Origin: Chthoniobacterales bacterium
Lineage (GTDB): Bacteria > Verrucomicrobiota > Verrucomicrobiia > Chthoniobacterales > JACTMZ01
NCBI GenBank assembly: GCA_014879535.1
Contig: JACSRX010000042.1
Span: 1 to 64,000 of the forward strand
DNA: 64,000 nt
Direction of reading: 5' to 3'
Below, in pieces: positions 1 to 64,000 of this stretch. Under the pieces are notes generated by a model, which saw nothing but the letters and a program-made list of their open reading frames with translations, did not search any database and was not told the origin of the DNA. Position 1 is the first letter of the stretch. The number at the start of each line of letters is the position of its first letter. The translations under genes were made by a program, and so were the position numbers.

Positions 1-747
1 TCCAACTCACCTTTTTGCCGGTGGGCGGGGTGTCGGGGATGGGCGGAACCGGGCGGTTGAAGGTCGCGGCGATGGCCGCGGCAAGGTCGGCGCGGCGGGA
101 CGGAGTGTCGTCCACGGCATTGAAGATGCCGGGGAGGCGTTCGCTTCCGACATGGAAGAGGGCGCGGGCGGCGTCGTCGCGGTGGATGAGGTTGATGAAG
201 GCATCCGGCGCACCTTGGGTCAGCGGCTCGCCTGAGAGCACGGCCTCGATGAATCGCGCGCGTCCGGGGCCGTAGATCCCGCCGAGACGGACGACGGCGC
301 CACGGGATTCGAGCGCCAGACGCTCGGCTTCCAGAAGAACATCGCCGGTGGGGGTGCCGCCGACGGGGGAATCTTCCGTGACGCAGGAGCCGTCGTTTTG
401 CGGATAGACCGACGTGCTGCCTGTGAAGACGGTGAAGCGCGGGGAGAAAATATCGAGAAGGCTCCGCAGGGTTTCGACGTAGGTCACGCGGTAGGCGGCG
501 GCATCGCGGCCTCCGTGTCCGCTCAGGCAATGGATGAGCACGTCGGGGCGTCCTGTTTTGTCGGACATCGCGCGAAGCCGGTCGGGATCGGCGGCATCGG
601 CGGCAAAGACGGGGTAAGGTTTGCCTTCGAGGCGTTTGGCGGAGGCGTCACTGGAGACGAGGGCGGTGACATCCCATCCGTCGGTGCAAAAAAATTCCGC
701 GCATCGCTCGCCGGTGTATCCGCAGCCGGCGAGCAGGATGCGCGGAT
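1..747 (-). CDS. NAD(P)-dependent epimerase/SDR-like protein, partial at window edge
   Basis: Manual minus-strand reading gives RILLAGCGYTGERCAEFF..., a Rossmann-type GxxGYxG start, then ...FTGSTSVYPQND... and GGIYGPGR...; start codon not resolved, C-terminus runs off window. Confidence 0.65.
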
Positions 748-762
748 GTTGAGTGTCTTTGC

Positions 763-960
763 TCAGGAAACGTTGAAGCGGAACTTCATTTTGGCGCGTT
801 TGGCGTTGGCTTTCGCTTTGCGGCGCGTTTTCTGCGTCGGTGTCTCGAAAGCGCGCAGGCGGCGCACTTCGTCCATGATTCCTTCGGAGTCCAATTTCGC
901 TTTCAAGCGCTTGATGGCGCGATCGATCGACTCTCCTTTTCTGACGATGACTTCGGGCAT
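763..960 (-). CDS. rpsU: 30S ribosomal protein bS21
   Basis: 65 aa, MPEVIVRKGESIDRAIKRLKAKLDSEGIMDEVRRLRAFETPTQKTRRKAKA typical of bS21. Confidence 0.92.
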   Translation of the reverse strand: MPEVIVRKGESIDRAIKRLKAKLDSEGIMDEVRRLRAFETPTQKTRRKAKANAKRAKMKFRFNVS

Positions 961-1045
961 TAGTTATTCACATCCTTTCTATGCATGTCCGTATGTGGGC
1001 TTAAAGGGTAGGGGCGGCGGCCGAGGGGCGTCAAATGATTCTTTT

Positions 1046-1066
1046 ATCCATTGAAAATCAATGGAT
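1046..1066. repeat. Inverted repeat ATCCATTGA-AAA-TCAATGGAT between rpsU and secDF
   Basis: Perfect 9-bp arms with 3-nt loop, intergenic; possible terminator or transcript-end hairpin, no clear U-tract. Confidence 0.5.
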
Positions 1067-1105
1067 TACAAATAATCTGACCCCCAAACAGGCGTTTCAG
1101 AGGGG

Positions 1106-3424
1106 TCAGGTCGTCCGGGTTTCGGGGTCCCCGAGCACCTCGCGGCGGATGCTGCGTCCGGTGCGCTGTGTCCACCAGAGCACGATGGGCGCGGCGACGA
1201 AGATGGAGGAGTAGGTTCCCACGGCGACGCCGATGAGGATGGCGAGCGCGAAGTCGCTGAGCACGGTGCCTCCGAGGAAAAAGAGGGCGGCCGTGGCGAG
1301 AAGCGTCGTTCCGCCGGTGAGGATCGTGCGGCCGAGGGTCTCGTTGATGCAGGCGTTCATGACTTCGGTCAGTGTTCCGCGTCTTCCCGCCATGAGCCCT
1401 TCGCGCACACGGTCGAAGACGACGATGGTGTCGTTGATCGAATAGCCCGCGATGGTGAGCACGGCGCCGACCATGACGAGCGAGATCTCGCGTCCGAGCA
1501 TGGAGAAGACGCCGACGGTGATGATCACGTCGTGGAGGAGGGCGAGGATGGCGCCGAGGGCGAAGGAGAACTCGAAGCGGACAGTGACGTAGATGAGGAT
1601 GCCGATCATCCCCAAGGCGAGGGCGAACAGCGAGCGGCCGGCGAGTTCCTTGCCGACACGCGGGCCGACAGTGTCGTTCTGCTGCACGCTCCAACCGGCA
1701 TCCGGGAGGTCCTGTTGCAGTTGTCCGATGATCTGGGAGGCGGTGTTGAATCGGCCTTGGATGGTGATGAGTTCGTGGCCCTGGTCTTCCGAGCGTTGGA
1801 TTTCACTGTCGCCCATGCCGATCTTGTCCAGCGACGAGCGCACGTCGGCGAGGGGCACCTCCTGCTTTGTGCCCAGGACGATGAGGTCGCCGCCCGTGAA
1901 GTCGATGCCGAAGTTCTTTTCCCCGCGGAAGGCGAAGAACCCGACCGAGGCGAGGAGCACGAGGGAGGAAAGGGTCAGCACGACGCGGCGGTGGCGGAGG
2001 AAATCGATGCTTCGCGAGGGGATCCAGTTGAGCATCCGGAGCTTCTTGAGCCCGAAGTTCTCCAGCATCCAACCGAATGCCACATGGGTGAACAGGAGCG
2101 CGGAGAACATCGAGGCCACGATGCCCAAAGTGAGCGTGATGGCGAATCCCTTCACCGGGCCGGTGGCCTGCCAGAAGAGGATGGCCGAGGTGATGAGGGT
2201 CGTGACGTTGGCGTCGAAAATGGCCGAGAAGGCCTTGTCGTAGGCGGAGTGGATGGCGGTGCCCAGCGACTTGCCGGCCGCCAGTTCCTCGCGCAACCGC
2301 TCGAAAATGAGCACGTTGGCATCCACGGCCATGCCGATCGTGAGGATGATGCCCGCGATGCCGGGCAGCGTGAGGACGAATCCGAACATGCACATCGCCC
2401 CGAAGAGGAGCACGATGTTCACGCCGAGGGCCAGGCACGCCACGAGTCCCGCGAGGCGGTAATAGAGAAGCACGAAGGCCACCGTGAGGCACAGCCCGAG
2501 GATGCCGGCACCGACGCCGCTCTTGATGGAGTCCGCGCCGAGCGACGCGGAAACGCTGCGCACTTCCTCGACTTGGACGGGGGTGCGCAGCGGGTTCTCG
2601 AGCACGCTGGCGAGGTTGCGGGCTTCCTGGTCACTGAAGCGCCCGGTGATGACCGCCTGACCGCCATAGATCGGCTGGCGGATGCTCGGGGCGCTCTGCA
2701 CTTCGCCATCGAGCAGGATGGCGAGGCGCTGGCCGACATTGCCGGCGGTGAGGTCGCCGAACATTTTCGCGCCGTCACCGTCGAGTTTCATGGCCACGCC
2801 GTAGCCCTGCACATCGTAGAAGGCGTTGGCGGAGGTGACATGCTCGCCGGTGAGGTCCGGTCTCTGCTTCACGAGGAGGCGGAAGGTCTTTTCGCGGCCT
2901 TCGATCTTGTCCGTGTATTCCTTCACCGCGTATCCGGGGGGCAGCACGCCGGTGCCGCCGTCCACCTGGGCAAGGATCGACTCGCTTTGCGGGTGGACCA
3001 TGGAGAACTCGAGTTTCGCCACGCGCTGGAGCTGCTCCTTGGTCTGGGCGAGTTGCGCGGTGTCGAGCCCGGGAATCTGCACGAGGATGCTGTCGGCCCC
3101 CTGGGAGGTGATGATGGGTTCGCTCACGCCGAACTGGTCCACGCGCTTGCGGATGACCTCGATGGCCTGATCGAGCGTGGCGGGGGTGATGCCCTCGCCG
3201 GTTTCGTCCACGAGGCGCAGGAGGAAGGACGTGCCGCCGCGCAGGTCGAGGCCGAGGCGGATCTTCTGGGCGGGCGGAATGATGGCCTCGAGGCAGAAGC
3301 TGACGAGGAACACGGTGAGGACGAGGCCGATGGTGCGCTTGCGCAGCGAGTAGTCGGTGAAGAAATACCAGATCAGCAGGCTGAGAAGGAGCAGGCCGGC
3401 GAAGAATGTCAGTGTGGGGCTCAT
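1106..3424 (-). CDS. secDF: Fused protein translocase subunit SecDF
   Basis: 772 aa; SecD motifs (LGLDLRGGTSFLLRL..., FERLREEL) followed by SecF motifs (NFGIDFTGGDLIVLG..., VVFDRVREGL). Confidence 0.95.
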   Translation of the reverse strand: MSPTLTFFAGLLLLSLLIWYFFTDYSLRKRTIGLVLTVFLVSFCLEAIIPPAQKIRLGLDLRGGTSFLLRLVDETGEGITPATLDQAIEVIRKRVDQFGVSEPIITSQGADSILVQIPGLDTAQLAQTKEQLQRVAKLEFSMVHPQSESILAQVDGGTGVLPPGYAVKEYTDKIEGREKTFRLLVKQRPDLTGEHVTSANAFYDVQGYGVAMKLDGDGAKMFGDLTAGNVGQRLAILLDGEVQSAPSIRQPIYGGQAVITGRFSDQEARNLASVLENPLRTPVQVEEVRSVSASLGADSIKSGVGAGILGLCLTVAFVLLYYRLAGLVACLALGVNIVLLFGAMCMFGFVLTLPGIAGIILTIGMAVDANVLIFERLREELAAGKSLGTAIHSAYDKAFSAIFDANVTTLITSAILFWQATGPVKGFAITLTLGIVASMFSALLFTHVAFGWMLENFGLKKLRMLNWIPSRSIDFLRHRRVVLTLSSLVLLASVGFFAFRGEKNFGIDFTGGDLIVLGTKQEVPLADVRSSLDKIGMGDSEIQRSEDQGHELITIQGRFNTASQIIGQLQQDLPDAGWSVQQNDTVGPRVGKELAGRSLFALALGMIGILIYVTVRFEFSFALGAILALLHDVIITVGVFSMLGREISLVMVGAVLTIAGYSINDTIVVFDRVREGLMAGRRGTLTEVMNACINETLGRTILTGGTTLLATAALFFLGGTVLSDFALAILIGVAVGTYSSIFVAAPIVLWWTQRTGRSIRREVLGDPETRTT

Positions 3425-3461
3425 GCGATGAAGGGGGCCGCGTGTCGGCGGCGGACGGGGT

Positions 3462-3869
3462 TCAGGAGTTTTCGGCGGCTTTCGACACCGTGACGACGGC
3501 GGCTTTGTCCATCTCGATCTTCACGTTGTCGGCGACCTTCAGGAGGATGGTCGCCTCCTTGACGTTGGCGACGATGCCGTGGATCCCGCCGCTGGTGATG
3601 ACTTTGTCGCCGGTCTTGACGCCGGCCACGAGCTGCTGGTGCTCCTTCTGCTTTTTCTGCTGCGGCCGGATGAGAAGGAAGTAGAAGAGAACCGCGATGA
3701 TGATGAGCGGCAGGAACTGGAAAAGGACCGGTGGCTGCGCGGGGGCGCCGGGTGCCGCATCGGCAAGGCAAATCAGAAATTCCATAGAACCGGGCAGGCT
3801 AGGCCAGCCCCGGCGCGGTTCCAAGGAATTTGCGGCCGCGGTGTTTGGGCTTTGCCCGGAGGGGGGCAC
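3462..3869 (-). CDS. yajC: Preprotein translocase subunit YajC
   Basis: FLPLIIIAVLFYFLLIRPQQKKQKEHQQLVAGVKTGDKVITSGGIHGIVANV; actual start probably downstream of the ORF start. Confidence 0.92.
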   Translation of the reverse strand: MPPSGQSPNTAAANSLEPRRGWPSLPGSMEFLICLADAAPGAPAQPPVLFQFLPLIIIAVLFYFLLIRPQQKKQKEHQQLVAGVKTGDKVITSGGIHGIVANVKEATILLKVADNVKIEMDKAAVVTVSKAAENS

Positions 3870-3889
3870 GCGTTAGTAAGCTGCCCCGG

Positions 3890-4768
3890 ATGACGTCGCT
3901 TCAGCTTCCCGGTTGGGAATTGGTCCATCGCGGCAAGGTCCGCGAGGTCTATGCGTCGGCCGACCGGGTCCTCTTGGTGGCCTCCGACCGGCTGTCCGCA
4001 TTCGACTGCGTGCTGCCGGACCCGATTCCGGGGAAGGGGGCGATCCTGACGGCGCTGTCGGCCTTCTGGTTCCAGCGGCTGGATTTCGTGCCGAATCATT
4101 TCCTGTCGGCGGATTTCGCCCAATTTCCGGCCGAGTTGAAGCCGTTCGAGGAGGAGTTGGCCGGTCGGACCACGCTTGCGAGGCGCACGCGGCCGTTGCC
4201 TGTCGAGTGCGTGGTGCGCGGGTATCTGGCCGGGGCGGCGTGGGAGGAATACCAGGAAAGCGGGACGGCGGGGGGGCATCAGTTGCCGCGCGGCCTGCGC
4301 GAGGCGTCGAAGCTGCCCGAGCCGATCTTCACCCCCGCGACCAAGGCGGCGGCCGGCCACGACGAGCCGATCCCATGGGAGAAGTGCCGCCGGCTGCTGG
4401 GCGACGAGACGGCGCATGCGGTGCGCGAGGCAAGTTTCGAGGTTTACGATTACGGGCGTGCGCAGGCCGAGCGTGCCGGGGTGATCGTGGCGGACACCAA
4501 GCTGGAGTTCGGGCTGTTGGACGAGGAACTGGTGCTCATCGACGAATGCCTCACGCCGGATTCCTCGCGGTTCTGGCCGGCCGACCGCTGGGAGCCGGGG
4601 CGCACGCCGCCGAGTTTCGACAAGCAGTTCGTGCGCGACTACCTCACGCAGGCGGGGTGGAACAGGCAACCGCCGGCCCCGCACCTGCCGCCGGAAATCA
4701 TCGCGCAGACCGCGGAAAAATATCGCGAGGCCTACGAGCGTCTGGCCCTGCCGAGGCGTCCTGTGTGA
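3890..4768 (+). CDS. purC: Phosphoribosylaminoimidazole-succinocarboxamide synthase
   Basis: MTSLQLPGWELVHRGKVREVYAS...LLVASDRLSAFD...; ATG at 3890. Confidence 0.93.
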   Translation: MTSLQLPGWELVHRGKVREVYASADRVLLVASDRLSAFDCVLPDPIPGKGAILTALSAFWFQRLDFVPNHFLSADFAQFPAELKPFEEELAGRTTLARRTRPLPVECVVRGYLAGAAWEEYQESGTAGGHQLPRGLREASKLPEPIFTPATKAAAGHDEPIPWEKCRRLLGDETAHAVREASFEVYDYGRAQAERAGVIVADTKLEFGLLDEELVLIDECLTPDSSRFWPADRWEPGRTPPSFDKQFVRDYLTQAGWNRQPPAPHLPPEIIAQTAEKYREAYERLALPRRPV

Positions 4769-5661
4769 GCGAGCGGATCGACCAGTTCATCCTTTACCTC
4801 GCGACGGAGCGGGGGCTCTCGACCAATTACCAGCTGAGCACGCGCGCGTCGTTGGAGCTTTTTGCGCGGTGGTTCACGGAACACGCTCCGGGCGCCGGGT
4901 GGACCGACGTGACGCCCGATCAGATCGGCGCATTCCTCGGGGCGAGGAAGCAGGCGGGTGCCGCTGCGGCGACGATCAAGCTGCACGCCGTGGCCCTGCG
5001 CATCTTCTTCCGGCACCAAGTCGGGAACGGGCGCCTCGAAAAGGATCCGACCGAGTTCCTCACGCTGCCCAAGATCGAGAGGTATCTTCCCGAGACGCTT
5101 GCGGTGCCGGAGGTGGAAAGGCTCCTTGCTGCGGCGGCGGGGGGAACCCCGCTGGAATTGCGGGACCGTGCGATTGTCGAATTGCTCTACGCCAGCGGAC
5201 TGCGTGTCTCGGAGTTGTGCGGGGCGCGCCTGGAGAATCTCGATCTCGAACAGGGCTTCATCCGCGTCGTCGGCAAGGGCAACAAGCAGAGGTTGGTGCC
5301 CGTGGGGTCCGGTGCCCGCGAGGCCCTCGAACGCTATCTGCAGACCGGGCGTCCGGCCTTGGTCGGAAAGCGCACCGGGGCCGAAGTCTTCCTCTCGGTG
5401 CGGGGGCGCAAGCTGACCAACCAGCGCATCTGGCAGCTGCTCAACGAGCTCGCGGGCCGTGCGGGGTTGGACAAGAAAATCCATCCGCACATGCTGCGCC
5501 ACTCGTTTGCAACCCATCTGCTCGAGGGGGGCGCCGATCTCCGCGTCATCCAGGAACTGCTCGGCCATTCGGACATTTCGACCACGCAGATCTACACGCA
5601 CGTGAACTCGCGGCAGCTGCACAAGGCGCACCGTCAGTTCCATCCCCGGGCGAAGGGGTGA
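4765..5661 (+). CDS. xerD: Tyrosine recombinase XerC/XerD
   Basis: SERIDQFILYLATERGLS...; catalytic motifs LLYASGLRVSEL, HPHMLRHSFATHLLEGGADLRVIQELLGHSDISTTQIYTHV; GTG start overlaps purC stop. XerC vs XerD not distinguished with certainty. Confidence 0.85.
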   Translation: MSERIDQFILYLATERGLSTNYQLSTRASLELFARWFTEHAPGAGWTDVTPDQIGAFLGARKQAGAAAATIKLHAVALRIFFRHQVGNGRLEKDPTEFLTLPKIERYLPETLAVPEVERLLAAAAGGTPLELRDRAIVELLYASGLRVSELCGARLENLDLEQGFIRVVGKGNKQRLVPVGSGAREALERYLQTGRPALVGKRTGAEVFLSVRGRKLTNQRIWQLLNELAGRAGLDKKIHPHMLRHSFATHLLEGGADLRVIQELLGHSDISTTQIYTHVNSRQLHKAHRQFHPRAKG

Positions 5662-5675
5662 CGGGAAGTTGAGGG

Positions 5676-6593
5676 TCAGCGGAAGCTGACTTTCTGGGTG
5701 AACCGTCGCGACGGAGCGTCCTCGTGGCGCTGCAGCAGCTCGAAATCGATCATGCTGTAAACGATGCGTCCGTGGCGGTGCAGGAGAGTGCCGCCGGGCA
5801 TCGGGCGCACGATGAGGTGGCGCGGTTTGTTGTCGAGCACGCGGTAGCCGAGCCGGGAGAGGGTCAGGTTGGCCGAGCGGGTGAGGGGGGCGAGGTCGTC
5901 CTTTTTGATCAATCCGCGGTTGAAGGCCTCCTCGGCGTCGATGCCGTCAACCCAGGCGAAGATTTCGAGGTAGTCCCGCTCGATGTCGAGCGAGACGCGG
6001 GCCAGTCCGTTCTCGAACTGCTCGTGCGCCATGGCGCGGAGGTGCGAGCGGAAGATGTCCGGGTGCCGCCCCGTCTGCCAGAGCGGGTATCTCTCGGGCG
6101 GCGAATAGATGGCGAGCGGCACCTTGGTGCGCAGGCGGCGGTCGCCGTGGTTGAAGATGCTGTCGCGCAGCTCGTGGATGAGGCCGAACTCGGCGAAGGG
6201 TCCGAGGAAGCGCGCCGTGGCGATGGCGTCCCGCGGGAGGCTGTCGAGGAAGGCGTCGGGGATGAAGAGCGGGACATCCTGCGCCACGCGGGAGAATTTC
6301 ACGACGAGGTCGCGCGGCGGCTGTCCCGGCGGCGTGCTGCGCACGCGGTAAACCGTCCCGGTGCTCCCGCCGAGCCGCTCGCCGGTGACGGTCAGGTCGC
6401 CGGCATTCCACCACCGCGGCGGCCGCAGGTAATCGAGCCAGTGCCATGCCTGCCAGGTGATGTAAAGTTCGCCGCCGTCGGGCTGGGGGCACAGCGCGTA
6501 GTCCACGCCGAAGAGGCGCGCACGCCGGACCGGCGGAAGGATTTGGAAGGGCGGCCGGTCGCTGTTGCCGGCGGGGGCGCGGTTATTGTCCAC
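5676..6593 (-). CDS. Hypothetical protein with kinase-like fold features
   Basis: 305 aa; VYRVRSTPPGQPPRDLVVKFSR (N-lobe-like Lys) and VLDNKPRHLIVRP...SMIDFELLQRHED (catalytic/DFG-like). Confidence 0.5.
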   Translation of the reverse strand: MDNNRAPAGNSDRPPFQILPPVRRARLFGVDYALCPQPDGGELYITWQAWHWLDYLRPPRWWNAGDLTVTGERLGGSTGTVYRVRSTPPGQPPRDLVVKFSRVAQDVPLFIPDAFLDSLPRDAIATARFLGPFAEFGLIHELRDSIFNHGDRRLRTKVPLAIYSPPERYPLWQTGRHPDIFRSHLRAMAHEQFENGLARVSLDIERDYLEIFAWVDGIDAEEAFNRGLIKKDDLAPLTRSANLTLSRLGYRVLDNKPRHLIVRPMPGGTLLHRHGRIVYSMIDFELLQRHEDAPSRRFTQKVSFR

Positions 6594-7095
6594 GCAGCAT
6601 GCCGGGGGGCGCCTCGACGAAACCGTAGGGCCCGGGCGCGGCGTTGACGTAGTAGAGGCGGTTGCTGGCCACCTTGCCGCTGGCGGTGTCGAAGATCATG
6701 ACCGGCCTGCCGGTGGTCGGCTTCTCCGCGATGGTGTCCACGAGGATGTAGCGGGGGATGTTCTTGGCACCGCGCTCGTAGGCTTGGGCGACGAGGGTCT
6801 GTCCGCGCTGCTCGGCGAACATCCGCTGGTCCCTGTTCACCTGCATTTTCGAGACGCCGTAACCGAGGGCGCCCGCGCCGGCCGCCGCGCCGAGGGCGAT
6901 GGGAATCGTCGAGCTGGCGGGCACACCGGTGGTGCCGAGGGCGATGCCGGTGGCGGCTCCCGCGAGCCCGGCGGCGAGGAGGGCGTTTTCGCCGGCGGTC
7001 ATGTTCTCGCAGCCGGCCGTTCCCAGGGCGGCCATGACGGCGGCTGATGAGAGAAGGCGCATCGTCTTGTTCATGGGGGAATTTACATAGGCCAA
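6583..7095 (-). CDS. Glycine-zipper lipoprotein-like protein
   Basis: Lipobox-like LGTAGC followed by Gly/Ala-rich zipper segment AAGLAGAATGIALGTTG... Confidence 0.6.
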   Translation of the reverse strand: MAYVNSPMNKTMRLLSSAAVMAALGTAGCENMTAGENALLAAGLAGAATGIALGTTGVPASSTIPIALGAAAGAGALGYGVSKMQVNRDQRMFAEQRGQTLVAQAYERGAKNIPRYILVDTIAEKPTTGRPVMIFDTASGKVASNRLYYVNAAPGPYGFVEAPPGMLRGQ

Positions 7096-7172
7096 GTGGA
7101 GGGCTTGGCAAGTCCGGACCGGCGGCGAGACATCGGCTTTTCACGTTTGCGCAAAGCGCGTAGGTTGCCGGG

Positions 7173-7631
7173 ATGCAATTGTCGGAAGAACACAAGGGGG
7201 CCGTGAAGGCGTGGGTGGCGGAGGGGGCGTCGCTGTCGGATGTGCAGCGGCGCCTGAAGGAGGAATGCGGGGTTGCACTGACGTATCTGGACGTCCGTTT
7301 CCTCGTCGATGACCTCAAGCTTTCCCTGAAGGAGCAACCGAGGCAGAGCGAGGCGGTCGAGCGGTTGGCGGCGGCGAAGGAAATCGGCGAGAGCGAACGC
7401 AGCGACCCTCCGGCGCCCGGCGGAGTGAAGGTCACCATGGACACCATCACCAAGCCCCAAGCACTGGTGAGCGGCAAGGTCACCTTTTCCGACGGCGAGA
7501 CGGCGGACTGGATGCTCGACCAGACCGGGCGTCTCGGTTTGAACCCGTCCAAGCCCGGTTACCGTCCCAGCCAGGCGGACGTGCTTTCCTTCCAGAACGA
7601 ACTGCAGCGCGTCGTGCAGGGGCTGGGCTGA
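7173..7631 (+). CDS. Conserved hypothetical protein
   Basis: 152 aa ORF, MQLSEEHKGAVKAWVAEGASLSDVQRRLKEECGVALTYLDVRFLVDDLKL; convergent with E2 gene. Confidence 0.6.
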   Translation: MQLSEEHKGAVKAWVAEGASLSDVQRRLKEECGVALTYLDVRFLVDDLKLSLKEQPRQSEAVERLAAAKEIGESERSDPPAPGGVKVTMDTITKPQALVSGKVTFSDGETADWMLDQTGRLGLNPSKPGYRPSQADVLSFQNELQRVVQGLG

Positions 7632-7635
7632 GGAG

Positions 7636-8865
7636 CTAAAGCTCCGAGGGATTGTTGAGCAGCTCGGAAACGCGCGCGAGGAGGCGCCCGGCGGCGCCGC
7701 CGTCGAGGACGCGGTGGTCGAAGCTGAGGGTGAATCTCGCCTCGGTCACGGGGACGAACTGGTTCTTTTCCTTGTCCCAAAACGGTTCGATGCGTCCGGC
7801 CCCCAGACCGAGGAGAAGCGTCTGCTCGGGCAGGGGGATGGGGGTGGCGAGGGTCAGCCCGAATGTGCCGTAGTTCGTCACGGTCGAAATGCAGTGCCCC
7901 ATGTCGGCCGGGGTGAGCCGGCGCTGGCGCGCAAGTTCGACGAGACGCGCGTAGATCGGGACGAGTTCGGAAAGCGTGTGCTTGTCGGCCTCGCGGATGA
8001 CCGGCACGAGGACGCCGTCCTCGGCCTCCACGGCGAAACCGATGTCGATCGAGCCCGGATGGATGATCTGGCTGCCGATGAGGCGACCGGCGGGCATGCT
8101 GTTCTCGGCCAGGGCCATTGCCAAGGCGCGGAGTGCGTAGAGCGAGACGCCGGCCTTTTCCTTCGATGCCTTGCGGTGGGCCAGCATGGTGTCGAGTTGC
8201 ACCGGCAGCACGACCGTGGCGAGCGGACGCGTCCAACTGCGGCGCATGGCATCAGCCACGGCCACGCGCATCGAGGAGGCCTCGGTGATTTTCTGCTGGT
8301 CCAGGGTTTCCATGAACCGCTCGAAATCCTCGATCGTGACGCGGCCGCCCGCGCCGCTTCCGGCGACGCCGGCCAAGTCGGCCGAACTGAGGCCGAGTTC
8401 GGTCATGCGGGCCTTCATGCGTGGTGACAGGTAGGCGGCGCCCCCGGCATGCGCGGGCACCGGCAGGCCCTTGATGGTGGGCTCGACCTTGTCGGATGTC
8501 GGCGATGAGGGCTTGATGGTCCGTTTCTTCTTCGGCTTGTCCGGCGCGCCTGCCGGCATGGAGCCGACGGGCTGGGAGCTGGGTTCCTCCGGCTCGAGGT
8601 AACCCATGCGCTCGGCATCGGCCTCGGAGACCTCGAGGTAGCCGAGCGTGGCGCCGACGGCGTAGCTCTGGCCCTCGACGGCGCGGAGCTCGGCGAGTTT
8701 GCCGTCGCAGGGGGCGACGACACCCATCACGGCCTTGTTGGTCTCGACTTCCATCACGTCGCTGTCACCGATGACATCGTCGCCGGGCTTGGCGATGAGG
8801 CGGACGATGGTGGCCTCGGCGATGGATTCACCGAGTTGCGGCATGAGCAGGGGAATGCGGGCCAT
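7636..8865 (-). CDS. pdhC: 2-oxo acid dehydrogenase E2 (dihydrolipoamide acetyltransferase)
   Basis: MARIPLLMPQLGESIAEATIVRL, lipoyl domain VMEVETNKAVMGVVAP, catalytic LSFDHRVLDGG. Confidence 0.92.
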   Translation of the reverse strand: MARIPLLMPQLGESIAEATIVRLIAKPGDDVIGDSDVMEVETNKAVMGVVAPCDGKLAELRAVEGQSYAVGATLGYLEVSEADAERMGYLEPEEPSSQPVGSMPAGAPDKPKKKRTIKPSSPTSDKVEPTIKGLPVPAHAGGAAYLSPRMKARMTELGLSSADLAGVAGSGAGGRVTIEDFERFMETLDQQKITEASSMRVAVADAMRRSWTRPLATVVLPVQLDTMLAHRKASKEKAGVSLYALRALAMALAENSMPAGRLIGSQIIHPGSIDIGFAVEAEDGVLVPVIREADKHTLSELVPIYARLVELARQRRLTPADMGHCISTVTNYGTFGLTLATPIPLPEQTLLLGLGAGRIEPFWDKEKNQFVPVTEARFTLSFDHRVLDGGAAGRLLARVSELLNNPSEL

Positions 8866-8871
8866 GGAATT

Positions 8872-9837
8872 TTATTGGGTCAGAAGTTGTCGCAGGCGGG
8901 CGGCCACGGCGGTGGCGGTGGGCCGGTGGGCGGCCCAGAGATCGGGATGGTAGGGGACCGGTGTGTCCTTGGCATTGAGCCGGACGGGGGCGGCATCGAG
9001 AAGCCCGAAGCCCTCCGTGGCGACGCGTGCGATGACTTCCGCGGAGACGCCGCCCCAGGGCCATGCTTCGCCGACGACGAGCAGGCGCCCGGTGCGGGCG
9101 ACGGAGGCCAGGACGGTGTCGGTGTCGAGGGGCTTGACGGTGCGGAGGTCGATGACCTCGATCTGCCAGCCTTCCTCGACGAGGTCCTCGGCGGCCTGCA
9201 ACGACTCGTGGAGCATCGCGCTGTAGGTGACCAGCGTGGCGTCGCGGCCGGCCCGTGCGATGCGCGCCTTGCCGGCGGGCATCGCGCTGTCGGGGAGTTT
9301 GTCGGCCTTGAGATGGTAATAGAGCAGCTTGTGCTCGCAGAAGATGACGGGGTCGTCGATCGCGACGGCCTCGAGCAGCATGCTGTAGGCATCTTCCACG
9401 GTGGCCGGCGTCATGACGACGAGTCCCGGATAGTGCGAGTAGATGGCCTCCATGCTCTGGCTGTGGAAGGGGCCGCCGCCGACGGTGCCGCCGCTGGGGA
9501 GTCGCACCACGATCGGGCACGGGATGTTGGTGCGGTAATAGAGCGTGGCGGCCTGGTTGACGATCTGGTTGAGGCCGCAGGTGGAGAAATCGGCGAATTG
9601 CATCTCGACGATCGGACGCGCGCCCTCGACGGCCGCGCCGATGGCCATGCCGACGATGGCGTCCTCGCTGATGGGGGAGTCCATCACGCGACCGGGGAAT
9701 TCCGCCGCAAGATTCTTCGTCGCCTTGAAGGCGCCCCCGAAGACGCCGACATCCTGCCCGTAGATGAAAACGCGGGGGTCGTCGGCCAATGCGCGTTCCT
9801 GGGCGGCGCGGATCGCCTCGAGATAAGTGACGCTCAT
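8872..9837 (-). CDS. pdhB: Pyruvate/2-oxo acid dehydrogenase E1 beta
   Basis: MSVTYLEAIRAAQERALADDPRVFIYGQDVG...FAGAFKATKNL... E1beta signature. Confidence 0.92.
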   Translation of the reverse strand: MSVTYLEAIRAAQERALADDPRVFIYGQDVGVFGGAFKATKNLAAEFPGRVMDSPISEDAIVGMAIGAAVEGARPIVEMQFADFSTCGLNQIVNQAATLYYRTNIPCPIVVRLPSGGTVGGGPFHSQSMEAIYSHYPGLVVMTPATVEDAYSMLLEAVAIDDPVIFCEHKLLYYHLKADKLPDSAMPAGKARIARAGRDATLVTYSAMLHESLQAAEDLVEEGWQIEVIDLRTVKPLDTDTVLASVARTGRLLVVGEAWPWGGVSAEVIARVATEGFGLLDAAPVRLNAKDTPVPYHPDLWAAHRPTATAVAARLRQLLTQ

Positions 9838-10877
9838 TCCTCCTCCGCGTCGAAATATCCATCGACCAGCCGTTCGGTCGAGAGTGCATGCCAGTCCTCG
9901 CTCTCGGGGTCGGGTCCCTTCTCGCGCTGGGCGATGTCGAGGGCCGCCTCAACTTCGGCCTGGGCTTCGGAGGCCCATGCCGCCAGTTCCCCGGTGGTTG
10001 CGAGGCCGTCCTCAAGGAGTTGGCGTGCCCCGACATCGAGACAATCGCGGCCGACATTGGCCTTGCGCAGGCCGGCATCCACGTAGCCGGCATCGTCATG
10101 CTCGCCGTGCCCCACGAGCCGGAGCAGGGTGGCCACGACCATCTGGGGGCCGTGGCCGTCGCGGGCGGCCTGCACGGCGCGGTTCAGGGTCTCCAGGCAG
10201 GCGCGCGGGTCGGTGCCGTCGGTCTTGTGGCCGGCAATGCCGTAGCCGGCGGCCCGGTCGAGAAGGTCGGCGCAGGCGAACTGGCGGTTGTTGGGGGTGG
10301 AGTAGGCGTATTGGTTGTTGGCCACGACCACCACGAGGGGGAGCTTTTCCACCGCGGCGAAATTGACGCCCTCGTGGAAGGCGCCGGTCGAGGTTCCGCC
10401 GTCGCCGATCGAGGTGACGCCGACGACCCCGGTCTCACCGCGCTGCCGGCGCGCGTAGAGGGCCCCCCCGACCATCGCGACCATCGAGCCGAGGTGGCTG
10501 ATCATGGCATAATAGCCGTCGCGCGGACGTCCGCGGTGGATGTTCCCATCGCGTCCGCGCATGGGCCCCTGGGCCGAGCCGAAGTAGGTGCGCAGGGTGT
10601 CGAGCACGGTGTCGCCGAAGGCGAGACGCCCGGCCTGGTCGCGGATGCACGGGCCGAAAATGTCCCCCTTGCGCAGGAAGATGGACGAAGCGGTGCTGAG
10701 GGCCTCCTGGCCCTTGCCGAGGAAGACCCCGCCCTTGATCATGCCTGCGCGGTAAAGGCTCGCCAGCTTGTCCTCCACGGCTCGGGAGAGCTGCATCGTC
10801 CGGAAAGCGCGACGTGCGATGTCAGGGTTGTCCATCGACTCAACCGCGATCGCGGTGTCACTGGCTGCAGTGATCAT
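9834..10877 (-). CDS. pdhA: Pyruvate/2-oxo acid dehydrogenase E1 alpha
   Basis: MITAASDTAIAVESMDNPDIARRAFRTMQLSRAVEDKLASLYRAGMIKGGVFLGKGQEA...; ThDP motif GDGGTSTGAFHEGVNFAAV. Confidence 0.92.
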   Translation of the reverse strand: MITAASDTAIAVESMDNPDIARRAFRTMQLSRAVEDKLASLYRAGMIKGGVFLGKGQEALSTASSIFLRKGDIFGPCIRDQAGRLAFGDTVLDTLRTYFGSAQGPMRGRDGNIHRGRPRDGYYAMISHLGSMVAMVGGALYARRQRGETGVVGVTSIGDGGTSTGAFHEGVNFAAVEKLPLVVVVANNQYAYSTPNNRQFACADLLDRAAGYGIAGHKTDGTDPRACLETLNRAVQAARDGHGPQMVVATLLRLVGHGEHDDAGYVDAGLRKANVGRDCLDVGARQLLEDGLATTGELAAWASEAQAEVEAALDIAQREKGPDPESEDWHALSTERLVDGYFDAEEE

Positions 10878-11036
10878 TGGTTCGGCAAGTATTAGGTGAG
10901 GGGGTGCGGGGCTGCAAAGCCAAAGTCGGGGATGGCTGCCGATGTCGGGGTGCTGTTTGGGGTTGAAGTGGAGGCATTCCCCGCCTTTGGTGTATCCCTT
11001 GGCACGACGATACCGCGCCGCACGATCACCGCCTCC

Positions 11037-12818
11037 ATGAAACGATTGATATTTCTCCTGCCCGTCATTCTGTCCGCCGCCGGCTGCAATTCTTCCAAGG
11101 CCCCGGAAGCTTCCGGCGCCTATCCCCCTGTCGTGGACACGGAGGTGTCCGTCGAGGCGGGGGAGGCGGACCCGATCGCGTCTCCCGGGGCCGAGAAGGG
11201 CGGGGTGTATTCGACCTGGGGAGGGGCGTTTCCGAAGTCCCTGAACATGTGGCTCGATTACAACTCCTTCTCGGCACAGATCGGCGGCCTGCTGTTCGAG
11301 CCGCTGGTCGGAATGCATTCCACCGAGGACGAACCCGTGGGGGTGCTGGCCGAATCCTGGGAAATCTCGCCCGACGGAAGGGCCTACACGTTCCGCCTCC
11401 ATCCGGAGGCGAAGTGGAGTGACGGGCGCCCGGTGACGGCCGAGGACGTGCAGTTCTACTACGACACGATGATGGATCCGAAGAATCTCACGTCGCTGTT
11501 CCGGGTGGATCTTTCGCGTTTCGCGCGGCCGGAAGTTGTGGACGAAAGGACGGTGCGCATCACCGCCGAGGAGCCGCATTGGAAGAATTTCTGGACGGCG
11601 GCGGGGTTTGTGGCCCTGCCGAAGCACGCATGGAACGGCACGGATTTCAACAAGATCAACTTCGATTTCCCCGTCGTGAGCGGGCCTTACGAGTTGTCCG
11701 ACGTGAAGATGAACCGCTCGGTGACGCTGAAGCGGCGCGGCGGCTGGTGGGGGCGCGTGAAACCCTACAACGCGGGCAAGCACAACTTCGACTACCTGGT
11801 GTTCCGCTCGACCGAGGATCGCAACAAGGTCCTCGAGATGCTCAAGAAGGGCGACGTCGACTCCTACCCGATCTACACCGCGAAAATCTGGGCGGAGCAG
11901 ACGGACTTTCCCCAGGCGCAGAACAACTGGGTCGTGAAGCAGAGCGTGTTCAACAAGGAGCCGAAGTCCTTCCAGGGCATCGCCCTCAACATGCGTCGTC
12001 CGGTCTTCCAGGATGTCCGCGTGCGCCGCGCGTTCGCGCATCTGCTCAACCGCGAGCTGATGAACGAGAAGCTGATGTTCAACCTGTATTTCCTGCTCAA
12101 CTCGTATTACCCCGATCTCTATCCGGACAACACCAACCCCGTCGCGCCGCTTGTGAAATTCGACCCGGAGAAGGCGCGATCCCTCCTCCAGGAAGCGGGT
12201 TGGGAGGTCGGGCCGGACGGGTTCCTCACCAAGGACGGCCAGCGGTTCACGGTGACGATCCTGCACTATGACGGCACGGAGTTGCGCCATCTCAACGTTT
12301 ACCTGCAGGATTTGAAGGCGGTCGGCATCGACGCGCGCATCGAGGTGATCTCGCGCGCATCGTTCACCAAGCGCGTGGATGAGCATGACTTCGACATGAT
12401 CTGGTCGGCGTGGGGCGCCTCGCGTCTGCGCGACCCGGAATCCATGTGGTCCTCGAAGACGGCCGACGAGATTGCCACCCAGAATTACCCCGGCGTGAAG
12501 GACAGGGAGATCGACCGCCTCATCGAACTGCAGAAGACCGAGATGGATGCGGGCAGGCGCAACGAGATCCTCCGGCAGATCGACGCGCGCCTGGTGGAGA
12601 TCATGCCGTATGTCCTGCTGTGGCAGTCCGGCAGCAACCGTCTGCTCTACTGGAACAAGTTCGGCATGCCGCCGACCGTTCTCGCCAAATACGACGGGCC
12701 GGATTCCGCACTGGCTTACTGGTGGTATGACCCGGCGAAGGATGCGGCGCTGAAGGAGGCGCAGAAGTCTGGAATCGCCCTGCCCGAAGAGCCTGCCGAG
12801 GTGCGTTATCCCGAATGA
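11037..12818 (+). CDS. Peptide/oligopeptide ABC transporter substrate-binding lipoprotein
   Basis: MKRLIFLLPVILSAAGCNSS lipobox; SBP family 5 features (LAESWEISPDGRAYTFRLHPEAKWSDGRPVTAEDV). Confidence 0.9.
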   Translation: MKRLIFLLPVILSAAGCNSSKAPEASGAYPPVVDTEVSVEAGEADPIASPGAEKGGVYSTWGGAFPKSLNMWLDYNSFSAQIGGLLFEPLVGMHSTEDEPVGVLAESWEISPDGRAYTFRLHPEAKWSDGRPVTAEDVQFYYDTMMDPKNLTSLFRVDLSRFARPEVVDERTVRITAEEPHWKNFWTAAGFVALPKHAWNGTDFNKINFDFPVVSGPYELSDVKMNRSVTLKRRGGWWGRVKPYNAGKHNFDYLVFRSTEDRNKVLEMLKKGDVDSYPIYTAKIWAEQTDFPQAQNNWVVKQSVFNKEPKSFQGIALNMRRPVFQDVRVRRAFAHLLNRELMNEKLMFNLYFLLNSYYPDLYPDNTNPVAPLVKFDPEKARSLLQEAGWEVGPDGFLTKDGQRFTVTILHYDGTELRHLNVYLQDLKAVGIDARIEVISRASFTKRVDEHDFDMIWSAWGASRLRDPESMWSSKTADEIATQNYPGVKDREIDRLIELQKTEMDAGRRNEILRQIDARLVEIMPYVLLWQSGSNRLLYWNKFGMPPTVLAKYDGPDSALAYWWYDPAKDAALKEAQKSGIALPEEPAEVRYPE

Positions 12819-13825
12819 CGGCCTACATCCTGCGGCGGCTTTTGCTGATGCTACCGACGCTGCTCGGCATCACGCTCGTCGTTTTCATCCTCATCCAGTT
12901 CGTTCCCGGCGGTCCGGTCGAGGAAATCCTCTCGAAGGTGCGCGGGCTCGACGGCCCGGGCGGGGCGAAGGTGAAGACGATCTCGGCGGCGGAGATCGAG
13001 AACATCAAGGCCTACTTCGGTTTCGACAAGCCGGCCTACGTCCGCTATTTTTCGTGGCTGGGCAATGTCCTGCGCGGGGATTTCGGCAATTCCTACGTGT
13101 ATCAGAAGCCCGTGCTCGAGGTGATTGCCGGCAAGTTCCCGATCTCGCTGTTCTTCGGTCTGGTGTCGTTCATCCTGGCGTATGCCGTCTCGATCCCGCT
13201 GGGGGTGCGCAAGGCCGTCTCGCACGGAAGCTGGGCCGACGGCCTCTCATCCGCCCTCGTGTTCGCGGGCTATGTGATCCCGGGTTACGCCCTGGGCATA
13301 CTGCTCATCATCTTCTTCGCGGGGGGCAGCTACTTCGACTGGTTCCCGATGGGGGGGATCGTCTCGGACAATTTCGAAAGCCTGTCGCCGGCCGGCAAGG
13401 CGCTCGATTTCCTGCACCACATGACCCTCCCCCTCGTCTGCTGGATGATCGGTGAGTTCGCCGTGCTCACGCTGCTGATGAAGAACAGCATGCTCGACGA
13501 GCTGAACAAGGACTATGTGCGCACCGCGCTGGCGAAGGGGATGTCGTTCCGCCGTGCGGTGTGGCACCAGGTGTTCCGCAACGCCCTCATCCCGATCGCC
13601 ACCGGGATCGGCTCGATCTTCGCCCTGATGTTCACGAGTTCCCTGCTCATCGAGCGCGTGTTCGACATCGATGGGATGGGCCTCCTGTTCTACAATTCCA
13701 TCGTCGGTCGCGACTACAACGTGGTGCTCGGGATCATCGTGATCAGCAGCTTCTTCGTGATGCTCGGCCGGCTCTTCAGCGACATCATCTACGTGGCGAT
13801 CGACCCGCGCATCCGCTTTGACTGA
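12815..13825 (+). CDS. Peptide ABC transporter permease (OppB/YejB-like)
   Basis: MTAYILRRLLLMLPTLLGITLVVFILIQFVPGGPVE; ATGA overlap with upstream gene. Confidence 0.9.
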   Translation: MTAYILRRLLLMLPTLLGITLVVFILIQFVPGGPVEEILSKVRGLDGPGGAKVKTISAAEIENIKAYFGFDKPAYVRYFSWLGNVLRGDFGNSYVYQKPVLEVIAGKFPISLFFGLVSFILAYAVSIPLGVRKAVSHGSWADGLSSALVFAGYVIPGYALGILLIIFFAGGSYFDWFPMGGIVSDNFESLSPAGKALDFLHHMTLPLVCWMIGEFAVLTLLMKNSMLDELNKDYVRTALAKGMSFRRAVWHQVFRNALIPIATGIGSIFALMFTSSLLIERVFDIDGMGLLFYNSIVGRDYNVVLGIIVISSFFVMLGRLFSDIIYVAIDPRIRFD

Positions 13826-13828
13826 CTC

Positions 13829-14860
13829 ATGCTCTCGCCGCTGGCCAGAAGCCGATTCCGGAAGTTCCGCTCGATCAAGCGGGCGTGGTATTCGCTGCTC
13901 ATCCTGTCGGCGCTGTTTGTCGTGTCGCTTTTCAGCGAGCACGTGGCGAACGACCGTCCGCTCCTGCTGGGTTACGACGGGCGGCTGTATTTTCCGACGC
14001 TGAAGTTCTATTCCGGGGAAACCTTCGGCGGCCGTTACAAGACAGCGGCGGACTACCGCGGGCTGCGCGACGACCCCGGGTTCCGCGACCGCGGCGGATG
14101 GATGCTGCTTCCGCCGATCCCGCACAGCCCGTTGCATCCCTACCTTGACGCCTCCGGAACCCCGCCGCATCCGCCGTCGGCCCGGCACTGGCTCGGCACC
14201 GACAGCGCCGCGCGCGACGTGCTGGCGCGGCTTCTCTACGGCTTCCGCATCTGCATGGTGTTTTCCCTGAGCCTGACGGTGATCGGAACCGTGTTCGGCA
14301 TCGTCATCGGCGGAATCCAGGGCTATCTCGGCGGCCGCGTGGACATCGTCATCCAGCGACTGATCGAAATCTGGTCGGCGCTTCCGTTCCTCTATGTCGT
14401 GATCCTGATGGGCTCGATCTACGGACAGACATTCGGCGTCCTGCTCTTTGTGATGGCGATTTTCCAGTGGATCGGGCTGTCTTATTACATGCGCGGGGAG
14501 TTCTACAGATTGCGCGAGCAGCCGTATGTGCTGGCATCAAGGGCGATGGGTGCGGGCACGACGCGCATCCTTTTCCGGCAGATTCTTCCCAACGCGATGA
14601 CGCCGGTCATCACGCTGCTGCCCTTCATGGTCCTTGCGGGCATCACATCCCTCACCGCGCTGGACTTCCTCGGGTTCGGCCTCCAGCCACCCACGCCGTC
14701 GTGGGGGGAGATGATCCAGCAGGGGCTCAACAACCTGCAGGCGCCGTGGATCGCCATGTCGGCCATCGGCGCGCTGTTCATCACCCTGATGCTGGCCACC
14801 TTCGTCGGCGAGGGCGTGCGCGACGCCTTCGATCCGAAATCACACACCCTGCTGAAATGA
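13829..14860 (+). CDS. Peptide ABC transporter permease (OppC/YejE-like)
   Basis: LGTDSAARDVLARLLYGFRICMVFSLSLTVIGTVFGIVIGGIQGYLGG; EAA-like segment. Confidence 0.9.
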   Translation: MLSPLARSRFRKFRSIKRAWYSLLILSALFVVSLFSEHVANDRPLLLGYDGRLYFPTLKFYSGETFGGRYKTAADYRGLRDDPGFRDRGGWMLLPPIPHSPLHPYLDASGTPPHPPSARHWLGTDSAARDVLARLLYGFRICMVFSLSLTVIGTVFGIVIGGIQGYLGGRVDIVIQRLIEIWSALPFLYVVILMGSIYGQTFGVLLFVMAIFQWIGLSYYMRGEFYRLREQPYVLASRAMGAGTTRILFRQILPNAMTPVITLLPFMVLAGITSLTALDFLGFGLQPPTPSWGEMIQQGLNNLQAPWIAMSAIGALFITLMLATFVGEGVRDAFDPKSHTLLK

Positions 14861-15705
14861 ACGCCCGGCCCCTGCTCGAAGTGCGCGATCTGCGCGTGGA
14901 TTTCGCCCTGGAGGACCGCACGGTCGAGGCGGTGCGCGGGGTGTCGTTCGAGGTGGCTGAGGGCGAAACGGTCGCCATTGTCGGCGAAAGCGGAAGCGGC
15001 AAGAGCGTCACGGCGCTTGCGCTCACGCGTCTTCTTCCTGTGCCCCCGGCCCGGTTCACCGGGGGGAGCATCCGCTTCCAGGGCGAGGATGTCCTCGCCA
15101 TGAATGCGGCCGCGCTGCGCCGGCTGCGCGGGGGCAAAATCGCCTACATATTCCAGGAGCCCTCGACATCGCTGAATCCTGTTTTCACCGTGCACAGCCA
15201 GATCGCCGAGGCCATCCGGCTGCACCGCCCCGATGTGACCGATGTGGGCGCCGAGGTGGCCCGATGGCTCGACGCGGTGGGCATCGTCGATGCGGCCAAG
15301 CGGATGCACGATTACCCGCACCAGTTGAGCGGAGGGATGCAGCAGCGTGTCATGATCGCCATGGCCCTGGCGTGCCAGCCCGACGTTCTCGTGGCCGACG
15401 AGCCGACGACCGCGCTCGATGTGACCATCCAGGCCCAGATCATGGACCTGCTCGCGTCGCTGAAGGAGCGCTTCGGCATGGCGGTGATCCTCATCACGCA
15501 CAACTTCGGGATCGTCTCCGGCTTCGCGGGGCGCGTGCTCGTCATGTATCGCGGCAAAATCGTCGAGCAGGGGCCGACCGGGGAGGTCTTGAGCTGTCCG
15601 CAGCACGCCTACACGCGGGCTCTGATCGAATGCATCCCGAAACTGGGATCGAAGGAGCCGCGCCTCAAGACGATCGACCACGCGGCCCTCGCGGAAGGGG
15701 CGTAG
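14857..15705 (+). CDS. Peptide ABC transporter ATPase (OppD-like)
   Basis: Walker A GESGSGKSV, signature LSGGMQQRVMIAMALACQP, Walker B VLVADEPTTALD. Confidence 0.92.
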   Translation: MNARPLLEVRDLRVDFALEDRTVEAVRGVSFEVAEGETVAIVGESGSGKSVTALALTRLLPVPPARFTGGSIRFQGEDVLAMNAAALRRLRGGKIAYIFQEPSTSLNPVFTVHSQIAEAIRLHRPDVTDVGAEVARWLDAVGIVDAAKRMHDYPHQLSGGMQQRVMIAMALACQPDVLVADEPTTALDVTIQAQIMDLLASLKERFGMAVILITHNFGIVSGFAGRVLVMYRGKIVEQGPTGEVLSCPQHAYTRALIECIPKLGSKEPRLKTIDHAALAEGA

Positions 15706-15716
15706 GTCGCGCGGCC

Positions 15717-16172
15717 ATGGGCAAGCATGAGGACATCGCCGCGCGGGTCGCGGCTTTGGGTGGTGCGGACGACTCCCCCCATCATCCCTGCTATCTCGAA
15801 TACTTCCGGCTCTTCAACGCGCAGTCCTATTACGCGGCGCACGACATCCTCGAGCACGTGTGGATCGGATCCCGCGGCGAGCGGCATGTTTATTACAAGG
15901 CCCTGATCCAGTTCGCCGGCGGGTTCGTGCATTTGCAGCACCACCACCGGGATGCCCTGCACCGGATCCACGGACGCCGCCTGCGTCCGGCGTCGCGCCT
16001 GTTCCTGCGCTCCGCGGAATTGCTGGCGCCGTTTCCTTCCGCCTACGAGGGAGTCTCGGTCGCGGACATCCGCACCATGGCCTTGGCGACGGCGGAGGAC
16101 TTGGTGGAGGGAGGATTCGAGAAGAATCCGTGGTCTCCGGAGCGGGCTCCCCGGCTCGTCCTACCCGCCTGA
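15717..16172 (+). CDS. DUF309-like protein
   Basis: LFNAQSYYAAHDILEHVWIG...YYKALIQFAGGFVHLQHHH pattern. Confidence 0.7.
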   Translation: MGKHEDIAARVAALGGADDSPHHPCYLEYFRLFNAQSYYAAHDILEHVWIGSRGERHVYYKALIQFAGGFVHLQHHHRDALHRIHGRRLRPASRLFLRSAELLAPFPSAYEGVSVADIRTMALATAEDLVEGGFEKNPWSPERAPRLVLPA

Positions 16173-16340
16173 GTTTCGGCGTTCCCGCTCCTCTTCCTCG
16201 ATCTTCACCTCGGTGTCGAGGACGCCGTGCATCTTGTGCGTCGAATCCGGCGGTCCGAGAACGCGCCAGATGCACCATGCGAAGAAGCCCGTGGTGCCGC
16301 CGACGGAAAGCACCATGATGATGAGGCCGCCTGTGGTCAT
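16161..16340 (-). CDS. Small 1-TM protein translationally coupled to NSS symporter
   Basis: MTTGGLIIMVLSVGGTTGFFAWCIWRVLGPPDSTHKMHGVLDTEVKIEEEERERRNSGG; overlaps symporter stop. Confidence 0.7.
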   Translation of the reverse strand: MTTGGLIIMVLSVGGTTGFFAWCIWRVLGPPDSTHKMHGVLDTEVKIEEEERERRNSGG

Positions 16341-17899
16341 GTCCGTGTTTCTTCCGTCCGCCAGCGGCGCACGGCAAGGCGAATCCACCACAAGAACAGC
16401 GCGAGGACGGCGAGGAGGAAAAGGATCGACCAGCGGACGGTGCTGTCCTCGCGGAAGCTCTGCACGTAGCCGCCCACATTCTGCCAGGCCCAGAGGATGA
16501 AGATGGCCAGCAGGTAAACAGGCGAGACGTATTTGATGACGAAGCCGAAGATGCGGGGCACGCGGAAATCGGCGCCCCGGTCGAGCTCCTCGAGCCCGCG
16601 GCGCGGCGTGAAGACCCATCCGAAGATGAACGTCTGCACGCTCGCCAGCAGGAAGATGCAGAATGTGCCGACCCAGAAATCGAAGGTGTCGAGGGCCACG
16701 AGGTTCTTGCTGAACCAGACGACAAAGACGGTTCCGGCGGTGCCGACCCCGCACAGCAGGGCGACGGCGCGGGTGCGGCCGAGCCCGAGGCCTTCCTGCA
16801 GGAAGGCGATCGCAGGCTGCAGCATCGAGAGCGAGCTGGTGATGGCGGCGAGGAAGAGCAGGAAGAACCAAAGGAAACCGACCCAGCGACCCAAGGGCAT
16901 GTATTCGAAGACAAGGGGCAGCGTGTTGAAGCCGAGGGCGAAGGTGCCCCCGACCGCGCCGGCCGCTCCGAGGAAAATGAAGGCGGCCGGGATGGTGATC
17001 ATGCCGCCGAGGGAGACCTCGAAGAACTGGTTGCCCGCGACGGACGTCGTCGCGCTGAGGGCGATGTCGTCCTCGCGCCTCAGGTAGCTCGCGTAGGTGA
17101 TGATCACGCCGAATCCGACGGACAGCGAGAAGAAGATCTGCCCGGCGGCCTCCATCCACATCTTCCCGTTGGCCAGCGACTGCCAGACGGTTTTGTCGCC
17201 GACGTGCAGGTTCCACATCTGGCCGAGGCCGTTGAGGACGTTCAGTTCGGGCCTGGATGGGTCCGGTGTGCCGAGGGTGAGCACGCGGATCAGGACGAGC
17301 ACGGCGCAAAGCGCGAGCAGGGGCATCGCCCAGAGGCAGAACAGCTCGATGCCGCGGGTGAGGCCGCGGTTGATGAGGATGAAGTTCGCCGCGATGCAGA
17401 TCACGAGGAAAACGAGCGGTGCGCCGAGGGGATTGGCGAAGACCGAGGCATTTGCGCCGAGCCCGGTGTAGTCCGAGAAAAATCTCCCGTAGGCGGCCGG
17501 GTCCTTCCCGAGGTCCATCGCGCCGGTGAGGTAATGCCATGCATAGCCCAGACACCACGACTCGATGAACACATAATACATGTAGATGACCACGGGGACG
17601 ATGAGGCCGAGCACGCCGAGGTAAGGCGCGGCTCGATTGCGCCAGAGCAGGCGGAAGATGCCCGGCGCGGAGTGGTGTCCGCGCACCCCGCCGTAGCGCC
17701 CCATCGCCCACTCGGCCCAGGCGAGCGGGAGTCCGAGCAGCAGGAGGGCGATGAAATACGGGATCATGAAGGTCCCGCCGTCGTATTTCGCGGCGAGACC
17801 CGGGAAGCGCAGGAAGTTGCCCAAGCCGACCGCGCTGCCGGTCACCGCGAGGATCACGCCGATCCGCGTGGACCAGTTCTCCTGCGGCGGGCGGCTCAT
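16337..17899 (-). CDS. Sodium-dependent (NSS/SNF family) transporter
   Basis: WSTRIGVILAVTGSAVGLGNFLRFPGLAAKYDGGTFMIPYFIALLLLGLPL hallmark of NSS. Confidence 0.92.
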   Translation of the reverse strand: MSRPPQENWSTRIGVILAVTGSAVGLGNFLRFPGLAAKYDGGTFMIPYFIALLLLGLPLAWAEWAMGRYGGVRGHHSAPGIFRLLWRNRAAPYLGVLGLIVPVVIYMYYVFIESWCLGYAWHYLTGAMDLGKDPAAYGRFFSDYTGLGANASVFANPLGAPLVFLVICIAANFILINRGLTRGIELFCLWAMPLLALCAVLVLIRVLTLGTPDPSRPELNVLNGLGQMWNLHVGDKTVWQSLANGKMWMEAAGQIFFSLSVGFGVIITYASYLRREDDIALSATTSVAGNQFFEVSLGGMITIPAAFIFLGAAGAVGGTFALGFNTLPLVFEYMPLGRWVGFLWFFLLFLAAITSSLSMLQPAIAFLQEGLGLGRTRAVALLCGVGTAGTVFVVWFSKNLVALDTFDFWVGTFCIFLLASVQTFIFGWVFTPRRGLEELDRGADFRVPRIFGFVIKYVSPVYLLAIFILWAWQNVGGYVQSFREDSTVRWSILFLLAVLALFLWWIRLAVRRWRTEETRT

Positions 17900-17909
17900 G
17901 CGCGACGGA

Positions 17910-18656
17910 CTACTTGGCCTTCCCCTGCGAGGCGACGGCGGCCATCGCGGCGGCAATCGCCTCCTGGTCTCCGAGGTAATGGTGGCCCGTGGGCTTGAGG
18001 TCCGCGTCCAGCTCGTAAACCAGAGGCACGCCGGTCGGGATGTTGAGCTTGAGCACCTCGTCCTCGGTGAGGTTGTCGAGGTATTTGACCAGCGCGCGCA
18101 GGGAGTTGCCGTGCGCGGCGATGACGACTTTCTTGCCCTCGCGCACGCGGGGCGCGATCACCTCGTGCCAGTAGGGAAGGAAGCGGTCCACGGTGTCCTT
18201 GAGACACTCGGTGAGGGGCAACTCGGACTCCGGGACGCCCTTGTAGCGCGGATCGTGGCCGGGCCAGCGCTCGTCGGATTTCTCGAGAGGCGGCGGCGGG
18301 ATGTCGTAGCTGCGGCGCCAGACCAGCACCTGGTCCTCGCCGTATTTGGCCGCGGTCTCGGACTTGTTGAGTCCCTGGAGGGCGCCGTAGTGGCGTTCGT
18401 TGAGACGCCATGTCTTTTCCACGGGGATCCAGAGCTCGTCGAGTTCGTCGAGGACGATCCAGAGCGTGCGCAGGGCGCGCTTGAGCACCGAGCAATAGGC
18501 GAGGTCGAAGGAAAATCCCCCGTTCTTGAGGAGTTCGCCCGCGGTCCTGGCCTCATCCCGGCCCTTGTCGGTGAGGTCCACATCGGTCCATCCGGTGAAG
18601 CGGTTCTCCTTGTTCCACGTGCTTTCGCCGTGCCTGAGCAATACGATTTTGTGCAT
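17910..18656 (-). CDS. gpmA: 2,3-bisphosphoglycerate-dependent phosphoglycerate mutase
   Basis: [46 protein letters not shown]. Confidence 0.92.
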
Positions 18657-18750
18657 AAAATTCGGGAGGCGCGCGGTGCGCGGGTTGCAATCCTCCGGCC
18701 GCCGTCTATACGGAATCACCCCGCGTCAGGCAAGGCCGCGGGGACTTTTC

Positions 18751-19392
18751 ATGAAAACATTGTATTTCGTCCGCCATGGTGAGACCGGCCACAACGCCGC
18801 CGGTCTGACCATGGGTCAGATGGATGTTCCGCTGAATGCGAAGGGGGAGGCGCAGGCTGCCCAGACAGCCGCGTGGCTGCGGCGCCACCCGATCAGCCGC
18901 ATCGTCAGCAGTGACCTTGGGCGAGCCATGGCGACCGCCGCGCCGCTGGCGTCGGCGCTGGGTCTTGCGGTCGTGCCCGAGCCGCGGTTGCGCGAGTTGT
19001 CATTCGGCATTTTCGAGGGTCGCGCCATCGCGGACTGCGAGCGGGAGAACCCGGAGATCGTGGCGCGCTGGCGTTCGGGGGATTTCGATTTCGCGCCGCC
19101 CGGCGGGGAGACGCGGCGCTCGCTCATGGTGCGGACGCGGAGTGTGCTGGCGGAGCTGCTGGCGTCGGAGGAGGAGCACATCGCGGTGTTCACCCACGGT
19201 GGCACGCTCAATGCGCTGCACACGCACCTGGTGGAGGACGGGAATCCGGCTCCGCGGGACCACATCCACCGCGTGTTCCGTTTCCACAACGCCTCGGTGA
19301 GCATGGCCGCTCACGCCGGCGACCAGTGGCGCTTCCTCGTGGTGAACTCGACGTTCCACCTCGACGAGGAGCCGCGCCAGCTGCTGCACTGA
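18751..19392 (+). CDS. Histidine phosphatase family protein
   Basis: MKTLYFVRHGETGHNAAGLTMGQMDVPLNAKG...IAVFTHGGTLNAL. Confidence 0.88.
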   Translation: MKTLYFVRHGETGHNAAGLTMGQMDVPLNAKGEAQAAQTAAWLRRHPISRIVSSDLGRAMATAAPLASALGLAVVPEPRLRELSFGIFEGRAIADCERENPEIVARWRSGDFDFAPPGGETRRSLMVRTRSVLAELLASEEEHIAVFTHGGTLNALHTHLVEDGNPAPRDHIHRVFRFHNASVSMAAHAGDQWRFLVVNSTFHLDEEPRQLLH

Positions 19393-19397
19393 GCGGC

Positions 19398-20771
19398 TTA
19401 CCGGAACGTTTCCGGGTCGTTCAGCCAGGTCTTCGACTCGCGGGCGATCAGGCCCGAGAGGAGGAGGATGGAAAGCAGGTTCGGAACGGCCATGAGGGCG
19501 TTGGCCGAGTCGGAGAAGTTGATGATGAGCGAACTCGGGAAGGTGGCGCCAAGGAAGACGGCGAGCACCCAGAGCCAGCGGTAAACCGGCACGAGGTGCA
19601 ACCCGCCCAGGTATTCCATCGCCTTTTCGCCGTAATACGACCAGCCGATGAGCGTCGAGAACACGAAGGTGATCAGGCCGAGGGCAAGGATGGGTTCGCC
19701 GATGTGGGGAATGGTTTCGAAAGCCTTGTGCGTCATCGCGGCGCCGGTGGATCCGCTGTTCCATGCGCCCGTGACGACAAGCGCAAGGCCGGTGAGCAGG
19801 CAGACGACCACGGTGTCCCAGAAGGTCCCCGTCATGGAAACCAGCGCCTGCTGGGCGGGATTGCGGCTGCGCGCCGCGGCCGCGGCGATGGGGGCGCTGC
19901 CGAGTCCGGATTCGTTGGAGAAGAGGCCGCGTTTCACGCCGGCCTGGATGACGGCACCCAAGGCGCCGCCGGCGAGGGCGTGTCCACTGAACGCGTCGGT
20001 GAGAATGAGGGCGATGGCCCCGGGAATTTTGTCCCAGAAGACTGCGAGGATGGCCAGGCATCCCAGCACGTAGGCGAGCACCATGAAGGGCACGAGGACC
20101 TGGCAGACGCGGGCGATGGACTTGATGCCGCCGATCAGCACCAATCCCGTGGCGGCCGCCATGACCAATCCGCACACGATACGCACGGGCATCTGGGCGG
20201 TGCCTTCGGGGACCAGTTCGAGCACGCTCTGGGTGACGGCTTTTCCTTGGAACATGTTGCCGATGCCGAAGGCGGCGATGACGGTGAACACGGCGAAGAG
20301 CACCCCGAGCCACTTCATCTTGAGTCCGCGCTCCAGCACATACATCGGTCCGCCGGACATCTCGCCCCTTTCGTTCTTCACCCGGAACTGCAGCGAGAGG
20401 AGGGCCTCGGCGTATTTGGTGGCGATGCCGAGGACTCCCGTAATCCACATCCAGAACACGGCGCCGGGTCCGCCCGCGCCGATGGCCACGGCGACCCCCA
20501 CGATGTTGCCCGCGCCGACGGTGGCGGCCAGCGCGGTGGCGAGCGCGCCGAACGGGCTCACGTCGCCCTCGGAACCGCGTTCCGAACGGAATGTGAGCCG
20601 GATGCCCTGGAAGAGCCAGCGTTGGATGCCCAGACGGAACGTGAGGTAAAGGTGCGTTCCGACCAGAAGGATGAGGAGTGGCGGCCCCCACAGTTGCCCG
20701 CTCAGCCAGTCGAAGAACGTGGTGAGCTTGTCGAGCGCCGGCAGCACGAAGGCGGTTGGGAGCGTGTTCAT
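19398..20771 (-). CDS. Sodium:alanine symporter (AGCS family)
   Basis: GALATALAATVGAGNIVGVAVAIGAGGPGAVFWMWITGVLGIATKYAEALL. Confidence 0.92.
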   Translation of the reverse strand: MNTLPTAFVLPALDKLTTFFDWLSGQLWGPPLLILLVGTHLYLTFRLGIQRWLFQGIRLTFRSERGSEGDVSPFGALATALAATVGAGNIVGVAVAIGAGGPGAVFWMWITGVLGIATKYAEALLSLQFRVKNERGEMSGGPMYVLERGLKMKWLGVLFAVFTVIAAFGIGNMFQGKAVTQSVLELVPEGTAQMPVRIVCGLVMAAATGLVLIGGIKSIARVCQVLVPFMVLAYVLGCLAILAVFWDKIPGAIALILTDAFSGHALAGGALGAVIQAGVKRGLFSNESGLGSAPIAAAAARSRNPAQQALVSMTGTFWDTVVVCLLTGLALVVTGAWNSGSTGAAMTHKAFETIPHIGEPILALGLITFVFSTLIGWSYYGEKAMEYLGGLHLVPVYRWLWVLAVFLGATFPSSLIINFSDSANALMAVPNLLSILLLSGLIARESKTWLNDPETFR

Positions 20772-20837
20772 TGCGAAGCGTGTAGGGAGTGCCATCCCAT
20801 GGCGCAATGTTTTTCACCCTCCCGCAGGGCGGCCGGG

Positions 20838-22040
20838 TCAGGGCTCCGCGTTGGTCACCCAGACGAGGGCCCCGTCCTTGATCTGGAGTATGGACGCGCT
20901 CTTGATCGGATCGCCGGAGCCGGGCTCGAACGAGATGGAGCCGGTGACCCCCGGGAAACTGCGGATCTGTGCAAGGGCTTCACGCAGGGCTTCGCGGTTG
21001 TTGCGTCCGGCCTTGTGCAGGGCGCCGACGAGGAGACTGCAGGCGTCGTAGGTGAGGGCGGCGACGTCGTCCGGCTGTTGCCCGAACATGGATTCGTAGG
21101 CGGCCACGAACCTTTTGACTTCGTCGGTCGACGCCTCGGACGAGAAGTGCTTGCAGAAATACGACCCGTCGAGATCGGCGCCCCCGAGCCGGGCGAGATC
21201 CGGAGATGTCCATGCGTCGGTGCCGAGGAACGGCGAGGAGATGCCGAGCGCCCGCGCTTGGCGGACGATCGGGGGAACCTCGTTGTAGTAGGCCGGCAGG
21301 AAGATGACATCGGGTGCCGCCTCGCGCACCGCGGTGAGCTGGGGGAGGAGGTCGGCGTCGTTGGCCTCGTAGCTCTGGAAGGCGGTGATCTGTCCGCCCC
21401 CGGCGGTGAAGGCGTCGCGGAAGAGCGCGGCCTGCTCCCGTGCGGGGTCGGCCTGGTCGTCGTAGAGGACGGCGGCAGTTTTCGCGCCGAGGTCCCGGAG
21501 GGCGAAGCCGGCGAGAACGCGGGCCTGGAACAAATCCGTCATGCACCCCCGGAAGACGTAGCGTTTGGGCACCCCGGCGGTTGCGTCGATCGTGGTTCGC
21601 GGGTCGGTGGACCACGGGGAGATCAGCACGGTCTTGAGCCCCTCGGCGATGCGGCCCGACGGGATGGCGCAGGCGCTGGAGTTGGGGCCGACGATGGCGA
21701 CCACTTCGTTGCGGAGGATGAGTTGCTGGGTGATCTCGGCGGCCTGATTCGGTTTGGCGGCGTTGTCGCGCAGGATCGGCTCGGCGGGAACCGGTCCGTC
21801 GGGGAAGGGAACACCGCCTGCGTCGTTCAACTGCTGGAAAAACAACTGCGAGGCGTTCTTCCCCGAGGTTCCGACGGTCGGAATGTCCCCGGTCAGTTCG
21901 AGGTTCAACCCGATCCTCACCGTATTCACGGGTGCGGAACGGTTGCATCCGGCTGCGAGGAGGATGAACGCCGTCGCGGTGCAGCAAAGGCGGATCCCGG
22001 CTTTGCGGAGGAGGGTGGATCTGGCGCCCGGGATTGTCAC
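20838..22040 (-). CDS. Branched-chain amino acid-type ABC substrate-binding lipoprotein
   Basis: LLAAGCNRSAPVNTVRIGLNLELTGDIPTVGTSGKNASQLF...; start codon (GTG) provisional. Confidence 0.82.
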   Translation of the reverse strand: MTIPGARSTLLRKAGIRLCCTATAFILLAAGCNRSAPVNTVRIGLNLELTGDIPTVGTSGKNASQLFFQQLNDAGGVPFPDGPVPAEPILRDNAAKPNQAAEITQQLILRNEVVAIVGPNSSACAIPSGRIAEGLKTVLISPWSTDPRTTIDATAGVPKRYVFRGCMTDLFQARVLAGFALRDLGAKTAAVLYDDQADPAREQAALFRDAFTAGGGQITAFQSYEANDADLLPQLTAVREAAPDVIFLPAYYNEVPPIVRQARALGISSPFLGTDAWTSPDLARLGGADLDGSYFCKHFSSEASTDEVKRFVAAYESMFGQQPDDVAALTYDACSLLVGALHKAGRNNREALREALAQIRSFPGVTGSISFEPGSGDPIKSASILQIKDGALVWVTNAEP

Positions 22041-22057
22041 GGCCTGGGAAAGTTGGC

Positions 22058-22528
22058 CTACAGGGGCGGTGCGAGCACGCGGACCCTCGGGTCGAGCACC
22101 CGGCGCTCGGCGAAAATCATCGGCGGGCTCGCCGAGACGAGTTCGTAACCGGTCAGCACGAACTCCGGATAAAACCTGTTGCTGGCCGGCTCGTAAACCT
22201 GGCCTCCGGTGAAGCGTCCCTGCAGCCGGTATTCGTGGTTGTTGTCGCTGCCGAGCGTCCCGGCCTGACGGTCCGGGGCGAGCTTGGTGTTCTCGTTCAT
22301 CATCACGAGCTGGGCGCTCTTCCACGGTTCGCCCGGTCGCCGCACCCAGCCCCACATTTTGTAGTCCTTTTTGAAATACCGGCGTCCGATGAAATAACTG
22401 CCCGGTGCCTCGGCGGCGATCGCGGCGGCCACGGCGGGATCGACCCGCTGCATGGTGGTGGTTTCGCAACCGGCTGCGCCCAGCAGCGCAACCGCCAGAA
22501 TGAGTCTCGTCCAGAATGCCCGTCGCAT
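22058..22528 (-). CDS. Hypothetical lipoprotein
   Basis: MRRAFWTRLILAVALLGAAGCETTTMQRVDP lipobox. Confidence 0.65.
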   Translation of the reverse strand: MRRAFWTRLILAVALLGAAGCETTTMQRVDPAVAAAIAAEAPGSYFIGRRYFKKDYKMWGWVRRPGEPWKSAQLVMMNENTKLAPDRQAGTLGSDNNHEYRLQGRFTGGQVYEPASNRFYPEFVLTGYELVSASPPMIFAERRVLDPRVRVLAPPL

Positions 22529-22630
22529 GGGCCACACCGTAGATTTCCCGCGTCCGGGGTCAAGGCCGGCTGTGCGCGCCGGCTGGTGTCGGGGCTCCTG
22601 CCGTGGCATGGTGCGGGGGTGATTCCATTG

Positions 22631-23692
22631 ATGGGACAGACGCTGGCCTCCCTGACCGGCGAGTTGGGCGTGCTCGGGCACAAGCCCTACCGGGCGCGGC
22701 AGGTTCTCGACTGGGTCTATGAAAAGCGCGTCGCGGATTTCGCCTCCATGACCGACCTGCCGTCCGCCCTGCGGGGGCAGTTGGCGGAGCGGTTCCCCGC
22801 GGAGAAACTCGAACAGGTGCGGATGAGCGGGTCCGGGGACACGACCCGCAAGTTCCTCTTCCGTCTCCCCGACGGACAGTTCATCGAGAGCGTGCTCATC
22901 CCGGCGTCGCCCGCGCTCTACGGCGAGACATCCGACCGGCGCACGCTCTGCGTCTCCACGCAGGTCGGCTGCGCCTACGGGTGCAAATTCTGCGCCAGCG
23001 GGCTCCGCGGATGGAAACGCAACCTCGCGCCCGGAGAGATCACGGCCCAGGTTTTCCATGTCGAGAAAGCCGCGGGCGAGCGGGTGGACAACATCGTCTT
23101 CATGGGCATGGGCGAGCCGCTGGCGAATTACGCCAACCTGGCCACGGCCATCGAGATTCTGAACGCGCCGTGGGGGTTCGAGATCGGGGCGCGGCACATC
23201 ACCGTTTCCACCAGCGGCCTCGCGCCGCAGATCCGGAAGCTCGCGGAGCACCCGGTGCCGGTGCGTCTTGCCATCTCCCTGCACGGGGCGACCGACGAGG
23301 TGCGCGGGCAGATCATGCCTGTGAACAAAAAATATCCGCTCGCGGAGCTGTTCGATGCGTGCGCGCATTTCACCTCGCGGCGCAAGCAGAAGCTCGGCTT
23401 CGAATACATCCTCATTGCCGGGGTGAACGACGCGCCGGAGCAGGCGCGGCTCCTGGCCATGCACGCGCGCCGGCTCAACGCCAAGGTCAACCTGATCCCC
23501 TACAACACCGTCGAGGGCCTGTCGTGGGAACGCCCGTCCACCGCGCGGCAGCAGGAATTCGTGCGCGCCGTGCGTGCCGGCGGGGTGGTCGCGACGATCC
23601 GCCGCGAGAAGGGGCACGACATCGATGCCGCCTGCGGTCAGTTGCGCTTGCGCGTGGAGGACGAACTGGCCGCGGCCGGTGTGGTGGCATGA
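22631..23692 (+). CDS. rlmN: 23S rRNA (adenine(2503)-C(2))-methyltransferase
   Basis: GCAYGCKFCASGLRGWKRNL radical SAM CxxxCxxC; ISLHGATDEVR; alternative GTG start at 22619. Confidence 0.92.
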   Translation: MGQTLASLTGELGVLGHKPYRARQVLDWVYEKRVADFASMTDLPSALRGQLAERFPAEKLEQVRMSGSGDTTRKFLFRLPDGQFIESVLIPASPALYGETSDRRTLCVSTQVGCAYGCKFCASGLRGWKRNLAPGEITAQVFHVEKAAGERVDNIVFMGMGEPLANYANLATAIEILNAPWGFEIGARHITVSTSGLAPQIRKLAEHPVPVRLAISLHGATDEVRGQIMPVNKKYPLAELFDACAHFTSRRKQKLGFEYILIAGVNDAPEQARLLAMHARRLNAKVNLIPYNTVEGLSWERPSTARQQEFVRAVRAGGVVATIRREKGHDIDAACGQLRLRVEDELAAAGVVA

Positions 23693-24495
23693 ACCTCGAC
23701 GAGACCCAGCGGGCCGCGCAGGCCCAATTCGACCGGCAGGCCGCGAGCTATGGCAGCACGCACATCCTCAACGACGTCTCGGACGTCGAGAGCGCGCTCC
23801 ACGGCTTTGCGGCGTCCGAACTCGACCCCGCCTTGGACATCGCCACCGGCGCCGGCCACACGGCGGTCCATCTCGCCGGCCGCGGTTTGGACGTGACGGC
23901 AGCCGACGTGTCCGCGGCCATGCTGGAGCAGACGGAACGTCTGGCATCCGAGCGCGGGGTGCGGCTGCGCACCTCCCGGCATCCGGCCGAGGAGCTGCCC
24001 TACGCGGATGGCAGCTTCGGCCTCGTGACCTGCCGTGTGGCCGCCCACCATTTCAGCAGCGCGCCCTCCTTCCTCGCCGAGGCGCATCGCGTGCTGCGTC
24101 CCGGAGGATGGTTGATGGTCATCGACGGGTCCGCTCCGGATGACGCGCCGGAGGCGGAGGAATGGATCCACCGGGTGGAAAAACTCCGCGACCCGAGCCA
24201 CGGGCGGTTCTTGACGCCCTCGCAATGGCGCGCCGCGGCGACGGCGGCCGGGTTTGACGTGACGCGCTGCGAATGCACGCCGTTCAAACAGCCCGATGTC
24301 GAATGGTATTTCCGCACCGCCGCCACCAGCGATGCCAACCGCACGCAGGTGCTCGACCTCATCGAAAACGCCCCGGAGGAGGCCCGGCGGGTGTTCCACC
24401 TCGGGCGCGAGGACGGGCGGATCGTGTGGTGGTGGCCGCGCCTCACCCTGCTGGCGCAGCGGCGGGAAGTTGCCAAACCCCCCGTCGAAACGTAA
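23689..24495 (+). CDS. SAM-dependent class I methyltransferase
   Basis: LDIATGAGHTAVHLAGRGLDVTAADVSAAMLEQTERLASERGV; ATGA overlap with rlmN. Confidence 0.85.
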   Translation: MNLDETQRAAQAQFDRQAASYGSTHILNDVSDVESALHGFAASELDPALDIATGAGHTAVHLAGRGLDVTAADVSAAMLEQTERLASERGVRLRTSRHPAEELPYADGSFGLVTCRVAAHHFSSAPSFLAEAHRVLRPGGWLMVIDGSAPDDAPEAEEWIHRVEKLRDPSHGRFLTPSQWRAAATAAGFDVTRCECTPFKQPDVEWYFRTAATSDANRTQVLDLIENAPEEARRVFHLGREDGRIVWWWPRLTLLAQRREVAKPPVET

Positions 24496-24506
24496 CAATC
24501 CCCCTC

Positions 24507-25754
24507 ATGTCCACCGTCATCGAGTCCCCCGATCCCGCCGCCCGGAGCCGCGCCGTCCTGGAGGATGCGCGCGAGAAAGGCGAGCTGCTCGGCGAGACGC
24601 TGACGATCAACATGGGTCCGTCCCACCCCTCGACACACGGGGTGCTGCGCATCCTGCTCGAGCTCGACGGGGAGATCATCACGAGGGCGGATGCCGACAT
24701 CGGTTACCTGCACCGTGGCGACGAGAAGATCGCGGAGAACATGCAATACAACCAGTTCGTGCCCTACACGGACCGTCTGGACTACCTTGCGCCGCTGGCC
24801 AACAACGTCGCCTATGCGCTCGCCGTCGAGAAGCTGATGGGCTGGCGTCTTCCGCCGCGCGGTGAGGCGATCCGCGTGCTTTGCTGCGAGCTGGCCCGCA
24901 TTTCGTCCCACCTGCTCGGCATCGGATGCTACGCGATGGACATCGGCGCCATGTCCGTCTTCCTCTACACGTTCCGTCACCGCGAGGTGATCTACAACCT
25001 CAGCGAGCAGTTGACCGGCGCGCGCTTCACCACGTCCTTCACGCGCATCGGCGGCATGACGCACGACATGCCGGATGGTTTCGACCGGCAGGTGCGGGCG
25101 TTCATCGACGACCTCCTGCCCAGCCTCGACGAGGTGGACAAGCTCCTCACCCGGAATCCCATCTGGCTCGACCGCACACGCGATGTCGGCATCATCACCA
25201 AGGAGGACGCCATCGCCTACGGCCTCACCGGACCGAACCTGCGCGGCTCCGGGGTGGACCACGACCTGCGCAAGGTCCATCCGTATCTCGGCTACGAGCA
25301 ATACGAGTTTGATGTCCCCGTGGGCACCGTCGGGGATTGCTTCGACCGTTATCTGGTCCGCATGGAAGAGATCCGCCAGAGCGTGCGCATCCTCACGCAG
25401 GTTCTCGACCGCATGCCCTCGGGGCCGATTCATGTGGACGACCCGAAGAACGTCCTTCCGCCGAAGACCGATGTGATGACGAAAATGGAGGAACTCATCC
25501 ACCAGTTCATCATCACGACGCAGGGCATCGACGCCCCCGTCGGCGAGGTTTACTTCGGCGCCGAGAACCCGAAGGGCGAGCTCGGGTTCTACATCAACAG
25601 CCAGGGCGGGGGGGTTCCCTACCGCCTCAAGATCCGCGCCCCGTCCTTCGCCAACCTCAGCATCCTGCAGCTCATCCTGCCCGGACACTACGTGAGCGAC
25701 GTGCCCGCCATCCTCGGCAGCATCGATTTCGTGATGGGCGAGTGCGACAGGTAG
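24507..25754 (+). CDS. nuoD: NADH-quinone oxidoreductase subunit D
   Basis: TLTINMGPSHPSTHGVLRILLELDGEIITRADADIGYLHRGDEKIAENMQYNQFVPYTDRLDYL. Confidence 0.95.
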   Translation: MSTVIESPDPAARSRAVLEDAREKGELLGETLTINMGPSHPSTHGVLRILLELDGEIITRADADIGYLHRGDEKIAENMQYNQFVPYTDRLDYLAPLANNVAYALAVEKLMGWRLPPRGEAIRVLCCELARISSHLLGIGCYAMDIGAMSVFLYTFRHREVIYNLSEQLTGARFTTSFTRIGGMTHDMPDGFDRQVRAFIDDLLPSLDEVDKLLTRNPIWLDRTRDVGIITKEDAIAYGLTGPNLRGSGVDHDLRKVHPYLGYEQYEFDVPVGTVGDCFDRYLVRMEEIRQSVRILTQVLDRMPSGPIHVDDPKNVLPPKTDVMTKMEELIHQFIITTQGIDAPVGEVYFGAENPKGELGFYINSQGGGVPYRLKIRAPSFANLSILQLILPGHYVSDVPAILGSIDFVMGECDR

Positions 25755-25849
25755 GAGCTTGGTTCGGGCGGGGAAGCCGCGGTCCGCTGATGACTGAAAA
25801 AGCATCCCGGCCGGTCGGGGACGCCCGGCCCCACCTTTGGCGGGAGTAT

Positions 25850-26146
25850 CTAAACCACCTTCTTCGTGACAACGCCGGCTTCCATGTTGCCGGACCACTC
25901 CGAGAGGATCTGCTCCACGGCTTGGGCCGCGTCGCGCTCATCCTCGCCGAAGGCGCCGATGTCGATCGGGCTTCCGAGCGTGGCGCAGAGGGCGACCACG
26001 CTGAGGATGTTCCGGGCGTCTGCAAAACGGTTGCCCGCCTTGAGCAGGACGATCGAACGCATGTGCTTCACGGCATTGGCCAACCGGGTGGCCAAGAAGA
26101 CATTCACTCCGGAGCTGGACGAAACAATGGCGGTGGCCTTTTCCAT
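25850..26146 (-). CDS. HPr-like protein lacking canonical phosphorylation residues
   Basis: VSSSSGVNVFLATRLANAVKHMRSIVLLKAGNRFADARNILSVVALCATLGSPIDIGAFGEDERDAAQAVEQIL aligns along its length with HPr; His15 and Ser46 positions both Asn. Confidence 0.75.
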   Translation of the reverse strand: MEKATAIVSSSSGVNVFLATRLANAVKHMRSIVLLKAGNRFADARNILSVVALCATLGSPIDIGAFGEDERDAAQAVEQILSEWSGNMEAGVVTKKVV

Positions 26147-26240
26147 AGGGGGACTGACAACCGGGCCCCCGATCCGTTCAAAAAAATTCCGCAGGAAACG
26201 GGAATCGTGTCCCTGCCTGCACGGGCGCCTTGGCGGCGGC

Positions 26241-26459
26241 CTATTTCTCGCGGTAGGTGATCCGCGCCTTGCCGAGGTCGTAGGGGGAGATTTCCACCTG
26301 CACCTTGTCGCCGGGGACGATGCGGACGAAATGCTTGCGCATCTTCCCGCCGATGTGCGCGAGGACGACGACACCGTTGGGCAATTTCACGCGGAACATC
26401 GTGCCGGGGAGCACCTCGACGACGACACCTTCCGCGGGAATGGATTCCTCTTTGGCCAT
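26241..26459 (-). CDS. infA: Translation initiation factor IF-1
   Basis: [72 protein letters not shown]. Confidence 0.96.
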
Positions 26460-26481
26460 GCGAGCCGACAGTCAAGCCGTC

Positions 26482-27564
26482 CTACGGCTCGAAATCAACC
26501 CACTTGACGAGGGGGGCCAGCCGGGCGGTCCCCCCATTGTGCCAGGTCCACGGGGGTTCCTGCATCCTTCCCACCGGGCAAAACCGCGAGGGCCGCAGCG
26601 CCCCGAAGCGGTCCGCCAGCTCTTCCGTGCAGGGCTGGAGCCCGACTGCGCCGATGTGGTCCGCCGCCGGGCCGATCGCCGAGGCCATGTCCTCGGGCAG
26701 CGGTTTGACGAAAATCACACGGTTCAGGCACGAGGCCGGAAACCATGAGTCTTCCTCGTAGATCACCGTCCAATCCATCTGCGCGCCGCCCTCCCACAGA
26801 CCCACCCGAAGGTCGCCGGCCGCCCGGAAGCGGTAGGCGGCGCGGAGGTTCGCGATCTCGGCCTTCTCCTCCACGGTGAGAGGACCGCGCGGGTGGGTGC
26901 GGTTGAACTTGTCCATTTCGCCCGCCAGCGTTTCGGCGTATTCGCGGGCGAACCCCGGCCGTGCCTCCCTCACATAGAACACATGCGGCGAGAGACAGCC
27001 CTGCTGGTCGAACAGCGACGCATCCCGTGCGGCGTCCGGGCAGGAATCGAAGCCCGGGTCGTCCCACACGATGCCGAGGCTCACCTTGTGGCCGTAGCCG
27101 AGGAAGGTCCTGCCGGCAGGGACGCGCGCCCGCAGCGACGCGACCGTCTCGTCCGAGCCGTAAACGATCACCGCGTCCGCCCGGATCAGCCAGTCGTCGG
27201 GCATCGTTTCCGAAGTTTCCACAAGCGCGCGCAGCGCCTCCGGCAGGCGCCCGGCAAATTCATCCACCTCGATCAGTCCCCCCCGCGGCAGCTTCACGAG
27301 ATTGCGGCTGCCGAGCAGGAGTCCCCCGACCAGGCTTTGCAGCGCTGCGTGCGGCGTGTTGCCGCTCACCACATGCAGGATCGCCGCCGGGGCGGTGGCC
27401 TTCGATTTGCCCGCGCCGTGCGGGACCCATCCGTCGAGCGCCCCGCGATTCCCGAGTTCCGCCTCAACCCATGCCAGCAGGTCCGCCGGCCGCGTCGGCC
27501 CGAGCAGCGCCGTGAATGGCACCGCCGCCTCCGCGATGGCCTCCGCCCGTTCGACCGTGTTCAC
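26482..27564 (-). CDS. Acyl-CoA reductase (LuxC-like)
   Basis: HVVSGNTPHAALQSLVGGLLLGSRNLVKLP...DASLFDQQGCLSPHVFYVREA. Confidence 0.75.
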   Translation of the reverse strand: MNTVERAEAIAEAAVPFTALLGPTRPADLLAWVEAELGNRGALDGWVPHGAGKSKATAPAAILHVVSGNTPHAALQSLVGGLLLGSRNLVKLPRGGLIEVDEFAGRLPEALRALVETSETMPDDWLIRADAVIVYGSDETVASLRARVPAGRTFLGYGHKVSLGIVWDDPGFDSCPDAARDASLFDQQGCLSPHVFYVREARPGFAREYAETLAGEMDKFNRTHPRGPLTVEEKAEIANLRAAYRFRAAGDLRVGLWEGGAQMDWTVIYEEDSWFPASCLNRVIFVKPLPEDMASAIGPAADHIGAVGLQPCTEELADRFGALRPSRFCPVGRMQEPPWTWHNGGTARLAPLVKWVDFEP

Positions 27565-27658
27565 CGCCGCATCCTCGCATCAACGCACCGCCTGGCAATC
27601 CGCCGGCCGGTGGCAGGGACGGTTCCAGGGGAACAGCGGAAGTTTGGACGCCGGCCGT

Positions 27659-28045
27659 TCATTTCCCCCGCGCCTCCCGGATGAGTTTCATGAGCCTGCC
27701 GGCTTCGTCGGCGGAAAGCCGGACGTTGTCCCCTCCAAGCAGCGCGCAGGCCGCCTCCGCGGGTGAGTTTGCAAAGAAACGCTTCACCACCTCCTGCAGT
27801 GCGCCGCGGCGCGCCCGGGCCACCGGAACCGACGGACGGAAATGATCGCGGCCCCGGACGTTCTCCTTGGCGATCAGCTTCATCCCCACGAGGATGCGGA
27901 GAATCGACCGGACCGCCGAATACGTCGGCGCCTCGGGCAGCCCGCGCTGGACATCACGTGCCGTGCCGCGGCCCAGCCGGATGAGAATCTCCAACGCCTG
28001 CCGCTCGCGCATGCTGAGATCGTCCGGAAGGCCGGGGGAACTCAT
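27659..28045 (-). CDS. BlaI/MecI/CopY-family transcriptional regulator
   Basis: LSMRERQALEILIRLGRGTARDVQRGLPEAPTYSAVRSILRILVGMKLIAKENVRGRDHFRPSVPVARAR winged-helix pattern. Confidence 0.8.
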   Translation of the reverse strand: MSSPGLPDDLSMRERQALEILIRLGRGTARDVQRGLPEAPTYSAVRSILRILVGMKLIAKENVRGRDHFRPSVPVARARRGALQEVVKRFFANSPAEAACALLGGDNVRLSADEAGRLMKLIREARGK

Positions 28046-28085
28046 GGATGCCGAACTGTCAGCATGCATGCGGTGGACGTCAAGT

Positions 28086-28109
28086 TGCATGTTGAAAATT
28101 CAACATGCA
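28086..28109. repeat. Palindrome P1 TGCATGTTGAA-AA-TTCAACATGCA
   Basis: Perfect arms (11 bp) around AA; 41 bp upstream of BlaI-like start; carries compensated C-to-T/G-to-A change versus consensus. Confidence 0.9.
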
Positions 28110-28250
28110 TGGATGAATGCGGGCGGGACCCGTTTTCGTCGTTTGAGGTGGTGAGGCTTCGCGGGAAGCCGCCCGGGGGACGATTGTCATCAACGCGGAT
28201 CGGACAACGAGGGTGCATCCCCCCATGCCGGGGTTCGCTCGGGCGCTCCA

Positions 28251-28274
28251 TGCGTGCTGAAAATTCAACATATT
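28251..28274. repeat. Palindrome P2 (degenerate) TGCGTGCTGAA-AA-TTCAACATATT
   Basis: Same core, several mismatches. Confidence 0.7.
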
Positions 28275-28379
28275 GTCGGGCGATCTGAAGATTTCCCGGG
28301 TGATGACGCAGGGCGCAGGCACGGGCGGTGTTGAGGGCGGGGTGGGACTGATCGCGCAAACCGGGGTTCGGTGTTCGCA

Positions 28380-28403
28380 GACATGCTGAATTTTCAGCAT
28401 GCA
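28380..28403. repeat. Palindrome P3 with core CATGCTGAA-TT-TTCAGCATG
   Basis: Perfect 9-bp core arms; left flank GCGCAAACCGGGGTTCGGTGTTCGCAGA. Confidence 0.9.
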
Positions 28404-28441
28404 TGGGCGGGGCCGCGGCCGCGGTGGTGGCCGGCCAACAG

Positions 28442-28507
28442 CGTCCGGTCGGAAATCGCGGCATCTCCGCGAGCTCACGGCTGCCTGAAGCTGCGCGGGG
28501 CGGATCG
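28442..28507 (+). repeat. Leader module A, copy 1
   Basis: GTCCGGTCGGAAATCGCGGCATCTCCGCGAGCTCACGGCTGCCTGAAGCTGCGCGGGGCGGATCG. Confidence 0.85.
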
Positions 28508-28700
28508 GCATTCATTACCGCGCCAACGGATGGCAACCCGAGTCATCAATTGTCGAGTGGGTGTGGATCGGTTTTCATGCCGAACGACAAGCTTGTCGGC
28601 TGATTGCGCTCCGGCGCGCATTTCATCTTTCACCGATCCCGACACCTGTCGCCCGCAACCCTTGGCGGACGCCGCGCGCAAAACGGGAGCGTGCGTTCGC

Positions 28701-28726
28701 ATGCATGCTGAAATTTCAGCATGCAT
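28701..28726. repeat. Palindrome P4 ATGCATGCTGAA-AT-TTCAGCATGCAT
   Basis: Perfect 26-bp palindrome. Confidence 0.95.
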
Positions 28727-28904
28727 GGGGCGGTGGCTGCGGTGGTGGCCGGTCAACTTCGTCCGGTCGGAAATCGCGGCATCCCTGCGAGCTCACCACT
28801 GCCTGAGGCTGCGCGGGGAGATCGCCCGGTCTGCGCTTCCGGCCCTGCAAGTCCGAGTAGGGGAATTCAACCGCCACGCTGTCGCCCGCGCTGAAGTCGG
28901 TCAT
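28716..28904 (-). pseudogene. Truncated PemK/MazF-like toxin running into module A and P4
   Basis: MTDFSAGDSVAVEFPYSDLQGRKRRPGDL matches PemK/MazF N-terminus, then reads repeat-derived sequence ...VVSSQGCRDFRPDEVDRPPPQPPPHAC. Confidence 0.65.
28761..28828 (+). repeat. Leader module A, copy 2
   Basis: GTCCGGTCGGAAATCGCGGCATCCCTGCGAGCTCACCACTGCCTGAGGCTGCGCGGGG... Confidence 0.85.
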
Positions 28905-29076
28905 AGGCGGCATCTTCCGGTGTGTCGCCGGCGAAGAACTTCTCCAGTCCGGCCCGCTGCAACTCAAGATCCTCCGGTTTGCGCCCGATCGGACCGGGCG
29001 GGTCGCCGTGGAGCTTCAATCGTTCCAGCCTCGGCAACTTATCGAGGGTCTTCCCGATCTCCTGCACCGTGCTCAT
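28867..29076 (-). CDS. Antitoxin-like small protein
   Basis: MSTVQEIGKTLDKLPRLERLKLHGDPPGPIGRKPEDLELQRAGLEKFFAGDTPEDAAYDRLQRGRQRGG, overlapping the PemK-like start. Confidence 0.55.
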   Translation of the reverse strand: MSTVQEIGKTLDKLPRLERLKLHGDPPGPIGRKPEDLELQRAGLEKFFAGDTPEDAAYDRLQRGRQRGG

Positions 29077-29163
29077 GGGGGTCACAATTTCCGCCACAGC
29101 CATCCCCCGCCATCCGTCGCTTCGGAACAGTCGCCTCGCGCAAACCGGGAGCCGGGTGTTCGG

Positions 29164-29189
29164 AGGCATGCTGAAATTTCAGCATGCCT
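29164..29189. repeat. Palindrome P5 AGGCATGCTGAA-AT-TTCAGCATGCCT
   Basis: Perfect palindrome with compensated T-to-G/A-to-C change versus consensus; left flank GCGCAAACCGGGAGCCGGGTGTTCGG. Confidence 0.95.
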
Positions 29190-29217
29190 GGGGCGGGGCT
29201 GTGGTGGGATGCGCGGG

Positions 29218-29281
29218 CTTGTCGGAAGTGGCTCGCCTCGGGCGCCTGGAGTTCTTCAATGCCGCGGCGTCTCGCCCATGA
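29218..29281 (+). repeat. Leader module B, copy 1
   Basis: CTTGTCGGAAGTGGCTCGCCTCGGGCGCCTGGAGTTCTTCAATGCCGCGGCGTCTCGCCCATGA. Confidence 0.8.
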
Positions 29282-29447
29282 AGCCCGGGGAAATCATTTC
29301 GGGCACCGGACGGGTCCCCGCCATTTTGGCGGCTCGGAAAGGAGCACAGAGCTGGTGGGATCGGTGGCAGCACGCATTCCGGCTGACGGTTCGACAATGG
29401 GGGTAACGCCGGTGCTTGTCGTGACTGACCGGGATTTCGGGACAGGG

Positions 29448-29473
29448 ATGCATGCTGAAAATTCAGCATGCAT
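29448..29473. repeat. Palindrome P6 ATGCATGCTGAA-AA-TTCAGCATGCAT
   Basis: Perfect arms. Confidence 0.95.
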
Positions 29474-29688
29474 GGACGGGCGCGATGCTTTTTGGAGGAG
29501 GGCGGTGCACGGGCGACATCCGCGCGGCTCCTCAGCACGGCTGGCTGGACAAACGGGGGGTGCCGACGGGGAGGAGATTCCGCATGAACCATGGCCACGC
29601 ATGGATCGCCACAGCCTTTGCATCCGGGGCGCTTCTGATCCTGGTTGGCCCGCTGAATTGGCGCCGCTTCGTGCAAACCGGGGTTTGG

Positions 29689-29714
29689 ATGCATGCTGAA
29701 AATTCAGCATGCAT
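29689..29714. repeat. Palindrome P7 ATGCATGCTGAA-AA-TTCAGCATGCAT
   Basis: Perfect arms; left flank GTGCAAACCGGGGTTTGG. Confidence 0.95.
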
Positions 29715-29740
29715 GGGGCGGCCCTGCGGCGGGGAGCGGA

Positions 29741-29803
29741 CTTGTCGGAAGAGGCTCGCCTCGGGTGCGTGGAGTCCGTAATAGCCACGTTGTCTTCCCC
29801 ATG
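29741..29803 (+). repeat. Leader module B, copy 2
   Basis: CTTGTCGGAAGAGGCTCGCCTCGGGTGCGTGGAGTCCGTAATAGCCACGTTGTCTTCCCCATG. Confidence 0.85.
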
Positions 29804-29962
29804 AAGCCTGATGACATCATTTCGGACAATGGGCTGGTCGCCGGTGTTCTGGCATTCGGGTGGCACGAAATTGACCTCTGGGTCTGTTGGAGGAATCGGT
29901 GGCAACAGGTGCTCCTGCTGACGACTCGACAAGCGGCAGGAGGTCGAGGGGAAAGGTAATCT

Positions 29963-30841
29963 ATGGATCATTGGAACATCGCAATTTCGATGGCGGTCGC
30001 AACCCTTACGATGTTTCTCCTTCTCGGGTTGTTGAGTTGGCGGAAGAAGCTGGCCTATCAGGACACCAAACTTCCGTTCACCAAACGTGGCCTGCGTCCG
30101 CCGGGGGAATCGCTCCGCGTCAAACTCGAGGAGTTCGATGACAAAATGACAGAAGCGATCCTGTGGCTGATGGGCATCACAGTGTTGTTCGGCATTAGTG
30201 TGTATCAGGCGCTCACCAACTCGTGGCTGGCAGGTTCCGTGTTCATCGCTCTGATGCTTGCCGCAATGATCTGGTGGGCGCTTCATTTCGAGAAGCGCGC
30301 TGAACTCCGCCGGGATCACTACCTCGGATTTCTCGGTGAGAGGGCGGTCGGCGAGGAGCTCAACCAGTTGCTGGCCAAGGGATGGTCCGTTTTTCACGAT
30401 GTCGAATTCCACGACAATCCCGGCGCCAAGCCATTCAACGTGGATCATGTGGTTGTGGGGACGGGCGGTCTGTTCGCCATCGAGACCAAGACACGCCGGA
30501 AGCGGAAAGACAAAGGCGGCCACGAAGTGACCTTCAACGGCCAGCGCCTCGTCTATCCGTGGGGTGAGGAAGATTGGGGGATCAAAAATGCCCGCGAGCG
30601 GGCGAAGCACCTCGGCGCGTGGCTGTCCAAGGAACTCGCCACGCCGATCATCGCCAAACCGGTTCTCGCCTTGCCGGGATGGATGGTGCATCGACGCGGT
30701 GCCAGCGACCTGCGCGTGGTCAGTGGCAGCGAAGTCACAAAAGCTTTCAGCGGCGAGGAATCGAACCAACGCATAGAGCCTCAAACCGTCCAAGCCATCA
30801 AAGCCCTGCTGGATCAGAAGTGCCGGGATGTTGAGGCATGA
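29963..30841 (+). CDS. Membrane-anchored NERD (nuclease-related) domain protein
   Basis: N-terminal TM segments then YLGFLGERAVGEELNQLLAKGWSVFHDVEF...NVDHVVVGTGGLFAIETKTRRK (NERD signature). Confidence 0.85.
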   Translation: MDHWNIAISMAVATLTMFLLLGLLSWRKKLAYQDTKLPFTKRGLRPPGESLRVKLEEFDDKMTEAILWLMGITVLFGISVYQALTNSWLAGSVFIALMLAAMIWWALHFEKRAELRRDHYLGFLGERAVGEELNQLLAKGWSVFHDVEFHDNPGAKPFNVDHVVVGTGGLFAIETKTRRKRKDKGGHEVTFNGQRLVYPWGEEDWGIKNARERAKHLGAWLSKELATPIIAKPVLALPGWMVHRRGASDLRVVSGSEVTKAFSGEESNQRIEPQTVQAIKALLDQKCRDVEA

Positions 30842-30879
30842 AGCCGTCGGATCGAGCAAACCGGGGGGCGGGTGTTCGC

Positions 30880-30905
30880 ATGCATGCTGAAATTTCAGCA
30901 TGCAT
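30880..30905. repeat. Palindrome P8 ATGCATGCTGAA-AT-TTCAGCATGCAT
   Basis: Perfect palindrome; left flank GAGCAAACCGGGGGGCGGGTGTTCGC begins just after the NERD gene stop. Confidence 0.95.
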
Positions 30906-30932
30906 GGGGCGGGGGCTGCGGCGGGGTGTGCG

Positions 30933-30997
30933 GGCTTCCCGGAAGAGGCCCGCCTCGGGTGTGCGGAATTTCTCAAAGCCCGTTGTGTCCGCCGTGG
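30933..30997 (+). repeat. Leader module B, copy 3 (diverged)
   Basis: CTTCCCGGAAGAGGCCCGCCTCGGGTGTGCGGAATTTCTCAAAGCCCGTTGTGTCCGCCGTGG. Confidence 0.75.
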
Positions 30998-31174
30998 GAT
31001 CCGGGGGACATCCGCTCGGACACCGGACAAGCTGCCGGCGCTCGGCAACCCGGCAGCACGGAAGAGAGCCCATGATCCGGTCGTCGGGGTCGCAGCAACA
31101 AGCGCTTCTGCCGATGGCTGGACAAACCAGGTGCATCCCTCCGCCTGTTGGAGACGTCCGGGGATGGGGCATGG

Positions 31175-31200
31175 ATGCATGCTGAATTTTCAGCATGCAT
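31175..31200. repeat. Palindrome P9 ATGCATGCTGAA-TT-TTCAGCATGCAT
   Basis: Perfect arms. Confidence 0.95.
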
Positions 31201-31234
31201 GGGGCGGGGGCTGCGGTGCTGGACGGTCGGCGTT

Positions 31235-31298
31235 GTCCGGTCGGAAATCGCGGCATCTCTGCGAGCTCACCGCTGCCTGAAGCTGCACGGGGCGGATC
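31235..31298 (+). repeat. Leader module A, copy 3
   Basis: GTCCGGTCGGAAATCGCGGCATCTCTGCGAGCTCACCGCTGCCTGAAGCTGCACGGGGCGGATC. Confidence 0.85.
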
Positions 31299-31366
31299 GC
31301 CCGAGTCATTTTGCGCAGGCGGATCTGTTTTCATCCTTCCGCCTTCAGGTTTCCGGGTTGGTGCGG

Positions 31367-31430
31367 ACTTGTCGGAAGAGGCTCGCCTCGGGGGCGTGGA
31401 ATCCGTAAAAGCCACGGTGTCTTCCCCATG
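31367..31430 (+). repeat. Leader module B, copy 4
   Basis: CTTGTCGGAAGAGGCTCGCCTCGGGGGCGTGGAATCCGTAAAAGCCACGGTGTCTTCCCCATG. Confidence 0.85.
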
Positions 31431-31643
31431 ACTCCTCAAGTTTGGATCCTCGCCGGCCTGTTCATCTTCGTGATTAGTTTCATCGGGCAGCTCATCCGAG
31501 GTATCCGTCGCCCGTGGTTGCTTCCCCTCGTCGCTTTGTGCGGGTTCGCGATGTGTGTGTTGGTCTTCACGCAGTTTGCACTGCCACGGATGCAGGAAGC
31601 CGGAATGCGATCTATCCAAGAGGCCGCTGAGCGGGGAAGGTAA
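31428..31643 (+). CDS. Small two-TM hypothetical protein directly after module B
   Basis: MTPQVWILAGLFIFVISFIGQLIRGIRRPWLLPLVALCGFAMCVLVFTQFALPRMQEAGMRSIQEAAERGR. Confidence 0.6.
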   Translation: MTPQVWILAGLFIFVISFIGQLIRGIRRPWLLPLVALCGFAMCVLVFTQFALPRMQEAGMRSIQEAAERGR

Positions 31644-31716
31644 GGCGCCCTAAAGGGTTCTAATTCCTGATTTGCTGGCAACCCCGAACTCAAGAGATTC
31701 ATACTTACCTTGAGCC

Positions 31717-33726
31717 GTGAACCAGTCTCCTGATAATGCCATCCAAGCCCGTGCGACTCCTGCGGCTTATTACTCTGCTGAGGTGGCCGACCTTCTCGTT
31801 GCTTCGCCCGGTTCAATTCTTGGAACAATGGCTTCCAACGGCCAGTTCCCGCTGACAATAGAGCAACGCGACGCGTGGGAGGTGCAGATCGCTATTTTGC
31901 AGAAGAGCTTGTCGGGTATAGTCGGGAGAGTCTTTCTGGAGTTTGACGTTCCGCGAATCGGAAGCCGTATCGACGCCGTTCTTGTGACACCCAGCGTGAT
32001 TTGCCCTATCGAGTTTAAGGTGGGCGAAGCGAGTCATCAGCGCGCGCATATCAATCAAGCGTGGGACTACGCCCTCGATCTGAAGAATTTCCATCGAGCC
32101 AGCCATCGCGCGCCGATCGTTCCCATTCTCGTGGCCACGGAATCCGCTCATTTCGACGAAGCTTTGACCGAACCTCACGCGGATGGCGTCCACCCTCCAG
32201 TCCGTGCCAATTCTCGGTCTCTGCGCCAAATCCTAGACCTTGCCCTGAGTAAGTATGCTCATTCAGTGGTCGAGGCAAATACATGGAGTCGTGCACCTTA
32301 TCAGCCGACGCCGACCATCATCGAAGCAGCACAAAGCCTCTACTCCCGCCATTCCGTGGATGCTATTGCGCGTCACGACGCCGGCGCGCGCAACCTCAGC
32401 ATCACCTCCGCTCGGGTCGAGCAGCTCATCAACGAGGCTGCACGCGAGAAGCGCAAGCTCATCATCTTCGTTACCGGAGTTCCGGGTGCCGGCAAGACGC
32501 TGGTTGGCCTAAATGTGGCGACTCAGAAACGCGAATCGTCCTCGACCCATGCTGTTTTTCTTTCTGGCAATGGCCCGCTCGTGGAAGTCCTGCGCGAGGC
32601 CCTCACTCGTGACGAAGTCGCTCGACTGGCCCAACAAGCCAAAAAGCCACGAAAGGGGGCCGTGAAGCAAAAGGTGAAAGCTTTTATTCAGCTCGTGCAT
32701 CACTTTCGTGACGACGGCCTCCGCGATCTTACTGCTCCTCCTGCGGATCGCGTTGTCATCTTCGACGAAGCCCAGCGTGCTTGGGATAGGACTGCGACCG
32801 CCAACTTCATGGCTCGCAAGAAAAAGCGTCCCGGCTTCTCTCAGTCTGAACCCGAATTCCTCATTTCCTGTATGGACCGCCATCGCGATTGGTCCGTGAT
32901 CATTTGCCTAGTTGGTGGTGGTCAGGAGATCAATCGCGGCGAAGCTGGAATCTCCGCATGGCTCGATGCTGTCCGCGAAAGTTTCCCTGATTGGCACGTC
33001 TACGTCTCCCCTGATTTGACCGACTCCGAGTATGCTGCTGGTCACGCCCTCGAACGCTTGCATGGTGTAGCCAACATTCAGACAGATAGCGCTCTGCATC
33101 TCTCTGTGTCCATGCGCTCCTTCCGAGCAGAGAACGTTTCTAAATTTGTCAAAGCTGTCCTCGACTGCGAACAGGGTGAAGCATCCCGTATTCTGCAGGA
33201 AGTGCAGAGCCGCTACCCAATCGTTGTGACCCGCGATCTCGCCGCCGCCAAGGAGTGGATCCGATCCCAAGCGCGCGGCTCCGAACGGTTTGGTATTGTT
33301 GCTTCTTCCTCCGCCCAGCGGTTGAAGCCTCACGCCATCGATATTCGGGTTGACGTCAATCCGATCCACTGGTTTCTCAACGACGCCTCCGACACGCGTT
33401 CGAGTTTTTACATGGAAGACGTCGCCACAGAGTTTCAGGTGCAGGGGCTCGAACTCGACTGGGCCTGCGTTACTTGGGACGCTGACTTGCGCCATGTTGG
33501 AGGCGAATGGAACTACCACAACTTTCGCGGCAGTCGCTGGCAAAGCGTAAACAAACCTAACGCACAGCAATACCTCCTAAACGCTTACCGAGTGCTACTC
33601 ACTCGGGCCCGGCAAGGCATGGCCATCTTTGTTCCTACTGGTGACGAGCGAGATCCCACGCGATCGCCGGCTTACTACGATAGCACCTACGAATATCTCC
33701 GCACTGTTGGTGTGCCGGCGCTCTAG
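31717..33726 (+). CDS. DUF2075-type DNA/RNA helicase with N-terminal PD-(D/E)XK-like domain
   Basis: N-term RIDAVLVTPSVICPIEFKVGEA (D..ExK), Walker A VTGVPGAGKTLVGLN, Walker B RVVIFDEAQRAWD, C-term LLTRARQGMAIFVPTGD. Confidence 0.85.
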   Translation: MNQSPDNAIQARATPAAYYSAEVADLLVASPGSILGTMASNGQFPLTIEQRDAWEVQIAILQKSLSGIVGRVFLEFDVPRIGSRIDAVLVTPSVICPIEFKVGEASHQRAHINQAWDYALDLKNFHRASHRAPIVPILVATESAHFDEALTEPHADGVHPPVRANSRSLRQILDLALSKYAHSVVEANTWSRAPYQPTPTIIEAAQSLYSRHSVDAIARHDAGARNLSITSARVEQLINEAAREKRKLIIFVTGVPGAGKTLVGLNVATQKRESSSTHAVFLSGNGPLVEVLREALTRDEVARLAQQAKKPRKGAVKQKVKAFIQLVHHFRDDGLRDLTAPPADRVVIFDEAQRAWDRTATANFMARKKKRPGFSQSEPEFLISCMDRHRDWSVIICLVGGGQEINRGEAGISAWLDAVRESFPDWHVYVSPDLTDSEYAAGHALERLHGVANIQTDSALHLSVSMRSFRAENVSKFVKAVLDCEQGEASRILQEVQSRYPIVVTRDLAAAKEWIRSQARGSERFGIVASSSAQRLKPHAIDIRVDVNPIHWFLNDASDTRSSFYMEDVATEFQVQGLELDWACVTWDADLRHVGGEWNYHNFRGSRWQSVNKPNAQQYLLNAYRVLLTRARQGMAIFVPTGDERDPTRSPAYYDSTYEYLRTVGVPAL

Positions 33727-33802
33727 CAGAAAACAAGCCCGTGGTTGCAACGGAAGTGATGGCTTGCCGACATAAGCCGTCCTGGCCAGGTGTAGTGGCA
33801 TT

Positions 33803-34105
33803 ATGAGTCATCGAACTCCTCAGAAATCGCAGGATGGCTTTTGCATTCTTATCGACACCCTCTGCGAGGGACCAGTGCCGATAATTCGTATTGATGATCG
33901 CTATCTTGTTTTTGACACCGAGTTGGAGGCCCAGAAGGAAATCGCCGATGATCTGATGACTCGGCTCCAACAGTTCATGGATGGCGAGAGAGACTTCGAT
34001 GATGCGATGACCGTGGAGGAATACATTGTGCCGGTGACGGTTCACCCCGATGGCGTAATTGTCGACGAGGCAGGCAATCGTTTTGACCCGAAGGTTGATT
34101 GGTAG
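33803..34105 (+). CDS. Small acidic hypothetical protein
   Basis: 100 aa ORF between DUF2075 helicase and Vsr fragment. Confidence 0.5.
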   Translation: MSHRTPQKSQDGFCILIDTLCEGPVPIIRIDDRYLVFDTELEAQKEIADDLMTRLQQFMDGERDFDDAMTVEEYIVPVTVHPDGVIVDEAGNRFDPKVDW

Positions 34106-34114
34106 GAGGTAGCT

Positions 34115-34507
34115 GTGCTCGCAGACGGCTGTTTCTGGCACGGGCGTCCGACGTGCTACACGCGGCCGAAGACGAACCGTGCGTTCTGGGACAAGAAGCG
34201 TGAGGACAACATGGCCCGCGACCGGCGCGTGAACCGCGAACTCCGCGCCCGCGGTTGGCAGGTGATCCGCATCTGGGAGCATGCGCTGAAGAAATCGCCC
34301 CATGCTTGCATCGCGCGCATCCGCCGGGCGTTGGAGGGGAAGCCAAAGAACTGGAAAACTGAAATGCTGAAAGCTGAGCCGAGTCTGCGAGACGGGCCTG
34401 AGGCAAAGCGGAAACCTGAAAAGCGGAAAGCTGAGTCGAATGTGATCCGGCTGCATGAGCCGCGGGTTTGCGTCGGGAGCGGGGGAGGGGTAGGATTGCA
34501 GGCATGA
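34115..34507 (+). pseudogene. vsr: Very short patch repair (Vsr) endonuclease, 5'-truncated
   Basis: LADGCFWHGRPTCYTRPKTNRAFWDKKREDNMARDRRVNRELRARGWQVIRIWEHAL matches the Vsr C-terminal half; N-terminal half including the catalytic Asp region absent. Confidence 0.75.
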
Positions 34508-34680
34508 GCACCGCGGTTCTTGAACTGATGGAGAAGGTCGAGCGTCTCACTCCCGAGGAGCGGGCCGAACTCATGCAGCTTCTTGAGGACATCGAGGACA
34601 ACGCCTTGGCGGACAAAGCGGAGGCGGCTGGTGGTTGGACCTCGCTGGCTGAGCTCAAAAAGGAACTGGGCCGCGCATGA
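34504..34680 (+). CDS. Antitoxin of RelE/ParE-type TA system
   Basis: MSTAVLELMEKVERLTPEERAELMQLLEDIED..., overlaps toxin start by ATGA. Confidence 0.75.
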   Translation: MSTAVLELMEKVERLTPEERAELMQLLEDIEDNALADKAEAAGGWTSLAELKKELGRA

Positions 34681-34937
34681 CTTGGGAGGTCGTCTTCAGC
34701 GACGCTTCCAAGAAGTTTCTCAAGAAGCTTCGCGATGCGGCGCTGCTCGACCGCCTCCTTGCGGCGACGACCAAACTAGCTTCAGATCCCCGGCCCTCGG
34801 GATGCCGAAAGCTTGCCGGAACGGACGACCGTTACCGCATTCGTGTGGGCAATTACAGGATCATCTATCGGATCGATGACGGGCGAGTGACCGTGTTGGT
34901 GCTGGTGATCGGCCATCGCCGCGAGGTTTATGGGTGA
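34677..34937 (+). CDS. RelE/ParE family toxin
   Basis: WEVVFSDASKKFLKKL...CRKLAGTDDRYRIRVGNYRIIYRIDDGRVTVLVLVIGHRREVYG. Confidence 0.9.
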   Translation: MTWEVVFSDASKKFLKKLRDAALLDRLLAATTKLASDPRPSGCRKLAGTDDRYRIRVGNYRIIYRIDDGRVTVLVLVIGHRREVYG

Positions 34938-35019
34938 TCCGCCTACGCTTCCGCCGCGGCGGACGGCTACGGCGTGACGGGGCCGCCTGACGGGGATGGG
35001 GCCGGCGGGATGGGGCGGG

Positions 35020-35796
35020 TTAAGTCGTCAGCTTGGCTTGGATTTTGCGGGAGGCCCAGAGGCCGAGGACGAGGCTGAAGGCGAGGAGGATGACGATCTG
35101 GGTGAGGACTTCGCCGACGGTCCAGCGGCCCCAGGCGCACATCTGCAGGAGCTTCACGCCGTGGTAGAACGGGGAGATCTGGACGATGACGCCGAGGATG
35201 GGGCGGTCTGCGAGCGGGAAGAAGATGCCGGAGAGGAAGTAGATCGGCGCGATGATGAAGGAATAGACGGTCTGGAATTGGTTGATGTTGCGCACCTTCG
35301 CGGCGGCGAGCAGTCCGATGGCCCCGCACGGCACGGCGAGGAGGCCAGCGATGAACGGAAAGACAAACACGGCCCAGGGATTCGGAAGCAGGCCCATCAC
35401 GAGCAGCACGAGGCCCACGCCGCCGCCCATGAGTCCGGCGCGGATGAACACCCACAGGAATTCGCCGATGACGACTTCGCGCACGCCGATGGGCGTCGTG
35501 AGCATCGCCTTGAAGACGGACTCGAAGGTCATGCGCACGTAAAATCCGTAACTGCATTCGAAGAACGCGGTGAACAGGGCGGTGGTGGCGATCATGCCCG
35601 GCGCGAGGTATTGCGCGTAGCTCAGGCCCTGGATCTGTCCGATGAACGGCGACAGGCCGAAGCCGAGCGCGGTCATCATGAGGGCGGGGTCGGCGAGCGT
35701 GGGCGAAATGTTCGCGAGGAAGTCCTTGCGGTAGACGATCCAGTTGCGCGCGACGACATGCCATGCCAGGCGCAGCGAGGTGAGGAGCTCATTCAT
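35020..35796 (-). CDS. ABC-2 type transporter permease
   Basis: 258 aa multi-TM; YAQYLAPGMIATTALFTAFFECSYGFYVRMTFESVFKAMLTTPIGVREVV. Confidence 0.88.
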   Translation of the reverse strand: MNELLTSLRLAWHVVARNWIVYRKDFLANISPTLADPALMMTALGFGLSPFIGQIQGLSYAQYLAPGMIATTALFTAFFECSYGFYVRMTFESVFKAMLTTPIGVREVVIGEFLWVFIRAGLMGGGVGLVLLVMGLLPNPWAVFVFPFIAGLLAVPCGAIGLLAAAKVRNINQFQTVYSFIIAPIYFLSGIFFPLADRPILGVIVQISPFYHGVKLLQMCAWGRWTVGEVLTQIVILLAFSLVLGLWASRKIQAKLTT

Positions 35797-36748
35797 CGGC
35801 GTCGAGCTCCATGCCGGTGAGTTTGAGATACACGTCCTCGAGGTTCGAGGGACGCAGTTGCAGGGCCGGAAGTCCCGCGTTCTGCTGCAGGACGATAAGG
35901 TCCTCGATGCGCGGCGCGCGCACGCAGCATTGGTGGCCCTGGTGGAAGAGTTGCCAGTCCGGGTCCATCGCCGCGCGCAGATTCCCCTCGCTCCCGGCGG
36001 GGAAGATGCCGACGTAGCCCGGCGCCTCCTTATCGATCAGTCCTTTCGGCGTGCCTGCACCGACGGCGGTGCCGCGGTTGAGGATCACGATGCGGTCGCA
36101 CAGCAATTCGGCCTCGTGCATGTAGTGGGTCGTCACGAGCACGGTCTTCCCGGCCTTGCGGAACGAGAGGACCTTCTCCCAAAGAAGGTGGCGCACGGCA
36201 GGGTCGAGTCCGGTGGTCGGTTCGTCGAGGATGAGCAGGGCGGGATCGGACAGCAGGGCGCGGACGAACGCGAGCCGCCGTTTCATGCCGCCCGAGAGCG
36301 TGCGGATCGTGGCGTCGCGTTTGTGGTCGAGCGACATGTGCTCGAGGAGCTCCGTGATGCGCGGCAGCGCCTCGTCGCGACCGAGTCCGCCAAAGCGCGC
36401 GTAGAGCTGCATGTTCTCGACGACGGTCAACTCCTCATCGAGGGCGTTCTCCTGCGGAACCACGCCGAGGCGGCGTTTGATGGAACGCGAGTCCGCCGCC
36501 GGATCGAATCCGAACACCTCGAGGTCGCCGCCGCTGCGGAGGACGACGCCGTAGAGGCAGCCGATGAATGTTGATTTGCCCGCGCCGTTGGGTCCGAGCA
36601 GGCCGACGCATTCGCCGGGGTGCACTTCCAGGTCGAGTCCCTGCAGCGCCGGGGAGCCGCCGAAGATCTTCGTCACGCCGCGTGCGCGGATGACCGCGTC
36701 CGTTGCGGCGGCGTTTCCGGCGGGTGGAGCGGTGTTCGTCAACGGCAT
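35789..36748 (-). CDS. ABC transporter ATP-binding protein (NodI-like)
   Basis: GLLGPNGAGKSTFIGCLYG, LSGGMKRRLAFVRALLSDPALLILDEPTTGLDP. Confidence 0.92.
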   Translation of the reverse strand: MPLTNTAPPAGNAAATDAVIRARGVTKIFGGSPALQGLDLEVHPGECVGLLGPNGAGKSTFIGCLYGVVLRSGGDLEVFGFDPAADSRSIKRRLGVVPQENALDEELTVVENMQLYARFGGLGRDEALPRITELLEHMSLDHKRDATIRTLSGGMKRRLAFVRALLSDPALLILDEPTTGLDPAVRHLLWEKVLSFRKAGKTVLVTTHYMHEAELLCDRIVILNRGTAVGAGTPKGLIDKEAPGYVGIFPAGSEGNLRAAMDPDWQLFHQGHQCCVRAPRIEDLIVLQQNAGLPALQLRPSNLEDVYLKLTGMELDADE

Positions 36749-36875
36749 GGCGAGCGTTGTCGCATACTATGCCTGCGACCCCGCGACAACATCTTCCGCG
36801 CTTGCGGCTTTCGTTATTCATGGGCCGGCCGCCAGAGCGGTTTAAGCAACACCGTGGGCATCGACACAGTCGTTT

Positions 36876-36931
36876 GGTAGGGGCGTGTGGCCTCACGCGC
36901 CCGAGGTCGGCTGAGGCCAGCCGACCCTACC
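36876..36931. repeat. Double-hairpin intergenic repeat bounded by GGTAGGG...CCCTACC
   Basis: GGTAGGGGCGTGTGGCCTCACGCGCCCGAGGTCGGCTGAGGCCAGCCGACCCTACC; two adjacent imperfect palindromes; second half recurs at 62374. Confidence 0.75.
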
Positions 36932-36943
36932 GCCCGCAGGAAA

Positions 36944-38554
36944 ATGAGCTATGACATTTTCGAATCTGCTTTAGGCTGCGCCGGTCACTCCATGGCCCAT
37001 CCCCTGCGCCGTCAGCTCGGACTCTTCCCGCTTCTGTGCGTTTCGGTGAGCGCCGTCATCGGCTCCGCCTGGCTTTTCGCCGCGATGTATGCCGCGCAGC
37101 TTGCCGGTCCCGCGGCGATCCTCAGCTGGCTGATCAGCATCGGGGCGGCGCTTGTGCTGTCCCTTGTATATGCGGAGCTGGGTGCGGCGTTTCCCGTTGC
37201 CGGGGGCTTGGCGCGGTTCTCCTATTTTTCGCACGGGAACCTTGCGGGGTTTCTGGCGGGCATGGCGTGTTGGCTGGGCTACGTGGCGGTCGCCCCGATC
37301 GAAGTGCAGGCGATGGTGCGGTATCTCTCCGACTTCATTCCGGGTCTTGTGTCCAACACGGACGGCATCCGCTCCCTCGCGCCGCTTGGGATGGCGGTGT
37401 CGGCGTTTCTCCTGCTTTTGATGTCGGCGATCAACCTGCTCGGTGTGAGCTGGCTCGGCGAATCGAACAAAATCCTCACGATCTGGAAGGCGATCATTCC
37501 CGTGCTGATCCCGGTCGCGTTGCTGTCCGTTTCCTTCCACAGCGGGAATTTCAACGATTTCGGCGGGTTTCTTCCCGGCGGGTGGAACGGGGTCTTCGCC
37601 GCGGTGTCCACGGGTGGGACGCTGTTTGCGATGCTCGGATTCCGCACGGCCATCGAACTGGCGGGCGAGGCGAAGAATCCCGCGCGCGACATTCCCCTGG
37701 CGCTCGTGGGGTCCGTGCTCATCACGGGCGCCATCTACATCCTCATCCAGATCGCGTTCCTCGGCGCGTTGCCGGCGCAGAGTCTTGCGCATGGATGGTC
37801 GGGCCTTTCCAGCCATGTCGATACGGGACCGTTCGTGACGCTCGCAGCCGGGGCGGGTTTGTTCTGGCTCGTGAAGCTCATCCTCATCGACACCATCGTC
37901 TCGCCCGGCGGATGCGGGCTCGTCTTCACCGGCGCCGCCGCGCGCCTGCCCTATGCGATGGCGCGCAACGGGCAGCTTCCGCCGGCCTTCACGGTGCTGA
38001 CTCGGCGCGGGGTTCCCGCGCTGGCGATCTTTGTCAACTTTGCGGTCGGGCTTGTGTTCTTTGCGCCCTCGCAGACGTGGCAGTCGATCGTCAGCTTCAT
38101 CAGCTCCATCCAGATCATCTCGCTTGCGTTCGGTCCGCCCTCGCTGATCGCGCTCCGGCGGGCGGCTCCGGATGTCGAGCGTCCGTTCCGCCTGCCCGCG
38201 CCGAGGCTGTTCGCGGCGGTCACCTTCCTCGCGGCGAACCTCATTGTCTATTGGTGCGGATGGCAGACGAACCGCGTGTGTTACGGCCTCCTTGCGATTC
38301 TCGGGATGGTGTTTGTCGTGGTGAAAATGATCCGCTCCCCGCACGAGGACCTCGATCTCGACGGGTTGTTCTGGCTCATCCCCTACGGGGCGGGCATGGC
38401 CGCCATTTCGATGCTCGGGCACTTCGGCGGCGGTTGGGGATGGCTTCCGGTCGGGTGGGATTATGCGCTCCTCGTGGTTGGCAGCCTTGTCGTGCTTGCG
38501 GTCGCGGCGCGCAAACCGCGGCCCCGGTTGCCGGGGAGTGCGAACGCGGGATAG
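36944..38554 (+). CDS. APC-family amino acid permease
   Basis: GLFPLLCVSVSAVIGSAWLFAAMYAAQLAGPAAILSWLISIGAALVLSLVYAELGAAFPVAGG. Confidence 0.88.
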   Translation: MSYDIFESALGCAGHSMAHPLRRQLGLFPLLCVSVSAVIGSAWLFAAMYAAQLAGPAAILSWLISIGAALVLSLVYAELGAAFPVAGGLARFSYFSHGNLAGFLAGMACWLGYVAVAPIEVQAMVRYLSDFIPGLVSNTDGIRSLAPLGMAVSAFLLLLMSAINLLGVSWLGESNKILTIWKAIIPVLIPVALLSVSFHSGNFNDFGGFLPGGWNGVFAAVSTGGTLFAMLGFRTAIELAGEAKNPARDIPLALVGSVLITGAIYILIQIAFLGALPAQSLAHGWSGLSSHVDTGPFVTLAAGAGLFWLVKLILIDTIVSPGGCGLVFTGAAARLPYAMARNGQLPPAFTVLTRRGVPALAIFVNFAVGLVFFAPSQTWQSIVSFISSIQIISLAFGPPSLIALRRAAPDVERPFRLPAPRLFAAVTFLAANLIVYWCGWQTNRVCYGLLAILGMVFVVVKMIRSPHEDLDLDGLFWLIPYGAGMAAISMLGHFGGGWGWLPVGWDYALLVVGSLVVLAVAARKPRPRLPGSANAG

Positions 38555-38600
38555 TGCAAATGTTCCCGCCCTACCTTGGGGATGGGACAAGCGGAGCGGC

Positions 38601-39821
38601 TTACAATGCCGGGGGATCCGTCCGCAACCGGGACCACGGAACGTGATGCCGGACGTTGCGGGTGCCTCCCGTGACAGCGAGGAGTTTGTCCGCTCCCCGG
38701 GTCCGGGTTGCCACGGCCATGCCCGGATGCGGTGTGTCCCCGGTGTCGCTCACCGTGAAGTCCTCATGGCTGGTGTCCGTGCCATCCGGACCCGTGATCG
38801 TGATGGGCCCGGAGGTTGCGTCCTCCGGCACGGTGACGGTGAGGTTGTTGCTGCCGACGGCGGTGACGGGAGCCGCGGCCCCGTTGAACCACACCTCGGG
38901 GGAGTCGCCGAAGTTGTAGCCCGAGATGTTCACCGTGGTGCCCGGGGCCCCGAGCACGGGCTCGAAGGTGGTCACGACGGTCGGGGTGTTCGGTCCGCGG
39001 CCCGTATCCACGACATTCTTCAGGTAGGTGGCGACCGACGGATCAATGTCGGTGAGGAAGTCCAGGCCGGTCACCTTCTCGATTTCCTCGATGGAGGTGA
39101 TGTAGTTCTGCCAGGGGCCGAGGCCGGTGTTCACATTGGGCGTGAGGATGGCGATGACCCGTGCGTCCTCGGTGATGCGCTCGTTGGCCGGCGTGGGACT
39201 GGCCGCATCGGGGATCTGGACGACGATTTTCCACAGGGAGGAGGGGATGGCCATTTTGTTGGCAAGCCGTTCCCCGGTGAATTGCGCGGGGCCGGTGATC
39301 ACGAGGACCTCGTCGCCGTTTGCGGCGAGCGAGCGGCTGTAGTTCTCGAAGTTGGACCACACTCGCCGGTTGTTCTGCGAGGCCTGCGGGATGACGTTGC
39401 TCATGCGGAAGGTGCGCCTGTTGTCGTCCCTGCTCGAGCGGCGGTCGGCGGAAGGACACATGTGCCCCCTGTCCCACCCGGGTCCGAAACTCGCGGTTCC
39501 GATTTTGGAGAATTTCGGGGGCAACATCTCCTCCACGGCCCATGCGTCGGTGCGTTTGACCGGGCCGTCGTCGCAGAGCGAATAGCTCCAACTCACCCAG
39601 TTCGCCTGACGTTTGGCGTCATTGTAGGAAATCGCGAACTGGTCGCGCTGGATGAGGTATTTCTTGCGGCTGGCGGGGTCGGCCACGGCTCCATCCGGGT
39701 TGCCCAGCGGCGTCTGGTATTCGATGCCCAGCTTCGCCTGGACCGTGGAGGACAACGCCAACACGCACCAAACGAACAGACCCGCCCAATGTCGGACGCA
39801 CTGCAGACAATTTTTCTTCAT
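38601..39821 (-). CDS. Secreted DNA/RNA non-specific endonuclease (NUC-type) with IPT/TIG domain
   Basis: GPGWDRGHMCPSADR, FRMSNVIPQASQNNRRVWSNFE; VVTTFEPVLGAPGTTVNISGYNFGDSPEVWFNG. Confidence 0.88.
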   Translation of the reverse strand: MKKNCLQCVRHWAGLFVWCVLALSSTVQAKLGIEYQTPLGNPDGAVADPASRKKYLIQRDQFAISYNDAKRQANWVSWSYSLCDDGPVKRTDAWAVEEMLPPKFSKIGTASFGPGWDRGHMCPSADRRSSRDDNRRTFRMSNVIPQASQNNRRVWSNFENYSRSLAANGDEVLVITGPAQFTGERLANKMAIPSSLWKIVVQIPDAASPTPANERITEDARVIAILTPNVNTGLGPWQNYITSIEEIEKVTGLDFLTDIDPSVATYLKNVVDTGRGPNTPTVVTTFEPVLGAPGTTVNISGYNFGDSPEVWFNGAAAPVTAVGSNNLTVTVPEDATSGPITITGPDGTDTSHEDFTVSDTGDTPHPGMAVATRTRGADKLLAVTGGTRNVRHHVPWSRLRTDPPAL

Positions 39822-39988
39822 TCAAACCAACGGTCCGAGTGCTGAACTCCGAGAAACAACACTGACTTGATAAAGAATACCATGCCACCCGCGGGGACGC
39901 AAACGATAATACGCTCCCGTATTGTGATGTGTGAGGCTTTGGGCAGACCAAGGAGGTCCGGGGCCTTAGCTGTGAACAGAGGGGCGGA

Positions 39989-41038
39989 TCAAAGCGCGGG
40001 GTAGTCGGTGTAGCCTTCGGGCCCGGAGCCGTAGAAAGTTTCGGGGTTCGGCTCGTTGAGCGGGGCGCCGGTGGCGAAGCGTTTCGGGAGGTCGGGGTTG
40101 GCGATGAACTGCTTTCCGAAGGCGACGGCGTCGGCGCGGCCTTCCCCGATCTCGCGGGTGGCGGTCTCGAAGGTGAACTGCTCGTTTGCGATGAGCGGTC
40201 CGCCGAAAAGCTTTTTCAGGTCGGGCGAGAGCCGTCCGGGTCCGAGCGCCTCGCGGGTGCAGAGGAAGGCGATTTTACGCCGTCCCAGCTCGCGGGCGAC
40301 ATAACCGAAGGTCGCCGCGGGGTCGGAGTCGCCCATGTCGTGCGCGTCGCCTCGCGGCGCGAGGTGCATGCCGACGCGGTCGGCGCCCCAGACGTCCGTG
40401 CAGGCATCGGTCACTTCGAGCATGAGCTTCGCGCGGTTCTCGACGGGACCGCCGTAGTCGTCGGTGCGCTTGTTCGTGCTGTCCTGCAAAAACTGGTCGA
40501 GGAGGTAGCCGTTGGCTCCGTGGATCTCGACGCCGTCGAAGCCGGCGGCCTTGGCGTTCTCCGCCCCCTTGCGGTAGGCGGCGATGATGCCGGGGATTTC
40601 GTCCAGTTCCAGCGCGCGGGGCGTGACGAACGGGCGTTTCGGGCGCAACAGGCTCACATGGCCGCCGGCGGCGACGGCGCTGGGCGCGACGGGGAGTTGT
40701 CCGTCGAGATACGAGGGATCGGAGATGCGTCCGACATGCCAGAGTTGGAGCAGGATGCGTCCGCCGGCTTGGTGCACCGCCTGCGTGATGCGCTTCCAGC
40801 CGGCGACCTGTTCCTCCGACCAGATACCCGGGGTGTCCGGGTAGCCGACGCCCATGGGCGAGACCGAGGTGGCCTCGGTGAGGATGAGTCCGGCGGACGC
40901 GCGCTGTGCGTAATATTCGCGCATGAGGTCGTTCGGCACGCGTCCGGCCGAAGCGCGGCAGCGGGTGAGGGGCGACATGACGATGCGGTTGGGCAGGTGC
41001 AAGGCACCGATTTGAACGGGATCGAAAAGTGTGGGCAT
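39989..41038 (-). CDS. Alkene reductase / old yellow enzyme family
   Basis: MPTLFDPVQIGALHLPNRIVMSPLTRCRAS...GFDGVEIHGANGYLLDQFLQDSTNKRTDDYGG. Confidence 0.92.
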   Translation of the reverse strand: MPTLFDPVQIGALHLPNRIVMSPLTRCRASAGRVPNDLMREYYAQRASAGLILTEATSVSPMGVGYPDTPGIWSEEQVAGWKRITQAVHQAGGRILLQLWHVGRISDPSYLDGQLPVAPSAVAAGGHVSLLRPKRPFVTPRALELDEIPGIIAAYRKGAENAKAAGFDGVEIHGANGYLLDQFLQDSTNKRTDDYGGPVENRAKLMLEVTDACTDVWGADRVGMHLAPRGDAHDMGDSDPAATFGYVARELGRRKIAFLCTREALGPGRLSPDLKKLFGGPLIANEQFTFETATREIGEGRADAVAFGKQFIANPDLPKRFATGAPLNEPNPETFYGSGPEGYTDYPAL

Positions 41039-41102
41039 GGGCGGGGACGATACGGACGCGCGGGAGAACCGCAAGGGAGAATCCCGTGGAGCGTCCGTCC
41101 GG

Positions 41103-44100
41103 CTATTTCCGGATGCGGAAGAACATGCCGCGGCGGAATTCTTCGCTGCGGTCGCCGGGCACGGTGATCGTGACATCAAGGTTGCCCCCGGGGTCTCCGG
41201 TGAACTCACCTGCGGGGATCCACGGGCCGGACAAGCTTGTGGTGTATTCGATCCCGCAGGTGGCGCCGGGCGGCACACCCAGTCGGTGGGTGACCGTGGT
41301 CGCGTCGCCCCCGGAATCACGCGTCGGGGTGCCGATGCTTTCGATGCGCAGCACGAGCGGCCGGGTGACCGACACCGAGACGGCGGCCTGCCCGTTGTAG
41401 GATCCGGCGCCGGCGGTGTAGGTGAACGAGTCATCCTCCGTCGCGCCGGGTGTGAAGTGGATCGTGCTTCCGGCGAGGGTGACGCCTTCCCCGGTCACGC
41501 CGGTGACGGTGAGGCCGTCCGTGCGGAGGGCCCCCGTGTCATCAATCCAGCGGTCATTGGCCAGAAGTTCCTCCGCGGGAATGGCGACCGTTCCTCCGCT
41601 GCTCGTCCCGACAACGTCATCGTCCGCCGGCAGGAGGCCGGCGATGAAGAAGTCGTGGCTTGCACTGCCGGTGACGTTCGGATCGGTCGAGGTGGCCGTG
41701 ACAATGTAGAATCCGGGTGCGGTGGGTGCGGTGGAGGAATCGGCGAATCCGGTGATGTCTCGTCCGCCGTAGATGAAGGAGAATCCGCCGACCCCGGAGG
41801 CACTTGCGTGGTAGCCACCGCCGGGCGACGGCGTGAAGTCCACCTGCATGTTCGCGAGTGCCGCCGGGATGATGTCCGCGGAAAGACCCTCCGGCTGGGA
41901 GAGCAGATAGTTGGCGGCGGCCGAGCCCGTGAGGGTGAATCCGGCGGCGGTGATGGGTTTGCCGGACTGGACATTCGGGTCGCTGAAGGTGAAGGACGGG
42001 ATGCCGCCCAAGCTCACCGATCCGGTGTCCGACGGAAGGATGCCGACGAGGACGGGAGTTCCGGTGACGGCGGCGACGGCCGAGCCATCGTAGGTTTTGC
42101 CGGCTCCTGCGAGTCCGGTGATGGTCGCCGCACGGAGTTCGACGAGGGATGAGGCGAGGGTCACGGTTGCGGTGGGGGCGCCCGGTGTTTCCAGCGTGAT
42201 GTCGCCCGTGTAGATGCCGGCAGGCGCGCCGGCGGCGAGGCGGATGAACACGGTTGTTTCAGGGAGGGTTCCCGTGCCGCCGACGGGAAGCGTCGCGGAG
42301 AAGGTGCCGTCCGCATTCAGGCCGACCTCGAATCCCTCCGGCGCGGTGACCGTGACGGGTGCCGTGAGGTTGGTTGCGGAGAGGGTGAACGAACCGCTTG
42401 CGGAGGCCTCGCCGTAAACGGTGTGGAGCACGGACGGCGAACCGGCTGCGCTGATTCCGGGGGCGGCCGGAACGGACACGATGACCGTGCGTGCGGCGGT
42501 GGCCGTGTTTCCGGCGGCGTCGGAGGCCGAGTAGGTGAGCGTGTAGGTGCCGGCTGCGGCTGTGTTCACGCCCCCGGAAATCGTGACGGGACGGACGCCG
42601 TCCCTGGCATCGACCGCGGTTGCACCCGGCTCGGCGTAGGTCGAGCCGATGTTGAGGTTCACCTGCGCGCTGCCGTTGAGCGTGAGGACCGGCGGTGTCT
42701 GGTCGAGGTTCCGGAGAGAGGTGATGAACGACGTGTTGGCCGCGGTGTTCCCGGAGCCGAACGTGAGGGTCCGGGCGTCGGATGCCTGGCCGCTGGTGTA
42801 AAAGTCGGCCGCCGCGGCGTTCGAGTTGAGCACGTGGCCGAAGGAGCGGTTGGCTGTGAGGGCGTTCGACGAGCGCAGCCGCTTGCCCGTGAATGCCGTG
42901 TATTGCGTCCCCGCGGTTCCCATGGCAAGCGCGTGGATCCCGCCGGCGACGCCGCTGACGCCGGTATTGGCCGCCTTCAGCATGACCATGTCGGTGGCGA
43001 GGATGTCGAAGGTGCCCCCACCGTAGGTGAACAGGGTGGTGTTGCCGAGGTTCACCCGCAGCAGGAAATCCGAGCCGTCGAGATCCTCCGACTCGGTGTT
43101 GCCCGTGGAGAGGACGATGAGCGTGCCGGCTTTGACCGAGCTCCACAGGGGGACGTCGTTGAAGACGAATTTTCCGCCGAAGTCGCCGGCCATGCTGGAG
43201 GAGAAATCCTTGAGGATCATGCCGCGCATGTTGACCGGCGGTCCGGATGCGGCATCCGCGCTGTCGCCCAGGACCAGCAACTCGACACGGTCGACGGTCG
43301 CGTTCTGGTATTTGTTCACCACGACGCCCAAGGGCAGCGCGGCCTGCTCGGAGGACGAGACGACGCGCAGCCGGTAGTCGGCTGTGGTTGTGCCGTCCGC
43401 ATTCGAGGCCGAGACCTGGAACGTGTGGCTTCCGGCGGCGGCCACGGTTCCGCTGACGATTCCGGTGGACGGGTTGACCGCGAGTCCCGCCGGAAGGTTG
43501 GCCGCACCGTAGCCGGTGATGGGGAGGTCGCCACCGGCCGTGATGGAGAGGCTGAACGAGCCTCCGGCGTAGATCGAGCCGCTGGACGGGGAGGTGATGG
43601 GCGGTCCGTTGAGTGCCAGGACCGTTCCGGTCACGGGAAGCGACTGCACCACGGCTCCTCCTCCGCCGTGTGTGATGTTGCCACCGTAGCTGCCCGCGGG
43701 CGCCGTGGCGGCGAGCCGGACGTGGATTTCGGTGCCGGCGATGCGGCCGTTGACGACGGGCAAGACCAGGCTGGAGGTGAAGTTCTGCTCATCGGTGGAA
43801 AGTTCAAACCCGGCGGGTGCCGTGACGGTGACCGGTCCGGTCAAGCTTGCGGCGTTGACCGTGTAGCTTTCGACGAAGGACGCGGTTCCGGCCTTGGTGC
43901 TGAATGCGGCCAAATTCGACACCGACAAGCTGATCGTCGGGGCCGTGGCCTGCACGGTGCCCGACACCGGGAGGTATTTCGGCGTCGCGCCCCCTCCGGT
44001 GTGGATGACCGACCCGTTGTTCTCACCCAAACCGGCAAGTTCCGAGAGGCGCACGCTGATGGCAGCCGAAACACCCGCGGAAGCATCGGGGGTCAGGATG

Positions 44101-47090
44101 ATTTCCCCCGCGAACTCGCTGCCATCACTGCTGATTTCAAATCCCGCGGGGGCGACCACGGTGACCGGTCCGGAAAGATCGGTGCCCGTGAAGTTGTAGT
44201 CCTGCGTTGCGCTGGCGAATCCCAAGTTCGCCAGAAACGGCGAAAGCGATCCGGGCGACAGGATGGTCGAGGGGTTGCGGATCGTGAGCACGAGCGTTTT
44301 GCTGTCGGCCCCGGACGCGTTCGAGGCGGTGATGGTCACGTTGAACGACCCGGTCGCCTGCGGTGTGCCGCTGATCTGGCCGGATGCCGGCGCGATCGAC
44401 AACCCCGCGGGAAGTCCGGATGCGAGGTAGGAAGACGGTGTATTGGAAGCCGTGATCTTGTAGGAAAAGGCGGCGCCGATCTGGCCGGTGGCGGCGAGCG
44501 TGCTTGTGATGACGGGGGCGGCGGGATCCGGGGCGACCGCGAGGGTGACAAGCGCCGAGCCTTCGCCGCTTGCGTTCGAGGCGCTTGCCAGGAAACTGAA
44601 CGCGCCCGGAGCCGGCGGCGTCCCCGAGATCACGCCGGTGTTTTCGTCGACGGCAAGCCATGCGGGCAACCCCGAGGCGCCGAAGGATGTGGGGGAGTGG
44701 CTTGCGGTGATCTGGTAGCTGAAGGGCTGGTTGGCCGTGGCGCCTGCCGTCGTGGGGCTCGTGATGGAAGGCGCCGGAGGAATCGTCGAGCCCGAGGTCA
44801 CGGTGAGCTTGAGGTCGTCGATGCGCCAGTTGGCCGTGCTGGCTGTTGGCGATCCGCTGCCGCTGTGGCCGTAAATCCGGAACGAAGTCGCCTCCGAACG
44901 GGCGGACGTCAGGGTGTGGGATTTGAGCGTCCATGCACTGTTGTTGGAGATGGCCCCTGCGGCCAAATCCGAGGCGTAGTTGTCGGCGGAACTCCGGATG
45001 CTGTAAGCCTGCGGACCGGTGCTTGTGCTGCGGGTGCCGAAGGAAAGGTCGGAAACCGTGAAAGTGTTTCCCGGGGACGGGGTGACGGTGAATTCGAAAT
45101 AGGCGCTGCCGCCCGCGGCGGTGTTGAGGGTGCCGATGCGCGCCGCGGCCCCCGCATTCTGGCCGCCGCTGGCCCCCGTGTAGCCGCCCGACATGGAGGT
45201 GTTGGTGAGCATGGTTGTCGTGCCGTTGTTGTTGCCTTGGGTGACGGCGCCCGCCGAGGCGGTGGCGAGGGAACCGGAGGTCGGCGTGGCTTGGGCGAAG
45301 TCCCAGACGAAGGTGGCTGTCTCGCTTGTCCCCGCGGCCAGCACGCTGCCGGCCACCGCGAGGTTCTGCATGGCGGCGCCCCCTCCGGTGTGGGTGATGT
45401 TTCCCGACACGGCCCCAACAGGAGTTCCGGAAACCACCCGGACGTAAACGGGAACCGCGGCGAGACTGCCCGAGGAGGGAACCAGCGTGCAGGCAGGCCC
45501 GAACGAGGAGTCGGTGAGACCGACCTCGAAGCCGGAAGGTGCCGAGACCGTGATGTCGCCCGTGAGGTTGCCGCCCGAGACGGTGTAGCTCTTCACGGAT
45601 CCGGAAAAACCCTGGGTTGCGGTGAAGTTGGACAGCGCCGCCGTCGAGAGCGTCACATACGGCGAACTCGTCAGGACGCTGCCGGACACATTGAGTGTCT
45701 GCGGGGTGGCCCCCGGGCTGGTGTGGGTGACCGATCCGGAGACGGAGCCCAACGCGGCGGTTGACCTGATGCGCGCGCTGATCTGCGAGGCCACGCTGCC
45801 ATCGATGGCGGGGGTGAGCACGAGAGTCTGCCCGTAGTCGGTGCCGTTCAGGCTGATCTCGATGTCGCCGGTGGCAGTGAGAGTGACTTGGGAGGTCAGT
45901 TGACTGCCTGTGACGGCGTAAAGCTTGGCGGTCCCGGCCGAACCCTGGATGGAGGCAAGGTCCGTGAGGGCCGTTGCGGAGAGGCTCAAGAGTGGCATGG
46001 CGCCGGTGGTCACGGTGAAGTCCTCGTAGCTGGTGTCCGTGCCGCCCGGCCCGGTCACGGTGATGGCGCCCGAGGTTGCGCCGGAGGGCACCATCGCGGT
46101 GATGCTGTTGCTGCCGACCGCGGTCACGGCTGCGGGTGTCCCGTTGAACGACACCGTGGGGGAGGCGCCGAAATTGTAGCCCGAGATGATCACCGGCGTG
46201 CCGGGCGCCCCGAGTGTGGGATTGAAGGTGGTCACGACCGTCGGGGTGTTCGGTCCGCTTCCCGTGTCGACGAGATTCTTCAGGTAGATGGCGACCGAGG
46301 GGTCGATGTCGGTGAGGAAGTTCAGGTCGGTCACCTCCTCGATTTCCTCGATGGATGTGATGTAGCTCTGCCATGTGCCCAGCCCGGTGTTCACGTTGGG
46401 TGTAAGGATGGCAATGACCCGGGAGGCGGCGGTGATGCGCTGGTTGGCCGGCGTCGAACTGCTCGCGTTGGGGATTTCCACGGCGATCTTCCAGACCGAG
46501 GAGGGGATGGACATCTGGTTCGCAAGCCGTGAGCCGGTGAACTGCGCCGGGCCGGAAATCACGAGCACCTCGTCGCCGTCAGCCGCCATCGACCGGCAAT
46601 AGCTCTCGAAGTTGGCCCACAGTCCCTGGTTGTTCTGGGAAGCCTGCGGGATGATGTTGCTCATCCGGAACGTGGCTTCATTGTCCTCCGTGCTCTTGAG
46701 GCGGTCGGCGGAGGGGCACATGTGCCCCCGGTCCCATCCGGTGCCGAAGGTGGCCGTGCCGATCTTGAGGAAGGTCGAAGGCAGCAACTCTTCCACCGCC
46801 CATGCGTCGGTGCGCGAGGCCGAACCATTGTCACTGAGCGAGTAGCTCCAGCTCACCCAGTTGGCCTGGTGCGTGTCGTCGTTGTAGGAGATCGCGAATT
46901 GCGAGCGTTGGATGAGATACTTCGTGCGGCTGGCGGCGTCGGTCACGGCCCCGTCGGGGTTGCCCAGCGGCGCCTGGTATTCGGGGCCCAACCGCGCGTG
47001 GCTGACGGCGGTCAGCAACAGCAGGCAGGCAACGAATGTTCCAACCCCCGGACGTCCGGAAAAGTGAAACCAACGCTCGTTCATTTGCAC
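41103..47090 (-). CDS. Giant secreted NUC-type endonuclease with IPT/TIG and many Ig-like repeats (1995 aa)
   Basis: N-term paralogous to 38601-39821 (GTGWDRGHMCPSADR...FRMSNIIPQASQNN); five ~100-aa repeats with (A)PxGFEI/V/L...; three SGTP..A.G.F/H...ASN repeats; YDG-type segment. Confidence 0.88.
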   Translation of the reverse strand: MQMNERWFHFSGRPGVGTFVACLLLLTAVSHARLGPEYQAPLGNPDGAVTDAASRTKYLIQRSQFAISYNDDTHQANWVSWSYSLSDNGSASRTDAWAVEELLPSTFLKIGTATFGTGWDRGHMCPSADRLKSTEDNEATFRMSNIIPQASQNNQGLWANFESYCRSMAADGDEVLVISGPAQFTGSRLANQMSIPSSVWKIAVEIPNASSSTPANQRITAASRVIAILTPNVNTGLGTWQSYITSIEEIEEVTDLNFLTDIDPSVAIYLKNLVDTGSGPNTPTVVTTFNPTLGAPGTPVIISGYNFGASPTVSFNGTPAAVTAVGSNSITAMVPSGATSGAITVTGPGGTDTSYEDFTVTTGAMPLLSLSATALTDLASIQGSAGTAKLYAVTGSQLTSQVTLTATGDIEISLNGTDYGQTLVLTPAIDGSVASQISARIRSTAALGSVSGSVTHTSPGATPQTLNVSGSVLTSSPYVTLSTAALSNFTATQGFSGSVKSYTVSGGNLTGDITVSAPSGFEVGLTDSSFGPACTLVPSSGSLAAVPVYVRVVSGTPVGAVSGNITHTGGGAAMQNLAVAGSVLAAGTSETATFVWDFAQATPTSGSLATASAGAVTQGNNNGTTTMLTNTSMSGGYTGASGGQNAGAAARIGTLNTAAGGSAYFEFTVTPSPGNTFTVSDLSFGTRSTSTGPQAYSIRSSADNYASDLAAGAISNNSAWTLKSHTLTSARSEATSFRIYGHSGSGSPTASTANWRIDDLKLTVTSGSTIPPAPSITSPTTAGATANQPFSYQITASHSPTSFGASGLPAWLAVDENTGVISGTPPAPGAFSFLASASNASGEGSALVTLAVAPDPAAPVITSTLAATGQIGAAFSYKITASNTPSSYLASGLPAGLSIAPASGQISGTPQATGSFNVTITASNASGADSKTLVLTIRNPSTILSPGSLSPFLANLGFASATQDYNFTGTDLSGPVTVVAPAGFEISSDGSEFAGEIILTPDASAGVSAAISVRLSELAGLGENNGSVIHTGGGATPKYLPVSGTVQATAPTISLSVSNLAAFSTKAGTASFVESYTVNAASLTGPVTVTAPAGFELSTDEQNFTSSLVLPVVNGRIAGTEIHVRLAATAPAGSYGGNITHGGGGAVVQSLPVTGTVLALNGPPITSPSSGSIYAGGSFSLSITAGGDLPITGYGAANLPAGLAVNPSTGIVSGTVAAAGSHTFQVSASNADGTTTADYRLRVVSSSEQAALPLGVVVNKYQNATVDRVELLVLGDSADAASGPPVNMRGMILKDFSSSMAGDFGGKFVFNDVPLWSSVKAGTLIVLSTGNTESEDLDGSDFLLRVNLGNTTLFTYGGGTFDILATDMVMLKAANTGVSGVAGGIHALAMGTAGTQYTAFTGKRLRSSNALTANRSFGHVLNSNAAAADFYTSGQASDARTLTFGSGNTAANTSFITSLRNLDQTPPVLTLNGSAQVNLNIGSTYAEPGATAVDARDGVRPVTISGGVNTAAAGTYTLTYSASDAAGNTATAARTVIVSVPAAPGISAAGSPSVLHTVYGEASASGSFTLSATNLTAPVTVTAPEGFEVGLNADGTFSATLPVGGTGTLPETTVFIRLAAGAPAGIYTGDITLETPGAPTATVTLASSLVELRAATITGLAGAGKTYDGSAVAAVTGTPVLVGILPSDTGSVSLGGIPSFTFSDPNVQSGKPITAAGFTLTGSAAANYLLSQPEGLSADIIPAALANMQVDFTPSPGGGYHASASGVGGFSFIYGGRDITGFADSSTAPTAPGFYIVTATSTDPNVTGSASHDFFIAGLLPADDDVVGTSSGGTVAIPAEELLANDRWIDDTGALRTDGLTVTGVTGEGVTLAGSTIHFTPGATEDDSFTYTAGAGSYNGQAAVSVSVTRPLVLRIESIGTPTRDSGGDATTVTHRLGVPPGATCGIEYTTSLSGPWIPAGEFTGDPGGNLDVTITVPGDRSEEFRRGMFFRIRK

Positions 47091-47207
47091 AGGAGGGTCG
47101 CGGCCGGAGGTCGCGTCTTCCGCGGAACTGAACCAGCTTGGTAATGATTATACCCCAGACATGCGGTTTTGCAACGGATGTCCAACCGGTGTGCGTGGGG
47201 GGTGAGC

Positions 47208-47281
47208 TGCGCCCGGCGGGGTTCGAACCCACAACCTTCGGCTTCGGAGGCCGACGCTCTATCCAGTTGAGCTACGGGCGC
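47208..47281 (-). tRNA. tRNA-Arg (anticodon CCG)
   Basis: Reverse complement GCGCCCGTAGCTCAACTGGATAGAGCGTCGGCCTCCGAAGCCGAAGGTTGTGGGTTCGAACCCCGCCGGGCGCA folds as a cloverleaf; anticodon loop CTCCGAA. Confidence 0.95.
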
Positions 47282-47386
47282 GCAGCGGTCGTCCAATAAA
47301 GCCCAGCGGGCCGCGGGGCTCAAGCGGCGATTGGCGGGAGTTTTGCAGGACGCAAGCCGGGGGACCTGTGGTAGCCTCCGCCGGTC

Positions 47387-48364
47387 ATGCAGCAGGTTCC
47401 CCAAGATCCGGTGGTCCGGGCAAGCTGGCTCGTCGCCTGCCGGTCGGAGGACGTTGCGGAAGGGAAATTGGTGCCGGTTTTGCTGGCGGGGGAGGACGTG
47501 GTGCTCTGGCGGAGTCCGACGGCGCTGCATGCATGGCGGGACCTTTGCATGCACCGCGGGGTGAAGCTGTCGCTGGGGACGCTGGAAAATTGCCGGCTGC
47601 GCTGTGCGTATCATGGTTGGGCGTATGACGAGTCCGGTCAATGCGTGCACATGCCGGCGCATCCGTCGCTCAAGCCGCCGTCGAAGGCGCGGGTGGGGAC
47701 CTTCCACGCGGTGGAGGCGGCGGGGATGGTCTGGGTGTGCCAGGCGGAGGAACCGGGGGAATTGCCGCATCTGCCGGAGTTCGACGATGCGTCGTTCCGT
47801 TGCATCCTGTGCGGTCCTTGTCCGGCCGAGGCGGGTGCCCCGCGGTTGATCGAGAATTTCCTGGATGTGGCGCACCTGCCGATCGTCCATGCGGGGACGC
47901 TCGGCGTGCCCGAGCGCGCGGAGATCGGAGACTACCGCGTCGAGGAAATCGCCGGCGGCCTGCTCGCCCGCGACATCCGTGTCTTCCAACCCGATCCCGA
48001 CGGCACGCGGCGGGCGGGCGGGGTGTCCTACGATTACGGGGTGCTCGCGCCGTTCACGGTGTTCCTGCGCAAGCGGCAGGGCGGCCGGTGCCTGACGATC
48101 CTGTTCCATGTGACGCCGGTGACGGAGACGCGGAGCACGGGGCATTTTGCGATGTTCATGAACTACGGGGATCCGGCGGAGGACGCGGCGGCGGTGGATT
48201 TCCAGAGGATGATTTTTTCGCAGGACCGTCCTGTGGTGGAGTCGCAGCGTCCGGAGCGCCTGCCGCTCGACCTCGCCGAGGAACTGCATCTGCCGTCGGA
48301 CCGGCTGGCGATCGCCTACCGGAAATACATCCGCAAGTGCGGGCTGACGTTCGGCACGGCCTGA
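47387..48364 (+). CDS. Rieske (2Fe-2S) aromatic-ring-hydroxylating-type oxygenase
   Basis: CMHRGVKLSLGTLENCRLRCAYHGWAYDESGQC Rieske CxH...CxxH; ENFLDVAHLPIVHAG. Confidence 0.88.
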   Translation: MQQVPQDPVVRASWLVACRSEDVAEGKLVPVLLAGEDVVLWRSPTALHAWRDLCMHRGVKLSLGTLENCRLRCAYHGWAYDESGQCVHMPAHPSLKPPSKARVGTFHAVEAAGMVWVCQAEEPGELPHLPEFDDASFRCILCGPCPAEAGAPRLIENFLDVAHLPIVHAGTLGVPERAEIGDYRVEEIAGGLLARDIRVFQPDPDGTRRAGGVSYDYGVLAPFTVFLRKRQGGRCLTILFHVTPVTETRSTGHFAMFMNYGDPAEDAAAVDFQRMIFSQDRPVVESQRPERLPLDLAEELHLPSDRLAIAYRKYIRKCGLTFGTA

Positions 48365-48384
48365 CGCGCGGTGTCCCGACGACG

Positions 48385-49716
48385 ATGAAGATTCTGCTCG
48401 ACCGCCTTTTCGCGCTGAAGGAGCACGGCACGACGCCGTGGCGGGAGATGATGGCGGGGCTGACGACGTTCGCCGCGATGGCCTACATCCTCGCGGTGAA
48501 CCCGGAGATCCTCGCGCAGGCGGGGATGGACCGGACGGCTTTGATTTCGGCCACCGCGCTGGCTGCGGCGCTCGGGTGTTTTCTCATGGCGGCACTGGCG
48601 AACTACCCGATTGCGCTCGCCCCGGGCATGGGGCCCAACGCGTATTTCGCATTCATCGTGGTGCTCGGGATGGGGGTGCCGTGGCAGGCGGCGCTCGGTT
48701 TGGTATTCTGGAACGGCGTGGTGTTCACCCTGCTCTCGGTGAGCGGGTTGCGCACGAAGGTTGCGGAGTGCCTGCCGCCGGCGCTCCAGACGGGCATCCA
48801 GGCCGGGATCGGCCTCTTCATCGCGCTGCTCGGGTTCAAAGCCGCGGGGATCGTGGTGGCGGATCCCGCGACGCTGGTCACGGGCGGGAACATTTTCAAG
48901 CCGACGGCGTTCCTCGCGCTGCTGGGGTTGTTCGCCATGATCGTGCTCACGATCCGGCGTGTTCCCGGGGCGATCATCCTCGTGATGGGTGCGGTCACGG
49001 TCGCGGGAGTGTTCCTCACCGAGGAGGGCAGCCGTGTGACGTCTGCGCCGTCGCAGTTGATGGCTTTGCCGACGCATCTCTCGGAGACATTCCTCGCCTT
49101 GGATCTCGGGTTTCCCTTCCGGGATCCTCAGGCGGCGCTGCCGGTGATCATCACCCTGCTGTTGCTGGATTTCTTCGACAGCTTGGGGACGATCATCGGC
49201 GTGTCGCGGCGCGCAAAGCTCGTGGATGCCGACGGACGCCTTCCGAAGATCGGGCAGGCGTTGACGGCGGATGCACTGGCGACGATGGGCGGGGCGCTTT
49301 TCGGGACGTCCACGACGACGTCGTATGTCGAATCGGCGGCAGGCATCGAGTCGGGCGGCCGCACGGGGTTGACGGCCGCGGTGGCCGGCATGTGTTTCCT
49401 GCTGGCGTTGTTTTTCGCGCCGTTGATCGTGTGCATCCCGGCGGCGGCGACGGCCCCGACGTTGATCATGGTCGGCATCATCATGACGGAGGCGCTGCAT
49501 GAGTTGAAGGGCGGAGCCCTGGAGGATTGGGCCCCGGCGGTGCTGACGACGGTGCTGATCCCGCTGACTTTCAGCATCACGCACGGGATTGCCCTGGGGC
49601 TGCTGGCCTATCTGGCGATCGGGGTGTGCTGCGGCCGGGCACGGAAGATTCCGGCGCTGACCTACGCGCTCGGGGTGGTTTTTGCGGGGTTTTATCTCTT
49701 GGAGCAGCTCGGATGA
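48385..49716 (+). CDS. NCS2 family permease (AzgA-like, guanine/hypoxanthine)
   Basis: LFALKEHGTTPWREMMAGLTTFAAMAYILAVNPEIL...GTSTTTSYVESAAGIESGGRTGLTA. Confidence 0.92.
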   Translation: MKILLDRLFALKEHGTTPWREMMAGLTTFAAMAYILAVNPEILAQAGMDRTALISATALAAALGCFLMAALANYPIALAPGMGPNAYFAFIVVLGMGVPWQAALGLVFWNGVVFTLLSVSGLRTKVAECLPPALQTGIQAGIGLFIALLGFKAAGIVVADPATLVTGGNIFKPTAFLALLGLFAMIVLTIRRVPGAIILVMGAVTVAGVFLTEEGSRVTSAPSQLMALPTHLSETFLALDLGFPFRDPQAALPVIITLLLLDFFDSLGTIIGVSRRAKLVDADGRLPKIGQALTADALATMGGALFGTSTTTSYVESAAGIESGGRTGLTAAVAGMCFLLALFFAPLIVCIPAAATAPTLIMVGIIMTEALHELKGGALEDWAPAVLTTVLIPLTFSITHGIALGLLAYLAIGVCCGRARKIPALTYALGVVFAGFYLLEQLG

Positions 49717-49766
49717 ACCGTGGGGTTCTTGCGCGGGGTGGCGGGGACGGATAGAACAGGCGGCCG

Positions 49767-50333
49767 ATGCGGGACATAGTGTATTTCGATCTGGAGACGC
49801 AACGGACGGCGAACGATGCCGGAGGTTGGGACAAGAAGGCGGCGATGGGGATGACCGTGGGGGTGACCTACAGCACGCGGCTCGGGCGCTACACCATCTA
49901 CGGCGAGGATCGCGTGCATGATCTGGTCGCCCAGCTGCAGCAGGCAGACCTTGTTGTGGGGTTCAACGTGATCAACTTCGATTTCGAGGTGCTGATGGGC
50001 TACACGATCATCGATCTCGCCCACAGCGTGCCGACGCTCGACCTCATGGTCTCGCTGGAGCAGAAGATCGGGCACCGGATCGGCCTGGAGGCGGTGGCGC
50101 AATCGACGCTGGGCTGCGGCAAGACGGCGGACGGGCTCGATGCCATCAAATGGTGGCGCGAGGGCCGCAAGCTCGACGTGGCGCGCTATTGTTGTTTCGA
50201 CGTGAAGGTGACGCGCTTGGTGCATGAATACGGCATGGCGCGCGGGGAGGTGTTTTACGACAACCGTCTCGGACGGCGCCAGCGGGTGGAAGTGGAGTGG
50301 GGCGCAGCGGCGGGGGAGCGGGTGGCGGCATGA
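49767..50333 (+). CDS. RNase H-like / predicted exonuclease domain protein
   Basis: MRDIVYFDLETQRTA...GFNVINFDFEVLMGY...; DEDD-like motif arrangement. Confidence 0.65.
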   Translation: MRDIVYFDLETQRTANDAGGWDKKAAMGMTVGVTYSTRLGRYTIYGEDRVHDLVAQLQQADLVVGFNVINFDFEVLMGYTIIDLAHSVPTLDLMVSLEQKIGHRIGLEAVAQSTLGCGKTADGLDAIKWWREGRKLDVARYCCFDVKVTRLVHEYGMARGEVFYDNRLGRRQRVEVEWGAAAGERVAA

Positions 50334-51613
50334 TCCAGCCACTGAAGCGGGCGCCGGCTGTCTGGACGCTTTGTTGGATCGATCTCGCCGAGCCACTGCC
50401 GGTGGAGGAGGATTTTTTCCTGCCTTCCATCCTGCTGCTGGTCGGCCCGGAGTTCGGGCCCTTGGCCCCGCCGGAGATCGTCGCCGAACTCGACCAGGTG
50501 CAGGCGGAAGACTGGGTGGCGCGGCATTTCGACGAACTCGGCGCGCCCGACCAGCTGCAGATCTGGAAGGCGCCGGAGTGGGTGGCCGAGGAATGGAAAT
50601 ACTTCGGCCGGGATTGGAAGACCAAGGTGAAGCTGGTGACGCCCCCTCCGCACGAGGCGAGGCTTCGCTCGGATCTTGCGGCGTCCGGGTTGGCGCCCGG
50701 CGCCCGTGTGTCGTCCATCTCGCATGCGGCGGTGTCCGCGGGTCTGGTGCGCAACCTCAACCGTCTGCGTTCCCCGCACAAGCGCCGGGCCACGCTGGAG
50801 AAAGCGATGGAACTGGACCCGGCGAACACCGAGGCGCGGGTCGAGATGGCCGAGATGGAGTTCCAAGCCGGGCATTACGACCGCAGCCTGGATCTGTCCG
50901 CCCAGGTCGAGGAGATCGACGCCCCGATGTTCCGGCGGCGGAACATCCACTGGTGGAAGGACCGTTCGACGCGGCCGCTGCTGCGTGCGCTCAACGGGAT
51001 GATGCTCTGCCAATGGCACCTCGGCCGGACATCCGAGGCGTCCGAGTTGGGGCAGCGGTTGTTGGAGACCGACCCGAAGGACCATCTCGGGGCACGGTTT
51101 TACGTCCCGCTTTTCCTGCTGCTTGCGGGGGAGCACGAGGAGGCGTCGGCTTTTTTCCGGAGGTATGCCGAGCATTATCCGAACGACATGCCGAATGCCT
51201 GGATGAGTTTCGCCTGGGCCTTGACGTTGTGCCTCGAGGGTGACGACCAGGGGGCGAGGCAGAAATACCGCGAGGGGATCATTGCGAACATCTATCTTGC
51301 GCCCCGGTTGCTCGGGGAGCGTCCGCCGCGCGAGGACATCTTCCATCCCGGCGAACGCGACGAGCCGCAGTCCGCGGTGGAGTTCGCCGGTTCATTCGGG
51401 GGGCTCTGGGACCGGGAGGCGGCCGCGATGCGCATTCTCCGCGACACGCACGAGGAGTTGCGTCCGGTCATCGCCGAGCTGGTCACCCGCCGTGCGGCTT
51501 TGTCCGAGTTGATGGACCAGCGTTACGATCCGGAATACCGCGCGAAGTGGACGCGGATGGTCGAGGACGAGGAGCAGTTCGTGAAGCGCATCCTCGAGGG
51601 CGGCCGGTCCTGA
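50330..51613 (+). CDS. TPR-containing hypothetical protein
   Basis: LEKAMELDPANTEARVEMAEMEFQAGHYDRSLDLSAQVEEID; ATGA coupling to upstream gene. Confidence 0.65.
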   Translation: MIQPLKRAPAVWTLCWIDLAEPLPVEEDFFLPSILLLVGPEFGPLAPPEIVAELDQVQAEDWVARHFDELGAPDQLQIWKAPEWVAEEWKYFGRDWKTKVKLVTPPPHEARLRSDLAASGLAPGARVSSISHAAVSAGLVRNLNRLRSPHKRRATLEKAMELDPANTEARVEMAEMEFQAGHYDRSLDLSAQVEEIDAPMFRRRNIHWWKDRSTRPLLRALNGMMLCQWHLGRTSEASELGQRLLETDPKDHLGARFYVPLFLLLAGEHEEASAFFRRYAEHYPNDMPNAWMSFAWALTLCLEGDDQGARQKYREGIIANIYLAPRLLGERPPREDIFHPGERDEPQSAVEFAGSFGGLWDREAAAMRILRDTHEELRPVIAELVTRRAALSELMDQRYDPEYRAKWTRMVEDEEQFVKRILEGGRS

Positions 51614-51620
51614 GCGGCGG

Positions 51621-52184
51621 TCAAGTGGAGGTCGAGACCGGCGGTGCGGCCTCGGGGGTTTTCTCCGGGAGGCTTTCCGTCTTGGGTGTCGGTTTCGGCG
51701 TGGGGGCCGGTGTCGGGACATCCACGGGTTCCGGCATCAGGTCGGGCAGCGGTTCGAGCGGAACGTCCTCCGGCAGGATGTCGAGGTTGGGATCGGGGAT
51801 CGGGTTGTTGTCGTAGTAATACTCCTCCTCTTCGGCCTGCCGGCGTGATCCCTTTTTCCTCGGGGTCGGTCCCGGTTTCGGCTCCGGCGGTGCGGGTTGG
51901 ATGTCCTCGTTGGCCATGTAGCCGACCTGACCGTCCTCCAACTGCACGCGGCTGTAGCCGAATTCCTTGCGTTGGAGCATGACGCGGTCGCTGGTGCGAA
52001 GGCTCCGGTCGGCGCCCCCCGCCTGCTGGGGTCCCAGCCGGAAAAATTGCGCATAGTCGGTGGCGACAACCATGTCCGGGACGAAGTCGGGCGACGGTTC
52101 CATCGGGACAGTCTCGCATCCGGCCACCACCACGACGGCCAAGGCGGTGGTCCAGCGGGGCAAAAGTCGGAACAGAATCTTCAT
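51621..52184 (-). CDS. Hypothetical lipoprotein with Pro-rich tail
   Basis: VVVVAGCETVPMEPSPDF lipobox; SRVQLEDGQVGYMANEDI SH3-like. Confidence 0.6.
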   Translation of the reverse strand: MKILFRLLPRWTTALAVVVVAGCETVPMEPSPDFVPDMVVATDYAQFFRLGPQQAGGADRSLRTSDRVMLQRKEFGYSRVQLEDGQVGYMANEDIQPAPPEPKPGPTPRKKGSRRQAEEEEYYYDNNPIPDPNLDILPEDVPLEPLPDLMPEPVDVPTPAPTPKPTPKTESLPEKTPEAAPPVSTST

Positions 52185-52276
52185 CGCGTGCGTCACCTTT
52201 ATCACAAGCCGGGAGCGCCCGCGAAGGGCATTTGCGTCGCGTGGACAAAGTCCGTCCAGATCCGTAATTTGCGTCC

Positions 52277-52840
52277 ATGCGTTGCCTTTGTCTCCTGGTG
52301 GTGATTCTGGCCGGGGCTGTCGCGTCCCGGGCCCAAGACTCCGGCCTGATGACCGAGGCCTCGGCGTTGCGGGATCTCGGCCTGCGCTACGGGGCACACT
52401 GGGTGCCTCCCGGGGAGTCCGCTGCGTGGACCATGGATTGCTCGAACACGGCGCGTTATCTCATCCGTCGCACGCGCGGTATCGAGCTGCCGCGCACGGC
52501 GTCGGAGCAATACAATTTCGTGCGGCAGCGGGGCCGTTTGAAACGGGCGGGCGGGTTGTTCGGGGGAGTGCCCGAAGCCGGCTGGTGGGCGAAGCGGCTG
52601 CGGCCGGGCGACCTGCTGTTCTGGGAGCACACTTACAAGCCCAAGCGCAAACCTCCCGTCACGCATGTGATGGTGTATCTCGGCAGGGATGCGGGTGGGA
52701 ATCTCCTCATGGCCGGCGCGCAGAATTCCCGCGGCGTCGGCATTTACAAATTGCAGCCGCGCGTGGCCTACGGGGGGCATGGAGGCTTCCTCGGGCTTTT
52801 CAAAAAGAAAGGGCGGCTTGTCGCCTACGGGCGGCTGTAG
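52277..52840 (+). CDS. NlpC/P60-like secreted protein
   Basis: Signal peptide; DCSNTARYLIRR ... RPGDLLFWEHT...THVMVYLGRDAGG. Confidence 0.7.
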   Translation: MRCLCLLVVILAGAVASRAQDSGLMTEASALRDLGLRYGAHWVPPGESAAWTMDCSNTARYLIRRTRGIELPRTASEQYNFVRQRGRLKRAGGLFGGVPEAGWWAKRLRPGDLLFWEHTYKPKRKPPVTHVMVYLGRDAGGNLLMAGAQNSRGVGIYKLQPRVAYGGHGGFLGLFKKKGRLVAYGRL

Positions 52841-52847
52841 ATCCACA

Positions 52848-54065
52848 TCAGAACGTGTGCACGAAGAGGCCCGAGCGGAGCTTGGGTTCGAACCACGTGC
52901 TCTTCGGCGGCATGATCTGCCCGGCATCGGCGATGTCCATCAACTGCCGCATGGTCACCGGATGCATCGAGAAGGCGACGGCGGCGCGGCGGCCGTCCAC
53001 CTCGGCGCGGAGGAAATCGGTGCCGCGGATTCCGCCGACGAAATCGATCCGCTTGCTGGTGCGCGGGTCGTCGATGCCGAGGATGGGCGCGAGGATGTTG
53101 TCCTGCAGCAGGCTCACATCGAGGCGCGAGACGGGATCGGCCTGCGCGGGTGCTTCGAACTCCAATCCGAGCCAGTGTCCGCCGAGATACATCGACACGT
53201 GTCCGGGGCGGACGGGCTCCGGCGGGGCGGATGGCGTGAGAGTGCAGGCGTGACCGACGCGGACGAGGAACTCCTCCGGGTGCAGTCCGTTGAGGTCGGT
53301 GACGAGGCGGTTGTAGGGCAGGATTTTCAACTGATCCTGCGGGAACATCACGGCGGGGAACCAATTGTAATCCTCCTCGCCGGTGTGTGCCGGATTGGCC
53401 TCGCGCCGTGCCAAGCCGACACGGGCAGCACCGGCCGAGCGGTGATGGCCATCGGCGATGTAGCTGTGCGGCACCGTGACGAACGCACGGCGGACCGCCT
53501 CCGTGTCCGGCATGCGCCAGAGCGTGTGCCGGATGCCGTCGGGGGCCGTGAAATCGAACAGCGGTTCGGCGCTCGCGACCGCATCCATGAGCGCGTTGAT
53601 TTCCGGTGTGGACTCGAAGGCGAGGAACACCGGCTCGATGTGCGCGGAGAGCGTGGTGTTCAGCCGCACGCGGTCGTCCTCCTTGTCCGGCCGCGTCTTC
53701 TCGTGTTTCTTGATGAGTCCGGATGCGTAATCGTCCGCATGGCAGACCGCGGTGATGCCGGTCTGCGCGTGGTCGCCCATGATCTGGCGGTAGAGGTAGA
53801 TGGCCGGAGCGTCTTCGCGCACCAGCTCGCCATCCGCCTGCAGGCGTCGGAAGTTTTCGCGCGCACGGTTGTAAACCTCCTGCCCGTAGGGATCGACGCC
53901 CTCGGGCATCGTGGCCTCGGCGCGCACGACGCGCAGGAAGCTGTGCGGTTGGTCGGCGATGATCTGGCGGGCCTCCGCGGTGTTCAGGACATCGTAGGGC
54001 GGCGAGGCCAGCCCTGCGGCGAGGTCGGTGCGGGGAATCAACCCTTGGAAAGCTCGGATGCGCAT
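52848..54065 (-). CDS. DUF1015 family protein
   Basis: MRIRAFQGLIPRTDLAAGLASPPYDVLNTAEARQIIADQPHSFLRVVRAEA. Confidence 0.85.
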   Translation of the reverse strand: MRIRAFQGLIPRTDLAAGLASPPYDVLNTAEARQIIADQPHSFLRVVRAEATMPEGVDPYGQEVYNRARENFRRLQADGELVREDAPAIYLYRQIMGDHAQTGITAVCHADDYASGLIKKHEKTRPDKEDDRVRLNTTLSAHIEPVFLAFESTPEINALMDAVASAEPLFDFTAPDGIRHTLWRMPDTEAVRRAFVTVPHSYIADGHHRSAGAARVGLARREANPAHTGEEDYNWFPAVMFPQDQLKILPYNRLVTDLNGLHPEEFLVRVGHACTLTPSAPPEPVRPGHVSMYLGGHWLGLEFEAPAQADPVSRLDVSLLQDNILAPILGIDDPRTSKRIDFVGGIRGTDFLRAEVDGRRAAVAFSMHPVTMRQLMDIADAGQIMPPKSTWFEPKLRSGLFVHTF

Positions 54066-54282
54066 AGGGCCGCAGAAGCAACAGGGAGGGGGCGCCGGAG
54101 TAAAGAGTTTTCCCCGGAAGCCATCTCCTTTATTGCATTTCCCGACGCGGGGCACCCTGCTTTCCGATGGGGTGCGCAAGGAGCCATGAGGCAACAATGC
54201 TGTCAGCGGCAGTGCAACAGATTCCGCCCGGGGACAAGCTGACGACGGATGTTGAAATCCCGCAGGGCCTCCATGGAGGGCG

Positions 54283-54705
54283 TCATGAACCAAGCATGAA
54301 AAATGCAGTCTTGAGTCGCAGGACCTCCCGCCATGAGCTCGAGTTTTGGTCCCAAGATTTCACGAGCACATCCTCGGAATCCTGTTCCACCTGATACTCT
54401 GCAGGCCGCATCGGCATGATGAGGCACGGGAGGATTCGATCCGTCTTCCTCATCCAGAAAATCAGCTCGGTGGAAGCGCGTCCCGAGGTGACTGAACGAC
54501 AGGTCCAATGGACCTCCTTGCCTGGAATGCCGAGTTTCCCGGACCGACCTCCCCCGAAGGAACTCGATCCGCTCCATTGCTTCAGTGCCGCGGCATCGCC
54601 GAACCCCCACTCGGGAATCCCGTCGATGTCGCCAACCTTTTTCGGGCCGTCGGCGAAACAAACGCTGCAGGAAATCAAAATGGCAAGGTGAACCAAGTTC
54701 TTCAT
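54283..54705 (-). CDS. Hypothetical secreted protein
   Basis: MKNLVHLAILISCSVCFADGPKKVGDIDG signal peptide. Confidence 0.45.
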   Translation of the reverse strand: MKNLVHLAILISCSVCFADGPKKVGDIDGIPEWGFGDAAALKQWSGSSSFGGGRSGKLGIPGKEVHWTCRSVTSGRASTELIFWMRKTDRILPCLIMPMRPAEYQVEQDSEDVLVKSWDQNSSSWREVLRLKTAFFMLGS

Positions 54706-54935
54706 GAGCGGCGTCGGGAGTTCGTTGTTTCCGGGGGTGCGGCGGTCCCGGGACGCCGGATTTTGTCGATCATGCGCCCGAAATGAAAGATGCCACCGAC
54801 CTTCGCGCGCGGAGATCGGAAGGGCGGATCGATCATGGTGCCTTCGACAGTCGGGCGGCCCATTTGCGGGAGACGGCGATGACAATCCACCCGAGGTGAT
54901 CTGGGAGGGTTTCATCCTTCACGGCCCGGGATGGG

Positions 54936-55523
54936 TCACGGGTGCTGGTAGCAGTATTCGCGACCGGGTTGGGCATCGCGCGTGCATCGCGTGCCCTTTT
55001 TTGTGATGGCAGCGCACTGCTTGGCATCGCCCTGGGATTTTTTGCCTTTGGCGGCTGTGTCGGTGCGCTCCGCCGTGACTTCCGGGGATGCCGTGGGCTC
55101 CGGGGTCGGGCTTGGGGACGGAGTTGGTTTGGGGGACGTGGATGGCGCGGGTTCGGCGCGGGCCCGGGAGGATGCCGCGGCGCTGGCCGCCTGATACTTT
55201 GTCTCCTCGAAGCCCCATGTCTGAAGTTCGGAGGGGTCGATCTTGGCATAGTCGATGAAGACCATGCCGTCCTTGTGCTGCACGCGGATGCCCAGATCCG
55301 TTTTTCCACGAAGTTGGACGTCCCTCAGAACGGTTCCGTTGGTCAAGGTGAGGTCGATGGCATGCACCGTGCCGGAGAAAAGCAGGAGAACCACCGGCAG
55401 GATTCCCAGGCAGGTCCTCCAAGCCGAAGCCCGGGGTGCACCGGGCACGGCCCCGTCACTTCCCGTGCCGGGGCGCAGCGGCATGCATCCGTCACGACGC
55501 ATGGAGCCATCGGTGGACCGCAT
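54936..55523 (-). CDS. Secreted protein with C-terminal Cys/His zinc-knuckle-like motif
   Basis: C-terminus CAAITKKGTRCTRDAQPGREYCYQHP; Pro/Ser/Thr-rich linker; hydrophobic N-terminal segment. Confidence 0.6.
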   Translation of the reverse strand: MRSTDGSMRRDGCMPLRPGTGSDGAVPGAPRASAWRTCLGILPVVLLLFSGTVHAIDLTLTNGTVLRDVQLRGKTDLGIRVQHKDGMVFIDYAKIDPSELQTWGFEETKYQAASAAASSRARAEPAPSTSPKPTPSPSPTPEPTASPEVTAERTDTAAKGKKSQGDAKQCAAITKKGTRCTRDAQPGREYCYQHP

Positions 55524-55570
55524 TGTTCCGCCTTTCTACATAAATCGCTCCGCCGCTGGCGAGAAATACA

Positions 55571-56008
55571 TCAGGCGGTCGGGTGCGGCCGCACAGGTGG
55601 TCCGGCGCTGTTTTTCAGGCGGGTTTTCGCTCCCCAGCAAACCGCTGCAAGTTTCGTCGCGAACGAAATCACGAAGAGGGCCGCGATGCCGGGCGAAAGT
55701 CCGGCGATCAACAGGATCGAAAGGTCGATGACGGCATAGGCAAGCCAGACGACAAATGCCCCGCGAAGGCCCAGCGAGCGCCGCCACCATCCCGCCACCC
55801 ACCAACCCGCAAGGAACATGATCGGGATGCCGGCAATGATGCTGCAATAGGGCCCGGCAACCTGGATGTGATCCTCGTAATATTCTGGCTCGTGACCGGG
55901 ATCGATGAGGTGTCCGTAGGCGACCATGTAGAGCACGCTGACCATGACATTCGTGACAAGCACCAGCAGTGCAACACCGATCAGCGCCAGAATCCGGCCG
56001 AGTCTCAT
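55571..56008 (-). CDS. Hypothetical membrane protein
   Basis: Several hydrophobic segments, MRLGRILALIGVALLVLVTNVMVSVLYMV. Confidence 0.5.
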   Translation of the reverse strand: MRLGRILALIGVALLVLVTNVMVSVLYMVAYGHLIDPGHEPEYYEDHIQVAGPYCSIIAGIPIMFLAGWWVAGWWRRSLGLRGAFVVWLAYAVIDLSILLIAGLSPGIAALFVISFATKLAAVCWGAKTRLKNSAGPPVRPHPTA

Positions 56009-56137
56009 GGTTGTTCGCTTCCTTTCATGGCCCGACGCGGAGCGCATGGCACCCCAACCAGCGCGGGCGGACAGCGATCACGGGGTTGGAGTTGAAGTGC
56101 GGAGAAACCATTGAAATGCGGTGGTTGGCGGAGCCAG

Positions 56138-56851
56138 TCAGGGAGCACCTTGTCCGTTGTTGGATGTCTCAAGCGGCTCGAACCATTGGAGCCGCGGATC
56201 AAGATCGGTCTCTCGTGCATACTCGAAGTGAACCACTCTTCGACGTGCGGGAGCGACGGATCTGAGTGAGGAGTGGAGAAGCAACGGTGACATCAGAACC
56301 ACATCCCCCGGCCTGCATTCACAAACCACGGCATTCGCCTTGTCGTATGCGGAGACAGCGTCGGCAGAAATGCGTCCATGCCTGTGACTGCCGGGAATCA
56401 CACGCAAGGCACCGTTTGACGCGGGGGTATCATCAAGGTGGAGCCTGATCGTGGCCATGTTCTGAAGAAGCGATGTTGGGGGCTGAACATGGGGAATGCC
56501 ATCCTTGTGAGACCAAGGTCCGTAGCCGGGAACGTCCTGCTCCTGAACCACGGTGATGGTCAGATCTTGATGCCACGCCACGGGCCAGTTCTCATCCGGG
56601 GTCTTGTCAAACAGGATGCTCCGAACCGGTCTCAACGGCTCGGGCAGCAGCGACAAGAGAGAATCTGAAACGCTAAGTTCACTGAAAATGCGGGACCGGC
56701 TGCGCAGGTGCCTCGCACATGCAGAGCCTTCTGAGGCGGCAACGGAATCCGCTTCTTTGCGCAGCGCATCCACTTGAGAGTCGCTGAGGACACCGCGATG
56801 GATCTCAAATCCGTCCGTTGTGAACGTGGGGACTGTTTCTTCGGCAGACAT
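56138..56851 (-). CDS. Phytanoyl-CoA dioxygenase (PhyH) family protein
   Basis: FTTDGFEIHRGVLSDSQVDALRKEAD...WPVAWHQDLTI...GALRVIPGSHRHGRI...PGDVVLMSPLLLHSS. Confidence 0.82.
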   Translation of the reverse strand: MSAEETVPTFTTDGFEIHRGVLSDSQVDALRKEADSVAASEGSACARHLRSRSRIFSELSVSDSLLSLLPEPLRPVRSILFDKTPDENWPVAWHQDLTITVVQEQDVPGYGPWSHKDGIPHVQPPTSLLQNMATIRLHLDDTPASNGALRVIPGSHRHGRISADAVSAYDKANAVVCECRPGDVVLMSPLLLHSSLRSVAPARRRVVHFEYARETDLDPRLQWFEPLETSNNGQGAP

Positions 56852-56983
56852 CTGCGGCCTTTGGGTGGATTGCACGATTGGCTCCTTAGGGTTTGTCCTG
56901 AACCGGGATCTCTGAGCCGCTTTCAAGATCCATAGGGGGCTTACTCATGACAAAATCACGGGATGCGTGGCGCAGCTCGCATG

Positions 56984-57445
56984 TTATCGGGTGTCCCGGA
57001 TGTGTCTTCCGATCCGCTGATACAGGATCACCTCAAACCCCGCGATGATGAGGACATCGAACCCGTTGGTCTCATCGGAAATCAGCCCGAGCGAGTCGCC
57101 CAGGAGAAAGAGGGCGATCCCGCAGGGGATGAAAACCAACACGCAGCGAACCGTGACAACCCAGCCGAGAACCACATATTTCTGGATCAGATCGAAGCCC
57201 TGCCGCCCGCCGTTCTGCCGGTAGGCATAAATCACCCCGCCGATCGCGAATGCCACGCTGAGAATCCCCTGGATCCAATCCCAGGTGTTGAACTCTTCCG
57301 TGTTCGGGAGGAGATAGACCACCGCCGCCAAGCCTGCAAAGAGCACCAGATACGGCAGAGCCTCCCGGTCGGACAGGGAACGGGTGCGGAGTTTTTCTTT
57401 GAGAGGTTTGTAGCGGAGGAAATACATGGGGTTTGGTTCGGGCAC
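56984..57445 (-). CDS. Hypothetical membrane protein
   Basis: Several TM-like segments, e.g. YLVLFAGLAAVVYLLP. Confidence 0.45.
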   Translation of the reverse strand: MPEPNPMYFLRYKPLKEKLRTRSLSDREALPYLVLFAGLAAVVYLLPNTEEFNTWDWIQGILSVAFAIGGVIYAYRQNGGRQGFDLIQKYVVLGWVVTVRCVLVFIPCGIALFLLGDSLGLISDETNGFDVLIIAGFEVILYQRIGRHIRDTR

Positions 57446-57493
57446 GGTTTTGGCGGACGAGCACCGGCCCCGATCCGTGCCGCAACTTTGATT

Positions 57494-57667
57494 TTATGCG
57501 GTTGTGCTTTTTCTGAAAGGCGCGATCTCACTGATAAGCGATGAAGGCTTTGACGTCGGTGACAGGAACAAGGACCTCGCCAGGATCATCGTGGCGAGCA
57601 CGAGGAGTGCTGCGGCGAGAAATGCCCTGCCGCGCGCTTGGGAAAGAGTGAGATTCGCGGAGTTCAT
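57494..57667 (-). CDS. Small 1-TM hypothetical protein
   Basis: MNSANLTLSQARGRAFLAAALLVLATMILARSLFLSPTSKPSSLISEIAPFRKSTTA; overlaps upstream gene stop. Confidence 0.4.
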   Translation of the reverse strand: MNSANLTLSQARGRAFLAAALLVLATMILARSLFLSPTSKPSSLISEIAPFRKSTTA

Positions 57668-58521
57668 TTGCCCATCACTTTCCCGAGAATGGCTTCCCGC
57701 GAAAGTGGCCCCCAAGCGCGGCTGTCGTTTGCCGCGTCGGGATTGTCTCCCAAGACAAAATACTGCCCTTCAGGAATCGTGAAAGGATACGTGGGGGAAC
57801 GGGGGCGTGAGGGGGTCCCGGAGGCTGTGCCGGGTCTGTATTGTATCGTCTGAATCAAAGCCGGGCGGTCCTTGGGGGTGATGCCATTGATCATCAGTCC
57901 GGATTCATCGAAGGAAATGGAATCCCCCGGCAGACCAACGACCCGGAACGTCCAAACGCCGGGATCGTCCGTGCTGCTTGCCGCTGGCATGGATTGCATC
58001 GGCGGGGTGAAAAGAACGACATCCCACCTCCGTGGACTTGAAGACTGGTAAGCATCCAATTGCACCTGAATGGTTTCATTTTGCCTGATCGTGGGCTCCA
58101 TGGAGGAGGGTTTCTGCAGGAACGGTTTCAGGCGCGATCCGGAGAAGGCGGAAATGCCATTCGTCCACATCAACGCCAGCGGAACGAAATAAAAAACCAT
58201 CAGGATGCTGGAAGAGATGCAGATGACCTTCGACGAGGGGTGGCGCCACGTTGAAACCAGAATCGTCAAAAGCACCAGCCAAAGGACGGAGAACAGGAAG
58301 GCGGGCAGCCAGTGATCCAAGAATGGCGACACGGGGATTTCGAAGATTGCTGAAAGTCCTCGCCGGACGGAGCCGAGCAAAAGTGCAAGCGCCATGGGAG
58401 CAAAGAGGACCAAATCAAACGTCAAATCCCCTGCGGAATGATGACGGGTTAGAACGGATGCCTTCATTGTGACCCAAGAGGCCGTCGGACTTGGCGGGAT
58501 TGTTTGCTCAGTTACCAGCAT
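57664..58521 (-). CDS. Signal peptidase I-like (S26) protein with substituted Lys position
   Basis: PSSMEPTIRQNETIQVQ...RRWDVVLFTPP...VWTFRVVGLPGDSISFDESGLMING...YFVLGDNPDAANDSRAWGPLSREAILGKVMG. Confidence 0.8.
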   Translation of the reverse strand: MLVTEQTIPPSPTASWVTMKASVLTRHHSAGDLTFDLVLFAPMALALLLGSVRRGLSAIFEIPVSPFLDHWLPAFLFSVLWLVLLTILVSTWRHPSSKVICISSSILMVFYFVPLALMWTNGISAFSGSRLKPFLQKPSSMEPTIRQNETIQVQLDAYQSSSPRRWDVVLFTPPMQSMPAASSTDDPGVWTFRVVGLPGDSISFDESGLMINGITPKDRPALIQTIQYRPGTASGTPSRPRSPTYPFTIPEGQYFVLGDNPDAANDSRAWGPLSREAILGKVMGK

Positions 58522-58587
58522 CCGGCAAGCATGGCCTTCATTTGTGGGGCGCTCTCCGCGACCATCTGGGGCTGTTTCTGGTAGTCG

Positions 58588-59634
58588 TTATGGCCGACCC
58601 TGCTGCCTTCTCTTGCGCGGCTGCTCTTCAGCTTGAAGGTTCAGAAAATCAAGCAGTCGCAGCGGGTAGTCGCTTCGTTGCGGACCGAGAGAAACGGGGC
58701 TTTCATTTGTCCTGAACAGATAAGGCAAAATAAGGTCTGTGTGAGCGAACCCCGTAGCCATGTGCTCTGAGTCTTCAATTCGTCGCAGATCATTCATCTG
58801 TTCCCGATAATTTGGAGGGGGCTTCGGCAAGAATCTTGGATGGCCGATCACCTGTAATGACATGAGGTCATTCGCCGAAAGCTCCGCAATCCTTGCCTTC
58901 AACCGGGCAATCTCCTGCTGGTTCAGGAAATCCGCCGTTGCAGCCTCCTTGGTGGCTTGGTTTAGCCGCTCCATCATCCGCTCCAACAGCCACTCCTGAT
59001 CGAGCACATAGGCTTCAAGATTTTGCTCCGCCCGCTTGGCATTGGCTTTCAAACCACCAAGCACGGCTCGTAGAGTCGTGATCTTCGGATGGCGTTCACC
59101 AAATCCCCTGGCAAGAACCTCTGCAATCTCGGCCTCCTTTGCCGCGATCAGCGGACCAAGAGGATTCCCGGTGAATTCGTTCGTCGCCTGAGGAGGCGGG
59201 GTTGGCAGACGCACCAATTCACGAGTGACGTTGAATTCGAGCGGATTTGAAGCTCCCTCTCTCGTCACGGTGACTTTGACCTGCGTGCCGGGATCGCCGC
59301 GCAGCAAAGCTGCGACCGATTCCGCGCCCAAACCGGCGGTATCCTTGTCGTCGACCATGATGATCCAGTCGTTCGTCATGAGGCCTGCCCTCTCGGCGGC
59401 TCCTCCGGGAAGCACCCGGTGAATCAAGGTTTTGCCATCCGCCGGATGGGCCGACAGGGCTATGGAAATGCCGGAAAGATTGCTGATGGTTGTCGTTGGC
59501 GTGCCGCCCGGTTCCGCCGGGGGGATGACAACCACCTCATTGTATTGCGCCACCGCGCTGGGGACGGCGCAACACAGCACGAAAGCCGCGATTCGGAATC
59601 GTTTCCTCGGGAGTGGCTGTCCAGGGGGTCTCAT
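58588..59634 (-). CDS. Secreted PDZ-domain protein
   Basis: LIHRVLPGGAAERAGLMTNDWIIMVDDKDTAGLGAESVAALLRGDPGTQVKVTVTREG. Confidence 0.75.
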   Translation of the reverse strand: MRPPGQPLPRKRFRIAAFVLCCAVPSAVAQYNEVVVIPPAEPGGTPTTTISNLSGISIALSAHPADGKTLIHRVLPGGAAERAGLMTNDWIIMVDDKDTAGLGAESVAALLRGDPGTQVKVTVTREGASNPLEFNVTRELVRLPTPPPQATNEFTGNPLGPLIAAKEAEIAEVLARGFGERHPKITTLRAVLGGLKANAKRAEQNLEAYVLDQEWLLERMMERLNQATKEAATADFLNQQEIARLKARIAELSANDLMSLQVIGHPRFLPKPPPNYREQMNDLRRIEDSEHMATGFAHTDLILPYLFRTNESPVSLGPQRSDYPLRLLDFLNLQAEEQPRKRRQQGRP

Positions 59635-59759
59635 GAATTATCAAGCCGTCCAGCATCGAACCGTCCCTTCATCGTCGGCGTTTTCCCACTTTTCCTGGAC
59701 TTTCCTGAAAAGATGAAAACATCCGGTCCCATCCAGTGGACCCTTGATAACGCCGGACA

Positions 59760-60296
59760 TCACCTCAACCTTCCGATTTGAGAGGAACACAATTTCGAGG
59801 ATCGGGCTCTTGGGATCCAGTTGCCTTGCCAGACGTTGAATCTCTTGAATATCGCTTGCCAATTGCTCAACCCCTCCGAGAGCCGTGGCACCGATAACCC
59901 TAAAGTCATACGGCAAGGCGTGCCATCTGGAAGTTTTCGCTCCCTTTTGGCAATTTTTCCATCTTCGCCGTAAATCGGGAATTCAAGGAACGCGAGCTCC
60001 CCGTTGGGGTCGTAAACTTCTGTCTTAACGAGTTGGCCGTTGGCAAATTCATGCTTCTCGCGCGCATGGTTCCAGCCGCCACCCTCGTAGTATTCCATCG
60101 GCTCCATTTCCTCCCGAGCAGAAGTCTCAGTTTCCGAAGCACTGGAAAGTTGGTCGAGTGTATGATCCTGAGGAGATGCTCGAAAGCCGTGGGTGATCGC
60201 CGGACGAGACAAGCTCCACAAAATCAAGACCGCAGCAATCACAAGGAGCAGCCAGAAAATTGCCCCGCCTTTAAAATGAGAGCATTTCAAGGGCAT
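59760..60296 (-). CDS. Hypothetical membrane-anchored protein
   Basis: ORF with N-terminal TM segment (FWLLLVIAAVLILWSL). Confidence 0.4.
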   Translation of the reverse strand: MPLKCSHFKGGAIFWLLLVIAAVLILWSLSRPAITHGFRASPQDHTLDQLSSASETETSAREEMEPMEYYEGGGWNHAREKHEFANGQLVKTEVYDPNGELAFLEFPIYGEDGKIAKRERKLPDGTPCRMTLGLSVPRLSEGLSNWQAIFKRFNVWQGNWIPRARSSKLCSSQIGRLR

Positions 60297-60304
60297 CGTA
60301 ACAT

Positions 60305-60685
60305 CTATTCGCTTGGGGGGGAAGCCACTGCTCTTCTGCGAATCACTCTGGGTGCAAACTCGCGATCTTCCACGGTGCCTTTCCCCTGCATGTCCACGAC
60401 GATGACGCGATACCGAGCGGTTGCCTCTGCCGCTTGGGAGTTCGCTCGCGATTCATCGGGAGGCTCGAACCTTGCCTCATAGATTCTCTCCGCGGGCTTG
60501 TCCTGCCGCGAAGTCAACCGAAGGGTCCGCAGATAGAATCCGGGACCGAGATTCTGCGACTTGAGTGTGTCCTGTGCAATCTGTGCGGCCTGCACAAGCG
60601 ACACTTGCGGTTCCTCGTCCTGCGCTTGGATCAGACGGGCCGTGGAAATCAGCGATGCGATGAGAAGGGCTGGGAATTTCATCAT
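60305..60685 (-). CDS. Hypothetical secreted protein
   Basis: MMKFPALLIASLISTARLIQAQ signal peptide. Confidence 0.45.
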   Translation of the reverse strand: MMKFPALLIASLISTARLIQAQDEEPQVSLVQAAQIAQDTLKSQNLGPGFYLRTLRLTSRQDKPAERIYEARFEPPDESRANSQAAEATARYRVIVVDMQGKGTVEDREFAPRVIRRRAVASPPSE

Positions 60686-60993
60686 GGGGGTGGAGAGTGA
60701 TCGATTCCACTGGCATTAAGCCGGCGTTGCGCGATCAGCTTCATGATTCAAGTCATGGATAGATGGCGTTCAACGCTCAAGAACGATGTCCCTCAAAAAT
60801 TGCTTTGCTCGACAATTGCCGATTGCACGGTGAATCGCGTCACGGAGGCTCTGTTGTAATCACCCGGGGAATACAACTTCATTGCGCGTTGGATTTCTGC
60901 TTCGTAGTCGGGCGCCCCTGCATGGCAGATTGCGGATGCGAAAACCAAAAGGCTGACGGATGTGGGGGGCCGTGATTTCATTGCTCGGCTGTG

Positions 60994-61446
60994 TCAACGT
61001 TTGGCAAGCTCGATGGTTCGCAGTTCATAGCTTTGGCAAAACGGCGCGTTCTTGACGGGGCGGAAGCCATACGTGGCGCGGATGAAATCATCGGAGTTGA
61101 AGTCCTTCAACCGGTCTTTCATGGAGTCGGGTATCTGAAGAAGGATGCCGTCTTTGCCTTCACGCGCAATCATCAGCTCGGATTGCCCCAAGTCGATTCT
61201 CCGAATCGTTCCTTGAAGTTCTCTTGCGGGCATTTGGGCCGCTGCCCGTTCAATCAGTGGGCGGTAGAATGAGGTGAATGCCCAGATGGTGGTGCTGTTG
61301 TAGGGAAGGGAAATCCCGAGGATCACAAGCGAAAAGCTCCCATTGTCTCCGGGGCGCGCTTGGTGGATATGACTCGTGTGATAGCTCAGGACGTAGATCG
61401 TCCCCACCAAAAGAAGTGACGTGAAGATGATGAGAATGCGCTTCAT
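60994..61446 (-). CDS. Hypothetical membrane protein
   Basis: MKRILIIFTSLLLVGTIYVLSY. Confidence 0.45.
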   Translation of the reverse strand: MKRILIIFTSLLLVGTIYVLSYHTSHIHQARPGDNGSFSLVILGISLPYNSTTIWAFTSFYRPLIERAAAQMPARELQGTIRRIDLGQSELMIAREGKDGILLQIPDSMKDRLKDFNSDDFIRATYGFRPVKNAPFCQSYELRTIELAKR

Positions 61447-62009
61447 GCTCTTGAAGGGCGTGTTTTGTTGTAGCCAACGTCCTGAGGGGCTTGTTCGTGC
61501 TCAACGCCTAATGCTTGGGCATCGATAACGTTGCCTTCGGTGCCCCGATCCTCCTTGACTGGTTCCTCCTTTGACCCTGTGGGCTTCGTCGTGCTGGTCT
61601 TCGTAGTTTCTCGAGGCTCGCTTGTCTTGTCTTCAAGAAAGCGGATGGCCTCCGGGGAGAAGGAATTCGCGGAGTGGGGAACGACCTCCGACAATACGAA
61701 GTCGTAGCTCGCTGTCTGGTTCTGATGGCTCACGCTGATGTTCCCGGGGGATAGGAACCAGAATCCATAAGGGCTCAGAGAATCCAATTCCTTCATGAAC
61801 AGAACGTTTGAAGCGATATCTTGGGCCAGAATTTGCTGAGCGCGGTCATTGTCACCGCTGCGAACCAAGCCATGAATGGCACCTGAAAAATTGTTGCGCG
61901 TGGCGTATGCGTATCTGAATGTCAGCACCGTGGCAGTGTAGAATCCGAACAGGATTCCGGTTGCGAACAAGGCCAAGGCGATGGCGATTTCGGTGAGCTT
62001 TGTTTTCAT
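61443..62009 (-). CDS. Hypothetical membrane-anchored protein
   Basis: MKTKLTEIAIALALFATGILFGFYTATVLTFRYAY; ATGA overlap with next gene. Confidence 0.45.
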   Translation of the reverse strand: MKTKLTEIAIALALFATGILFGFYTATVLTFRYAYATRNNFSGAIHGLVRSGDNDRAQQILAQDIASNVLFMKELDSLSPYGFWFLSPGNISVSHQNQTASYDFVLSEVVPHSANSFSPEAIRFLEDKTSEPRETTKTSTTKPTGSKEEPVKEDRGTEGNVIDAQALGVEHEQAPQDVGYNKTRPSRA

Positions 62010-62373
62010 GGGGTGCGTACGTTATGGCTGGATCAAACCGGACTCAGTGTTTGGATGGATTGAAGACCGTGACGCGCAAAAGGGGGATAGAGACGAGCCC
62101 GTTTCGGCTGTCGGAGGAACGGCGCGCAAATGGCGAGGCTTGGGTCATGCAAGCTGGGCCGGTTCTGTGGACAAACCGCTTTTATGAGGCATGGAGGGTA
62201 GTGTCGAGGGGATATTCCTCATGTTCCCGGTGAGTTCCACTTTTGTCCCGTGTGGGCGGGATCACGGCGTGACCAGAAGCGTCGCGCTGCCCATTGGCAC
62301 TGAAACCAAGCCAAGGTTCCCGGTGCCCGCATCGGCGGGGACCGCGCCCTGCCTGAGAAGTGGTCTTGGGACC

Positions 62374-62400
62374 GGTCGGCTGGGGCCAGCCGACCCTACC
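62374..62400. repeat. Palindromic repeat GGTCGGCTGGGGCCAGCCGACCCTACC, second copy
   Basis: Nearly identical to 36905-36931 (GGTCGGCTGAGGCCAGCCGACCCTACC). Confidence 0.8.
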
Positions 62401-62413
62401 GGAGGGCATGAGC

Positions 62414-63310
62414 CTATTTTTCCAGAAGCGTGAGGATGGCTTTCTGGGTGTGGAGGCGGTTTTCGGCTTGGTCGAAAATCGTTTGGGCGTTGGCCTCGAA
62501 GACGTCGTCGGTGATTTCCTTGCCTCGGTAGGCCGGGAGGCAGTGCATGACGAGGGGGGAGCCTCCGGCAGCTTCGACGGTTTCGCGGTTGATCTGGTAG
62601 CCGCCGAATTGGGCGGTGCGGAAGGCAGCTTCGTCTTCCTTGCCCATGCTGATCCACACGTCGGTGTAAAGGACGTCGGCCCCGGCGGAGGCCGCAAGCA
62701 CATCGGTGGTCACGGTGATGTTGCCGCCGGCGCGGGTGACGAGTTCATGGGGTGGCTGGAAGCGCTGAGGGGCGGCGATGCGGAGGTTGAAGCCGCAGCG
62801 GGCGGCCGCCCAGATCCACGAGCGGGCGACGTTGCAGTCGCCGTCGCCGATGAATGCGACGGTGAGTCCGTCGAGGGTGCCGCGTTTTTCGATGATGGTG
62901 AAAAGGTCGCTGAGGATCTGGCACGGGTGCTCGGCGTCGGTGAGGGCGTTGATGGTGCGCAGGCCGGAGAGGCGGGCGAATTCCACGACGTCATCCTGGG
63001 CGTAGGTGCGGATGACGGCGCCCTGCACCATGCGTCCGAGCACGCGGGCGGTGTCGCGGATGGGTTCTCCGCGTCCGAGCTGGATGTCGTTCGAGGAGAG
63101 GAAAATGGGCTGTCCGCCGAGTTCGCGGATGCCGACCTCGAAGCTCACGCGGGTGCGGGTGGAGGATTTCGAGAACATGACGGCCCAGCACTCGCCGGCG
63201 AGCGGGGCGTCGGGGTGGGGTCCGCGCAGGCGTTTCATTTCGGCCGCCTTGCCGAGGATCGTCCGGATTCCGGCGGCGTCGAGCGATTCGATGTCGAGCA
63301 GGTTCCTCAT
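62414..63310 (-). CDS. argF: Ornithine carbamoyltransferase
   Basis: MFSKSSTRTRVSFEVGIRELGG; HCLPAYRGKEITDDVFE. Confidence 0.95.
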   Translation of the reverse strand: MRNLLDIESLDAAGIRTILGKAAEMKRLRGPHPDAPLAGECWAVMFSKSSTRTRVSFEVGIRELGGQPIFLSSNDIQLGRGEPIRDTARVLGRMVQGAVIRTYAQDDVVEFARLSGLRTINALTDAEHPCQILSDLFTIIEKRGTLDGLTVAFIGDGDCNVARSWIWAAARCGFNLRIAAPQRFQPPHELVTRAGGNITVTTDVLAASAGADVLYTDVWISMGKEDEAAFRTAQFGGYQINRETVEAAGGSPLVMHCLPAYRGKEITDDVFEANAQTIFDQAENRLHTQKAILTLLEK

Positions 63311-63323
63311 GGGGAGGATCAGT

Positions 63324-63998
63324 TTAGGACAAAGGTTCGGCGAGGGCGAGCGTATCGCGCAGGATGGTCACGGCCTCGTCGCATTCGGCGGCGCGGACGT
63401 TGAGCGGGGGCAGGAGGCGGATGACCGTTTCCCCGGCGGGGACGACGAGGAGTCCGCGTTCGAGGAGCTTGAGCGTGAGCCGCAGGGCCGGCGTCTTGCC
63501 GTCGGGCCCGGTCTGTCCGCGCCAGCGGAAGTCCGCGATCTCGATGCCGAGGAGCAGTCCGGCGCCGCGGATGCCGCGAATGACGGGCGAGGCGAGGGCG
63601 GTGACGGCCTCGCGGAGTTGGGCGCTGCGTTCGCGGGTGTTGGCGAGGAGGCTTTCCTTTTCGATGGTGTCGAGCACGGCGAGGGCGACCGCGCAGGCGA
63701 GCGGGGAGCCGCCGTAGGTGGTGGCGTGCGTGCCGGGTCCGAGCAGGTCGGCGAGCGATCCGCCGCCGGCCGTGGCGCGGTCCCGCGCCCAGAAGGCGCC
63801 GAGGGGGAAGCCGCCGCCGATGCCCTTGGCCCAACTGATCCCATCCGGCACAGCCTCGGGGGCGCCGGTGGCATGCCAGCCGCACCAATCGCCGGTGCGG
63901 CCGAGGCCGCATTGCACCTCGTCGTAGAGCAGGAGCATGCCGTGCGCGTCGCACAAGGCGCGCAATCCGCGGACGAATCCGGCGTCGAGCGGACGCAC
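63324..63998 (-). CDS. argD: Acetylornithine aminotransferase, partial at window edge
   Basis: LLLYDEVQCGLGRTGDWCGW...SWAKGIGGGFPLGAFW PLP-Lys region; N-terminus outside window. Confidence 0.92.
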   Translation of the reverse strand: MRPLDAGFVRGLRALCDAHGMLLLYDEVQCGLGRTGDWCGWHATGAPEAVPDGISWAKGIGGGFPLGAFWARDRATAGGGSLADLLGPGTHATTYGGSPLACAVALAVLDTIEKESLLANTRERSAQLREAVTALASPVIRGIRGAGLLLGIEIADFRWRGQTGPDGKTPALRLTLKLLERGLLVVPAGETVIRLLPPLNVRAAECDEAVTILRDTLALAEPLS

Positions 63999-64000
63999 GC

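Follow-up and report, generated by a model that had tools for sequence, protein, structure and literature searches.

A single-locus array of nine palindromes beside an orphan blaI gene, read as putative BlaI operators copied by duplication

Introduction

Nine palindromes with a common core follow one another in a short segment of the window, the 64,000-nucleotide stretch of DNA analysed here, and the first of them lies next to a divergent gene for a BlaI/MecI-type repressor. What are these sites, and how did they come to be repeated? The first-pass annotation had offered three answers: a cassette system, a REP/RAYT-type element family and an expanding regulatory repeat. The third fits the data well, and the operator pairs found at related blaI genes point to the adjacent BlaI as the candidate regulator. 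We consider it probable (about 0.8) that the nine palindromes are putative operators of this BlaI that were copied by duplication. For one BlaI-BlaR1 clade, the locus offers an operator code that can be tested and that departs from the TACA/TGTA dyad of textbooks; it is also a natural example of a sensor-less repressor that kept, or gained, many operators. The origin of repressor arrays can be studied here, as can the question of whether such arrays act in silencing or buffering or simply persist.

Results

Nine palindromes cluster at one locus

A pattern search of the window identified nine palindromes between 28085 and 31200, with the core TGYTGA-WWWW-TCARCA (P1-P9, Table 1). The 26-mer ATGCATGCTGAAWWTTCAGCATGCAT gave 8 window matches at <=3 mismatches, against 0 in 100 shuffles. 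The core TGYTGAWWWWTCARCA has exactly nine matches across the 3.17-Mb genome, every one inside the cluster, and the reversed TGYTGAWWWWTCARCA control pattern has zero matches genome-wide; the array described in the first-pass annotation is therefore real. The single orientation reported for the flanks was also borne out. The left flank GCAAACCGGG..GTGTTCGC, which had been assigned to all copies, is present at P3, P4, P5 and P8 and partly at P7, and is missing from P1, P2, P6 and P9.

The array was not found in 56 relatives, 10 of them congeners, and the exact 22-mer palindrome had no match among GTDB genome contigs. Among the 385 class genomes scanned, there was no other array and no other genome with more than four sites. 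The array region matched no RNA family in Rfam. A plasmid origin was also considered and gave no DNA match.

Table 1. Coordinates of the palindromes, genes and repeated modules at the blaI locus (window positions)
Feature	Position	Strand	Core start	Remarks
blaI	27659..28045	-		BlaI/MecI-type (Penicillinase_R, PF03965) repressor, 128 aa; divergent from array
op2	28049..28064	.		Putative degenerate second blaI operator, TGCCGAACTGTCAGCA; directly upstream of start codon; 41 bp from P1
-35-like box	28078..28083	-		TTGACG of blaI promoter, between both operators; same place as ortholog TTGAC
P1	28085..28110	.	28093	Putative upstream operator (op1) of blaI; paired change GC to GT / AC, dyad kept
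P2	28250..28275	.	28258	Decayed palindrome; 6/13 arm positions left; core still TGCTGAAAATTCAACA
P3	28379..28404	.	28387	Operator-like palindrome; 26-mer and core searches
Module A	28405..28500	+		After P3; copies 28727-28826 after P4 and 31201-31303 after P9; 86-88% identity
ParE-like toxin gene, 3' tail	28496..28603	+		Abuts P3 unit end; DNA match to locus L122 of congener G003
P4	28701..28726	.	28709	Operator-like palindrome; dyad perfect across 26 nt
P5	29164..29189	.	29172	Operator-like palindrome; dyad perfect across 26 nt; paired outer change AGGC/GCCT
Module B	29190..29397	+		After P5; copies 29715-29932 after P7 and 30906-31028 after P8; partial 31360-31436
P6	29448..29473	.	29456	Operator-like palindrome
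P7	29689..29714	.	29697	Operator-like palindrome
NERD-domain membrane protein gene	29963..30841	+		Between P7 and P8; PF08378, E=1.1e-13
P8	30880..30905	.	30888	Operator-like palindrome; dyad perfect across 26 nt
P9	31175..31200	.	31183	Operator-like palindrome
Small membrane-protein ORF	31428..31643	+		After P9; no confident family
Schlafen-type helicase gene	31717..33726	+		Downstream of array; PADLOC candidate PDC-S41

Paired sites of the same type precede related blaI genes

A scan of the phylum turned up a single additional 20-mer match, in genome G099, where it sits immediately upstream of a BlaI-type gene. Because of this copy, and because the array itself starts at the divergent blaI, BlaI relatives in the class were collected. 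The comparison set comprised the seven closest BlaI orthologs in the class sample (50-60% identity), together with the relative in G664 and a paralog in G049. Analysis of these loci revealed that all nine carry two TGYTGA-W4-TCARCA palindromes, 37-43 bp apart, just upstream of blaI; a TTGAC-like -35 box lies between the paired sites, and the second site adjoins the start codon. The pair represents the only sites genome-wide in 5/7 ortholog genomes, while G049 has a second site pair at another blaI and G270 has one additional site. The dyad centre varies solely within A/T, in the array and the orthologs alike. The blaI promoter in the window has the ortholog layout: P1 takes the op1 position, and op2, which lies 41 bp from it, is degenerate; this degeneration may have weakened blaI autoregulation. 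The literature searched, in which subscription journals were mostly outside coverage, describes no such BlaI operators.

A related palindrome, TGCTAAAATTTTAGCA, lies near the more distantly related blaI genes of G460 and G445; such palindromes (loci L046 and L053) suggest a family of related operator codes.

The repressor belongs to the BlaI/MecI family and lacks its usual partner

The Penicillinase_R domain is present in the window protein, with a PF03965 score of 50 bits against a cut-off of 22.6. A profile built from nine BlaI proteins matches the MecI and BlaI crystal structures (E about 5e-5), and all nine conserve the putative recognition-helix stretch YSAVRS..LR. The single-sequence AlphaFold model was poor (pLDDT 43.6) and was left unused. 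An M56 BlaR1-type gene follows blaI in all seven related loci checked; the blaI neighbour here is luxC. The M56 sensor family (PF05569) has no match in the genome of the array, which is 95.9% complete, so the gene could be missing from the assembly. In this 95.9%-complete genome, the window BlaI is an orphan repressor without the usual BlaR1 partner.

The layout resembles the BlaI/MecI-BlaR1/MecR1 systems of Staphylococcus in its Penicillinase_R repressor and in the two dyad operators upstream of blaI. The M56 sensor gene follows in the relatives as well, whereas here there is no BlaR1 and there are nine sites. The studied BlaI/MecI operator is a TACA/TGTA dyad (PMC7253601), and the dyad found here is TGYTGA-W4-TCARCA instead. 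Judged by sequence, the window protein belongs to the BlaI/MecI family and its putative operator type does not, TACA/TGTA being specific to the clade of those members that have been studied. CopY/CopR repressors, a homologous family, likewise use paired operators, with the sequence RNYKACANNTGTMRNY (PMC7253601); this sequence differs from that of the array, and no array is described in that study.

Cores are kept while flanks diverge

Comparison of P3-P9 showed that 16 core positions are invariant while the aligned flank columns vary. The permutation P values for core against flanks were 4e-4, 1e-4 and <5e-6 in three groupings, under a test that assumes independent columns. In ungapped comparison, identity is 1.0 in the core and has dropped to about 0.35 by 26-50 nt. 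The paired changes in P1 and P5 preserve the dyad. The core invariance suggests selection for binding of a dimeric repressor, and could come partly from gene conversion, quasi-palindrome correction or palindrome-directed repair.

The array grew by segmental duplication within a putative island

Alignment of the array revealed that segments of about 400-500 nt, each carrying two operators, are related to one another (P8-P9 against P5-P6, 69%; P8-P9 against P3-P4, 65%), so that the true repeat is longer than the palindrome-to-palindrome unit of the first-pass annotation. Two types of right flank are present: P3, P4 and P9 are followed by module A, and P5, P7 and P8 by module B. Module A has three copies in the genome, and no copy of either module lies elsewhere in it. 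The array grew by tandem segmental duplication, as opposed to the exchange of one gene with one site.

The spacers had been described as carrying small ORFs or complete genes. The NERD gene is real and intact, and its stop codon lies just ahead of a left flank, as had been noted; most other spacer ORFs are unconvincing. Relatives of the NERD protein were sought by pattern, and none was confirmed. In congener G003 (L122), the ParE-like ORF is intact and matches PF24732, and the window tail was read as homologous to it. Remnants on the minus strand at about 28827-29100, PemK-like and antitoxin-like by eye, matched no family. An ORF at 29584-29680 starts, by eye, like the NERD N-terminal membrane segment and is truncated by the left flank of P7; it has no family match.

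The gene order nuo-infA-luxC to the left of blaI is common to congeners, while none of blaI, the array, the NERD gene or the helicase gene lies beside luxC in them. GC content drops from about 0.67 to 0.55 over 28-34 kb, and this drop suggests that the stretch is an acquired island. In the low-GC part at 31717-34937, the Schlafen-type helicase is accompanied by a ParE toxin at 34677 and, at 34115, by a partial Vsr-like ORF.

Possible roles of the array

In the scheme that we propose, P1 and the degenerate second site would be the blaI promoter's own operators, and tandem duplication of segments that bear operators would have given rise to the other eight sites, in a 3-kb stretch that also contains gene remnants, the repressor having presumably lost its BlaR1 partner meanwhile. 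BlaI dimers would sit on the array sites and would most likely repress transcription through the NERD-helicase island; titration of BlaI would be a side effect. No sigma-70 promoter was recognisable at the array sites (one match, at 31710, against 0.6 expected), which indicates that they are not ordinary promoter operators. A silencing role of the array, taken alone, is a tentative proposal that we rate at somewhat under an even chance. Mycobacteriophage stoperators provide a parallel: they are numerous repressor sites, most of which share an orientation and most of which are not near promoters (PMC6550527). They are 13-14 bp long, without dyad symmetry, bound by monomers and spread phage genome-wide, whereas the sites here are 16-26 bp, symmetric and tandem-duplicated. 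The fuller analogy, in which a BlaR1-free chromosomal BlaI-type repressor would silence the NERD/Schlafen-helicase island locally from an amplified operator array, with a stoperator-like effect, is doubtful as a whole.

Alternatively, the eight extra operators would chiefly titrate BlaI and set the threshold of its autoregulation without BlaR1, leaving nearby genes unregulated. The orphan state of the repressor, the many well-kept sites without nearby promoters and the centre-to-centre distances, which from the coordinates have no regular helical spacing, are consistent with such a sponge, but a sponge would not require location in a single island or the longer shared flanks, and we regard it as possible though rather unlikely. 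The array may equally be a passive leftover, a duplicated ancestral operator segment in decay whose palindromes are kept by palindrome-directed repair or gene conversion and not by selection, to which we give the same limited weight. The decay of P2, the degeneracy of op2 and the gene remnants in the spacers point this way; against it, seven cores out of nine show no change at 16 positions with flanks 26-50 nt away largely randomised, and the permitted changes mimic those in orthologous operators. The favoured order is local repression of the island, then the sponge, then passive decay, and the data do not separate the three.

Cassette and mobile-repeat readings

Under the cassette reading, each unit would combine a gene with a recombination site and be exchanged by an integrase, as in a degenerate integron array. 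The resemblance to integron cassette arrays includes a repeated site between ORFs, toxin-antitoxin-like content, here as remnants among the spacers, and integrases elsewhere in the genome, which encodes two integron integrases. The left flank CAAACCGG..GTTCG is faintly like congener attC ends (CAAACCGGACCA..GCGTTCGG), a likeness of short words only. Unlike in such arrays, no attC fold was found here and there is no adjacent integrase, the first-pass annotation having itself remarked on the lack of an attC consensus and of an adjacent integrase; both integrases are on other contigs (C38 and C70) than the array (C83). A scan of the window found no R''/R' pairing, with settings too strict to recover real attC sites in locus L133 of congener G004; a direct search, the weightier test, found the attC sequence of that congener absent from the window. 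Moreover, the flank is just about 26 nt long, the duplication unit is a two-site segment, the spacers are partly gene remnants, and nine loci have the same sites at blaI promoters, as promoter operators by position and with no cassette. The cassette reading is thus unsupported, and we consider it very improbable.

The least probable reading is that of a mobile repeat (REP/RAYT or MITE) with an operator inside it by chance: the right ends of the units are fairly sharp against gene remnants, but neither the rest of the genome nor ten congeners have a copy, save a 38-bp ParE-gene match, no terminal inverted repeats were seen by eye, and restriction of the repeat to one locus, without dispersed copies, weakens the REP/RAYT suggestion.

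The two integron integrases (G000:C38:2445-3389 and G000:C70:11562-12503) are on short contigs and score above the curated TIGR02249 cut-off. A tyrosine recombinase at 4852-5616 of the window, 22 kb left of the array, scores below the integron-integrase cut-off. The congeners G002, G003, G004 and G008 also encode one integron integrase each, and in G004 an integron integrase adjoins a cassette array whose attC sites are clear (L133, G004:C46, 4290-9269).
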